Translations under genes and position numbers: made by a program | Notes under the pieces: generated by a model | What the model was told of the DNA's origin: nothing | Seen by the model: only the letters and a program-made list of their open reading frames with translations | Databases searched by the model: none | Assembly (NCBI RefSeq): GCF_016907915.1 | Contig: NZ_JAFBCW010000025.1 | Location: 1 to 42,525, forward strand | Reading direction: 5' to 3' | Origin: Desulforadius tongensis | GTDB lineage: Bacteria > Bacillota > Desulfotomaculia > Desulfotomaculales > Desulfohalotomaculaceae | Length of the DNA stretch: 42,525 bases | In this document: positions 1 to 42,525 of the stretch, in pieces | Layout: the number at the start of each line of letters is the position of its first letter | Numbering within the stretch: position 1 is the first letter of the stretch

Positions 1-88
1 GCGGACACCCTTGCCTTAAGCTAACGTTTACTGCTACCTTCAACGTTCGGGACTTTCACCCTATAGACATTGCCCATGCCGGGCACAC
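1..88 (-). mobile_element. Group II intron, 5' end (partial, probably class C)
   Basis: Read on the minus strand, the element begins at 88 with GTGTGCCCGGCATGGG and continues with AGGGTGAAAGTCCC. This matches the GUGYG start and early domain I of bacterial group II introns. It starts 3 bases beyond the T-run of the tRNA-Pro terminator. Insertion just after a rho-independent terminator is the known habit of class C introns. The rest, including any reverse transcriptase, lies off the left edge. Recognition is from memory of intron 5' ends, not a covariance search. Confidence 0.75.
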
Positions 89-90
89 AT

Positions 91-121
91 AAAAATCCTC
101 ACTGGGTTTCCAGTGAGGATT
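91..121 (-). terminator. Rho-independent terminator of tRNA-Pro
   Basis: There is a 12-bp perfect stem (94-105 with 110-121) and a 4-nt loop, followed on the minus strand by TTTTT. It lies 2 bases past the tRNA CCA end and is the apparent target of the adjacent intron. Confidence 0.9.
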
Positions 122-123
122 AC

Positions 124-201
124 TGGTCGGGATGACAGGACTTGAACCTGCGACCTCACGCTCCCGAAGCGTGCGCTCTAGCCAAACTGAGCTACATCCC
201 G
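124..201 (-). tRNA. tRNA-Pro (anticodon CGG)
   Basis: A full cloverleaf reads on the minus strand from CGGGATGTAGCTCAG to an encoded CCA at 124. The anticodon loop is TTCGGGA, giving anticodon CGG (proline, codon CCG). The T-arm GGTTCAAGTCC is present. The gene is followed immediately by its own terminator and then by the intron. A 26-nt partial copy of its 5' end lies upstream at 289-314. Confidence 0.95.
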
Positions 202-288
202 TCAAACTACAATTATTATTATGCTACAAAATTAGCCTAATGTCAATATATACTACCATTGGTAAAAAAGTGCCTTTTAGGTTAATAT

Positions 289-314
289 GCTCTGCCAAAC
301 TGAGCTACATCCCG
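289..314 (-). pseudogene. 5' fragment of a tRNA (acceptor and D-arm only)
   Basis: On the minus strand the sequence starts CGGGATGTAGCTCAGTTTGG, identical to the first 20 bases of tRNA-Pro at 201. It then continues CAGAGC and runs into unrelated AT-rich sequence. No anticodon arm, T-arm or CCA follows, so it cannot be a working tRNA. It differs from the intact copy at the end of the D-loop, so it may derive from another tRNA gene. Possible origins are a deletion in a tRNA cluster or an old integration scar. Confidence 0.7.
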
Positions 315-381
315 TTGACGCATATAATATTATGCACCAATAATATCTAAAAGTCAACATTAAATTAATATATTTTTTATT

Positions 382-404
382 AAGGGTACCTCTGCGGTAC
401 CCTT
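382..404. other. Intergenic hairpin below yedF
   Basis: A 9-bp perfect inverted repeat (AAGGGTACC / GGTACCCTT) encloses a 5-nt loop, between the yedF stop and the tRNA fragment. On the minus strand it is followed by AATAAAAAAT rather than a clean T-run. A terminator for selD-yedF is likely but not textbook. The rest of 202-466 shows no gene. Confidence 0.5.
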
Positions 405-466
405 GCATTAATAACCCACCGTTTTTTCCACCATATCCTGATCCTCTGCTGTCTTTACACCTGCCG

Positions 467-1069
467 CTAGGCTATGGTTATTACTTTTCCCGTTCCCATT
501 TTTTCTACTATCTCAAACATGTTGCTGACTTTTCCCACTGCCAGCTGTTCCTTAATTTTATAGTAATCCAAACACGTACCGCAGGCCAGTATTTCGGTGC
601 CCTTTTGCTGCAGCGCCAGTAAATCTTCCACCATTTTGCAGCCTGAACAAGCCAGCTTCACCCCAGAGTTCATAAATATCAGCGCCGCCGGGGCTGGTTT
701 AGTTTCTTTAATCGATGCGAAAAAACTTTTCATTAAAGTGTACCCCAGTTCCGGTGAGCCCTGGCCCAAGGAGTCGGTGGTGATTAAGTATATTGTACCG
801 CCGGCAGGCACACAGGAAATCACCTCATCTGATTCTGCTTCCGTTTGAACACCTTCCCCCTTGGTAATGGTAATGATAAATTTATTGTCCTTTTCGGCAA
901 CGGAAACATCATACCCGGCATTTTGGGCAAACCTAGTTACATTTTCTTTGGCCACCTGGTTATCTACAATAGAAACCACCACGCCGGATTCTATTTCATC
1001 CAGTGCCCTTTTGGTATTAATCACCGGCTGCGGGCAGGCCAAACCGCAGTTGTTTACTTCTTTGTTCAC
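467..1069 (-). CDS. yedF: YedF-type selenium metabolism protein (TusA + DsrE-like)
   Basis: A 200-aa protein. Residues 1-70 form a TusA-like domain with the CPxP motif (C12-P-Q-P15, and C8 before it). Residues 85-200 resemble a DsrE/DsrF-like fold with two Cys pairs, C141-x2-C144 and C163-x2-C166. This two-domain form is known as the YedF partner of selenium-using organisms and is thought to handle reactive selenium or sulfur. Its exact reaction is not settled. The start is GTG at 1069, with GGAGG 7 bases upstream. It follows selD by 14 bases, so the two are co-transcribed. That linkage, plus the UGA in selD, supports a selenium role over a purely sulfur one. Confidence 0.85.
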   Translation of the reverse strand: MNKEVNNCGLACPQPVINTKRALDEIESGVVVSIVDNQVAKENVTRFAQNAGYDVSVAEKDNKFIITITKGEGVQTEAESDEVISCVPAGGTIYLITTDSLGQGSPELGYTLMKSFFASIKETKPAPAALIFMNSGVKLACSGCKMVEDLLALQQKGTEILACGTCLDYYKIKEQLAVGKVSNMFEIVEKMGTGKVITIA

Positions 1070-1083
1070 AATTTAACCTCCCT

Positions 1084-2124
1084 CTATTTAACTTTAATCA
1101 ACTGTCCCCCGCCGGAAGTAACCCGGCCTACGGTAACTGCATCAACCTGACTTTCCTTTAACAAGTTTAAAAGCCGGTCTGCTTTATGCTCCGGCACGCT
1201 AATTAACAATCCCCCGGATGTCTGCGGGTCAAACATTATGTCCTGCATTTCCCGGGGTACAGAATCAGCAAAGGTTACGCCATCTCCCAAATGCTGACGG
1301 TTGTTATATGCCCCAGCAGGTATCATGCCCATCTGGGCCAATTCAATTACACCGGGAATCACCGGGCATTCCGAGGACCAGAATTCCATTGCTGCATTAC
1401 TGGCCCTGGCCATTTCCGCCGCATGCCCCAGCAGGCCAAAACCGGTTATATCCGTACAGGCATTTACTCCCACTTTATTCATCACTTGACCGGCTTTATT
1501 ATTTAACATAGCCATATACTTGACAGCCAGTGATGAAGTTTCTTGTGATGCCAAGTTACCCTTCACAGCAGTGTTAACAATTCCCGTGCCCAGGGGTTTA
1601 GTCAGCACCAGTACATCGCCGGGCAAAGCCCCACCGTTAGACAGCATCCTATCCGGATGCACCAGGCCAGTAACAGCCAGGCCATATTTGGGTTCGTCAT
1701 CTTCTACCGAATGCCCACCTGCTATTACCGCCCCGGCTTCGCTCACTTTATCTGCTCCGCCCCGCAGAATTTCCTCTAGTACAGCTGTATCCAAGCAGTT
1801 GGGAAAGCAGACTATATTTAACGCCATCACCGGGCGCCCGCCCATGGCATAAACATCGCTTAAAGCATTGGCAGCAGCAATTTGCCCAAAAATATACGGA
1901 TCATCCACCATGGGAGGAAAAAAGTCCAAGGTTTGTATAATGGCTGTATCATCAGTTATGCGATATACCGCTGCATCATCGGAATTTTCAAGCCCCACCA
2001 TCAGGTTGGGGTCGTCTATCTTCGGCAATTGTCGCAGCACCTGCGACAGGGTCTCCGGCCCTATTTTTGCCGCTCACCCAGAGGCTTTGGTCATCTGGGT
2101 TAATTTAGCTTCTTTTGCCGACAC
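1084..2124 (-). CDS. selD: Selenide, water dikinase SelD (selenoprotein, in-frame UGA)
   Basis: SelD makes selenophosphate from selenide and ATP, the selenium donor for Sec-tRNA and selenouridine. The reading frame is interrupted by TGA at 2074-2076, and a naive ORF starts only at 2040. Extending upstream to GTG at 2124 (AGGGGGT ahead) gives a 346-aa protein beginning MSAKEAKLTQMTKASG-U-AAK. Sec falls at residue 17 with Lys at 20, the same positions as catalytic Cys17/Lys20 of E. coli SelD. Downstream motifs fit the AIR-synthase-like fold, for example the ADKVSEAGAVIAGGHSVED segment and FDPQTSGG near the C-terminus. A SECIS-like hairpin follows the UGA. It is first in an operon with yedF. Confidence 0.93.
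2030..2048 (-). promoter_or_regulatory. Candidate bacterial SECIS hairpin in selD
   Basis: On the minus strand, UGUCGCA and UGCGACA form a 7-bp perfect stem around the loop GGUGC. The loop GGU lies 32 nt after the UGA, inside the usual 16-37 nt range for bacterial SECIS elements. The GCAGGU core resembles the E. coli fdhF element. Recognition by SelB is inferred, and no selB gene is in the window. Confidence 0.65.
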
Positions 2125-2333
2125 AGGCCACACCCCCTATCTTCTAAAAGTATTTTTATTTCTAGTTGAAATTATCCTTTATTTCTTATATTCTATTTGG
2201 TAATACTTTTTTACATTGTGCTTTTGTTAACTGTTGGTTATGAAGGTGTGTCATCTGCATATGGAAACGAGTTATTGGTTAAACTACTTTGAGAATGCCG
2301 GAGTATTATACAACTATAAGGTGGGTTGCAAAC

Positions 2334-2624
2334 ATGAAAAACGTTTCACCTAATTGGTTTAAGCACTTGACGGCAGAAGAGGCCATTGCCTATGTTGAAG
2401 ATTCACCCTTTGGTAAGGATTGGGAAGGTAATTTTTTAGAGTTACAGGCATTGAGTTGGGACGCAAACAGCGGTATGCTGGAATTTTTTGACGGTCGTTA
2501 TCGAAATATTGTACGTTTTCAAGCTAATGGAACTATTCGCCACATTGGTGATAACAACCCGTTAAACATGGTGGAGGCAGCATTGGCCGAGCAAAGGAGA
2601 AAAAAGAACCGTTCACCGGCTTAA
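2334..2624 (+). CDS. Small conserved-looking protein, function unknown
   Basis: A 96-aa soluble protein beginning MKNVSPNWFKHL. I chose ATG 2334 because AAGGTGGG precedes it; an upstream ATG at 2289 lacks a comparable site. It has an acidic, Trp/Phe-rich first half (WEGNFLELQALSW) and a basic tail (EQRRKKNRSP). There is no signal peptide, membrane segment or catalytic motif I recognise. It is alone between selD (divergent) and the penicillin-binding protein (convergent), with which it shares a strong terminator. The 2125-2333 stretch upstream shows no other gene. Confidence 0.6.
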   Translation: MKNVSPNWFKHLTAEEAIAYVEDSPFGKDWEGNFLELQALSWDANSGMLEFFDGRYRNIVRFQANGTIRHIGDNNPLNMVEAALAEQRRKKNRSPA

Positions 2625-2627
2625 CCG

Positions 2628-2668
2628 CTTAAAAGGACTTGTTTCCAGTGGAAACAAGTCCTTTTAAG
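2628..2668. terminator. Bidirectional terminator
   Basis: A 19-bp perfect stem (2628-2646 with 2650-2668) encloses a 3-nt loop. It has A/T-rich flanks on both sides and sits between two convergent genes, so it can serve both strands. Confidence 0.9.
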
Positions 2669-2695
2669 TTAATTTCCCTGCAAAATGCTGCGGTT

Positions 2696-4756
2696 CTAAA
2701 ACCGGTGGTCTCTGTAACGCTTGTTTGTAAAATTCCTGTTTCTAAGTATGGGATTGGACCAGGGAATTTCCGCGGGAAAATCAATTTGATTTGACTGTTC
2801 ATCAAAGAGCCGCGGATATTTCTGCCAGTTTACATCACCGGTACAGTACACCACCGGTTCTGTACCTTCTTCAAAGGCTGCCTTTATTACACCGGTGCTG
2901 GCCGGTGACGCCAGCAGGCCATCTCTGGTACACACTTCTTTAAACACAATACCCTTGGGCACTGTAAATTCTTTTTGGGGCTTATCACTTAATGCTTTGC
3001 TCATGAAAAGTTCCCAAATAGGCCCCGCTTTTTGCCCCCCGGTGCCAACGATCCTGACCTGTCCTTTTTCATCCTTATCATATCCCACATAAACTGCTGC
3101 CACCAGTTCCGGAGTATAACCCACAAACCAGGCATCGTGATAGTTATCAGTGGTGCCTGTTTTTCCCGCTGCCGGGCGGTTAATATTTAAGTTTGAAGCT
3201 GTTCCTCCCGGCTCAAATACACTTTTCAGCATGTCAGTAATGATATAGGCATGTTTTTCATCCATCACCCTGGACAGCTTACTGCGGCGGCTTACCAGCA
3301 CCTGCCCCCTGCTGTCCTTTACCCGGGTAAAATATATCGGTTCGGCCAGTATCCCACCGCCGGCAAATACCGCATAGGCGTTGGCCAGCTCCATAGGGGT
3401 TACTTCCGATGTTCCCAAGGCCAGGGATGGGTAAGCCTTTAACTGGCTCTTTATACCCAGGCGCCTGGCTAAGTCCGCCACAACCCTGGGGCCAATTTGA
3501 ACATTCAGCTGTACCGCCACCACATTATCCGATATTTTTAAGGCTTCTTTCAGCGTAAAGTACCGGTTATGGTAGCCGCCCCCGTAATCAGTGGGTTTGT
3601 AAGGTTTGTTATCAAACTGCGGGTATTCAACCGGCCCGCAAAAAAAAGTGCTGGCCGCCGTAAACCCGTGTTCCAGGGCTGCAGCATAAACAAAGGGTTT
3701 AAAGGCGGAACCGGGCTGCCGGGCGGCTAAGGCCCGGTTGTACTGGCTTTGGCTGTAATCTTTTCCCCCCACCATGGCCACCACATACCCGTTGGCAGGA
3801 TTAATGGCCACCAGGGCAGCCTGCAGCTCATCATCTTCATTTTTTAACCGCATATCTACCGCTTCCTCTGCCGCCTTCTGCATATCCAAATCCAAAGTAG
3901 TTTCTATTTCCAATCCCCCGGTATACAAAATATCCTTCCCGCCGGGCAGTACTTCATCCAGCTGTTTCAGCAGTTGGGCGATAAAATACCCCGCTTCGCC
4001 GGCGTGAGGCGGTACCGGCACTATATTTACGGGTTCATTTTGGGCCTTCTTTAACGTCTTCTCATCTATGAAATTAAGCTCGTACATTCTTTTTAATACA
4101 GTTTTCTGCCTTTTACGAGCTGCTTCAATGTTACCGGGGTCGGAATAGATACTGGGTGCTTTTACAAAACCGGCCAGCATGGCACTTTCCGCCGCTGTCA
4201 AATCTTTAGCCCTTTTATTAAAAAATTTACCGGCTGCCGCTTCAACACCGTAGCACCCCCGGCCAAAATACACCGTATTTAAATATTTATTTAAAATTTC
4301 ATCTTTTGTATAGTAACGTTCCAGCAGTATGGCATAGTACATTTCTTTAACTTTTCGAGACAAGGTGCGCTGGTGACTGAGGTATAAATTTTTGGCCAGC
4401 TGCTGGGTAATGGTACTGCCCCCTTCCACCAGTTTCCCGGCCCTGATATTGTGATACACAGCCCTTAATAAACCAACGGGATCTACACCCGGGTGTTTAT
4501 AAAACCGGGCATCTTCCACCGCTACAATGGCCTGCCTCATATACGGCGATATCTCTTCCAGCTTGACGGGAATGCGGTTGTATTCACCAATGGTGGTAAT
4601 TAACCGGCCGGATGAATCCAGCACCCGGGATGCCACCGGCACTTTAGGTTCAGGCAGCCCGGTTTGCAAACTGCAGCCCACCAGTGTTAACAAACAAAAA
4701 ATTGTTATTAAAAAAACGGGCAATCTTCTGCTCTGTTCCACTGGCTCACCCCTCAT
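2696..4756 (-). CDS. Class A penicillin-binding protein (PBP1A family)
   Basis: A 686-aa bifunctional peptidoglycan synthase. Residues 45-220 are the GT51 glycosyltransferase, with catalytic Glu81 in VAVEDARFYKHPGVD and GGSTITQQLAKNL at 112-124. Residues 310-590 are the transpeptidase, with SxxK at Ser350-Lys353 (GSAFK), SDN at 409-411 and KTG at 532-534. It acts outside the membrane, polymerising lipid II and cross-linking stems. The N-terminus has basic residues, a hydrophobic stretch and LVGC28, which reads like a lipobox; class A PBPs usually keep a plain membrane anchor. It lies downstream of the SleB-like hydrolase, with a terminator hairpin between, so it probably has its own promoter. 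Confidence 0.93.
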   Translation of the reverse strand: MRGEPVEQSRRLPVFLITIFCLLTLVGCSLQTGLPEPKVPVASRVLDSSGRLITTIGEYNRIPVKLEEISPYMRQAIVAVEDARFYKHPGVDPVGLLRAVYHNIRAGKLVEGGSTITQQLAKNLYLSHQRTLSRKVKEMYYAILLERYYTKDEILNKYLNTVYFGRGCYGVEAAAGKFFNKRAKDLTAAESAMLAGFVKAPSIYSDPGNIEAARKRQKTVLKRMYELNFIDEKTLKKAQNEPVNIVPVPPHAGEAGYFIAQLLKQLDEVLPGGKDILYTGGLEIETTLDLDMQKAAEEAVDMRLKNEDDELQAALVAINPANGYVVAMVGGKDYSQSQYNRALAARQPGSAFKPFVYAAALEHGFTAASTFFCGPVEYPQFDNKPYKPTDYGGGYHNRYFTLKEALKISDNVVAVQLNVQIGPRVVADLARRLGIKSQLKAYPSLALGTSEVTPMELANAYAVFAGGGILAEPIYFTRVKDSRGQVLVSRRSKLSRVMDEKHAYIITDMLKSVFEPGGTASNLNINRPAAGKTGTTDNYHDAWFVGYTPELVAAVYVGYDKDEKGQVRIVGTGGQKAGPIWELFMSKALSDKPQKEFTVPKGIVFKEVCTRDGLLASPASTGVIKAAFEEGTEPVVYCTGDVNWQKYPRLFDEQSNQIDFPAEIPWSNPILRNRNFTNKRYRDHRF

Positions 4757-4774
4757 CTACAACACCTAAAGGAT

Positions 4775-4799
4775 AAAGGACGCAGTTACTGCGCCCTTT
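4775..4799 (-). terminator. Terminator between SleB-like gene and PBP gene
   Basis: AAAGG-A-CGCAG pairs with CTGCG-C-CCTTT (one internal mismatch, 3-nt loop). It is followed on the minus strand by TTTATCCTTTA. The position fits termination of the upstream cell-wall hydrolase gene. Confidence 0.6.
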
Positions 4800-4869
4800 A
4801 CTGTACAGGGTATCAATACCGCCGGTTCCTTTTTGCAACGCTGGCCGTTAACCGCCAGTGCTTACCTCA

Positions 4870-5574
4870 CTAAGCCTTTATAGAAGCAAATACGTGATTA
4901 CCTATCCTAGTTATAACAGGCAGAGTTCGAATCCACGTGTCTGAACTGGCATTGGGGTTATAAAAAAACAGCGCACCATTGGTGGGATCATCACCCTTTA
5001 ATGCCTGTATTGCCGCCAGTTTAGAGCTTTTGTCCGGTTTTAGATTTATTGACCCGTCACCCACCGGGCTAAATTGATATACGCGATGGTTTTTTTGCAT
5101 AATCACTTCTTTAATGGTATGAGGAAAATAAGGGCTTTTAAGGCGGTTTAATATCACCGCCCCCACTGCCACTTTACCCACAAAACTTTCACCGCGGGCT
5201 TCGGCATGAATCAACCGGGCCAATAAATCAACTTCTTCCAGTGAAATGTTAACTTTACTCCTGGATATCACCGCCACTGCCGGTGGATTTTCTAAAGGTA
5301 AATATAACTTCTGCCCCACCAAAATGGTAGTGTTATCCAAGCCATTATAACGCATCAGTGATGCAACAGTTAGATTAAACTTCCTGCTAATTCCGTAAAG
5401 GGTGTCTCCCTCCTGCACTATATATGACATGTCTGGATTAGATGGTTCTCCTTGGGCCACCTGGGTGGCAATAGTGTCCGAACCCTCACCGGCCATTGCT
5501 GCCCCGGTCAGCACCGCTGTGACCGTCATCATCACTGTCAATGAAACGGCGAGCATACGGATTTTTTTGTACAT
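4870..5574 (-). CDS. LysM + SleB-type cell wall hydrolase
   Basis: A 234-aa secreted protein. It has a signal peptide at about 1-28 (KKIRMLAVSLTVMMTV...AMA) and one LysM peptidoglycan-binding repeat at about 50-93 (YIVQEGDTLYGISRKF ... LVGQKLYLPL). A Hydrolase_2 (SleB/CwlJ-like) domain follows from about 115 to the end, with LARLIHAEARGESFVGKVAV and GALFFYNP. The fold is known from spore cortex-lytic enzymes and related cell-wall hydrolases; the first Glu of HAEARGE is the expected catalytic residue. AAAGGAGG precedes ATG 5574. It fits a sporulating Gram-positive. Whether it acts on the cortex or the vegetative wall cannot be told from sequence. Confidence 0.88.
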   Translation of the reverse strand: MYKKIRMLAVSLTVMMTVTAVLTGAAMAGEGSDTIATQVAQGEPSNPDMSYIVQEGDTLYGISRKFNLTVASLMRYNGLDNTTILVGQKLYLPLENPPAVAVISRSKVNISLEEVDLLARLIHAEARGESFVGKVAVGAVILNRLKSPYFPHTIKEVIMQKNHRVYQFSPVGDGSINLKPDKSSKLAAIQALKGDDPTNGALFFYNPNASSDTWIRTLPVITRIGNHVFASIKA

Positions 5575-5652
5575 TTTTTCCTCCTTTTCCCGGCTACGAG
5601 TTATATTTTGTCAATATAAGCTTATCCATATACATGAAAATTTAACCATAAA

Positions 5653-5682
5653 AAAACCGCTTCCATTAGCGGATGCGGTTTT
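5653..5682 (-). terminator. Rho-independent terminator facing left
   Basis: AAAACCGC pairs with GCGGTTTT, and an inner TCC/GGA extends the stem. Seven T follow on the minus strand. The dnaI-like gene already has its own terminator at 5938-5970. This second one therefore closes a separate short transcript from 5683-5937, or is a backup. I see no convincing gene in 5683-5937. Confidence 0.75.
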
Positions 5683-5937
5683 GTGTATCAACAGCGCCCC
5701 GATGCCTAACCCTATTCCACCATACAACGCTCCTTTTTGCAGGGTTTTAACATTTTTCAGGGGCAATGGCCTTTAAGTCAACGGGAGTGGTAACAAAGGT
5801 GGCGATGCTTATACCAGTTTTGTGTTTGTGCTCTCATAATGATTGTAGTATCTCTCTTGATAATCATTTTATTCGCCGGCTGCCGGTCTGCCCTGAAAAA
5901 GTCGTCCTGCTGATCCCGGCAGTATCTGCCACCGCTT

Positions 5938-5970
5938 AAAAAAAAGGAGCGGCTAAACAGCCACCCCTTA
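5938..5970 (-). terminator. Terminator of the dnaI-like gene
   Basis: A 10-bp stem (5944-5953 with 5960-5969, two G-U pairs) is followed on the minus strand by a run of T. It overlaps the stop codon of the helicase-loader gene. Confidence 0.8.
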
Positions 5971-6693
5971 CCTGCTTTCAATTCTTTTTAAATAGCGTAT
6001 ATTGTTGTCAACCAACAGCCGGTAAAACTTGCACATTTGAAACAGCCTTGACGCCGTGCGCTCGCCCAGGTGTTCCGAAAGTTCCGCCACAGATAAATTG
6101 GTGGTAATAACCGTTGGTAATTGATAATTAAGCCGGTAATTAATAATGGAATATAATTTATTGATTGTCCACTGGGTGTAATTGTGCACTCCCAGGTCAT
6201 CCAGTATCAACAGGGGGATCTCCCTGGCAGCATCAATTATGCTTTGCTCAGTTAATTCTCTGTGCTGGATGTCATAGGTAGCCCGGATTTTATCCAGCAA
6301 ATCGGGCACCACCACAAATAATACCTGCCCCCCTTTTTCCAGCACGGCATTGGCTATGGCACAGGCTAAAAAAGTTTTACCGCTTCCCACCGGGCCGGTA
6401 AACAGCAGTCCTTCGGTATGGCGGTTTTGTAAAAACTTATCCACAAATTCCCGGGCTGCTTTATAGGTTATCTGGGCTGTTTGGGCATAACTAACTCCTT
6501 TAACCTTATCAAACTTGTCCGGGGAATAATATTTAAAATCAAAGTTTTCAAAGGTAAAACCCCTCATTAAAGGCGTTAAACCGGATTGGGCATAGGCCGC
6601 TTCCTTTATTTTATCCCGCACGCAGGCACATCGCACTGCCTTATCACCCTTCATCACCAACCCGGTACCACCACAGTAACGGCACTCAGCCAT
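5968..6693 (-). CDS. DnaI/DnaC-type helicase loader ATPase
   Basis: A 241-aa AAA+ protein. An N-terminal zinc-finger-like segment (C4-x2-C7 and C22-x-C24) precedes the ATPase core. Walker A is GPVGSGKT at 100-107 and Walker B is LLILDDLG at 161-168. ITTNLS and an Arg finger-like GERTASRL follow. In DnaI of Bacillus the N-terminal zinc domain contacts the replicative helicase and the AAA+ part loads it on DNA. Its partner, a DnaD-like gene, lies 13 bases upstream, which supports a helicase-loading role over an IS-linked IstB role. GAGGTGG precedes ATG 6693. Confidence 0.9.
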   Translation of the reverse strand: MAECRYCGGTGLVMKGDKAVRCACVRDKIKEAAYAQSGLTPLMRGFTFENFDFKYYSPDKFDKVKGVSYAQTAQITYKAAREFVDKFLQNRHTEGLLFTGPVGSGKTFLACAIANAVLEKGGQVLFVVVPDLLDKIRATYDIQHRELTEQSIIDAAREIPLLILDDLGVHNYTQWTINKLYSIINYRLNYQLPTVITTNLSVAELSEHLGERTASRLFQMCKFYRLLVDNNIRYLKRIESR

Positions 6694-6706
6694 TTTACCA
6701 CCTCGG

Positions 6707-7573
6707 TTAACTCATCAAAAGCGCGTCATACAGCTTTTTGCGCTCTTTATCACTTTCCGCTGCCATTCTTTTCTCCTGGCTTTTTCTGCTGCCGGAATAA
6801 CCGCGACCGATCCGGCGCTTTTTGAATTCCTCATCATACCGGTTAATATCATGCAGGGTACGCAAATTATTTTTCCGCCACTCCATTAAAATCGCATCTA
6901 TATAACGGAAATTGCTTTTACCCAGCAGCACTGCCCGGCGCAGCGCTTCTATAATTAATACACTGTCTATTTCATCCATCCAGTGGCGGATGCGCTCCAC
7001 CTCCATCGGTGATAACGGCCGGGCAAATTCCCGTTCAAAAAGGGCACATATATTCAAAACCTGTCCCTTCGGTTGGTCTTCCCTCAGCGGTGACTTGCTT
7101 TCCTTTACTGGCAGTTGATCAGCGGATCTGTATTGATGCAATCTGTCCAAAATGTTTTTGGTTTCTTCTATTTCCTTCACCTTATCACAAGCCCACAGCT
7201 CGGATAATTTCTCATACAGCGGCTCAAAATCAAGCCCATCCACCACCATATCCTTACCAAAATCATAATACTGGGTGATGGAAAGCAGTTCTTTATCCAA
7301 CAAACTATCTATTAAATACTGCACCTGCTCGGCCCCACCGTTTACATATGGATCAAGTTCTTCCGCTGTGGGAAAAAGATTTTTTTCCTCGGTGCGCAGC
7401 CTGAGCAGCTGAATTAATAACATCATTTCACTGTCAGTAATATCCAGTTTAGTATAATATTTAAGCAGGAGGTTAGGCACACTGGTGGAGCCGGTCACCA
7501 GCAAATCTGCTCCAAAAGCGGCAGTAATATTACCTGCCCGGTATTTTTTGACAGCCTTATTTTTCAATGTCAT
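6707..7573 (-). CDS. DnaD/DnaB-like replication initiation protein
   Basis: A 288-aa protein. Residues 30-130 look like the DnaD N-terminal winged helix. Residues 165-245 carry a DnaB_2/DnaD C-terminal domain (FEREFARPLSPMEVERIRHW ... AILMEWRKNNL), the DNA-binding helical module of Gram-positive helicase-loading proteins. A Lys/Arg-rich tail follows (GYSGSRKSQEKR). GGGAGGTGA precedes ATG 7573. It is co-transcribed with the helicase-loader ATPase, the usual dnaD-dnaI pairing of Clostridia. The domain is also found in phage replication proteins, but nothing else phage-like is nearby. Confidence 0.87.
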   Translation of the reverse strand: MTLKNKAVKKYRAGNITAAFGADLLVTGSTSVPNLLLKYYTKLDITDSEMMLLIQLLRLRTEEKNLFPTAEELDPYVNGGAEQVQYLIDSLLDKELLSITQYYDFGKDMVVDGLDFEPLYEKLSELWACDKVKEIEETKNILDRLHQYRSADQLPVKESKSPLREDQPKGQVLNICALFEREFARPLSPMEVERIRHWMDEIDSVLIIEALRRAVLLGKSNFRYIDAILMEWRKNNLRTLHDINRYDEEFKKRRIGRGYSGSRKSQEKRMAAESDKERKKLYDALLMS

Positions 7574-7663
7574 AACTCAGTCACCTCCCTAAAAAGCAAC
7601 ATATATATTTTATGGTACAAAAGGTTAATTTGTCCATAGGATATATTTGCTATCAGGTGCCGT

Positions 7664-8512
7664 CTAGGAAACTGCTCTGGGCTTACGTCCACTATACACA
7701 GTTATATCCTGTCCCAGGCCCTTTAACATTGACCAAGCCTCGGAAATTCCCTCCCCCAGCTGGGATAAACCGTGGGCATCGGAACCCAGGGTGAATATTT
7801 TTACACCGCATTTTATGGCCAGATTCAACAATTGGGAACCGGGATGAAATTCCCGGTGGCCGCGGCGCCTGCTGGATGTATTTATTTCTAACCCCATGTT
7901 GAATTGGGAAATTTTTTTCAATATCGGTTCTACCACATCACGGCGAACCAATTCAATTTCCGGGCCCAGGTACTGCAAACCATAGCGGCGGTATAAATCA
8001 ATATGCCCAACACAATCAAATAACTTTGTCTTTACCATTTGCTCTATTAAATAGTAATAATCTTGAATCACTTGTTCCACCGTTTTCCCAGCAAAATAAC
8101 TACCACTCTCCACCCGGTTGGAAATAGCACAATGGTTCAAACAGTGTACAGAACCTAAAATATAATCAAAGGGATAGGAATTTACCAACCGCTCGATGGT
8201 GCTTTCCAACCCAAGGTCATAGCCAATTTCCACCCCCGCCTTTACCTTTAAACCAAGGGGAGTATATTTAACCCTGGCCCTTTCTATTTCTTCAAAATAG
8301 CAATCAATCCACTGCCAACATTCCATAGGATGTATGACACCATTTAACCTTACAAACCAGTCCTTTTGCCTGCGCACCGGGTCGCATTCAAAATGGGGGG
8401 TAAAACATATTTCCGCAAGGTTTAATTCTACCGCCCGGTTGCAAAACATATCAATGGAATGCTGCTGGGCATCAATAGAATAATTGGGATGCACGTGATA
8501 ATCCACTAAAAT
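7664..8512 (-). CDS. PHP-domain phosphoesterase (histidinol phosphatase-like)
   Basis: A PHP-fold metallo-phosphoesterase of about 282 aa. Metal-binding motifs are visible: DYHVHPN at the N-terminus, CFTPHFE, AGVEIGYD, LGSVHCLNH, CVGHIDLYRR, GLEINTSS and LGSDAHGLSQLG. This is the ordered His/Asp/Glu set of the family that includes HisJ. The substrate is not certain because no his genes are near. The first plain start is GTG at 8506, but it lies 13 bases after AGGAGGT. ATT at 8512 is 7 bases from that site and gives M-L-V-DYHVH, the usual family start, so I favour an AUU start. It is divergent from the mrp gene. Confidence 0.82.
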   Translation of the reverse strand: MLVDYHVHPNYSIDAQQHSIDMFCNRAVELNLAEICFTPHFECDPVRRQKDWFVRLNGVIHPMECWQWIDCYFEEIERARVKYTPLGLKVKAGVEIGYDLGLESTIERLVNSYPFDYILGSVHCLNHCAISNRVESGSYFAGKTVEQVIQDYYYLIEQMVKTKLFDCVGHIDLYRRYGLQYLGPEIELVRRDVVEPILKKISQFNMGLEINTSSRRRGHREFHPGSQLLNLAIKCGVKIFTLGSDAHGLSQLGEGISEAWSMLKGLGQDITVYSGRKPRAVS

Positions 8513-8588
8513 TTTATATACCTCCTAATCCGGTAGTATATTTTTAAAAGAATCAAATATTAAATATATAATATATCCCAAATACGTA

Positions 8589-8617
8589 TTGACTTATTTC
8601 TAAACCGGTAATATTAT
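8589..8617 (+). promoter_or_regulatory. SigmaA-type promoter of the Mrp gene
   Basis: TTGACT (8589-8594), a 17-bp spacer and TATTAT (8612-8617) lie 39 bases before the ATG. This is close to consensus. Confidence 0.75.
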
Positions 8618-8655
8618 GATTATGAAACAATGTCCATATCAGATAGGGGGAACGT

Positions 8656-9546
8656 ATGATGGATGAAAAATGCACAGGTTGCCAAGACAATCAAAACGGT
8701 TCTTGCAGCGCCAGCAGTTGCAGCAGCGGAAACAGCTGCAGTACCGGAAACAGTTGTGCAGGTCCCGAAAAACTAGCCGCCAATGACTCCACCATGGTCG
8801 AAAATATCATCGCTATCATGAGCGGTAAGGGTGGTGTCGGCAAATCCTCAGTTACATCTTTAATGGCGGTTAGTTTAGCCAAGCAGGGTTACAAGGTGGG
8901 CATACTGGACGCCGACATTACCGGTCCCAGCATTCCGAAAATGTTTGGTGTTATGGATAGACCGGGCAAAGGTACCGGCATAGGCTTTGAACCGCCTAAA
9001 AGTCCCATTTTAAACATTAAAATTATGTCCTTAAACCTGCTTTTGGAAAATGAAGATGACCCTGTAATTTGGCGCGGTCCCATTTTGTCCGGTGCTGTTA
9101 AACAATTTTGGACAGACGTTGAATGGGGTAAACTGGACTATCTGTTGTTAGACCTGCCTCCGGGCACTGGTGACGTTCCACTGACAGTAATGCAGCAAAT
9201 CCCGCTTAACGCCCTGGTTATCGTTACATCACCGCAGGATCTGGCTTCCATGGTGGTACGTAAAGCAGTTAAAATGGTAAGCCTTATGGAGCCTCCCATT
9301 CCCATCTTAGGTATGGTTGAAAATATGAGCTACTATGTTTGCCCGCACTGCGGTAAAGAATCTCAAATCTTTGGCCAAGGTCACGGTGAAACAGCTGCTA
9401 AATTAGGCCTGCCCATGCTGGCTACACTGCCTATTGATCCTAAATTCTCCGAGCTGTGCGACAAGGGTAGAATTGAAGAATACGAAATCGATGCCTTTAA
9501 AAATATTCCTGAACTGGTAAAAAAATTGGTTAATAATGCTTCTTAA
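8656..9546 (+). CDS. Mrp/Nbp35-type P-loop Fe-S carrier ATPase
   Basis: A 296-aa protein. The P-loop is GKGGVGKS at 57-64, the second metal-site region is LDADITGPSIP, and the switch is DLPPGTGDVPL. A CPHC pair (C229/C232) is where family members bridge a 4Fe-4S cluster between subunits. Members assemble or deliver Fe-S clusters in the cytosol. The N-terminus carries an unusual Cys/Ser/Gly-rich tail of about 35 residues with Cys at 6, 9, 17, 22, 28 and 34. GGGGG precedes ATG 8656. It is monocistronic, with its own promoter and terminator. Neighbouring Fe-S hydrogenase and Hdr operons would be plausible clients, but this is inference. Confidence 0.9.
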   Translation: MMDEKCTGCQDNQNGSCSASSCSSGNSCSTGNSCAGPEKLAANDSTMVENIIAIMSGKGGVGKSSVTSLMAVSLAKQGYKVGILDADITGPSIPKMFGVMDRPGKGTGIGFEPPKSPILNIKIMSLNLLLENEDDPVIWRGPILSGAVKQFWTDVEWGKLDYLLLDLPPGTGDVPLTVMQQIPLNALVIVTSPQDLASMVVRKAVKMVSLMEPPIPILGMVENMSYYVCPHCGKESQIFGQGHGETAAKLGLPMLATLPIDPKFSELCDKGRIEEYEIDAFKNIPELVKKLVNNAS

Positions 9547-9620
9547 ACCATATTCTATATAAATATTATAATTCCTGTTATATTACATTATCACAGCAAA
9601 TCTGCCATTAAGTTATACAT

Positions 9621-9653
9621 AAAAAGGGTACACCTGTTAGGTGCGCCCTTTTT
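9621..9653 (+). terminator. Terminator of the Mrp gene
   Basis: AAAAAGGG...CACC pairs with GGTG...CCCTTTTT, with one mismatch and one G-U pair, and ends in a T-run. Confidence 0.85.
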
Positions 9654-9819
9654 CATTAAACCCTTCAGCAGGCAATATCAAGTTAATTTCCTGAATAGAA
9701 AAAATATAAATTATCAGCTTTTTTAATGTCTAATATTGAAAATCAATTATATCCCATAGTACTATACCACATATATAAAAAACACGTTTTAAATAATGCT
9801 ATTTGCAGGAGGGCAAAAA

Positions 9820-10035
9820 ATGCACTGCGAGTATTTGAAAGGATGTCCTTTTTACAACAACAAGATGGATATAGAAAGCGCTTTAGGCAAAATGTACAAA
9901 GAAAGATACTGTTTAGGAGATAAAAATAAGTGTGCAAGATACATGATAGCATCTAAACTGGGTAAGCAGTTTGTCCCGGCAGACTTATTTCCTAATATGC
10001 ACGCAAGGGCAGAACAAATAATTAAAGAAAATTAA
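9820..10035 (+). CDS. Small four-cysteine protein, function unknown
   Basis: A 71-aa soluble protein. I start it at ATG 9820, which follows GCAGGAGGG; an earlier in-frame ATG at 9796 lacks a site. Four Cys fall in two pairs, C3-x5-C9 (CEYLKGC) and a later C-x6-C (CLGDKNKC). This suggests a small zinc or Fe-S site. The short helical segment FPNMHARAEQIIKEN ends the protein. No family function is known to me. It lies between the Mrp terminator and a shared terminator with hydA. Confidence 0.7.
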   Translation: MHCEYLKGCPFYNNKMDIESALGKMYKERYCLGDKNKCARYMIASKLGKQFVPADLFPNMHARAEQIIKEN

Positions 10036-10063
10036 CCCGGTTAGTGTTACCGTTAAATTAAAG

Positions 10064-10097
10064 AATAATACCGCAGAAGAATTACTGCGGCATTATT
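10064..10097. terminator. Bidirectional terminator
   Basis: AATAAT-A-CCGCAG pairs with CTGCGG-C-ATTATT between the small Cys gene and the convergent hydA. It has A/T-rich ends on both sides. Confidence 0.75.
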
Positions 10098-10106
10098 CCA
10101 CCGGTT

Positions 10107-11939
10107 TTAATTTTCGCTAAACCCTTTATAGAATTGTTCTTTTTTCAAATACGGATGCACTCCGCGGGGAACATAAGTGGTGTGCAAATATTTTTTGGCC
10201 ACTTCCGATAAAGGCTGGCCTAAAAATTCCTTATAAATCTGCTGTATCCTGGGGTTTTCATGGGAGTACCTTATTTCTTTGTCCCTGTCTATATTGTATA
10301 AAGCATCGGCACGATTATGGCGATAACTTAGAGAAATATATTTATAATCTCTGCCGCCTAAAATAGGCTGTCCTCCACCGCCTACGCATCCACCCGGGCA
10401 GGCCATAACTTCCATATAGTCAAAATGCTTTTCCCCGCTTTTAAACAGCTCTAAGGCCTTTTTGGCATTCCCGGTGCCGTGGGCAATTGCTACCGTAATA
10501 GTTTTATCGCCAAAAGTTATCGTTCCATATTTTAAACCGCTCTGTCCCCTGGCCTCTTCATAATCCGGAACCGGCATATCTTTGCCGGTTATCAACTTGT
10601 GGGCACTGCGCACAGCGGCTTCCAAAACTCCTCCTGTGGCTCCAAATATCATGGCTGCCCCGCTGTATTGGTCAAAGGGTTCATCATATTCTTCATCAGG
10701 CAGGTTGGGAAAATCCAAGCCCACCTGCCTGATCATCCGGGCCAATTCCCTTGTGGTCAGTACATAATCAACATTTCTGTACCCATCACACTCCAATTCA
10801 GGCCGGGCGGCCTCATATTTTTTGGCCGTGCAGGGCATTATGGCCACATTGACAATTTTTTTCGGATCAAAGCCGTATTTTTTTGCATACCACGATTTAG
10901 TTAAAGCACCGCACATGGCGTGGGGAGATTTGGTAGATGATAAATGAGGCAGGAACTCCGGGTAGAAATGCTCGGCAAATTTTACCCAGCCAGGGCAGCA
11001 GGAAGAAAGCAGAGGTAACTTATCCGGGTGATGCAGCAGCCTTTCCACCAACTCGCTGCCTTCTTCCATAATAGTTAAATCTGCTGTTACGTCGGTGGCA
11101 AAAACCTTATCAAAACCGATTCTTCTGAGGGCGGCCACTAATTTACCGGCCACAAAGGAACCTATGGGCATGCCGAAAACTTCACCGATGGTCACCTGAA
11201 TAGAAGGCGCGGTTTGCGCAATTACATATTTATCCGGGTCTGAGATTGCTTCCCACACTTCGTTAATATGTTCCTTTTCAGTTAAAGAGCCGGTGGGACA
11301 GGCCAGTACACACTGCCCGCACATAATGCAGCTCACTTCAGACAAATCTTTTTGAAATGCGGGGGCAATAACGGTATCCAACCCGCGGTTAATGGGAGTA
11401 TACACATAGCATTCCTGTATTTTATTGCAGATTGCCATACAGCGGCGGCAGTTAATACACTTATTATAATCCCTTTGAATTGCCGGGTTGTTATCGTGAA
11501 AACCATAGTCTTTCATTTCGCCGGTAAAGGGTATATTTCTAATGCCCAAGTCATCGGCTAAATTTTGCAGTTCGCAGTTCAGGTTTCTTATGCAAGTTGT
11601 ACACTCCCGGTGATGATTAGACAGCAGCAGGCTTACGGCCGTTCTCCTGGCCCGGCGAACCCTTTCGGTGTTGGTTTTAACTTTCAACCCTTCCCTTACC
11701 GGGTACACGCAGGAAGCCTGCAGATTGCGGGCCCCCTCGATTTCTACCACACAAACTCTACAAGCACCGATTTCATTAATATCTTTCAAATAACACAAAC
11801 TGGGAATTTCTATATTCACCATCCGGGCAGCTTCTAAAACACTAATTCCCACCGGTACTTTATAATCTATTCCGTCTATGTTTACTGTCACTGTTTTTTC
11901 GGCCAGCTTTTGTTCTTCATTTTCTCTGATGTTTTCCAT
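10107..11939 (-). CDS. hydA: [FeFe] hydrogenase catalytic subunit HydA (NADH/ferredoxin type)
   Basis: A 610-aa protein. In order: an N-terminal 2Fe-2S ferredoxin domain (Cys 49, 60, 63, 77), a His-Cys3 4Fe-4S segment near 110-122, and two 4Fe-4S clusters at about 161-177 and 204-215. Then comes the H-cluster domain with L1 SSCCPGW near 313, L2 MPCTAKKYE at 368-376 and L3 MACPGGCVGGG at 512-522. The small-subunit domain is fused at the C-terminus. ATG 11939 is chosen because AGGTGG is 8 bases upstream; GTG 11951 is an alternative. It is last in hydC-hydB-hydA. Such trimers oxidise or make H2 with NAD(H), often with ferredoxin by electron bifurcation. L1 has Ser where Thr is usual, probably harmless. 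Confidence 0.95.
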   Translation of the reverse strand: MENIRENEEQKLAEKTVTVNIDGIDYKVPVGISVLEAARMVNIEIPSLCYLKDINEIGACRVCVVEIEGARNLQASCVYPVREGLKVKTNTERVRRARRTAVSLLLSNHHRECTTCIRNLNCELQNLADDLGIRNIPFTGEMKDYGFHDNNPAIQRDYNKCINCRRCMAICNKIQECYVYTPINRGLDTVIAPAFQKDLSEVSCIMCGQCVLACPTGSLTEKEHINEVWEAISDPDKYVIAQTAPSIQVTIGEVFGMPIGSFVAGKLVAALRRIGFDKVFATDVTADLTIMEEGSELVERLLHHPDKLPLLSSCCPGWVKFAEHFYPEFLPHLSSTKSPHAMCGALTKSWYAKKYGFDPKKIVNVAIMPCTAKKYEAARPELECDGYRNVDYVLTTRELARMIRQVGLDFPNLPDEEYDEPFDQYSGAAMIFGATGGVLEAAVRSAHKLITGKDMPVPDYEEARGQSGLKYGTITFGDKTITVAIAHGTGNAKKALELFKSGEKHFDYMEVMACPGGCVGGGGQPILGGRDYKYISLSYRHNRADALYNIDRDKEIRYSHENPRIQQIYKEFLGQPLSEVAKKYLHTTYVPRGVHPYLKKEQFYKGFSEN

Positions 11940-11953
11940 CTTTTTCACCACCT

Positions 11954-13855
11954 TTAATGTTTATAAATGGCATTGACAGGACAGCGGGCAATACATGCAC
12001 CGCACTTAATGCAGACATCCTGATGAATGCGGAAGGGGGGTTTTTTATGTTCCCCTGTAATGGCATTAACGGGACAAATCCGGGCACAAATACCGCAGGC
12101 AATGCATTTATCGTCTGAAATTACAACTTTCAACAGGCCGTTACAAACCCCGGCCGGGCAGTACTTATCTTTAATGTGGGCAATATATTCATCCCGGAAA
12201 AACTTTAACGTGCTTAATACGGGGTTTGGTGCCGTCTGACCCAAACCGCACAGCGAAGAATCTTTAATTTCATAGCACAGGTTTTCCAGTCTTTCCAGGT
12301 CTTCCATTTCTCCCTGGCCGCTGCTTATTTTTTCCAGTATTTCTAATAACCTCTTTGTTCCAATGCTGCAGGGAACACACTTCCCGCAGGACTCATCCTG
12401 GGCAAACTCCAGGTAAAAGCGGGCTATATCAACCATACAGTCCGTTTCATCCATCACAATCATGCCGCCGGAGCCCATAATCAATCCTATATCGGTTAAA
12501 GATTTAAAATCTATTTCTTTATCCAGCATTTCCGCCGGTAAACATCCTCCCGAAGGGCCGCCGCATTGAACTGCTTTAACATTTTTATCGTTGCTGATGC
12601 CGCCGCCGATATCGTATATAATTGTTCTTACTGTAGTACCCATGGGCACTTCAATCAGCCCTGTATTTTTAATCTGCCCGGCCAGGGCGAAAACTTTAGT
12701 CCCTTTGCTGTCTTTTGTTCCGATACCGGCAAACCAGCGGGCACCTTTTCTAAGAATAACGGGAATATTGGCATAGGTTTCTACATTGTTATTTAAAGTT
12801 GGTTTTTCCCACAGCCCCACTTCTGCCGGGTAAGGCGGCCTTGGCCTCGGTTCCCCCCTAAATCCCATCACCGATTGAATAAGGGCCGTTTCTTCCCCAC
12901 ATACAAAGGCTCCGGCACCAATTCTGATGTCTAGATCAAAATCAAAAGACGAACCCAGTATGTTGGAACCCAAAAGACCAATTCTTCTGGCTTGGTCTAT
13001 GGCAATTTCCAACCGTTCCACCGCAATGGGATATTCCGCCCTGATATAAACATATCCCTGTTTGGCCCCAATACAGTACCCGGCAATAATCATTGCTTCC
13101 AAAATGCTGTGAGGGTCACCTTCCAGAATAGAGCGATCCATAAAGGCCCCCGGGTCACCCTCATCTGCATTACACAGTACAAACTTTTCATCCCCTTCAT
13201 AAGAAGCGGTATATTCCCATTTCAGTCCGGTGGGGAAACCGGCACCACCGCGCCCGCGCAGCCCCGACTGCTTAATTTCTTCAATTATTTCTTGGGCCGG
13301 AATCTTTTTAGTTAAAATATCGGCCAGAGCCATATAACCGTCCAAAGCTATGTATTCCCGTATATCTTCCGGGTTAATAACGCCACAATTTCTAAGGGCT
13401 ATACGCATTTGATGGTTGAAGAAATCTATTTCATCTATCGTTTTCTGCAGTTCACCTGTTTTTACAGATTTATACAGCAGTTTTTCAACTATTTGACCAT
13501 TTTCAATATGCTGGTCCAGAATCTCATCCACATCTTCCAATTCAACTTTGGTATAAAAAGTTCTATCGGGGTGAATAACAATTATGGGTCCTAATTTGCA
13601 AAAACCAAAACAACCGGTTTTTATTACCTTAACCTTATCTTCCAATTTTCTTTTTCTTATTTCATCTTCCAACTTTTGGTGTATTAACTTGCTTTTGGAA
13701 GAAGCACATCCCGTACCGGTGCAGACCAGTATGTGATATTTGGCAATTTCCCTTTCCACAGCGCTATCTTTCAAACGCAGCTTTATACCCGTATAAGTTT
13801 CTTCTTTGATTTTTCTTAAATCCTCAATGGACCTGACAGGTGTTAAAGACAACAT
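11954..13855 (-). CDS. hydB: Hydrogenase NADH-binding subunit HydB (NuoF-like)
   Basis: A 633-aa flavoprotein. It has a thioredoxin-like 2Fe-2S domain at the N-terminus (CTGTGC at 45-50, later CFGFC). A NuoF FMN/NADH core follows, with GLRGRGGAGFPTG, NADEGDPGAF and GAGAFVCGEETAL. Then comes the 4Fe-4S motif CGKCVPCSIG and a C-terminal 2x4Fe-4S ferredoxin (CIACGICARICP, CIKCGACIARCP). It transfers electrons between NADH and the Fe-S chain of HydA. I prefer ATG 13855 (AGGAGG 5-6 bases upstream) over GTG 13861. It is separated from hydA by 14 bases and from hydC by 9, so this is one operon. Confidence 0.95.
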   Translation of the reverse strand: MLSLTPVRSIEDLRKIKEETYTGIKLRLKDSAVEREIAKYHILVCTGTGCASSKSKLIHQKLEDEIRKRKLEDKVKVIKTGCFGFCKLGPIIVIHPDRTFYTKVELEDVDEILDQHIENGQIVEKLLYKSVKTGELQKTIDEIDFFNHQMRIALRNCGVINPEDIREYIALDGYMALADILTKKIPAQEIIEEIKQSGLRGRGGAGFPTGLKWEYTASYEGDEKFVLCNADEGDPGAFMDRSILEGDPHSILEAMIIAGYCIGAKQGYVYIRAEYPIAVERLEIAIDQARRIGLLGSNILGSSFDFDLDIRIGAGAFVCGEETALIQSVMGFRGEPRPRPPYPAEVGLWEKPTLNNNVETYANIPVILRKGARWFAGIGTKDSKGTKVFALAGQIKNTGLIEVPMGTTVRTIIYDIGGGISNDKNVKAVQCGGPSGGCLPAEMLDKEIDFKSLTDIGLIMGSGGMIVMDETDCMVDIARFYLEFAQDESCGKCVPCSIGTKRLLEILEKISSGQGEMEDLERLENLCYEIKDSSLCGLGQTAPNPVLSTLKFFRDEYIAHIKDKYCPAGVCNGLLKVVISDDKCIACGICARICPVNAITGEHKKPPFRIHQDVCIKCGACIARCPVNAIYKH

Positions 13856-13864
13856 TATCACCTC

Positions 13865-14377
13865 CTAGTGAGTTACCCGGGCTTTTTTATCGGCGCTTGT
13901 ATACTTGTATAGAATGGATGGAATATCGGCCGGTGTAAGCCTGCCGTATATATCGTCATTTATGGTAATAACAGGGGCCAAACCGCAGGCTCCGATACAT
14001 CTGGTGGCTTTTAAAGTAAACAAATTATCCATGGTGGTTTCCCCTACATCTATTTGCAGTTCTTTTTTAATGGCCTCTAAAATTTCCTGTGCCCCTTTAA
14101 CATAACAGGCGGTTCCCAGACAGACACTTACTGTGTATTTTCCCTGCGGCTCTTGGGAAAACAAAGAGTAAAAACTTACCACACCGTTTACGGTGGAAAT
14201 GGGAATATCAAGTTTCTCTGCAATATAAGCCTGTACTTTTAAGGGCAGATATCCAAAAACCTCTTGAGATTTTTGTAAAATACGAATAAGCATGCCCCGC
14301 TGTTCTTTATATTGAGCAATAATTTTATCTAACTTTCTAAAGTTTTCTGCTTCGTATTTTTCAATATCAACCTCCAT
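13865..14377 (-). CDS. hydC: Hydrogenase subunit HydC (NuoE-like 2Fe-2S)
   Basis: A 170-aa thioredoxin-like ferredoxin of the NuoE family. Helical residues 1-70 include YLPLKVQAYIAEKLDIP. The 2Fe-2S Cys pairs are CLGTAC and CIGAC near the end. It is the small electron-transfer subunit of the HydABC complex and first gene of the operon. ATG 14377 follows GTGAGGTGG at a rather long distance (about 10 bases). A 19-nt palindrome lies 62-80 bases upstream. Confidence 0.93.
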   Translation of the reverse strand: MEVDIEKYEAENFRKLDKIIAQYKEQRGMLIRILQKSQEVFGYLPLKVQAYIAEKLDIPISTVNGVVSFYSLFSQEPQGKYTVSVCLGTACYVKGAQEILEAIKKELQIDVGETTMDNLFTLKATRCIGACGLAPVITINDDIYGRLTPADIPSILYKYTSADKKARVTH

Positions 14378-14438
14378 CAGCAGTATGCCACCTCACTTTT
14401 CGTTAATATTGGGAATTCCACACTAGTATTTTCCTGCT

Positions 14439-14457
14439 CGGTGAACATTATTCACCG
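14439..14457. promoter_or_regulatory. Palindrome upstream of hydCBA, possible operator
   Basis: CGGTGAA and TTCACCG form perfect 7-bp arms around a 5-nt centre. No T-run follows, so it is not a terminator. The arms resemble redox-regulator sites such as Rex (TGTGAA-N4-TTCACA), but spacing and outer bases differ, so the regulator is not assigned. Confidence 0.4.
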
Positions 14458-14465
14458 GGAATTAT

Positions 14466-14700
14466 CTACCCTTTTGGTTTTTTGTAAGTTAAATGTGAGG
14501 GGAAAGATATTCTAAGTGAGTATTCGAAAAGGGGTACGAAAAACACGAGAAGTTCAAGGCGGCGAAGGATTTGATACGAAAATACGTGAGGAACGCAGAA
14601 GCATGAAGGTGGAGAATATAGTGAAGAATATAAGATATTAAAGGCGTTTAATTTTAATTTAAAGAGCGGCAGCAAAATGATGAACAGTCCCAGCGGTTTA
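14466..14700. repeat. Repeat-like intergenic element, no gene assigned
   Basis: This is the body of the 433-base gap between pstA and hydC. On the plus strand it holds GAAGTTCAAGGCGGCGAAGG and related AT/GA-rich tracts. Its ends (GATATTCT near 14508, AGAATATA near 14630) can pair. A minus-strand frame stays open here, but its translation (Leu/Phe/Ser/Cys-rich, no ribosome site) does not look like a protein. I believe it belongs to a class of dispersed intergenic repeats seen in Desulfotomaculum-like genomes, from memory only. Confidence 0.35.
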
Positions 14701-14810
14701 CCGGTAAGGTTACCGTGAAGGCTGACACCCTTTACCCAGGCCCAAAATATTATCTTACTAAACCCGGCAGTATTTGCATACCGCTCACCAAGTTCTTGCC
14801 GCCGGCCGAA

Positions 14811-15662
14811 CTAGCACTCAGCCCCCCGGCGTCTTTTAATCATTAAATTCATCAATTTATTGGCCATAAAATTGATAACAAATATCAACATTATCAGCAC
14901 TGCGGCAGTGGCATAGGCTTTTTCAAAGGATATACCCTCCGAAGCTAAAACAAACAGGTGTACAGAAAGGGTGCGGGCCGGGTCCCATACGGATGAAGGA
15001 ATTATAAATCCCGACGTTCCTGCGGTAAGGTAAACCGCCGCCGTTTCCCCCACCACCCTGCCAATACCGAGAATAATTCCGGTAACTATTCCGGGCAGCG
15101 CACTGGGCAGTACGATTTTATAAACAGTCTGCCAGCGGGTGGCTCCCAAAGCCAAACTGCCCTCCCGGTAAGACTGGGGAACGGATTTAATTGCTTCCTC
15201 GGTGGTTCTTACAATGGTAGGCAGTATCATAAAAGCCACCGTTAACCCACCGGAAATTATACTCCAACCCCATTCCAGGAAAATTACAAAAAACAGGAAG
15301 CCAAACAAACCAAACACGATGGAAGGAATTCCGGCCAAAGTTTCCGTGAAAAAACGGATGGTACTCACCAGTTTCCCCTTACGGGTGTACTCAGTGAGAT
15401 AAATTCCCGCCATCACACCTATGGGAGTGGCCACCGCCAGCGCCACCGCCACCAGATAAACGGTACCTACAATGGCCGGTAAAACCCCCCCCTCTTTACC
15501 CATCTTTTTGGGGGCTTGGGTTAAAAACTCCCAGTTGATTCCAAATATTCCCTGGCTGATAATATGAAATAGAATGAGAAACAAAATGCCCAGTGTTAAA
15601 ATTACTGCCAACCACAGGGAGGCCCGGGCCAACTTTTCTTCGATTAATACTGATTTTCTCAC
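14811..15662 (-). CDS. pstA: Phosphate ABC transporter permease PstA
   Basis: A 283-aa inner-membrane permease with about six membrane helices. The ABC permease signature EAIKSVPQSYREGSLALGAT (EAA loop) contacts the ATPase. With PstC it forms the phosphate channel. GTG 15662 overlaps the pstC stop (GTGA), a translational coupling signal. The gene ends RRRGAEC, and no pstB or phoU follows; the next gene is the unrelated hyd operon. Confidence 0.93.
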   Translation of the reverse strand: MRKSVLIEEKLARASLWLAVILTLGILFLILFHIISQGIFGINWEFLTQAPKKMGKEGGVLPAIVGTVYLVAVALAVATPIGVMAGIYLTEYTRKGKLVSTIRFFTETLAGIPSIVFGLFGFLFFVIFLEWGWSIISGGLTVAFMILPTIVRTTEEAIKSVPQSYREGSLALGATRWQTVYKIVLPSALPGIVTGIILGIGRVVGETAAVYLTAGTSGFIIPSSVWDPARTLSVHLFVLASEGISFEKAYATAAVLIMLIFVINFMANKLMNLMIKRRRGAEC

Positions 15663-16534
15663 CGGTCATCACCTACCCGTTTAGGAATCAACAGTACCAT
15701 TGAATTTAATATCATAATTACTACAAAGAGAACCATACCGGCGGCAAATAAAGCCTGGGAATGCTCACCGGCGGCATAGCCCATTTCAATGGCAATATGG
15801 GCGGTTAAAGTCCTTACCATGTCTAACATTGAGCCGGGTATCACGGTGGCATTGCCGGCCACCAGTATTACCGCCATGGTTTCACCGACGGCCCTCCCCA
15901 TCCCCAAAACCACTGCTGTAAGAATACCGGACCGGGCCGCCGGCAGGATTACCTTTTTAATGGTTTGCCAATGGGTAGCCCCCAAAGCAAAGGAACCCTC
16001 TTTGTACTCCCGGGGCACCGCCCGGATAGAATCCTCCGATATATTTATTACTGTGGGTAATATCATTATTGCCAGTACAATAGAAGCAGCCAGCACCGAC
16101 ATACCCCGGCCGCCCAGGTGTTGTTGAATCAGAGGGACCAGCACCATCAAGCCCCAAAACCCGTAAACCACTGAGGGAATTCCGGCCAAAAGTTCGATAC
16201 CCGGTCGTACAATTTTGATTACCCACTTGGGAGCAAACTCAGCCAAAAACACAGCACATCCTACACCCAGCGGTACACCTAAAATAATTGCCCCAAAGGT
16301 AACCAAGAAGGAACCCACAATCATTGGCAAAATTCCAAACTGCACCGGGTAGGCCAGCGGCTTCCATTCTAGATTGAACAAAAAATGACCCAGCCCGTAT
16401 TTTTGAATTACCGGCCACCCCTGGGCAAAGATAAAAACAGAAATAAGCAGGACCACCAAAACGGCAGCTGCTGCACTGGCCAATAAAGCCTTTTCAATTA
16501 TTTTTTCCCACCAGTTTCTTAACTTATTATTCAT
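15659..16534 (-). CDS. pstC: Phosphate ABC transporter permease PstC
   Basis: A 291-aa permease. I start it at ATG 16534 (MNNKLRNWWEK) because GGAAGGG lies just upstream; an in-frame ATG at 16561 has no site. It has about six membrane helices and the EAA-type loop (EDSIRAVPREYKEGSFALGA). It pairs with PstA and takes phosphate from PstS. A hairpin (16566-16592) separates it from pstS, a common way to make binding protein in excess over permease. Confidence 0.93.
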   Translation of the reverse strand: MNNKLRNWWEKIIEKALLASAAAAVLVVLLISVFIFAQGWPVIQKYGLGHFLFNLEWKPLAYPVQFGILPMIVGSFLVTFGAIILGVPLGVGCAVFLAEFAPKWVIKIVRPGIELLAGIPSVVYGFWGLMVLVPLIQQHLGGRGMSVLAASIVLAIMILPTVINISEDSIRAVPREYKEGSFALGATHWQTIKKVILPAARSGILTAVVLGMGRAVGETMAVILVAGNATVIPGSMLDMVRTLTAHIAIEMGYAAGEHSQALFAAGMVLFVVIMILNSMVLLIPKRVGDDR

Positions 16535-16565
16535 GGCTATCCCTTCCCAAGTATAATGCACGGTA

Positions 16566-16592
16566 GAAAGGCGGCCTGTATGACCACCTTTC
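16566..16592 (-). other. pstS-pstC intercistronic hairpin
   Basis: A 9-bp stem (GAAAGGTGG with CCGCCTTTC on the minus strand, one G-U pair) has no following T-run. It more likely stabilises the pstS message or slows read-through than terminates fully. Confidence 0.55.
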
Positions 16593-16614
16593 CCTTGCGT
16601 TGGTTTATTTTATT

Positions 16615-17496
16615 TTACTTATCCACCCGGACATAATTTTCCGCCACAATGTCCTGGGCCTCGGGGGTGAATACCCAATCAATATATTCTTTAATAATGC
16701 CCTTCGGTTCCCCTTTGGTCAGATACAGGAAGGGGCGGGCAATTTTGTATCTGCCCTGCAAAATATTTTCCGCGGTTGGCTCCACCCCATCAATTTTAAC
16801 CGGGCGAACGCTGTCATCCAAGTAACCCAAAGACAGGTAACCAATGGCATATTCATCATTGGCAACGGTGGTACGCACTGCACCGTTGGAAGACTGAATA
16901 GCGGCACCGGCAGTCAGTTCTGCTTCTTTTTCCTGGCCGTTCTCTTTGTACTTCATTACCAAGTGGGTAAATGCACTGCGGGTACCGGATCCCTCTTCAC
17001 GGGAAACCACGTTAATGCCGGCATCGGGGCCGCCAACTTCGCTCCAGTTGGTAATTTCACCGCACATAATTTTTCGCACCTGTTCTACAGTCAAACTTTC
17101 AACAGCGGTATTTTTAGCATTAACCACCACTGCAATACCGTCAACGGCAATCTTATGTTCAACCAAACCTTGATCCTGCTCGGATTCTTTTAGATTACGG
17201 GATGCAGCACCAATTTCAGCAGCCCCCGTTATCGCCGCCTTAATGCCGGCAGAAGAACCGCCGCCCTGCACGTGGATGATAACGCCGGGATGTTTCTCCA
17301 TAAATGCATCCTTCAATTCTTCAGACAGGGGCTGTACTGATGTGGAGCCGGCAATGGTAATCGTGCCGGTTAACTCATTACTGCCGCCCTCTTTTTGGGT
17401 ATTTCCAACCTTTTCTCCACCGCAGCCCACCAAAACCAATGATACGGCCAACACCAGCACCAGTACCGATACTACACTTAAATTCCTTTTGAACAT
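16615..17496 (-). CDS. pstS: Phosphate-binding lipoprotein PstS
   Basis: A 293-aa lipoprotein. The signal peptide has lipobox LVGC with the lipidated Cys at 25. Phosphate-site motifs are GTITIAGSTSVQPL, GAASRNLKESE and SREEGSGTRSAF. It captures phosphate outside the membrane for PstCA. It is first in the operon, about 115 bases below a Pho box. AGGAGGA precedes ATG 17496. Confidence 0.94.
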   Translation of the reverse strand: MFKRNLSVVSVLVLVLAVSLVLVGCGGEKVGNTQKEGGSNELTGTITIAGSTSVQPLSEELKDAFMEKHPGVIIHVQGGGSSAGIKAAITGAAEIGAASRNLKESEQDQGLVEHKIAVDGIAVVVNAKNTAVESLTVEQVRKIMCGEITNWSEVGGPDAGINVVSREEGSGTRSAFTHLVMKYKENGQEKEAELTAGAAIQSSNGAVRTTVANDEYAIGYLSLGYLDDSVRPVKIDGVEPTAENILQGRYKIARPFLYLTKGEPKGIIKEYIDWVFTPEAQDIVAENYVRVDK

Positions 17497-17606
17497 TAAA
17501 AATCCTCCTCTTTATTAAATTTAATTTTAGGTGATTGTTTTATTTAAGTTAATTTATTTTTTCCGCCCATCGCCTTTCATTATTATCACCAACAATGTTA
17601 CCTCTA

Positions 17607-17671
17607 ACCTGTTAAGAAGCAGTTACCCATTGGTAAACCTATGGTTAAACATTTATAAAATATTTGTTAAT
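17607..17671 (-). promoter_or_regulatory. Pho box: 11-bp-spaced TTAAC-type direct repeats upstream of pstS
   Basis: On the minus strand, TTAAC, GTAAC, TTTAC and TTAAC-like hexamers have their last C at 17611, 17622, 17633 and 17644, exactly 11 bp apart. A fifth (TTAACA) lies 22 bp further at 17666. This matches the direct-repeat architecture of PhoP/PhoB sites. A possible -10 (GATAAT, 17582-17587) lies about 20 bp downstream. No phoP/phoR gene is in the window. The rest of 17497-17807 shows no gene. Confidence 0.75.
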
Positions 17672-17807
17672 AGTAAAATTTTCACTGCACCCCCTTAATT
17701 TCAAACTATGGTACGTATAACCAGTGGGTAAGTGGCAGGAGTTTATGGTTAGCAAGAGAATATTTATAAATAGGTATTAGTTAATTATGTAAACTGCAAA
17801 AGGATGA

Positions 17808-18953
17808 ATGGCTTTGCTGGACATCAGTGTTTTGGATAAAGTGATCAACAAAACAGTCAATACCTTGGAAAAAAGCAAAGAAGAAATTTACCAGATCAGT
17901 GAAAGTGCCAGGACGGAATACGAGCGGGTTAAGCGTGAACTGGCTCGTACCAAAGAAAAAACCGCTGCCATCATTTTAAAGGTGGATAAAACGCAGCGGG
18001 AATTTTATAAGGCCCGGCTGCAGTTAATGAAAGTAGACCGGGACTTTAAGCAGTATAATGAAGAAGAGATTAAAGAAGCCTACAACCAGGCCCATAAAAA
18101 ACAGCTGCAGTTACTGGAATTACAAGAGCAGGAAAAAATGCTGCGCTTACACCGGGATTATCTAGAGCGCCATTTAATAACAATTAAAAAAACAATCCAG
18201 CGCTCGGAAGAATTAATTTCTAACATGACCATGGCCATGAGGTTTTTAACCAACGACCTGGAAACTTTAAGCTCACAGATTGGTGAAATACAGCAAATGC
18301 ACGCCATGGGTTTATCCATTATTAAAGCTCAAGAAGAAGAACGCAAACGGGTGGCCAGGGAAATTCACGACGGGCCGGCTCAAAGCATGGCCAATATTGT
18401 AATGAGAACAGAGTTTTGTTTAAAACTGCTGGAAAAAGATCCCACTAAAGTACAGCATGAACTGCACTGCTTAATGGACCTGGTGCGCAAAAGTTTAAAG
18501 GATGTACGTAAAATAATATTTGATTTGCGGCCTATGGTGCTGGATGATTTGGGTCTGGTGCCGGCAATTAAACGATATATCGAGCAGTACAGCAAGGATT
18601 ATGACATTTATGTGGAAACAAAAGTGATCGGTAGGGAACGTCGATTGGACAGCGCGGTGGAGGTGGCGCTGTTTAGAGTAATTCAAGAATCATTGGCCAA
18701 CATAAAAAAACATGCTCAAGCCAACCAAGTGATGATAAAAATAGAGTTTTTGCCTGAAAAAATAAACATAGCCGTTAGAGATAACGGCCGCGGGTTTGAC
18801 AAAAACAAAATACTGTCAGAAAAAAACCGGAAAGGATTTGGCTTGCTGGGCATGAGAGAACGTATACAATTATTAAAGGGATCATTTAAAATAAAAACAG
18901 CCCCGGGCCGGGGTACAGAAATATTATTAAGTGTAGCGGCAAAAAATGACTAA
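17808..18953 (+). CDS. degS: DegS-like cytosolic histidine kinase
   Basis: A 381-aa soluble kinase with no membrane segment. Residues 1-165 are a long coiled-coil sensor region, as in DegS. HisKA_3 follows, with the phospho-acceptor His187 in AREIHDGPAQSMANIV. The HATPase_c domain has ESLANIKKHA, RDNGRGF and GFGLLGMRER. It phosphorylates the response regulator encoded 30 bases downstream. AAAGGATG precedes ATG 17808. What it senses is unknown; the Tad pilus locus just below is a likely target of the pair. Confidence 0.88.
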   Translation: MALLDISVLDKVINKTVNTLEKSKEEIYQISESARTEYERVKRELARTKEKTAAIILKVDKTQREFYKARLQLMKVDRDFKQYNEEEIKEAYNQAHKKQLQLLELQEQEKMLRLHRDYLERHLITIKKTIQRSEELISNMTMAMRFLTNDLETLSSQIGEIQQMHAMGLSIIKAQEEERKRVAREIHDGPAQSMANIVMRTEFCLKLLEKDPTKVQHELHCLMDLVRKSLKDVRKIIFDLRPMVLDDLGLVPAIKRYIEQYSKDYDIYVETKVIGRERRLDSAVEVALFRVIQESLANIKKHAQANQVMIKIEFLPEKINIAVRDNGRGFDKNKILSEKNRKGFGLLGMRERIQLLKGSFKIKTAPGRGTEILLSVAAKND

Positions 18954-18983
18954 TAAAGGGCCGTGTTATTTGGAGGGAGTATC

Positions 18984-19655
18984 ATGACGGAAAATAAACA
19001 ACCGAAAAAAATTAAAGTAATTATTGCCGATGACCATGCTCTACTGCGGGAAGGCCTGGTTAAAATACTGTCCATCGAACCAAACATAACAGTGGTGGGT
19101 GAAGCGGAAGATGGAAACCAGGCCATAGAACTTACACGGTCTAAGGATGTTGATATTGTATTAATGGATATCAATATGCCCAATTTAAACGGCATCGAGG
19201 CCACCAAAATTATAAAATCAGAGAAACCCCATGTTGGAGTAATTGCCCTAACCATTCATGACCAGGAGGATTATTTATTCGAAATGATTCGCAGCGGTGT
19301 TTCCGGCTACGTGCTTAAAGACGTAAGTCCCGATGAGTTAATAAAAACCATCCGCGATGTAGCTGCCGGGCAATCATTTATCCCCCCTTCCCTAATTACC
19401 AAAGTGTTCCAAGAGTTTAATCGTATGACCGCTCAAAATGAACAACCCCACCGCCGGTACGGATTAACCGGGCGGGAATTAGATGTATTAACGGAAATAG
19501 CCCGGGGGTTATCTAACAAGGCCATTGCCAAAAAATTATATATTAGCGAAAAAACAGTAAAGAACCATCTCACCAATATATTTCAAAAACTGGGGGTAAG
19601 CGACCGCACCCAGGCAGCACTTCTGGCCATTAAAAAGAATATTGTAGATATATAA
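18984..19655 (+). CDS. degU: DegU-like response regulator (REC + LuxR-type HTH)
   Basis: A 223-aa NarL/FixJ-family regulator. The receiver has D16/D17, phospho-acceptor D62 (VLMDINMPNLNG) and Lys in GYVLKDVSPDE. The LuxR-type HTH occupies about 155-215 (GLTGRELDVLTEIARGLSNK, ISEKTVKNHLTNIFQKLGV). ATG 18984 is chosen because GGAGGG lies 8 bases upstream; an earlier in-frame start at 18963 lacks one. It is co-transcribed with the DegS-like kinase and ends at a strong terminator. Confidence 0.9.
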   Translation: MTENKQPKKIKVIIADDHALLREGLVKILSIEPNITVVGEAEDGNQAIELTRSKDVDIVLMDINMPNLNGIEATKIIKSEKPHVGVIALTIHDQEDYLFEMIRSGVSGYVLKDVSPDELIKTIRDVAAGQSFIPPSLITKVFQEFNRMTAQNEQPHRRYGLTGRELDVLTEIARGLSNKAIAKKLYISEKTVKNHLTNIFQKLGVSDRTQAALLAIKKNIVDI

Positions 19656-19684
19656 ATCCTGCGTTAATCCTTAACGCAGGATTT
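19654..19684 (+). terminator. Terminator of degSU
   Basis: A perfect 14-bp stem (19654-19667 with 19671-19684) and a 3-nt loop, followed by ATTTTA. Confidence 0.88.
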
Positions 19685-19732
19685 ATTTTACCTGGATTTG
19701 TATTAATATTTTTAATTATCTGTTAATTATAA

Positions 19733-19780
19733 GTCTTAAGTCCCATTTATTTGGGCCACCAATTATTAGACACTTAAGAC
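19733..19780. promoter_or_regulatory. Nested inverted repeats in the pilin leader
   Basis: GTCTTAAGT (19733-19741) and ACTTAAGAC (19772-19780) are perfect inverted repeats. Between them CCCA/TGGG (19743-19756) forms a smaller hairpin. They lie 110-160 bases before the first pilin gene and after the degU terminator. They could be an operator (for example for DegU) or a structured leader; neither is proven. No other gene is seen in 19685-19892. Confidence 0.4.
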
Positions 19781-19892
19781 GATAATTTCATTCCAACTCC
19801 GGACTGTTGCTTCATGTTAAATATAACAAAAAATGTTAGTATATCACCAAGATAAATACCAGCAGCAAAATGTTTAAGGAGGTGGAACCTGG

Positions 19893-20069
19893 CTGGGCAA
19901 GACAGCAGCTTTTTGGAAAGACGAAAGTGGACAAGCGCTGGCCGAGTATGCACTTATTTTAGGTTTTATACTTCTTGCTTGTATAACGGTATTGACAAGC
20001 CTGGGGCACAGCATTAGGGACGTATTTGATCCAAGCAAAAGTGATCTGGGTAAAGTATTGGGAAATTAA
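19893..20069 (+). CDS. Flp-type pilin, first copy, CTG start
   Basis: A 58-aa type IVb pilin. The core DESGQALAEYALILGFILL matches Flp prepilins: a Gly/Ala cleavage region, then the Glu-Tyr pair and one hydrophobic helix. The tail is HSIRDVFDPSKSDLGKVLGN. In this frame a TAA lies just upstream of the AAGGAGGTGG site. The only plausible start is CTG at 19893, 9-10 bases after it (CTG GGC AAG ACA). Automatic callers would miss it. It is followed after 29 bases by a second Flp gene. It would be processed by the prepilin peptidase encoded downstream. Confidence 0.78.
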   Translation: MGKTAAFWKDESGQALAEYALILGFILLACITVLTSLGHSIRDVFDPSKSDLGKVLGN

Positions 20070-20098
20070 TTTTAATAACAATTCAGGAGGCGGTTTTA

Positions 20099-20299
20099 AT
20101 GTTCAATACGGTAAAAAAACTGTGGACTGAAGAAGAGGGGCAGGGAATGGCTGAGTATGGTTTAATCCTGGCACTGGTGGCTGTGGTGGCAATTGGGGCT
20201 CTTATTACCCTTGGTGATTCAATCAGTCAAAAATTCACCGATGTAAATACAGGATTAAGCGGTTCCGACCCGACAGCATCAGGTTCTTCCGGCTCCTAA
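20099..20299 (+). CDS. flp: Flp-type pilin, second copy
   Basis: A 66-aa type IVb prepilin, MFNTVKKLWTEEEGQGMAEY followed by one hydrophobic helix (GLILALVAVVAIGALITL) and a Ser/Gly-rich tail. Cleavage is expected after a Gly of EEGQG, before MAEY. AGGAGG precedes ATG 20099. It is the likely major subunit of the Tad pilus. A stem-loop after it would raise pilin relative to the downstream machinery genes. Confidence 0.92.
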   Translation: MFNTVKKLWTEEEGQGMAEYGLILALVAVVAIGALITLGDSISQKFTDVNTGLSGSDPTASGSSGS

Positions 20300-20319
20300 G
20301 GTTTAGTAATTCTAAACAA

Positions 20320-20347
20320 TGGCCCTACTTGACTGTAAGTAGGGCCA
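20320..20347 (+). terminator. Partial terminator/attenuator after the pilins
   Basis: A perfect 11-bp stem (20320-20330 with 20337-20347) and a 6-nt loop, followed only by CTTTAAC. The weak T-tract suggests partial termination. Confidence 0.65.
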
Positions 20348-20383
20348 CTTTAACAAGTAAAGTATTAGAAAGGACCGGTCACT

Positions 20384-20896
20384 GTGATGCTGGACTATTT
20401 TTTAACGGCTGTACTGGTTATCTGCCTTTACACCGACATTCGATACAAAAAAATTTATAATATTGTACTGCTGCCGGCCTTGGTACTGGCACTTGCCGGT
20501 AACCTGTATCTAGGTGGTTTTGACGGTGGATTTACCAGTATTAAAGGTTTTTTGCTGGGTATGGGTTTGCTTTTTATTCCCTTTATTTTGGGTGGAATGG
20601 GTGCCGGGGATGTGAAATTACTGGGAGTTATCGGTGCCTTCAAAGGCCCAGCATTCGTTTGGTTGACCTTTTTAGCCGCCGCCATAACAGGCGGTATACT
20701 AGCATTAATAGTAATGGTTAAAAGCGGTCAATTTAAACCAAGATTACAGTCGGTATGGTACACTATTCTTTCCGTTACGGGCATAATGCCCAGGGTAAAT
20801 ATGCTGGGCACCATTCATAGCGGCGGTACCGGGCAGACTTTCCCCTACGGCATCGCTATAACCGCCGGCACGGCAGCAGCTTATCTACTGGGGTGA
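20384..20896 (+). CDS. tadV: Prepilin peptidase TadV/CpaA (A24 family)
   Basis: A 170-aa membrane aspartyl protease with about four to six helices. Catalytic Asp are D18 in YTDIRYKKI and D76 in GGMGAGDVKLLG, the GxGD motif. It cleaves Flp prepilins and probably the TadE/G-like proteins. The start is GTG 20384 or the adjacent ATG 20387; both follow GAAAGGACC. No N-terminal methylase domain is present, as usual for CpaA types. Confidence 0.9.
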   Translation: MMLDYFLTAVLVICLYTDIRYKKIYNIVLLPALVLALAGNLYLGGFDGGFTSIKGFLLGMGLLFIPFILGGMGAGDVKLLGVIGAFKGPAFVWLTFLAAAITGGILALIVMVKSGQFKPRLQSVWYTILSVTGIMPRVNMLGTIHSGGTGQTFPYGIAITAGTAAAYLLG

Positions 20897-20903
20897 AGTA
20901 CAA

Positions 20904-21311
20904 ATGATGTGGCTGTATAAGTTACAAAAAAATCAAAAGGGTCAGTCAATGGTGGAACTTGCTTTAATTCTGCCCATTATAATTGTCATTCTGTTTGGTA
21001 TCTTGGAGTTTGGGCGGGTTTTCCACTGCTATATTATCATCACCCATGCCGCCCGGGAGGGTGCCCGAATTGGCGCGGTAGGCAAAACAGACAGTGAAAT
21101 TATAGCCCGCATCCGGGAATCAGCACCACTGCCCCAGGCCGATACCAAGCTGCAGGTGACCAAGCTGGAGCCAACCCAAAGTGCAAGAACTTCCGGGATA
21201 CCTTTAACAGTAGAAGTTACCTACGATGTTGATTTAGTTACTCCCCTGTTCTCTGATATACTGCCCAACCCCGTTACTTTAAGGGCAGAGTCTACCATGA
21301 GATTGGAATGA
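20904..21311 (+). CDS. tadE: TadE-like pseudopilin
   Basis: A 135-aa protein. A short basic N-terminus is followed by KGQSMVELALILPIII, the TadE signature (Glu five to six residues into a prepilin-like helix). The rest is an extracytoplasmic domain with GRVFHCYIIITHAAREGARIG. It is a minor pilin-like assembly factor. It starts 7 bases after tadV and ends 5 bases before the TadG-like gene. Confidence 0.87.
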   Translation: MMWLYKLQKNQKGQSMVELALILPIIIVILFGILEFGRVFHCYIIITHAAREGARIGAVGKTDSEIIARIRESAPLPQADTKLQVTKLEPTQSARTSGIPLTVEVTYDVDLVTPLFSDILPNPVTLRAESTMRLE

Positions 21312-21316
21312 TGTAA

Positions 21317-22264
21317 GTGATTAAAAAATTCTTTTCTGTTTTAGTAAACCTAAAAAACAAAGAAGACGGTGCAGTAATAGCATTGGCTTCGGCCGCACTG
21401 GTGGTAATTTTAGGCTTAACAGCCCTGGTGGTGGATGTGGGAGCATTGGTACTGGAAAAAACCAGGTTGTCCAATGCCTGTGATGCCGCCGCCCTGGCAG
21501 CAGCCAGGGAGCTTCCCTCCTCCACCGCCGCTGAGTTAAAAGCATTACGCTATCTGGAGTATAACGGTGTTTCACCGCAAGAAGCCGCTGTAACCATTAA
21601 TGAAGATCATAACAGCATAACGGTAGAAGCAACCCGCACTGTAAACTATACCTTTGCCCGAGTACTGGGTCTAAGCTCCGGTACCGTCAGTGCCCGTTCC
21701 ACCGCAGTCTTTGGTGCTGTCAGCAGTGTAACCGGCATTGTTCCCTTTGGTATACCAGAGCAGCCCCTAGTATTCGGGCAAGAGTATCAACTGAAAGCCG
21801 GTTCACACGATGATTACGGTCCCGGCAATTACGGTGCCCTGGCTTTGGAAATGCCCGGAGCAAAAAGTTACCGCAACAATCTTATGTACGGGTACGATGG
21901 TGTGATCAGTGTTGGCGACTGGGTTGAAACGGAACCGGGCAACATGTCAGGCCCCACTGAAGAGGGCGTAAAATACCGCATCAGCCAGTGTCCCCACACA
22001 CCCCGCTGTACCATTGACAATTACCACAGGGACTGTCCCATGGTTATGATTGTACCCATTTATGACCCCACCGTGTTAAACGGTAGAGATAAAGTACATA
22101 TAGTTGGTTTTGGTGCTTTTTTACTAAAAGGTGTTGAGGGCCAGGGCAAAAAAAGTTGTGTTACCGGCTACTTTTTAGAGATGAATCCCCCGGAGGGATT
22201 GAATTATACCATTGACCCCAACCAAACCGATTACGGGTTACACGGCACAAAGTTGATAGAGTAA
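21317..22264 (+). CDS. TadG-like pilus-associated protein
   Basis: A 315-aa protein. The N-terminal part NKEDGAVIALASAALVVILG is the TadG-like N-terminal segment. SNACDAAALAAARELP is the typical motif that follows it. Residues 130-315 are an external domain of unknown fold with four Cys (CPHTPRC, DCPM, KKSC). The start is GTG 21317 with only a weak site, suggesting coupling to tadE. It is probably a pilus-associated or surface-linking protein. Confidence 0.8.
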   Translation: MIKKFFSVLVNLKNKEDGAVIALASAALVVILGLTALVVDVGALVLEKTRLSNACDAAALAAARELPSSTAAELKALRYLEYNGVSPQEAAVTINEDHNSITVEATRTVNYTFARVLGLSSGTVSARSTAVFGAVSSVTGIVPFGIPEQPLVFGQEYQLKAGSHDDYGPGNYGALALEMPGAKSYRNNLMYGYDGVISVGDWVETEPGNMSGPTEEGVKYRISQCPHTPRCTIDNYHRDCPMVMIVPIYDPTVLNGRDKVHIVGFGAFLLKGVEGQGKKSCVTGYFLEMNPPEGLNYTIDPNQTDYGLHGTKLIE

Positions 22265-22292
22265 TAGATATTAAAGTAAAGGAGATATTAAC

Positions 22293-22994
22293 ATGAGAAA
22301 CAAGCTCATTTTTTTACTGGCAATTGTATTTGCACTGGTAACAGCCTTTAGTGCTTACAAGTACCTGGAAAACCTGAAAGAAACCTACCGTACATCGGGT
22401 AACTTTTCCCAGGTGGCCGTTGCCAAGCAAAGAATTGCGGCTAAAACCCCAATTAACGAGCAAATGCTGGAGTTCAAAGAAATGCCGGTAGAATACATTA
22501 TGCCCGGTGCCATAGTGGATGCTAAAGATGCGGTGGGTAAACTGGCCCGCAGTGATATTTATCCTGGGGAACAAATATTAAGCAACAAATTAATTGGTAA
22601 AAATGATCCCGCCGGTGGTTTAGCTGCTAAGGTGGAAAAGGGCAAAAGAGCAATAACCGTTCCGGTAACCAACGTCACCGCACTGCACGGGTTGATAGGC
22701 ATAGGCGATCACGTGGACGTAATGGTCACCTTTGATACCCCCAGCGAGCCCAGTTTTGCGGCCACCAGTACCATCATTCAAAATGTTCCGGTACTGGCAG
22801 TGAACAGGAAAACTGAAGGAACAAAAGGTGTTCAGGAAGATCCAACCACTGCTACTTTAATGGTTTCTCCGGTTCAAGCCCAGCAAATTGCCCTGGCCAT
22901 TCAACAGGGCAGCATTCAGTTAATGCTGCGTTCACCGGACGATAAAGCTGCGCCGGCTCTGCCCATGAGCAAAATAGAACATCTATTGAGATAA
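22293..22994 (+). CDS. cpaB: Flp pilus assembly protein CpaB/RcpC (SAF domain)
   Basis: A 233-aa protein. It has an N-terminal membrane helix (LIFLLAIVFALVTAFSAY) and then a SAF domain (VAVAKQRIAAKTPINEQML). The RcpC/CpaB region has GKRAITVPVTNVTALHGLIG and GDHVDVMVTFD. In diderms it works with the secretin. No secretin gene exists here, consistent with a monoderm. AAAGGAGA precedes ATG 22293. Confidence 0.88.
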   Translation: MRNKLIFLLAIVFALVTAFSAYKYLENLKETYRTSGNFSQVAVAKQRIAAKTPINEQMLEFKEMPVEYIMPGAIVDAKDAVGKLARSDIYPGEQILSNKLIGKNDPAGGLAAKVEKGKRAITVPVTNVTALHGLIGIGDHVDVMVTFDTPSEPSFAATSTIIQNVPVLAVNRKTEGTKGVQEDPTTATLMVSPVQAQQIALAIQQGSIQLMLRSPDDKAAPALPMSKIEHLLR

Positions 22995-23010
22995 AAAGGA
23001 GGGCTGCCCC

Positions 23011-24234
23011 ATGTCAGTGATTAGGGTGTTAATTGCAGATGATATAGCCAATACCAGGGATGACATTAAACGCCTGCTTTATTTTGAAGAGGACATCGAT
23101 GTAGTGGGTGAAGCATCCGACGGTCAAGAGGCCGTTACACTGGCCGGAGAACTTAAGCCGGACGTTATCTTAATGGATATAAACATGCCCCAGTTGGACG
23201 GCATCGGGGCCACAGAACAAATCACCATGGAAAATCCTCACTGCGCCATTATTATTGTCTCGATACAAGGGGAAAATGAATACCTGCGCAAAGCCATGAC
23301 TGCCGGTGCCAGCGAATACCTGGTAAAACCCTTTTCGGCCAGCGAGCTGGCTGACAGTATTCGCCGGGTAAATGAAATACATAAAAAACGGAATGTATTC
23401 CGGCTGCCCAATCAACCGCGGAAAAGTGAATCAACAATCCCCTCTCAACGGGGTAAAATTATTACCCTTTTCTGCACCAAAGGCGGTGTGGGCAAAACCA
23501 TGCTGGCCAGCAACATGGCAGCAGCACTGGCCCAGGAAACACAAAAAAAGGTGGTTTTACTGGATTTGGACCTCACCGCCGGTGATGCTTCGGTAATGCT
23601 AAATATAAACGTTAAGGGAACCATATCCGACCTGGTACAAGAAGATGATAATTTTGACTTTTCCCTGGTGGATACTTTTCTTGTTCCTCACCTGTCCGGC
23701 ACCCGTATTCTCCCCGCCCCTTCCAGTCCGGAACAGGCAGAACTGGTGCACCCGCAGCATATAGAACAAATACTGAAGACGTTAAAAAGCAATTTTGATT
23801 ATGTCATCATAGATACCGCTCCCGTTTACAGTGACATCAACCTGGGGGTGCTGGAAGCCAGCGACCAGATACTGCTGGTATTAAACCAAGATTTGACCAC
23901 ACTTAAGCATGTTAAAACAGCCCAGGAAATCCTGCGTACCCTTAACTACTCATCTAAGATCCGGGTGATTTTAAACCAGCACACCCCGGACGGCATCAAA
24001 ATAAAAGATTTAGAGAAAACATTGGGCATCACTTTAACAGCTGCCATACCGGAAGATCAGAAAACAGTACGCAATGCCATTAACAAAGGATTACCCTTTG
24101 TAATGAATCAAAGCAGCAGCAGAATTTCCACCAGTGTTAAGGAATTGATCAGTGTGCTTAATTTGTCCAAACCGGGAGAAGTAAAAGAAACCTCTCCTAA
24201 AAAATCACTGGTAAGTAAGATATTTAGTTTTTAA
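23011..24234 (+). CDS. tadZ: TadZ/CpaE-like protein: intact receiver + MinD-like ATPase
   Basis: A 407-aa protein. Residues 1-125 are a response-regulator receiver with the full set D10, D11, phospho-acceptor D56 (VILMDINMPQLDG), S84 and K106. Residues 148-380 are a ParA/MinD ATPase with deviant Walker A KGGVGKT at 157-163, LLDLDLTAGDAS and DYVIIDTAP. TadZ marks the pole or site of pilus assembly. TadZ/CpaE receivers are usually degenerate; this one looks phosphorylatable. AAGGAGG precedes ATG 23011. Confidence 0.9.
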   Translation: MSVIRVLIADDIANTRDDIKRLLYFEEDIDVVGEASDGQEAVTLAGELKPDVILMDINMPQLDGIGATEQITMENPHCAIIIVSIQGENEYLRKAMTAGASEYLVKPFSASELADSIRRVNEIHKKRNVFRLPNQPRKSESTIPSQRGKIITLFCTKGGVGKTMLASNMAAALAQETQKKVVLLDLDLTAGDASVMLNINVKGTISDLVQEDDNFDFSLVDTFLVPHLSGTRILPAPSSPEQAELVHPQHIEQILKTLKSNFDYVIIDTAPVYSDINLGVLEASDQILLVLNQDLTTLKHVKTAQEILRTLNYSSKIRVILNQHTPDGIKIKDLEKTLGITLTAAIPEDQKTVRNAINKGLPFVMNQSSSRISTSVKELISVLNLSKPGEVKETSPKKSLVSKIFSF

Positions 24235-24261
24235 ATGTAACATTATTAGGAGCTGATGGTC

Positions 24262-25626
24262 ATGTCTTTATTGGAAAAACTGGAAAGCAAAAAAGCAGCA
24301 GGTAACAGCCCGGGGGAGCAGACAAAACACCAATCCCTCTCTCCCACCGGCCGTGACCCTTATGCCGATTTAAAAGCCCATTGGCATAAAAAAGTGATTG
24401 CTGAATTAAAAGAAATACCGGCCGAAGATAAGGAAAATAATGAAGTGCTGTCCAAACGCATTGAACAACTGGTGGAGCAGTTTATTATCGAAGAAGGCAA
24501 TTCCCACATTCCCCGGCTAGACCGGCTGCGCATTGCCGGGGAAATTGTGGATGAAATTACCGGCTACGGCCCCATCACCCCTCTTTTAAGGGATCCGGAT
24601 ATCAGCGAGGTAATGGTTAACGGGCCGAATCAAGTATACGTGGAAAAAAACGGCCGGTTAACTTTAACGGAGGTATTTTTTCGGGATGATGACCATGTAC
24701 TGCAGATTATCGAGCGCATCGTTGCTCCCATTGGGCGGCGCATTGATGAAAGCATGCCCATGGTAGACGCACGGCTGCCGGATGGTTCAAGGGTTAATGC
24801 CATTATACCGCCGCTGGCTTTAAACGGACCCACCATCACCATCCGGAAGTTTTCCCGCGACCCATTTACTGTTGACGACCTGGTTGGTTTTGGCACCATG
24901 ACAGCGGAAATGGCCCAGTTTTTAGAAGCCTGTGTAAAGGCCAGGTTAAACATCGTGGTTTCCGGCGGTACCGGCAGCGGTAAAACCACCACACTAAACG
25001 TGCTGTCCTCCTTTATCCCCAGCACCGAAAGAATTATTACCATAGAAGATGCGGCAGAATTACAATTACGCCAACCCCACGTACTGACACTGGAAAGCCG
25101 TCCCCCTAATATCGAGGGTAAAGGGGCCATCACCATCAGGGATTTGGTTCGCAACTCACTGCGGATGCGCCCCGACCGTATTGTGGTGGGTGAGGTGCGC
25201 AGCGGTGAGGCTTTAGATATGCTGCAGGCCATGAATACCGGTCATGACGGTTCACTGACCACCGGCCACGCCAACTCCCCCCGGGATATGCTTTCCCGTT
25301 TGGAAACCATGGTAATGATGGCGGGAATGGATTTGCCGGTGCGGGCCATTAGAGAACAAATTGCCTCGGCCATTGATTTAATTATTCAGCAATCCCGCTT
25401 GCGAGACGGTTCCCGCCGCATTACTCACCTTACCGAAGTACAGGGCATGGAAGGTGACGTTATTGTACTGCAGGATTTGTATAACTTTCACCAAACCGGC
25501 GTAGAACCGGACGGAACGGTTAAAGGTCACTTCCAATCCACCGGCATCCGTCCCAAATTTATAGACCGGCTGGAAGCAAGTGGTATCAAATTACCGCCGG
25601 AATTATTCCAACCATCAATTTTTTAA
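24262..25626 (+). CDS. tadA: Secretion/assembly ATPase TadA/CpaF
   Basis: A 454-aa hexameric ATPase of the VirB11/TadA family. An N-terminal helical region precedes EITGYGPITPLLRDPDISEV and MVNGPNQVYVEKNGRL. Walker A is SGGTGSGKTTTLN, the Asp box is ITIEDAAELQL, Walker B is RPDRIVVGEVRSGEALDMLQ, and the His box is TTGHANSPRDML. It powers pilus extension at the inner face of the membrane. ATG 24262 sits 9 bases after AGGAG; the preceding ATG at 24256 is too close. Confidence 0.94.
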   Translation: MSLLEKLESKKAAGNSPGEQTKHQSLSPTGRDPYADLKAHWHKKVIAELKEIPAEDKENNEVLSKRIEQLVEQFIIEEGNSHIPRLDRLRIAGEIVDEITGYGPITPLLRDPDISEVMVNGPNQVYVEKNGRLTLTEVFFRDDDHVLQIIERIVAPIGRRIDESMPMVDARLPDGSRVNAIIPPLALNGPTITIRKFSRDPFTVDDLVGFGTMTAEMAQFLEACVKARLNIVVSGGTGSGKTTTLNVLSSFIPSTERIITIEDAAELQLRQPHVLTLESRPPNIEGKGAITIRDLVRNSLRMRPDRIVVGEVRSGEALDMLQAMNTGHDGSLTTGHANSPRDMLSRLETMVMMAGMDLPVRAIREQIASAIDLIIQQSRLRDGSRRITHLTEVQGMEGDVIVLQDLYNFHQTGVEPDGTVKGHFQSTGIRPKFIDRLEASGIKLPPELFQPSIF

Positions 25627-25639
25627 GGGGGAGAGCGGT

Positions 25640-26608
25640 ATGGATGCCAAAAGTACTAGTATTCTAATTTTTATCACCCTTATTTTGCTGATGCTGGGAA
25701 TACAACAGCTTAAAACCGCCGACTCCAAGTTGGTGGCCAGCAGGGTCAAAAAATTAACCGCCAGGGATATTAAAAAAAAATTAAGCCCCAGTAATCAAAA
25801 GGAGCATAAAGAGTTCTGGCGTAAAATACTGACGGCAGCCGGTGAACTTTTCATCGCCAGGCGTTTGGGACGCCTGATGGATAAAAAATTAGAAGAAGCG
25901 GATGTTTTATTAAAAGGTCAAGAATTCGTGGTAATTGTACTCTGCTCTTCACTGGGAGCAGCATTCATTGTAACGGCCATAACTTTAAACCCCGCCGGCG
26001 GTCTGCTTGCTGGAATTGTGGGCGGTCTAATTCCCTTTTTACTTTTAAGCAAAGCCAGAGCTAAACGATTGAATAATTTTAACGCTCAAATCAGCGATGC
26101 ATTGACTATCATGTCCAACTCATTACGGTCAGGATTTAGTTTTTTGCAGAGCATGGATATGGTGCGTAAGGAATTACCTGACCCCATCAGAAAAGAGTTT
26201 AGCCGTACCTTTAGAGAAATCAACCTGGGTACTACCACCGAAGAAGCACTGCAGAACATGGCTAGACGGATAAAAAGTGAGGATTTGGACCTGGTTATAA
26301 CGGCGGTTTTAATCCAGCGGCAGGTAGGCGGTAACCTGGCCGAAGTGCTGGATAATATTGCCGAAACTATCAGAGAACGCATTCGCATTAAAAGAGAGGT
26401 TAAAACCCTTACCGCCCAGGGGCGCATTTCCGGAGTGGTGATCGCAGTGCTGCCGGTACTGTTAGCCGCCTTTATGTTTATAGCCAACCCGTCATATATC
26501 ATGGAACTATTCACCAATCAAATTGGGTTAATAATGCTGGCTGCAGCAATCACCGGAGAAATAATTGGGATGCTGCTGATTAAAAAAATTGTAAACATCA
26601 AGGTTTAA
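25640..26608 (+). CDS. tadB: Pilus assembly platform protein TadB
   Basis: A 322-aa integral membrane protein of the T2SSF/GspF family. Helices lie at about 5-22, 100-150 and the C-terminus. The T2SSF core contains ISDALTIMSNSLRSGFSFLQ, ARRIKSEDLDLVITAVLIQR and GGNLAEVLDNIAETIRER. It forms the membrane platform with TadC. ATG 25640 is preceded by GGGGGAGAG, and the upstream in-frame ATG lies inside tadA. Confidence 0.92.
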   Translation: MDAKSTSILIFITLILLMLGIQQLKTADSKLVASRVKKLTARDIKKKLSPSNQKEHKEFWRKILTAAGELFIARRLGRLMDKKLEEADVLLKGQEFVVIVLCSSLGAAFIVTAITLNPAGGLLAGIVGGLIPFLLLSKARAKRLNNFNAQISDALTIMSNSLRSGFSFLQSMDMVRKELPDPIRKEFSRTFREINLGTTTEEALQNMARRIKSEDLDLVITAVLIQRQVGGNLAEVLDNIAETIRERIRIKREVKTLTAQGRISGVVIAVLPVLLAAFMFIANPSYIMELFTNQIGLIMLAAAITGEIIGMLLIKKIVNIKV

Positions 26609-26620
26609 GGAGGTGCTACC

Positions 26621-27550
26621 TTGGCAATTTATCTCACGGTCATCGGTATTTTTGGATTGATGTTAACGGGTACCCTGCTTATTCAACAACTGGTTTTCGG
26701 TGAACGGATTAGAATGCGCCAGCGTGTAAACGATGTGGTGGGTTCTTCCCCTGCCCCGGCACCCATTCGCCAGCAGGAGTTATCCGCTCCCCTTTATCAA
26801 AGGGCCATTAAACCTGCTCTTAACCGCTTGGGCAGGCTAATGTCCAAGTACATTCCCGTGGCCAGGGAAGCATCACTGGCCAAAAAGTTAATTGAAGCCG
26901 GTAATCCCGGAAACCTGGCTCCAAGGGAATTAATGGTTATTAAATACCTGCTGGCCGGCAGCGGTGCACTGGCTTTATGGTTTCTCGCCGGAACCCTGGG
27001 AAAAAATTTCGCCCAGGGCACAATGATGGCGCTGGTGGGTGTTATCACGGGCTGGCTGCTGCCGGACGTTATTTTAAATTCTAAAATCCGGCAGCGGAAA
27101 GAAGAGGTGGAAAAAAAGCTGCCGGACGTTTTAGATTTACTGACGGTCAGTGTAGAAGCAGGCCTGGGCTTTGACGGGGCACTGGTGAAAGTGGTAGAAA
27201 AATCCAAGGGCGTGCTGGCTGATGAGTTTGTACAGGTACTGCAGGAATCTAAAATGGGCAAGCCCCGCCGGGAAGCCCTGCGGGATATGGCCGGCAGAAT
27301 AGGGGTTAACGATTTATCAAATTTTGTTGGTTCGGTCATCTTGGCCGATCAGCTGGGTATTAGCATTGGTAAAGTGCTGCGCCTGCAATCAAAGGAAATG
27401 CGCCAAAAACGACGCCAGCGGGCGGAAGAAAAGGCCATGAAGGCACCGGTAAAAATGCTTATTCCAATGGTACTATTTATCTTTCCGGCCATATTTATTA
27501 TTCTGCTGGGCCCGGCGATAATTCAAATCATGCGGGCATTCGGCAGCTAG
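26621..27550 (+). CDS. tadC: Pilus assembly platform protein TadC
   Basis: A 309-aa T2SSF-family membrane protein. The core motif is LPDVLDLLTVSVEAGLGFDG and later GVNDLSNFVGSVILADQLG, with a terminal helix pair (MLIPMVLFIFPAIFIILL). It pairs with TadB as the platform. It starts with TTG at 26621 after AAGGAGGTG. It follows tadB by 12 bases. Confidence 0.92.
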   Translation: MAIYLTVIGIFGLMLTGTLLIQQLVFGERIRMRQRVNDVVGSSPAPAPIRQQELSAPLYQRAIKPALNRLGRLMSKYIPVAREASLAKKLIEAGNPGNLAPRELMVIKYLLAGSGALALWFLAGTLGKNFAQGTMMALVGVITGWLLPDVILNSKIRQRKEEVEKKLPDVLDLLTVSVEAGLGFDGALVKVVEKSKGVLADEFVQVLQESKMGKPRREALRDMAGRIGVNDLSNFVGSVILADQLGISIGKVLRLQSKEMRQKRRQRAEEKAMKAPVKMLIPMVLFIFPAIFIILLGPAIIQIMRAFGS

Positions 27551-27561
27551 GAGGAAATAAA

Positions 27562-27915
27562 TTGCCGTTAATAAATGTCACCAGAAGTATGATACTGGCT
27601 AAACAAGTTGAAGTGGCAGAAACCTTTAAGGCCAGGTTAAAGGGATTAATAGGTACCTCTATACTGCCCAGTGACCGGGCGCTGTTAATTAGACCGTGCT
27701 CATCGGTACATACATTCTTTATGAAATACCCCATTGATGTAATTTTCTTGGATAAAGAAAACAGAATTTTAAAGATCCTACACTCTCTCCCCCCCTATCG
27801 TTTTAGCCCGCTGGTTTGGAATGCCAAAATGGTTTTAGAACTGCCGGCAGGTCGCTGCCGCTGTACCGGCACCAGGGTTGGCGACCTGCTAAAAGTTACT
27901 TACTTTAAAAAATGA
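27562..27915 (+). CDS. DUF192 protein
   Basis: A 117-aa protein of the DUF192 family, seen in the motifs KARLKGLIGTS, HTFFMKYPIDVIFLDKE and KMVLELPAGRC. DUF192 is a small beta-barrel of unknown function often found beside Tad loci. TTG 27562 follows AGGAGGAAA. It is 11 bases from tadC, so it belongs to the operon. Two extra Cys (CRC) sit near the C-terminus. I do not assign a role beyond possible surface or pilus association. Confidence 0.85.
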   Translation: MPLINVTRSMILAKQVEVAETFKARLKGLIGTSILPSDRALLIRPCSSVHTFFMKYPIDVIFLDKENRILKILHSLPPYRFSPLVWNAKMVLELPAGRCRCTGTRVGDLLKVTYFKK

Positions 27916-28003
27916 AAATCCCGGCAGCCGTTTGCAGGAGCGGACATTATAAAAACCACCGGCTCAGCAGGATACCATTTTTCAGGATAGCGAGGTGCTT
28001 AAA

Positions 28004-28972
28004 GTGAAAAAAATTAAAAACAAATTCATATTCAGCGGTTTCTCCCTTACCTTTCGTCTCAGTTTCGGCTTTATACTATTAATCACCTTCTTAATGGCCG
28101 CAGTTGGTATATCCACCTACCTGCGGGATAAAAATGCATTTATGGAAGAAGCCATCAGCCGCGGCTGGACCACAGTACGCACAGTTAATACCTTTGCCGC
28201 CGACAATTTAAAAAAGCAAAATTATCAATTGCTAAACGAAATGGTTAAAAATTTAGAGCAGGACAGTTTTATCTATCAAGCCACTGTAATTGATAACAGC
28301 GGCAAAATTGTGGCCCACCGGGATGAACAGCGCATCGGCCAAGTAATTAATTCCGGTGTTGTGGCTGAGGTAATGAAAAGTAAACAGAAAAAAATAACTC
28401 CTATAAATAACGAGCAGGGAAAATTAACCGGTATCACCTTTACTTCTCCAATCACAGACGCGGCAGGAAAAAATTGCGGTTACTTTAACATGACTATTGA
28501 TTTTAGTTATGTACAAGCCCACCTGCAAAAAACAGCGCACAATATATTACTAAATTTTGTACTGACCTCACTGGCAGGATTAATACTTACCCGCTTAATC
28601 ATTTTACGAAATGTTCACCGGCCGGTGCAGACACTACTAAGCGTTACTGAAAAGATTTCCAGCGGTGATTTTTCCCAGCAGCTGCCGGTAACTACCAGAG
28701 ATGAACTGGGGCGCTTGGCCCAGGGATTTAACACCATGAGCAGCACCTTGGGAGTGCTTTTTGATTCAATAAAAAGTACAGTTAATGATATGAGCCGTAC
28801 TTCAATGTTAATTGCCAAACGCACCGAGCTGGTAGAAGAAAATGAAGCACAAAAAATTGATGCCCGGCAACAGCAAGAAATTATGAAACAAATTAACAGC
28901 AGCGCCAAGCGATTATCCCGCATGAGTGATAAACTAAATTCCCTGGTTCTGCAGTTTAAAACAGAACCTTAA
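28004..28972 (+). CDS. Membrane sensor with Cache and HAMP domains, no output domain
   Basis: A 322-aa protein. Its order is a membrane helix (about 17-40), an extracytoplasmic Cache-like domain (about 45-180, with DSFIYQATVIDNSGKIVAH and GYFNMTIDFSYV), a second helix (about 187-205) and HAMP (about 206-260, HRPVQTLLSVTEKISSGDFS). A coiled coil of about 60 residues ends the protein. There is no kinase, cyclase or chemotaxis signalling domain. I prefer GTG 28004 (GAGGTG 7 bases upstream) over GTG 27995. It may be a truncated chemoreceptor or a partner protein. The 88 bases before it hold nothing I recognise. Confidence 0.8.
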   Translation: MKKIKNKFIFSGFSLTFRLSFGFILLITFLMAAVGISTYLRDKNAFMEEAISRGWTTVRTVNTFAADNLKKQNYQLLNEMVKNLEQDSFIYQATVIDNSGKIVAHRDEQRIGQVINSGVVAEVMKSKQKKITPINNEQGKLTGITFTSPITDAAGKNCGYFNMTIDFSYVQAHLQKTAHNILLNFVLTSLAGLILTRLIILRNVHRPVQTLLSVTEKISSGDFSQQLPVTTRDELGRLAQGFNTMSSTLGVLFDSIKSTVNDMSRTSMLIAKRTELVEENEAQKIDARQQQEIMKQINSSAKRLSRMSDKLNSLVLQFKTEP

Positions 28973-28980
28973 TCCCATCA

Positions 28981-29021
28981 ATACTGGTGCACCACTAACC
29001 CTGGTGCACCAGTATTTTTTA
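28981..29021. terminator. Strong bidirectional terminator
   Basis: A perfect 13-bp stem (28981-28993 with 29003-29015) is followed by TTTTTT. It sits between the Cache/HAMP gene and a convergent gene. Confidence 0.9.
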
Positions 29022-29381
29022 GCAGTTTTTCCTACCTTGACAGGTTAAATAGGATAACAGATTCATAATACATTGATAGTTATGACGGCAGGAATTTTTG
29101 TCAACCTTCTTACCATGGTCATACCTGCCGCCATCAGCTTTGTCTTCGAAAGACTGGTACTTATGCTTGTATTTTAAATACTTTTCTTTATAATGCTTCC
29201 GGCATTTTTCAGCATCTTTCCCCTGGCAGTTATGGTATTTTTCCTTACAGTACTCCATTTTTTTCTTAAAATAATCCCGGTCATATTTTTTGCTGGCTTC
29301 CATCAATTTTTTGCCCCGCAGCTTCTTATTTTCCTCTTTTAATTTGTTCAACCATTTTTCATCGCTCTTGTCATATACCAC
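29019..29381 (-). CDS. Lys/Tyr/Cys-rich small basic protein, function unknown
   Basis: A 120-aa protein that is strongly basic and rich in Lys, Tyr and Cys (for example KKKMEYCKEKYHNC, EKCRKHYKEKYLKYKHKYQ). It has seven Cys and no signal peptide or membrane segment. Such composition recalls small spore-coat or cross-linked structural proteins, but that is only a composition argument. GTG 29381 follows GGGAGGT at 9 bases. It is transcribed alone, convergent with the sensor gene and divergent from the siroheme-like gene. Confidence 0.6.
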   Translation of the reverse strand: MVYDKSDEKWLNKLKEENKKLRGKKLMEASKKYDRDYFKKKMEYCKEKYHNCQGKDAEKCRKHYKEKYLKYKHKYQSFEDKADGGRYDHGKKVDKNSCRHNYQCIMNLLSYLTCQGRKNC

Positions 29382-29531
29382 CGGTACTATACCTCCCTTC
29401 CATTTTTTACATATTATTAAAGAAAATTTAATTTGGTCACTTCATACAGCAATTTTTTTGTTTTATTTAAAGGAATTTAACATATCTTGGAGTAAGTTTT
29501 ACTTAATTATAATTTTTGTGAGGTGATAAAC

Positions 29532-30251
29532 ATGGGGCAAGGAATTTTCCAACAACAGAGAAATGGCCTGTTTGCAGTTAATATCTCCTCGCCCGGTGGT
29601 ATTTTTACCGTTGACCAATTAGCTGGGTTGGCTAAAACCGCAGCAGAATTAAACGTTTGGAGAATTAAATGCGGAACCAGGCAAACATTGATTGTACTTT
29701 TAGAAGAGGAGAAAATAGATGCCTTAATTAACTCCATTAAGAAGTTAGGCTTAAAGGTTTCTCCCTTTGGCAGTACAGTGCGCAGCGTAAAATCCTGTGC
29801 CGGCGGCGAAGGTTTATGCCCCCGAATGCTGGGTGATGCACTGGAGCTGGGTATGGAAATAGAGAAAAAATACCTGGGTCAGCCCACCCCCAAGGATTTT
29901 AAAATTTCCACCTCCGGCTGCTCGCGGGGGTGCACAGAACCTTATTGTGCTGATTTCGGTGTTGTGGCCACCGGTAAAAATATGTATAGTATTATCATCG
30001 GCGGGCGCGGTTCCACCAAACAGCCTATACACGGCAGTATAATCGCTAAAGATGTGCCCAAGGATAAGGTTTTTGCCGTGTTGGACTTCGTGCTGAATAA
30101 ATACCGCCAATGGGGAGAAGAGCACGAGCGGTTGTGTAAAACCATTGAACGGGTTGGCTTAAAGGAGTTCACACCGCCGGAGGATATGTATGCCGCTGAT
30201 GGTGCAGCAGTAGATGAAGATTTTGCCAAGTTTTTATTAGGTGAGGATTAG
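29532..30251 (+). CDS. Small siroheme reductase-like protein (nitrite/sulfite reductase 4Fe-4S family)
   Basis: A 239-aa protein. Residues 10-75 resemble the ferredoxin-like half domain of nitrite/sulfite reductases (SPGGIFTVDQLAGLAKTAAE, RIKCGTRQTL). Residues 85-175 hold the Cys set for a 4Fe-4S-siroheme centre: C89, C96 (CAGGEGLC), C130 and C134 (TSGCSRGCTEPYC). The family usually has C-x5-C; here the first spacing is x6. This length matches low-molecular-mass sulfite reductase-like proteins rather than full dissimilatory enzymes. The electron donor and substrate are unknown. ATG 29532 follows GAGGTGA. It is co-transcribed with the twin-Cys protein downstream. Confidence 0.8.
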   Translation: MGQGIFQQQRNGLFAVNISSPGGIFTVDQLAGLAKTAAELNVWRIKCGTRQTLIVLLEEEKIDALINSIKKLGLKVSPFGSTVRSVKSCAGGEGLCPRMLGDALELGMEIEKKYLGQPTPKDFKISTSGCSRGCTEPYCADFGVVATGKNMYSIIIGGRGSTKQPIHGSIIAKDVPKDKVFAVLDFVLNKYRQWGEEHERLCKTIERVGLKEFTPPEDMYAADGAAVDEDFAKFLLGED

Positions 30252-30263
30252 GAGGGTCTTTGT

Positions 30264-30722
30264 ATGAGCATGCCAGCAAAGGGAAAAGTAAATGATGTTG
30301 ATCTAGGTGTCATACTATCCTGCCTGGAAAAGTTTTGTAACGAATGTGACGATAAGGATACAGCAAATTGTAAAGAAGCCAATTGTTTGGTGGGATTTGG
30401 CAAAAAAACATTGCGTTTTGCCATTCAAAAAGGTGTACTGGACATTCCCGGCGCGCATAATTTAATACCAAAAAATGATTTCAAACCATATTATCCCGAA
30501 TCTGTAGCCGCTGCACTGGCTGAAACCTGCAACCAGTGCCGTGAGTGCCGGGATAACCACAGCGCTGACTGCGTCATTTCACTGGTGCGCAATGCCTTGG
30601 AAAGTGCAGTTTTACAGGAAGAAATAGATTATCCCGGCAGCGTCTTTATGTACATGGCTAAAATTAAAGAACAAAACCCCGAGTTATCCAACGCTCTTGC
30701 TAAAGCATTAAGGGCAAAATAA
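30264..30722 (+). CDS. Twin CxxC-x7-C repeat protein, function unknown
   Basis: A 152-aa soluble protein made of two similar halves. Cys 25, 28 and 36 (C-x2-C-x7-C) recur as Cys 92, 95 and 103 with the same spacing. Each is followed by an amphipathic helix and a PG turn (DIPGA, DYPGS). Further Cys are 20, 41 and 89. The pattern suggests two metal or Fe-S sites. I do not recognise the family. It starts 12 bases after the siroheme-like gene, with GGAGGG before the ATG, so it is a likely electron-transfer or maturation partner. Confidence 0.75.
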   Translation: MSMPAKGKVNDVDLGVILSCLEKFCNECDDKDTANCKEANCLVGFGKKTLRFAIQKGVLDIPGAHNLIPKNDFKPYYPESVAAALAETCNQCRECRDNHSADCVISLVRNALESAVLQEEIDYPGSVFMYMAKIKEQNPELSNALAKALRAK

Positions 30723-30759
30723 CAGTTAAACTCTCTCACTGAAAGAAGGGTTTACTGCC

Positions 30760-31206
30760 GTGTCTTATTATCACGTGCCCATAGAAGTGCGGCAAAAAGT
30801 ACTCAAATTTGCAGAGCAATGCCTGGGTATTAACTTAATATTAACAACAAATGTACTATTTCCCAAAAGTGTTTACATTACAGATACCCTGTTTAGTGAT
30901 GCTCACCCGGAAAAATTTATTTTAATATTTGATGTTAAGAAAAATTATTCCGGAATAAAAACAGGTAATATCAGATATTTTCAAATTCCTTTACACCTGC
31001 GCCATAACGGTCTGGCTAAAAAGGTTTATCGCATGTTAGAAAAGGAATTTATAAATTTAGGCTGCCAAATGGTATCGGTGGAGGCCACAGTGGATCGCAG
31101 CGATCAAAGCCACACAACAGTGAGCTTTTGGGAAGGCCTAGGCTTTAAAAAATCAGCATACTGTTCCCCGGATGACGATGTATATCCCATGTACAAATAT
31201 CTTTAG
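30760..31206 (+). CDS. GNAT-like N-acetyltransferase domain protein
   Basis: A 148-aa protein. The acetyl-CoA-site region looks like LRHNGLAKKVYRMLEKEFI (a weak Q/R-x-x-G-x-A motif). The C-terminal FWEGLGFKKS fits the last strand-loop of GNAT folds. The N-terminal half is not typical. The substrate is unknown. GTG 30760 follows GAAGGG. It lies 37 bases downstream of the twin-Cys gene and may share its transcript, ending at the next terminator. Confidence 0.65.
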   Translation: MSYYHVPIEVRQKVLKFAEQCLGINLILTTNVLFPKSVYITDTLFSDAHPEKFILIFDVKKNYSGIKTGNIRYFQIPLHLRHNGLAKKVYRMLEKEFINLGCQMVSVEATVDRSDQSHTTVSFWEGLGFKKSAYCSPDDDVYPMYKYL

Positions 31207-31211
31207 GTCTT

Positions 31212-31246
31212 AAAACAACGCCCGGTTTAACACCGGGTGTTGTTTT
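31212..31246 (+). terminator. Terminator after the GNAT-like gene
   Basis: A 14-bp stem (31212-31225 with 31233-31246, one G-U pair) with a 7-nt loop, then ATTTATT. Confidence 0.88.
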
Positions 31247-31341
31247 ATTTATACATTCTTCTATTCCATAATTACTGTTTATTGCCTGTTTACTTTCAAA
31301 CCGGTTATCAAAAAATAAATTTTAAAAAGGGGTTGATAAAC

Positions 31342-31485
31342 ATGTTTCGGCACAGGGAGGAAGACTATCCATTGGAAGGCACCACCTGGGCATATCCCAG
31401 ATCTGGTTTTTGGTTTTCCCACGCCATAGGTATTCTGGCAGTTGGTTACCTGGGATATATAATCGGCAAAAACGTAAGTGATTAA
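31342..31485 (+). CDS. Tiny membrane protein, function unknown
   Basis: A 47-aa protein. An N-terminal polar part (MFRHREEDYPLEGTTW) is followed by one membrane helix (SHAIGILAVGYLGYIIG) and a short tail. AAAGGGGTTGA precedes ATG 31342; longer in-frame starts lack a site. The terminator begins inside its stop codon, which supports a real short transcript. No family is recognised. Confidence 0.65.
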   Translation: MFRHREEDYPLEGTTWAYPRSGFWFSHAIGILAVGYLGYIIGKNVSD

Positions 31486-31516
31486 ATTGTGCCGCACTTC
31501 TGTGCGGCACAATTTA
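31483..31516. terminator. Terminator overlapping the stop of the tiny membrane protein
   Basis: A perfect 15-bp stem (31483-31497 with 31502-31516) and a 4-nt loop. It could also serve the convergent metF from the other side. Confidence 0.85.
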
Positions 31517-31540
31517 TCTGCATCCACCGGTTTGAAAACA

Positions 31541-32470
31541 CTAACTTATTACCGGAACATGCTGCCCTACCAGCCCGGCCTTTTCCACTATTTCGGGCAC
31601 AACGTCTTCCCAGTTGATGGCCATTATGTGTATCCCGGCCACACCCTCAATAGTCTTTAGATGCTGTACCTGTTCAATGCAAATTTTTATCCCCTCTGCC
31701 TTTTGGTCTTCTGCTTTTTCCATTCGCTCTATAATCTCGTCGGGAACGAGCATACCTGCCACACGCTGCTGAATAAATTTTGCCGCCCGGGCTGATTTTA
31801 ACGGAGTAACTCCGGCTATTATATGCACCTTTTTGTGCAGCCCGCGCCGGCGCACCATATCCATAAATTTTTCAAAGCGCTGCATATCAAAAATAGACTG
31901 GGTTTGAATAAAGTCTGCCCCGGCGTTAATTTTTTTCTCCAGGCGCATCACCCTGTACTCAAAGGGGTCGGCAAAGGGGTTGGCCACTGCACCAATAAAA
32001 TACCTGGGTTCATGCTGTTTAATCTCTTCCCCGCACTGGAATTTTTTGTCATCTCTCATGCCCCGTACCATATTAATCAGTTGAATGGAATCTATGTCAT
32101 AAACATTTTTGGCCTGGGGATGATTGCCAAATTTTTGATGATCACCGGATAAACACAACACATTGCGCATTCCCAAACTGTAGGCACCCAGCAAATCACT
32201 CTGCATGGCTATCCGGTTGCGGTCCCGGCAGGTAACCTGTATCACCGGCTCAACCCCGGCATTGTACAAATGCACCCCCGCGGCAATGCTGGATAAACGT
32301 ACAATGGCGGTTTGGTTATCAGTGATGTTTACTGCATCCACATAACCTTTCAGTATTTTAGCGGTGTTAATAATTCCCTCGGCAGAGGCGTGTTTGGGAG
32401 GTCCGATTTCAGCGGTAACGGCAAACCGGCCCTGGGAAAGAACTTTTTCTAAATTACTGCCACTCTTCAC
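31541..32470 (-). CDS. metF: Methylenetetrahydrofolate reductase MetF
   Basis: A 309-aa FAD-dependent TIM-barrel enzyme. Seen motifs are VTAEIGPPKHASAEGI, DAVNITDNQ, QVTCRDRNR, VLCLSGDHQ, GADFIQTQSIFD and HIIAGVTPLKSARAA. It reduces methylene-THF to methyl-THF in the methyl branch of the Wood-Ljungdahl pathway. GTG 32470 overlaps the metV stop (GTGA). It is the last gene of the hdrCBA-mvhD-metVF operon, which in Moorella encodes a single MetF-Hdr complex. The electron donor here is inferred to come through that complex rather than directly from NADH. Confidence 0.92.
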   Translation of the reverse strand: MKSGSNLEKVLSQGRFAVTAEIGPPKHASAEGIINTAKILKGYVDAVNITDNQTAIVRLSSIAAGVHLYNAGVEPVIQVTCRDRNRIAMQSDLLGAYSLGMRNVLCLSGDHQKFGNHPQAKNVYDIDSIQLINMVRGMRDDKKFQCGEEIKQHEPRYFIGAVANPFADPFEYRVMRLEKKINAGADFIQTQSIFDMQRFEKFMDMVRRRGLHKKVHIIAGVTPLKSARAAKFIQQRVAGMLVPDEIIERMEKAEDQKAEGIKICIEQVQHLKTIEGVAGIHIMAINWEDVVPEIVEKAGLVGQHVPVIS

Positions 32471-33135
32471 AGCTCTGCATCCTTTCTTTGTACCAACCTG
32501 GGACCGCCGGAACGTTCTTTAGACCAGTCTTTGGCCGGCCGGTATTCCAGCATTAAATCCAAACGGCCCAAAGCTGACAGTTTTTCATATATCAGGTGCC
32601 AGGCACAGGGGGTATCGGGGTTAATCTCGCATTTCCCGTTTTGTGAACCGCCGCAGGGCCCGTTTTGAATGCTCTTGGCACAACGGGTTATCGGGCATAT
32701 CCCACCGGTGAGGTGCAGTACGCAGTCTCCGCATAAGCCGCATCTTTCTTCCCACAGCCCGGCCTGCACCGTACCGCCGGCAAAAACGGTGTTCAGCGCC
32801 GGCAGTACCCATTTATCGGGGTAATGTTCAGCTAAAAACTGCACCCCCACGCCGCAGCCCAATGATACCACGGCGTCAACTTGGCTTACTTTTTCAGCAA
32901 TGCCGGCAACGAATTCCGGGTCACACTGCCTGGTAATGGTAGTAACCAATGTTTCCAGGGGGCGCCCCTGCTTTTTGCGTAAAATACGCAGTGCGGTGGC
33001 CAGTATTTCCGCCTCTGTTTCACCACCGGCCAGGCAAACGCTGGTGCAGCCGCTGCAACCCACCACCAACACTTTAGCACATTCCTTTATATAATCAGCC
33101 ACTTCTTTTACCGGCTTCGGCTGTGCCACAATCAA
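32467..33135 (-). CDS. metV: MetV, zinc-binding partner of MetF
   Basis: A 222-aa protein rich in Cys: GCSGCTSVCLAGGETEAE near the N-terminus, then ERCGLCGDCVLHLTGGICP and GPCGGSQNGKCE. The family (MetV, MTHFR_C-like) forms a complex with MetF in acetogens and binds zinc or Fe-S. It is required for MetF activity in Moorella-type enzymes. It overlaps metF by 4 bases and mvhD by 4 bases, indicating tight translational coupling. Confidence 0.88.
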   Translation of the reverse strand: MIVAQPKPVKEVADYIKECAKVLVVGCSGCTSVCLAGGETEAEILATALRILRKKQGRPLETLVTTITRQCDPEFVAGIAEKVSQVDAVVSLGCGVGVQFLAEHYPDKWVLPALNTVFAGGTVQAGLWEERCGLCGDCVLHLTGGICPITRCAKSIQNGPCGGSQNGKCEINPDTPCAWHLIYEKLSALGRLDLMLEYRPAKDWSKERSGGPRLVQRKDAEL

Positions 33136-33554
33136 AGCGAATCACCTACCTTAACCGGGCTGGGACCCAGTTTTTTTATCCTAGCAGTAAATTCATCGGC
33201 TATTTCGGCAAAGCGGTCGCCCTGGGCCCCGCTCAAATTATACATGGCCAGTCTTTCCGGTTCTATTCCCAGTTCACTTAATATCTTTTGTATATATTCC
33301 ACCCGCTTGCGGGCCCGGATATTGCCTTTTAAAAAGTGGCAGTCACCTTCCAAACAGCCGGCCACATATACACCGTCCGCCCCTTCTTCAAAGGCTTTCA
33401 AAATTACCACCGGATCCACCCGGCCGGAACAGGGTATTTCAATTACCCTAACCTCCGGGGCATACTGCAGCCGCAGTGAACCGGCCACGTCAGCCGCGGC
33501 ATAAGCACAGTAGTAACAGCAAAAAGCGATAATTTGGGGTTTAAAATCACCCAC
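33132..33554 (-). CDS. mvhD: MvhD/FrhD-like 2Fe-2S electron-transfer subunit
   Basis: A 140-aa protein of the methyl-viologen hydrogenase delta family. The 2Fe-2S ligand region is FCCYYCAYAAAD, followed by IPCSGRVDP and GCLEGDCHFL. It transfers electrons between HdrA and another module, here MetFV. It lies between metV and hdrA and overlaps both. The YY in CCYYC replaces the more usual NWC arrangement, but the ligand Cys are kept. Confidence 0.9.
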   Translation of the reverse strand: MGDFKPQIIAFCCYYCAYAAADVAGSLRLQYAPEVRVIEIPCSGRVDPVVILKAFEEGADGVYVAGCLEGDCHFLKGNIRARKRVEYIQKILSELGIEPERLAMYNLSGAQGDRFAEIADEFTARIKKLGPSPVKVGDSL

Positions 33555-36500
33555 TTGATGCCACCTCCCCGTTAAACAAAGCCCGCACTTTCTCCGTTAA
33601 CTGTTCACTGCGGTAATGTTCCAACGTAATGGCCCTGTTGGGACAGGCACCGGCACAGGTGCCGCAGCCCTGGCACTGTACGGCACTGATCTCCGCCACG
33701 TTATCCGTGCCAATGCGGGGAACACCATAGGGGCATACCCGAACACAGGTCAGGCAGGCGGCGCATTTTTCCGGTAATACCCTGGCCACTGCCCCGCCGG
33801 CCAATAAATGAGCCTTAGAAAGTATAGTGGCCGCCCTGGCCGCCGCCCCCCTTCCCTGGGCCATTGCTTCACCGATACTTTGGGGAGAGTGGGCTGCTCC
33901 ACAAATAAATACCCCGGGAGCCGGAACATCCAGCGGTGCCAGCTTGGCATGTGTTTCCACCAAGAAACCGTCCTCGTTGACGGGAATTTTAAGCAGCCCG
34001 GCCAGCTTCTCCACCCCCTCAGACGGCACAGCGGCAGTGGCCAGCACCACTAATTCTGCAGCCAGCTGCAGTTCCTCCCGGCAGGCCGGGTCGTACACGT
34101 CTACATCCACCGCTTCAGAACCACTGCGCAGTACCGGCGGCTTGTCCAGATCATAGTTAATGAAAATTACTCCCTTCTCCCTGGCCAGGCGATAATCCCG
34201 TTCCATAAAACCGTAGGTACGCACATCGCGATACAGCACATATACATTTACACCGGGGTTTAATTCTTTCAATGCCAACGCCTGGCGGACGGTTTGAACA
34301 CAGCAGGTACGGCTGCAGTACTCCCTGCCCTGCTGCCGGGATTCAACACACTGAATAAAAACAACTGTATTTAACCGATCAATATTTTTATTTTCCCCAA
34401 GGTACTTTTCCATTTCCAACCGGGTAATCACCCGGTTATCTTTGCCGTACAAATAACCCCGTACCGGCGCTTCGCAGTTACCGGTGGCCGTAATAACCAC
34501 CCCGTGATGCAGGTGCACCGTTTTTTCCCCCACCTGCAGTGTGGAGTGAAAACTTCCAATGCGACCGCTTAAATGAGTTAATTCCGCTTCCTTGTACACC
34601 GTTATATTAGGATGATTGATCACCGCTTCAATTTTTTGCCTTAATAAATCCCTGGGATTTTCACCCCGCTGGGGCAGATACAACCGGTTCAGCAGGCCCC
34701 CCAGGTAAGGCCGGCGTTCCACCAGATATACCCCGTACCCCTGGTCAGCCAGCGAAAGCGAAGCCGTCATTCCGGCTATACCGGCTCCCACAACCAGAGC
34801 CTTTTGTTCCACCGGCACCGGTTCCAGGTGTAGGGGTTGGTTCCGGCACACTTTTCCCACCGCCATGGCCACCAAGTCCTTGGCCTTGGCGGTGGCCCGG
34901 CGGGGATAATCGCGATGTACCCAGGAGCACTGGTCCCGTATGTTGGCCATTTCCAGGTAATACTGGTTTAATCCCGCCTGTTTTAAAGTCTCCCGGAATA
35001 AAGGCAGGTGAGTACGCACCGAACAGGCCGCCACCACCACACGGTTTAACTGATACTGCTCTATGATTTCTTTTACCCGCTGCAGGGATTCCTGGGCACA
35101 GCTGTAGGTAAACTGCCAGGCATTAACCACCGCCGGTAAAGAAGAGGCATATTTTACCACAGCAGGTACATCCACCACCCCGGCAATGTTACTGCCGCAG
35201 CAGCAGACAAAAACCCCCACCCGCGGCTGCCGGTTCTGAAGATCTTTTTCTCGGGGATACCGCACCACCTGCTCCATTGAACCCCTGGCAGCTGACAGCA
35301 GCTCGGCGGCAGCTGCTGCCGCGGCGCTGCCGTTCACCACCGTTTCCGGTATATCCCGGGGGCCAATAAATCCGCCGGCAGCAAATACCCCGGGACGGGT
35401 GGTTTCCACCGGGTTAAATTCACCGGTGCGAGCAAAACCGTAACGGTTTAATTCTATACCGGCACTACGGGCCAACTGGCCGGCGCTGCCCGGCGGGCGA
35501 ACCCCCGCTCCCAACACCACCATGTCAAAATCGGCAGTATATACCTCCCCCTGTTCACAATAACTTACATTCAAATTACCCGTTGCCGGATCTTCTTTTA
35601 CCGAAGATATTAAACAGCGCTGCAGCTTTATCCCCTGGGCCAGTGCCCGGTTAACATAACGATCAAAATTCTTACCGTGGGCACGCATATCAAGATAAAA
35701 TATGGTAACTTCCATCTCCGGGTGATGCTCCTTTGCTATCACCGCTTCCTTGACAGAAGCCATACAGCAAACCGCAGAACAGTATTCCGCACCGTACTTG
35801 TTTCTATAATCCCGGGAACCAACGCATTGAATAAATGCCACCCGCCGGGGTATTTTTCTGTCGGAGGGGCGATATATACGCCCACCGGTGGGACCGGTGG
35901 AGGACAGCATCCGTTCAAATTGAATGTTGCTCACCACGTTGGGATAATAACCCATCCCGTACTCCCCCAAAAGCGAAGCATCAAAGGAATCAAAGCCCGG
36001 GGCCAAAATCACCGCGCCCACGGACAGCTCCAATATCTCCGGCTGCTGCCGGTGATCTATGGCTTTGGCAGTACATACCTTTACACATTTCATACAGCCG
36101 ATACAGTTTTCTTTGTCAATGGCAAATTTATTGGGTACCGCCTGGGGAAATTGTTTGTAAATGGCCCTGCGCTGAGAAAGACCGCCGTTAAATTCATCCG
36201 CCACTTTAACGGGACAAACTTCAGCACACTGGCCACAGCCGGTGCAGCGTGATTCATCCACATACCGGGGATAACGTTCAACAACGGCGGTAAAACGGCC
36301 GGGTTGTCCCAACAAGTTAGACAACTTGGCTCTGGTCAAAAGTTTTATGTTAACCTGATTTAAACTGCCGGTCATCTTGGGGCCCAGCAGACACATGGAA
36401 CACTCGTTGGTGGGAAAAGTTTTATCTAATTTAGCCATTCGCCCGCCCAGCGAATCATCAAAAGTTATCATGTATACCAAAAAACCCGATTCTGCCAAAT

Positions 36501-36588
36501 CAGAAGCAGCCTGCATCCCCGCAATGCCGCCGCCAACTACCAGAACGGCTCCCACCGCTTTGGTTTTAACACCAGCATGTTCACTCAT
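33547..36588 (-). CDS. hdrA: Heterodisulfide reductase subunit HdrA, long two-FAD form
   Basis: A 1013-aa flavoprotein. The first FAD site is GGGIAG at 19-24, then FPTNECSMCLLGPKM. Two 4Fe-4S clusters follow (C115/118/121/125 and C162/165/168/172). The second half has another FAD motif (LVVGAGIAGMTASL) and an HdrA-like repeat. The C-terminus is a 2x4Fe-4S ferredoxin (CAACLTCVRVCP, CQGCGTCAGACP). So this is a duplicated HdrA fused in one chain. It is the flavin hub of electron bifurcation in Hdr complexes. ATG 36588 (MSEHAGVK) is chosen because GAAGGG precedes it; the longer frame overlaps hdrB and reads unlike protein. Confidence 0.92.
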   Translation of the reverse strand: MSEHAGVKTKAVGAVLVVGGGIAGMQAASDLAESGFLVYMITFDDSLGGRMAKLDKTFPTNECSMCLLGPKMTGSLNQVNIKLLTRAKLSNLLGQPGRFTAVVERYPRYVDESRCTGCGQCAEVCPVKVADEFNGGLSQRRAIYKQFPQAVPNKFAIDKENCIGCMKCVKVCTAKAIDHRQQPEILELSVGAVILAPGFDSFDASLLGEYGMGYYPNVVSNIQFERMLSSTGPTGGRIYRPSDRKIPRRVAFIQCVGSRDYRNKYGAEYCSAVCCMASVKEAVIAKEHHPEMEVTIFYLDMRAHGKNFDRYVNRALAQGIKLQRCLISSVKEDPATGNLNVSYCEQGEVYTADFDMVVLGAGVRPPGSAGQLARSAGIELNRYGFARTGEFNPVETTRPGVFAAGGFIGPRDIPETVVNGSAAAAAAAELLSAARGSMEQVVRYPREKDLQNRQPRVGVFVCCCGSNIAGVVDVPAVVKYASSLPAVVNAWQFTYSCAQESLQRVKEIIEQYQLNRVVVAACSVRTHLPLFRETLKQAGLNQYYLEMANIRDQCSWVHRDYPRRATAKAKDLVAMAVGKVCRNQPLHLEPVPVEQKALVVGAGIAGMTASLSLADQGYGVYLVERRPYLGGLLNRLYLPQRGENPRDLLRQKIEAVINHPNITVYKEAELTHLSGRIGSFHSTLQVGEKTVHLHHGVVITATGNCEAPVRGYLYGKDNRVITRLEMEKYLGENKNIDRLNTVVFIQCVESRQQGREYCSRTCCVQTVRQALALKELNPGVNVYVLYRDVRTYGFMERDYRLAREKGVIFINYDLDKPPVLRSGSEAVDVDVYDPACREELQLAAELVVLATAAVPSEGVEKLAGLLKIPVNEDGFLVETHAKLAPLDVPAPGVFICGAAHSPQSIGEAMAQGRGAAARAATILSKAHLLAGGAVARVLPEKCAACLTCVRVCPYGVPRIGTDNVAEISAVQCQGCGTCAGACPNRAITLEHYRSEQLTEKVRALFNGEVASSG

Positions 36589-36622
36589 AACAATCAACCC
36601 TTCAATAATTAGGTATCTTAAA

Positions 36623-37486
36623 TTACAATAAGCCCAGCTCTTCAAGCAAAGGCACGGGATCAACAATGTGCTTTCTAAACCACCGTCTCGCTTCCGGCAT
36701 TCCCAGCGCCACACCCACCAGCTCGGTGATATAAAAAACCGGCATTTGAACCTCATTTTCCTTTTGCCTGGTATCCAGGTTAGCTTGACACAGGGGACAC
36801 GCCGTTACTATGGCTGCAGCCCCGCCCCGCCGGGCAGCGGATACAATGTCCGCGGTCAATTTGCCAACCACACCGGACTCCGCCAGGGTAAAACTGCCCC
36901 CGCAGCAGTCCACTTTGGCCGACCAGCGCACCGTTTCCGCTCCCAGCGCTTTGGCAAGGTTATCTATGGATTGAGGCTGTTCAGGATCATCAAAAGCCAC
37001 CACTTCCGCCGGCCTCAACATTAAACAGCCATAGTAGGCCGCTAATTTTAAGCCTGCCAACGGAGTAACGACCTTTTCAGGCAGCAGATCCAGCACCTGC
37101 TGCTGCAAAATCACTTCCATGATGTGCTTAATCTGCAGCGTCCCCTTATATCCCCGCCCCATCACTTCAGTTAATTCTTCATTTGCTTTTCTGCCCACCG
37201 GTGTTCCTTCAACAACCTCGCGGTGGGCCACCCGCTGCCAGTGATAACACGCAGCACAGGGTACAACCATATCCAAACCCATGGACTCAGCCAGTATCAA
37301 ATTTCTAAGGGGCAGGGCCACCGACAGGTAAGCGCTGGCCGAGTGGGCAGAAGTGGCTCCACAGCAGTTCCAATCCGGTATTTCCTGCAGCTCTATTCCC
37401 AACCGGGCACAAATAGCTTCGGAAGACAGGTTGTACTCCGATGCCGTGGAGCATAACGAACACCCGGGATAATAACTGTACTTCAC
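36623..37486 (-). CDS. hdrB: Heterodisulfide reductase subunit HdrB
   Basis: A 287-aa protein with two CCG-type cysteine-rich domains: NCCGATSAH and then DCCGGSFTL, with PCAACYHW and ACPLCQANLD. These bind the non-cubane 4Fe-4S clusters of HdrB. GTG 37486 gives VKYSYYPGCSLCSTASEY, the standard HdrB start; an upstream in-frame ATG is inside hdrC. It follows hdrC by 4 bases. In acetogens HdrB works without a known heterodisulfide substrate. Confidence 0.92.
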   Translation of the reverse strand: MKYSYYPGCSLCSTASEYNLSSEAICARLGIELQEIPDWNCCGATSAHSASAYLSVALPLRNLILAESMGLDMVVPCAACYHWQRVAHREVVEGTPVGRKANEELTEVMGRGYKGTLQIKHIMEVILQQQVLDLLPEKVVTPLAGLKLAAYYGCLMLRPAEVVAFDDPEQPQSIDNLAKALGAETVRWSAKVDCCGGSFTLAESGVVGKLTADIVSAARRGGAAAIVTACPLCQANLDTRQKENEVQMPVFYITELVGVALGMPEARRWFRKHIVDPVPLLEELGLL

Positions 37487-37490
37487 ACCA

Positions 37491-38042
37491 TCACAACCCC
37501 TTCCGGATATTGTCATTCTTACGAGCACAGGCAAATATTTTCCTTATTTCCTGATAATTTCTTATTCGCCCGGGCAGCAGTTTAATTTTACGTCTCTTAA
37601 TCATCTTGAGCCCCAGCTTAATATCCTGGGTAAAGGTTTTGGTTTTAATCTTATAAGTACCTATCCAACCGGCCTCATACACCCGGCCCAGCTTCTCCAC
37701 CGACTGCAAAAAAGATTGGTACATAACAGGAATATTGGGCAGGGCGGGAGCAATACCATCTGCTAAGGCTTTCGACTTTAACCAGTCCATAACTACAGAA
37801 GCATCTATATCATTGGGACAACGCTGCTTGCATGTTTTACAAAAGGCACACAGCCAAATAGTTTTACTTTTTAACAACTTGTCCAACCGGTTTAAGTTTA
37901 CCAGTCTGATAACTTCATGGGTCTTTAAATCCGCGGCAAAGGAAACCGGGCACCCGCTGCTGCACTTCATACAGTTATAACAACCGGTGGTTACCTGCCC
38001 GGTTTCTGCAAACAATAAACTCGCCAAACCAACAGCTGCCAC
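37491..38042 (-). CDS. hdrC: Heterodisulfide reductase subunit HdrC
   Basis: A 183-aa protein with two 4Fe-4S motifs, CYNCMKCSSGCP and CAFCKTCKQRCP. Helical residues and a basic tail follow. It links HdrA to HdrB. GTG 38042 sits 6 bases after GGAGGT. It is the first gene of the six-gene operon. A TATAAT-like -10 lies at 38075-38080, but I see no good -35. Confidence 0.9.
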   Translation of the reverse strand: MAAVGLASLLFAETGQVTTGCYNCMKCSSGCPVSFAADLKTHEVIRLVNLNRLDKLLKSKTIWLCAFCKTCKQRCPNDIDASVVMDWLKSKALADGIAPALPNIPVMYQSFLQSVEKLGRVYEAGWIGTYKIKTKTFTQDIKLGLKMIKRRKIKLLPGRIRNYQEIRKIFACARKNDNIRKGL

Positions 38043-38092
38043 CCAAATACCTCCATTTATTAACTAATTAATTTATTATAACAAATAGGAAA

Positions 38093-38108
38093 CCGGAATG
38101 CATTCCGG
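38093..38108 (-). terminator. Probable terminator between the phosphatase-fold gene and hdrC
   Basis: A perfect 16-nt palindrome (CCGGAATG/CATTCCGG) starts directly at the stop of the upstream gene. It is followed on the minus strand by TTTCCTATTTG, a weak T-tract. Confidence 0.45.
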
Positions 38109-39281
38109 CTAAAACATCAGAAACCTTTTACGCAGAATTTTATACTCCACAATATAGCCCAAGCCTAAAATTATCAGCAATAACAGGCCCGTCATCTTCA
38201 TGAAATTTATTTTGCTTGATAAAAGAGCGATTTTGTTATCCCGCTGCTCAATTGCCTGCTGAATAATCTGCTTTTCTTCAGTCATTTTATCCTGCAGCTG
38301 TTTAACCTCTAATTTCTCTTTTTCCAAGCGATGCATTCCTTCCAGCGCATCAGCATAAGCCCTGCTTAAATCTTCTACTCTTTGGGATAACAAATAGGTT
38401 TCACTGCGGTTGGTTCTGGGCTTAATGGCGTTGTACAGCACCATCCCTTCCGCCTGTTTCATTTTCAACCCGCTTAAGTAAGCAATGGTGGGAGCAATAT
38501 CCGTTAAGTTTACCGGAGGCAGGCTGGTCCCAACCTTTAACTGCGGCCCCTTCATCACCAGCGGCGGTTCACCACAGGTACCGGTGACAATCACCAAGCT
38601 TTCTTCGTACAATCCCTTGTTATGAAGATAATGCAGCAGCCTCCCTATCTGATTGTCGGTACTGGTTACCTGCCGGCGATACTCCGCACTGTTAATCCCG
38701 TACTTTTCCAAAACAGGCCTCAATTCAGGCAGCACCAGTACATTAAAATAAGTATTGCTGGCATCTAACTCATTAATGGCATTTTCTATTACTAAACTAT
38801 CTTTGCCATTAAACGGTCCTTTACAAACATGACTTACCCCTCCCCCCAGCACCTTTAAATTCCCGGTGCCATCAAACATTGCTGTTTTTATCCCCTTTTC
38901 TTCCATTACCTTTAACAGCGTGGGTTTGTGTAAAATATTCGATTTTTCACCGCCTTGATTCTGCAGCGGGGTGCTCCCCGTAAGTATACTGGCAATACTG
39001 GACAAAACGTCTTCGGGATAAACGGGAATAACCCGCTCCGCCTTTAACCCCGCCGACCCCAGTCCTTTTATATTTGGCACCTGGGAATTATTTAAAGCCT
39101 TAGCCTGCAGCCCATCGGCTATAATCAAAAAAGCCACCTTGGTATCCTTTTCTTCCTCTATAGATTTTTTCTTGCCCGACAGGTCCACATTTGAGCTGCT
39201 GCCGGGTTCCGCACAAATTGGCTCAACCATTAACAACAGCAATATTATCGTTATTAACACCTGTACAGCACGCACCTTCAT
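38109..39281 (-). CDS. Membrane-anchored alkaline-phosphatase-superfamily-like protein, catalytic residues apparently lost
   Basis: A 390-aa protein. It has a signal peptide or anchor (about 1-24), then an alkaline phosphatase/phosphodiesterase-like domain (about 45-300). A coiled coil lies at about 310-365 and a C-terminal membrane helix at about 365-385. Recognised parts are VAFLIIADGL, SSIASILTGSTPL and VNLTDIAPTIAYLSGL. The nucleophile position before SILTG reads Val, where Thr is usual, and the late metal DHG motif reads TCG. It is probably a non-catalytic relative. I prefer ATG 39281 over 39302 because GGGGGA lies 9 bases upstream of it. Confidence 0.7.
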   Translation of the reverse strand: MKVRAVQVLITIILLLLMVEPICAEPGSSSNVDLSGKKKSIEEEKDTKVAFLIIADGLQAKALNNSQVPNIKGLGSAGLKAERVIPVYPEDVLSSIASILTGSTPLQNQGGEKSNILHKPTLLKVMEEKGIKTAMFDGTGNLKVLGGGVSHVCKGPFNGKDSLVIENAINELDASNTYFNVLVLPELRPVLEKYGINSAEYRRQVTSTDNQIGRLLHYLHNKGLYEESLVIVTGTCGEPPLVMKGPQLKVGTSLPPVNLTDIAPTIAYLSGLKMKQAEGMVLYNAIKPRTNRSETYLLSQRVEDLSRAYADALEGMHRLEKEKLEVKQLQDKMTEEKQIIQQAIEQRDNKIALLSSKINFMKMTGLLLLIILGLGYIVEYKILRKRFLMF

Positions 39282-39474
39282 ATTAAGATATCCCCCCATC
39301 ACAAGGTATCTGTATTAATAATATGGGGAGTTGTCCTTAATATGATAATTTCCCGCCGCATTTTTCCGACACTAAAGAAAAACAAAAAACTTATCCCTAT
39401 ACACGACAAAATTAGACACAAAGACTAAAGGAAAAATTATCCATAAAAAGAATTGTTATAATGGAGGTGTAAAT

Positions 39475-39954
39475 ATGCATTTATCCCTGGATGAGCTGTT
39501 AAAAAAAGCAAAAGAAATGCGCAAATTACTATTAAATATAAAGAACCAGCTGTTAAATGAAAGCACCTTCGACCGGCTTTTGGTGCTTGTATGTATGGGT
39601 AAAGGAGGTTTTTTACCCATTGAAGCCCTGCCCAACCATACCACCATGAGCTTAATTTGTGAAAGCAGTGAATTATTTGAACAAATACTTCCCTACCTCG
39701 ACCAGCAGTTTTTGTATCAATGCATGGATAAAGCCACCAAGGCAGAAATGATGCAGTGCGTAAACACCGTCCGCCAGAATAACATTGCCAAAACAGTACG
39801 GGATGAACATTACTTCAAAGCGTTAACCATTTTATACCAGGTATTATTTGAAACAATTGTCCCCAATAACGATCTTTGGGATGAGTTTACCTATCGTTTA
39901 GTAGCCAGATGGAATAAATTTAACAAAGAATTTATCCAAGCTATGCACCATTAA
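39475..39954 (+). CDS. Hypothetical helical protein
   Basis: A 159-aa, mostly helical soluble protein (MHLSLDELLKKAKEMRK...). Two Cys-containing stretches (LVCMGKGG, LICESSE, LYQCMDK, MMQCVN) give no clear metal motif. No family is recognised. GGAGGTG precedes ATG 39475. Its 3' end overlaps the convergent histidine kinase gene by 14 bases. It is divergent from the phosphatase-fold gene; 39282-39474 shows no other gene. Confidence 0.65.
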   Translation: MHLSLDELLKKAKEMRKLLLNIKNQLLNESTFDRLLVLVCMGKGGFLPIEALPNHTTMSLICESSELFEQILPYLDQQFLYQCMDKATKAEMMQCVNTVRQNNIAKTVRDEHYFKALTILYQVLFETIVPNNDLWDEFTYRLVARWNKFNKEFIQAMHH

Positions 39955-41545
39955 CCGGCAGAAAAACCTTAAAACATGTTCCCACATCAACCTCACTGGC
40001 AACTTCAATCCGGCCATGATGGCGCCTAATAATTTCATATGAAATGGCCAGCCCCAAGCCGGTACCATTACTTTTAGTGGTAAAAAACGGCGTTCCCAAT
40101 TTTGCCAGTTTATTTTTAGCAATGCCATTGCCGGTATCACAAATTTCAATGCAGATATCATTGCTGGCGGCAGAATAAAATGTGCTAATAGTAAGCTTAC
40201 CCTTACCTTTCTCCTGCATCGCTTCAATGGCGTTATGGGTTATATTTAAAAGCACCTGGGTTATTTGATCCTCATCAACCCAGACCAGCGGCAAATCACC
40301 TGCTAAATTTTTGCATACCGTAATATTGTTATACACGCACTCGCTGTTTACAATGGCACAGTTTTTTTCTATCAACTGATTAATATCTGTTTCCTTATAT
40401 TCAGGATCTTTCGGCCGCGCCAGCCGCAAAAAGTCACTGATAATCTTTTCTGTCCGATCCAGTTCTGAAATCATTATATTCACTATTTCCCTGTTGCTGT
40501 CTTTATGCCTTTCAGCCAACAGCTGGGCAAACCCCCGTACCGCAGTTAGGGGATTGCGAACTTCATGGGCCATTCCCGCCGCCAGCTGTCCCACCACAGC
40601 CAATTTTTCCTGCTTAATCATCACATCATGGCGATTTTTAAACTCCGTAATATCCTGAAATACACAAATAGCGCCCAAAAAATTATCATGCTCGTCCATC
40701 AGCACTTCGGCAGTGTTTAGAGTGCAAAATTCCTTGCCGTTTATGTTATACCAAATTTCTTCACCCTTAATTTTTTGATTATTATGTACCGCTTCACAAA
40801 GCAGACAATCACGGTTGCTTTTGTTCACCAGCACTTCATGAAATGACCGGCCGATAACCTCTTCCGCCCTGAGCCCGGTTATTTCTTCCGCCGCCTGGTT
40901 AAACATAATGATCTCTTTTTGATTGTTGACCGCCACCACACCGCTGGCCATATCCCGCAAAATAATATCTGATATTCTTTTCAGATCATTATAATTTAAT
41001 TCTGCTGTAATATCACAGATTATACATATCGCACCGCTGTATTCACCATGATCCACCAGTGGATAAACGTCCACCCGGCATGCCAGCTCCTTATCTTTAC
41101 CGGTTTTTAAAGAAATTCTCTGGTCATGCACACTTTTGCCGGTGTCCAGCACAAATCTGACAATACTGGCACAAATATTAGCTTTAAAGCACCGGGCAAC
41201 TTCTTCCACGCTTTGCCCCACAACATCAGTATGAGATATACCAAGCAGGTTCTGACAGGCTTTATTAATAAACACCAGTTTGCCCTGCCAATTATAAGCC
41301 ATAACTCCCACCGGCAGGTTGTCCATAATATTAAATATAAAATGCTTTACATTGCGCTGCCGGTTATTTTCCTCACGCAGCTTATTGATGTACAGCACAA
41401 TAACTAAGGCAGACAAAAGTATATAAATTAATTTCAATGAATCACTTATAGAATGGTGATGATACAAAATAAAATCAATTGTGGCAATAATTAACCCGGT
41501 TACAATAATTAAAATAATATACTTGTCTTTTAAATTATTCATCAT
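39941..41545 (-). CDS. PAS-domain sensor histidine kinase
   Basis: A 534-aa kinase. Two membrane helices (about 9-28 and 36-53) are followed by PAS domains at about 73-180 and 192-300. HisKA has phospho-acceptor His327 in GMAHEVRNPLTAVRGFAQ. HATPase_c has the N box ITHNAIEAM, CDTGNGIA and FFTTKSNGTGLGLAIS. The pattern resembles sporulation/KinB or AtoS-like kinases. No response regulator is adjacent, so it may feed a phosphorelay elsewhere. The start is ATG 41545 or the next ATG 41542, which is better spaced from GGTGG. Confidence 0.9.
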   Translation of the reverse strand: MMNNLKDKYIILIIVTGLIIATIDFILYHHHSISDSLKLIYILLSALVIVLYINKLREENNRQRNVKHFIFNIMDNLPVGVMAYNWQGKLVFINKACQNLLGISHTDVVGQSVEEVARCFKANICASIVRFVLDTGKSVHDQRISLKTGKDKELACRVDVYPLVDHGEYSGAICIICDITAELNYNDLKRISDIILRDMASGVVAVNNQKEIIMFNQAAEEITGLRAEEVIGRSFHEVLVNKSNRDCLLCEAVHNNQKIKGEEIWYNINGKEFCTLNTAEVLMDEHDNFLGAICVFQDITEFKNRHDVMIKQEKLAVVGQLAAGMAHEVRNPLTAVRGFAQLLAERHKDSNREIVNIMISELDRTEKIISDFLRLARPKDPEYKETDINQLIEKNCAIVNSECVYNNITVCKNLAGDLPLVWVDEDQITQVLLNITHNAIEAMQEKGKGKLTISTFYSAASNDICIEICDTGNGIAKNKLAKLGTPFFTTKSNGTGLGLAISYEIIRRHHGRIEVASEVDVGTCFKVFLPVNGA

Positions 41546-41652
41546 TCACCACCAAATTATATTTTTAATATTTGCAATACATTTTCTATTATAATTTTGT
41601 TATTCCTTCTCTTATATTGTGAAAAATTTGAAATTTCGACACACATAAAAAA

Positions 41653-41682
41653 TAAAAAGACCCGTGCGTCTGCACAGGCCCT
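41653..41682 (-). terminator. Terminator of the tRNA-Leu pair
   Basis: A 9-bp stem (two G-U pairs) with loop AGAC is followed on the minus strand by TCTTTTTATTTTTT, just past the CCA of the first tRNA-Leu. Confidence 0.8.
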
Positions 41683-41683
41683 T

Positions 41684-41771
41684 TGGTGCGGTGGAGAGGA
41701 CTTGAACCTCCACGGGCTTAATGCCCACTAGAACCTGAATCTAGCGCGTCTGCCAATTCCGCCACCACCGC
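41684..41771 (-). tRNA. tRNA-Leu (anticodon CAG), distal copy
   Basis: An 88-nt class II tRNA read on the minus strand from GCGGTGGTGGCGG to an encoded CCA. The anticodon loop is TTCAGGT (CAG, codon CUG). The long variable arm is GGGC-ATTAA-GCCC. The acceptor GCGGTGG pairs with CCACCGC. It is a tandem near-copy of 41794-41881. Confidence 0.95.
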
Positions 41772-41793
41772 ATGTTTAAACATATTTAATTAT

Positions 41794-41881
41794 TGGTGCG
41801 GTGGAGAGGACTTGAACCTCCACGGGCTTAACACCCACTAGAACCTGAATCTAGCGCGTCTGCCAATTCCGCCACCACCGC
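41794..41881 (-). tRNA. tRNA-Leu (anticodon CAG), promoter-proximal copy
   Basis: An 88-nt class II tRNA. It differs from the neighbour only at two bases in the variable arm (GGGTGTTAAGCCC). It has the same anticodon CAG and an encoded CCA. Both genes are on one short transcript, from the promoter at 41905-41933 to the terminator at 41653. Confidence 0.95.
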
Positions 41882-41904
41882 ACTATCTTTTCGTGACAGG
41901 AAAT

Positions 41905-41933
41905 ATAGTAACATAACAACAGCTTGTTGTCAA
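41905..41933 (-). promoter_or_regulatory. SigmaA-type promoter of the tRNA-Leu pair
   Basis: On the minus strand, consensus TTGACA, a 17-bp spacer and TACTAT. The -10 ends 24 bases before the first tRNA. Confidence 0.85.
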
Positions 41934-41943
41934 TAACTTTTTT

Positions 41944-41962
41944 ACAGACCTACCAGGTCTGT
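41944..41962. other. Small intergenic hairpin
   Basis: ACAGACC pairs with GGTCTGT (7 bp, 5-nt loop). It lies between the tiny Gly-Cys-tailed gene and the tRNA promoter. There is no T-run in the direction of that gene, so its role is unclear. Confidence 0.35.
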
Positions 41963-41976
41963 TTAAATATTTATCT

Positions 41977-42132
41977 TCAGCAGCCACCGCCGCCCATCAT
42001 TGCCCCAATTAAAGCCATCAACCCAAAGCCAAACAAAACTGTGTTCAAGGTTGGATTTAAGCTCAATGTGGAAGCAGCCAAGGCTGCCGTAATGCCTGTC
42101 AACAATAATACAACTCTCATCTTCGGTGTCAT
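41977..42132 (-). CDS. Tiny membrane protein with Gly4-Cys C-terminus
   Basis: A 51-aa protein. Residues 6-22 and 28-45 are hydrophobic (RVVLLLTGITAALAAST, TVLFGFGLMALIGAMM), and the end is GGGGC. GGAGG lies 6 bases before ATG 42132. This start and site, and the absence of anything better on the other strand, support it over the overlapping plus-strand frame. A short hydrophobic peptide with a terminal Cys may be membrane-bound; the function is unknown. Confidence 0.6.
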   Translation of the reverse strand: MTPKMRVVLLLTGITAALAASTLSLNPTLNTVLFGFGLMALIGAMMGGGGC

Positions 42133-42281
42133 AAAAAACCTCCGCATGTATATTCTTGTAAATTATATCAAACTACAAATTATTTACCAACAGTTACTTA
42201 AGTTATAATGCAATATTATTTAATTTTACCAGCCAAACTATCTGTAAAATCACCAATTTTTTATAAGGAGGTTTTTTCACC

Positions 42282-42422
42282 ATGCCTAAACGCATAATAA
42301 AAGGAATTCTTAAAAACGATTCACCCGAACCAAGCGGTTACCGGGAGCCATGGAATACCGGCCGGGCCGCACTTGCAAAACGGGTACAAAAAATTAAAGG
42401 AATTAATCGACCCAGCACTTAA
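42282..42422 (+). CDS. Small basic protein, function unknown
   Basis: A 46-aa protein MPKRIIKGILKNDSPEPSGY, then REPWNTGRAALAKRVQKIKG and a short end. It is basic and soluble. ATAAGGAGG lies just upstream of ATG 42282, an ideal site. It ends 8 bases before the intron 3' boundary, so the intron may have inserted right behind it. No family is recognised. Confidence 0.65.
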   Translation: MPKRIIKGILKNDSPEPSGYREPWNTGRAALAKRVQKIKGINRPST

Positions 42423-42430
42423 AATAAATC

Positions 42431-42525
42431 ATCGAGTAGGAGGGAGTGATTAACTCCCGTCCTCTCACACCACCGTACGTACCGTTCGGTATACGGCGGT
42501 TCATGTTGTGGAACGAAGTTCATCG
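42431..42525 (-). mobile_element. Group II intron, 3' end with domains V and VI (partial, probably class C)
   Basis: Read on the minus strand, the intron ends CTCCTACTCGAT at 42431. Upstream lies domain VI (GGGAG/CTCCC stem). Domain V at about 42468-42502 has arms ACCGCCGTA and TACGGTGGT and the catalytic triad CGC at 42496-42498. CGC is the class C type, as in Oceanobacillus iheyensis. The 5' part lies off the right edge. The match to the intron 5' end at the left edge cannot be tested because the two fragments do not overlap. Confidence 0.78.

Follow-up and report, generated by a model that had tools for sequence, protein, structure and literature searches.

The window analysed in this study is a stretch of 42,525 nucleotides of DNA of Desulforadius tongensis, an anaerobic sulfate reducer, and the locus of interest consists of two open reading frames, P1 and P2, whose features are listed in Table 1. 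P1 and P2 share a reading frame and are separated in the window by a TAG stop codon, with 12 nt between the P1 stop and the P2 start. The ribosome-binding site of P2 overlaps the P1 stop codon; the original prediction had called the two genes translationally close. A GTG at 29523 provides an alternative start for P1.

Table 1. Features of the P1-P2 locus in the window (aa, amino acids).
Feature	Position	Strand	Description
P1 ORF	29532..30251	+	239 aa; small siroheme/[4Fe-4S] protein (predicted); NIR_SIR_ferr half domain and NIR_SIR domain
P1 cofactor/active-site stretch	29796..29948	+	C89-x6-C96, D122, K124, C130-x3-C134, extra C139; counts over 50 P2-paired P1s and 26 controls
P1 tail, residues 217-239	30180..30248	+	contains putative docking motif DEDFAKFL
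Putative docking motif DEDFAKFL, residues 228-235	30213-30236	+	motif in 51/51 with P2, 0/26 without
AGGAGG ribosome-binding site of P2	30250..30255	+	overlaps P1 stop codon; read from the sequence
P2 ORF	30264..30722	+	152 aa; unnamed family, all-helical, internally duplicated
P2 site A, Cys4	30336..30386	+	C25, C28, C36, C41; four Cys in 66/66 homologues
P2 site B, Cys3His	30537..30572	+	C92, C95, H99, C103; all four ligands in 66/66 homologues
P3, weakly GNAT-like ORF	30760..31206	+	downstream, lineage-specific neighbour

The GNAT-like gene P3 had been suggested as a third member of the system. Its match to the Pfam GNAT family lies under the cut-off (E 0.083) and homologues at the same place were found only in G037, G038, and G041, all of the window's own family. 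As it is conserved beside the pair in that family only, P3 was rejected as a third member of the module. Divergent from P1, the minus strand encodes a lysine- and cysteine-rich protein of 120 aa (29019-29381), whose relatives occur in the same family only (L066, L067, and L068), the L066 form being longer and repetitive. A minus-strand cluster at 31541-38042 contains a MetF-like protein, an HdrA-like protein of 1069 aa, and other cysteine-rich redox proteins, all named by reading the sequence.

P1 was matched above the cut-off by the Pfam families PF01077 (NIR_SIR) and PF03460 (NIR_SIR_ferr), with E-values of 5.5e-24 and 1.2e-9, respectively. Its nearest solved relatives by sequence in the PDB are F420-dependent sulfite reductases (Fsr, 9tn7/7np8), and a Foldseek search with the AF2 model of P1 returned 7np8 as the best match (E 4e-14). 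The three lines of comparison agree with the earlier description of P1 as a siroheme-type protein, which is thereby predicted from family, sequence, and fold alike. No ferredoxin domain was found by Pfam in the 239 residues of P1.

Residues of P1 were placed on the Fsr enzyme MjFsr via the PDB sequence-search alignment, with residue roles following PMC10229431. The cluster cysteines C89, C96, C130, and C134 are present in 50/50 P2-paired P1s, and the extra Cys139 is invariant among them as well. All 50, together with 3/3 other members of the clade, show a CX6C spacing, whereas the Fsr rows show CX5C; the canonical spacing of assimilatory-type sulfite reductases and Fsr is CX5CXnCX3C (PMC10229431). 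Sulfite is bound in MjFsr by R355, R423, K460, and K462 (PMC10229431). R50, R84, and K124 of P1 correspond to R388, R423, and K462 of MjFsr and are kept in 50/50, while the K460 position is occupied by Asp in all 50 (D122 in the window) and neither Arg nor Lys was found at the R355 position in any of them. The Arg at the R388 position, a trait of aSir, is thus universal in the P2-paired P1s as R50, while all of the other small paralogues lack it (23/23). P1 therefore keeps two of the four residues that bind sulfite (the R423 and K462 equivalents), and the lack of the other two together with CX6C in place of CX5C makes ordinary sulfite reduction by P1 doubtful. L098 and L099 hold two more small siroheme proteins from the same genome, which occur without P2 and lack the Arg at the R388 position.

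The altered pocket also bears on an alternative in which P1 is a siroheme-based sensor or carrier, not a reductase, and P2 relays its state. While the two missing substrate-binding residues, one of them consistently replaced by Asp, would suit such a role, the retention of R50, R84, and K124 in every P2-paired P1 argues against it, as does the finding of no conserved regulator nearby, and this alternative appears quite improbable. In the P1 tree, the subfamily forms one clade of 53 rows with a support of 100/100. On these sequence traits, P1 represents a distinct subfamily of predicted siroheme proteins that is new among the small siroheme proteins.

A match of P2 to a characterised, unrelated family would have refuted the original prediction. 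However, no relative was found in Pfam, NCBIfam, or the PDB, a PDB profile search included. DUF4606, zf-C4pol, DUF2284, and moaA were rejected as its family because their Pfam/NCBIfam matches were sub-cut-off and inconsistent, and methionine gamma-lyase, the sole match of the P2 profile search in the PDB (E 0.23), was set aside. No Pfam match to a ferredoxin or rubredoxin domain was obtained for P2 or for the 27 members scanned. The AF2 model of P2 is a helical bundle (pLDDT 87) for which Foldseek returned nothing significant (E above 1), and its similarity to ferritins and bacterioferritins (VIA Z about 6, rmsd about 4 Å over about 96 residues) falls in the range of common helical arrangements.

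Across 27 P2 homologues, 22 columns are invariant. The two halves of the protein are homologous, with an hhalign E-value of 3.3e-6 and a score of 37, whereas 100 column shuffles reached at most 17. The original prediction described two halves with identical C-x2-C-x7-C spacing. The duplication was recovered, and C25-x2-C28-x7-C36 and C92-x2-C95-x7-C103 are literally present in the P2 of the window, but the register is not conserved, as C103 pairs with C41 in the alignment of the halves and the invariant H99 falls near C36. In site A, C25, C36, and C41 are invariant (66/66), while the second Cys occupies the C28 column in 39 homologues and a shifted column in 27, so the spacing itself is not a conserved character. 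P2 thus represents a domain that has been duplicated and holds two invariant Cys/His sites of four ligands each, predicted to be of a metal-binding type, which is compatible with the earlier suggestion that it might hold two clusters.

The distribution of the two genes was surveyed in 113 genomes of the window's class and in 398 evenly sampled genomes of Bacillota. In the former, P2 was matched in 38 genomes, a few of the copies being decayed, and close P1 homologues adjoin P2. In the latter, P2 occurred in 50 and the P1 subfamily in 31 genomes, and in 30 of these 31 P2 was adjacent, directly downstream and on the same strand, G045 being the exception (Fisher p ~1e-30). A lack of co-occurrence in other genomes would have refuted the original prediction, but the pair was found together well beyond the window. 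The 90 pair records contain 51 distinct P1s, the window included, and the distance between P1 and P2 ranges from -11 to 51 nt apart from one outlier of 153. Gene order (P1 then P2) and strand are constant, while the surrounding genes vary between families; such differing neighbours around a constant pair point to a two-gene module. The NIR_SIR match of P1, the invariant columns of P2, and the adjacency in dozens of genomes place the pair beyond chance. Comparative genomics thus identifies P1 and P2 as a conserved, predicted two-gene operon, and the case for their coupling is strong.

P2 relatives, again with an adjacent P1, turned up in MAGs of Syntrophomonas and Heliobacteriaceae. Dissimilatory sulfate reduction was rejected as a requirement on account of these relatives and of G033, G094, and G101, which carry the pair without a dsrA match, so that the pair does not require the dissimilatory sulfite reductase; many dsrA-positive genomes are without the pair. 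Both genes decay together in G038, where P1 is reduced to a remnant of 79 aa from its end and P2 lacks the ligand C92, and a fused remnant of P1 and P2 is retained in G043. P2 was not found on plasmids. The original prediction knew of no named system with this pair, and the open-access literature likewise yielded no published description. The decaying copies, a truncated P1 with a P2 ligand lost and a fused remnant, lie at L067:8812-9493 and L096:8285-8644, and L171 (G426) carries two tandem P1-P2 pairs side by side.

P2-partnered P1s run 23-35 residues past the conserved R-x-G-x3-F end of the domain. Within this tail, the motif [FL]-x-x-[FLM], mostly preceded by an acidic residue, occurs in all 51 distinct P2-paired P1s and in none of the 26 small siroheme proteins without P2, although these 51 are not independent events, as the comparison is largely one clade against the rest. 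Inside the clade, P2 is missing in G045/G046 and in G034, and the tail motif is missing in all of these as well. P2 was thus apparently lost twice, each time together with the motif, which amounts to about two independent tests of the association. As judged from these sequences, the tail comes and goes with P2, which suggests that it docks P2. A complex was modelled with AF2 on a single chain, the window being read through the TAG with 13 in-frame relatives and unpaired rows, L108 being left out of the alignment. In this fusion of artificially joined chains (mean pLDDT 91.9, pTM 0.76), the tail forms a helix at 229-236 with a pLDDT of about 76-82, and the model lends weak support to a P1-P2 complex.

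P2 also occurs in other settings. Among 20 sampled genomes with P2 and without P1, a rubrerythrin without a rubredoxin domain was found beside P2 in 15. These rubrerythrins of ~142 aa (PF02915, E 1e-14) mostly lie directly downstream of P2, with two lying upstream and one, in G149, separated from it by one ORF. The arrangement was seen at L148, L153-L157, L160, L165, L168, L170, L174, L176, and L177. The class includes ferriperoxin, a rubrerythrin without a rubredoxin domain whose peroxidase activity is driven by NADPH and FNR (PMC3317640) and which is therefore an enzyme in need of an external electron donor. The class is the second conserved neighbour of P2. The enzyme is unrelated to P1, and its reported donor system is NADPH and FNR (PMC3317640), not P2. 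Since short rubrerythrins are frequent without P2, P2 is no obligatory donor there. One further P2 is fused to a CDGSH iron-sulfur domain with two CDGSH motifs in a Clostridium MAG (L126:4971-5666), and in three cases a GDT1 (UPF0016) cation exporter bears a P2-like domain at its C-terminus (L169:6790-7881, L172:6642-7463, and L173:7071-8246), some of these copies keeping one of the two Cys sites only. A gene that appears Hcp-like by eye follows the L172 fusion. Electron transfer is argued mainly, and indirectly, from the position of P2 beside enzymes that depend on an electron donor. The fusions to GDT1 point to a broader adaptor role and count against a redox role, as these exporters need no electrons.

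The settings of P2 also inform on the possibility that it is an assembly factor delivering siroheme or the [4Fe-4S] cluster to P1. A chaperone would be equally in keeping with the stable pairing of the genes and with a tail of docking type. However, other small siroheme proteins of the same genomes do without P2, P1 is kept without it in G045, G046, and G034, and rubrerythrin, another partner of P2, is a di-iron protein that contains no siroheme, so that this explanation is considered improbable.

Sites of the Cys4 and Cys3His kinds are characteristic of zinc, and those of P2 would suit it as well as iron. P2 could accordingly be a zinc-binding structural or regulatory adaptor that docks to the P1 tail, to rubrerythrin, and to the GDT1 exporter, and that anchors or regulates them depending on the metal or redox state, without itself transporting electrons. 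The fusions to cation exporters fit this well, and the shifting second ligand of site A would be tolerable in a structural zinc site. By contrast, the commonest partners of P2 are redox enzymes, with one fusion to CDGSH, and both sites are strictly kept in the P1-paired copies. A zinc adaptor is thus rather unlikely, if clearly the more serious contender beside the assembly factor and the sensor.

The reading preferred here, to which we give about an even chance, is that P1 is a siroheme reductase not described before, which docks P2 as its dedicated redox partner with metal sites, in a module of anaerobic Bacillota. The tail of P1 would hold P2 in a stable complex, the two sites of P2 would carry redox-active iron, Fe-S, or similar, and electrons would pass from P2 to the [4Fe-4S]-siroheme centre of P1. 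Other siroheme reductases rely for this on ferredoxin or a ferredoxin domain, whose role P2 would take. The species reduced by P1 may be a small oxidised compound of nitrogen or sulfur that is not ordinary sulfite; nitrite, hydroxylamine, or NO is the likeliest, with detoxification as the presumed purpose. Electron transfer, metal, and substrate all enter this reading as we infer them. A bolder version is tentative and on the unlikely side: P2 would found a new class of electron carrier with one Cys4 and one Cys3His site, serving as an interchangeable adaptor for siroheme reductases, rubrerythrins without rubredoxin, CDGSH proteins, and cation exporters, and the siroheme enzyme P1 would act on a new substrate.

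Anaerobes commonly possess small siroheme proteins, whose electron donors and substrates are mostly obscure. For one subfamily, the pair offers an answer that can be tested, as it combines a fixed partner, a defined docking-type tail, and an altered active site. P2, in turn, is an unnamed domain family that recurs by other stress-linked redox proteins, and solving it would help to explain several unannotated genes.

Among known systems, P1 resembles the proteins of Group I Dsr-LP / alSir (e.g., Desulfovibrio vulgaris DVU1597; PMC3448663), in which a single small polypeptide carries the coupled siroheme-[4Fe-4S] motif and lacks a ferredoxin domain of its own, whereas P1 differs in its CX6C, the invariant extra Cys139, the docking-type tail, and the dedicated partner. 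Three or four sulfite-binding Arg/Lys residues are reported in every Dsr-LP group (PMC3448663) compared to two of four in P1, which places P1 outside the described Dsr-LP subgroups. The C-terminal part of MjFsr (PDB 7np8) is the best fold match and a near-best sequence match and shares the R388, R423, and K462 equivalents; P1 differs from it by the Asp at the K460 position, the absence of R355, and the lack of both the ferredoxin and the F420H2-oxidase portions. DEACI_1836 of Acididesulfobacillus acetoxydans is, like P1, a small siroheme protein of sulfate-reducing Bacillota, but it has 300 aa and its gene adjoins a ferredoxin gene and a hypothetical protein; it is induced during nitrate reduction and has been proposed as a nitrite reductase (PMC10949509). 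Judged by its length, it probably belongs to another subfamily than P1, as does the paralogue at G000:C10.
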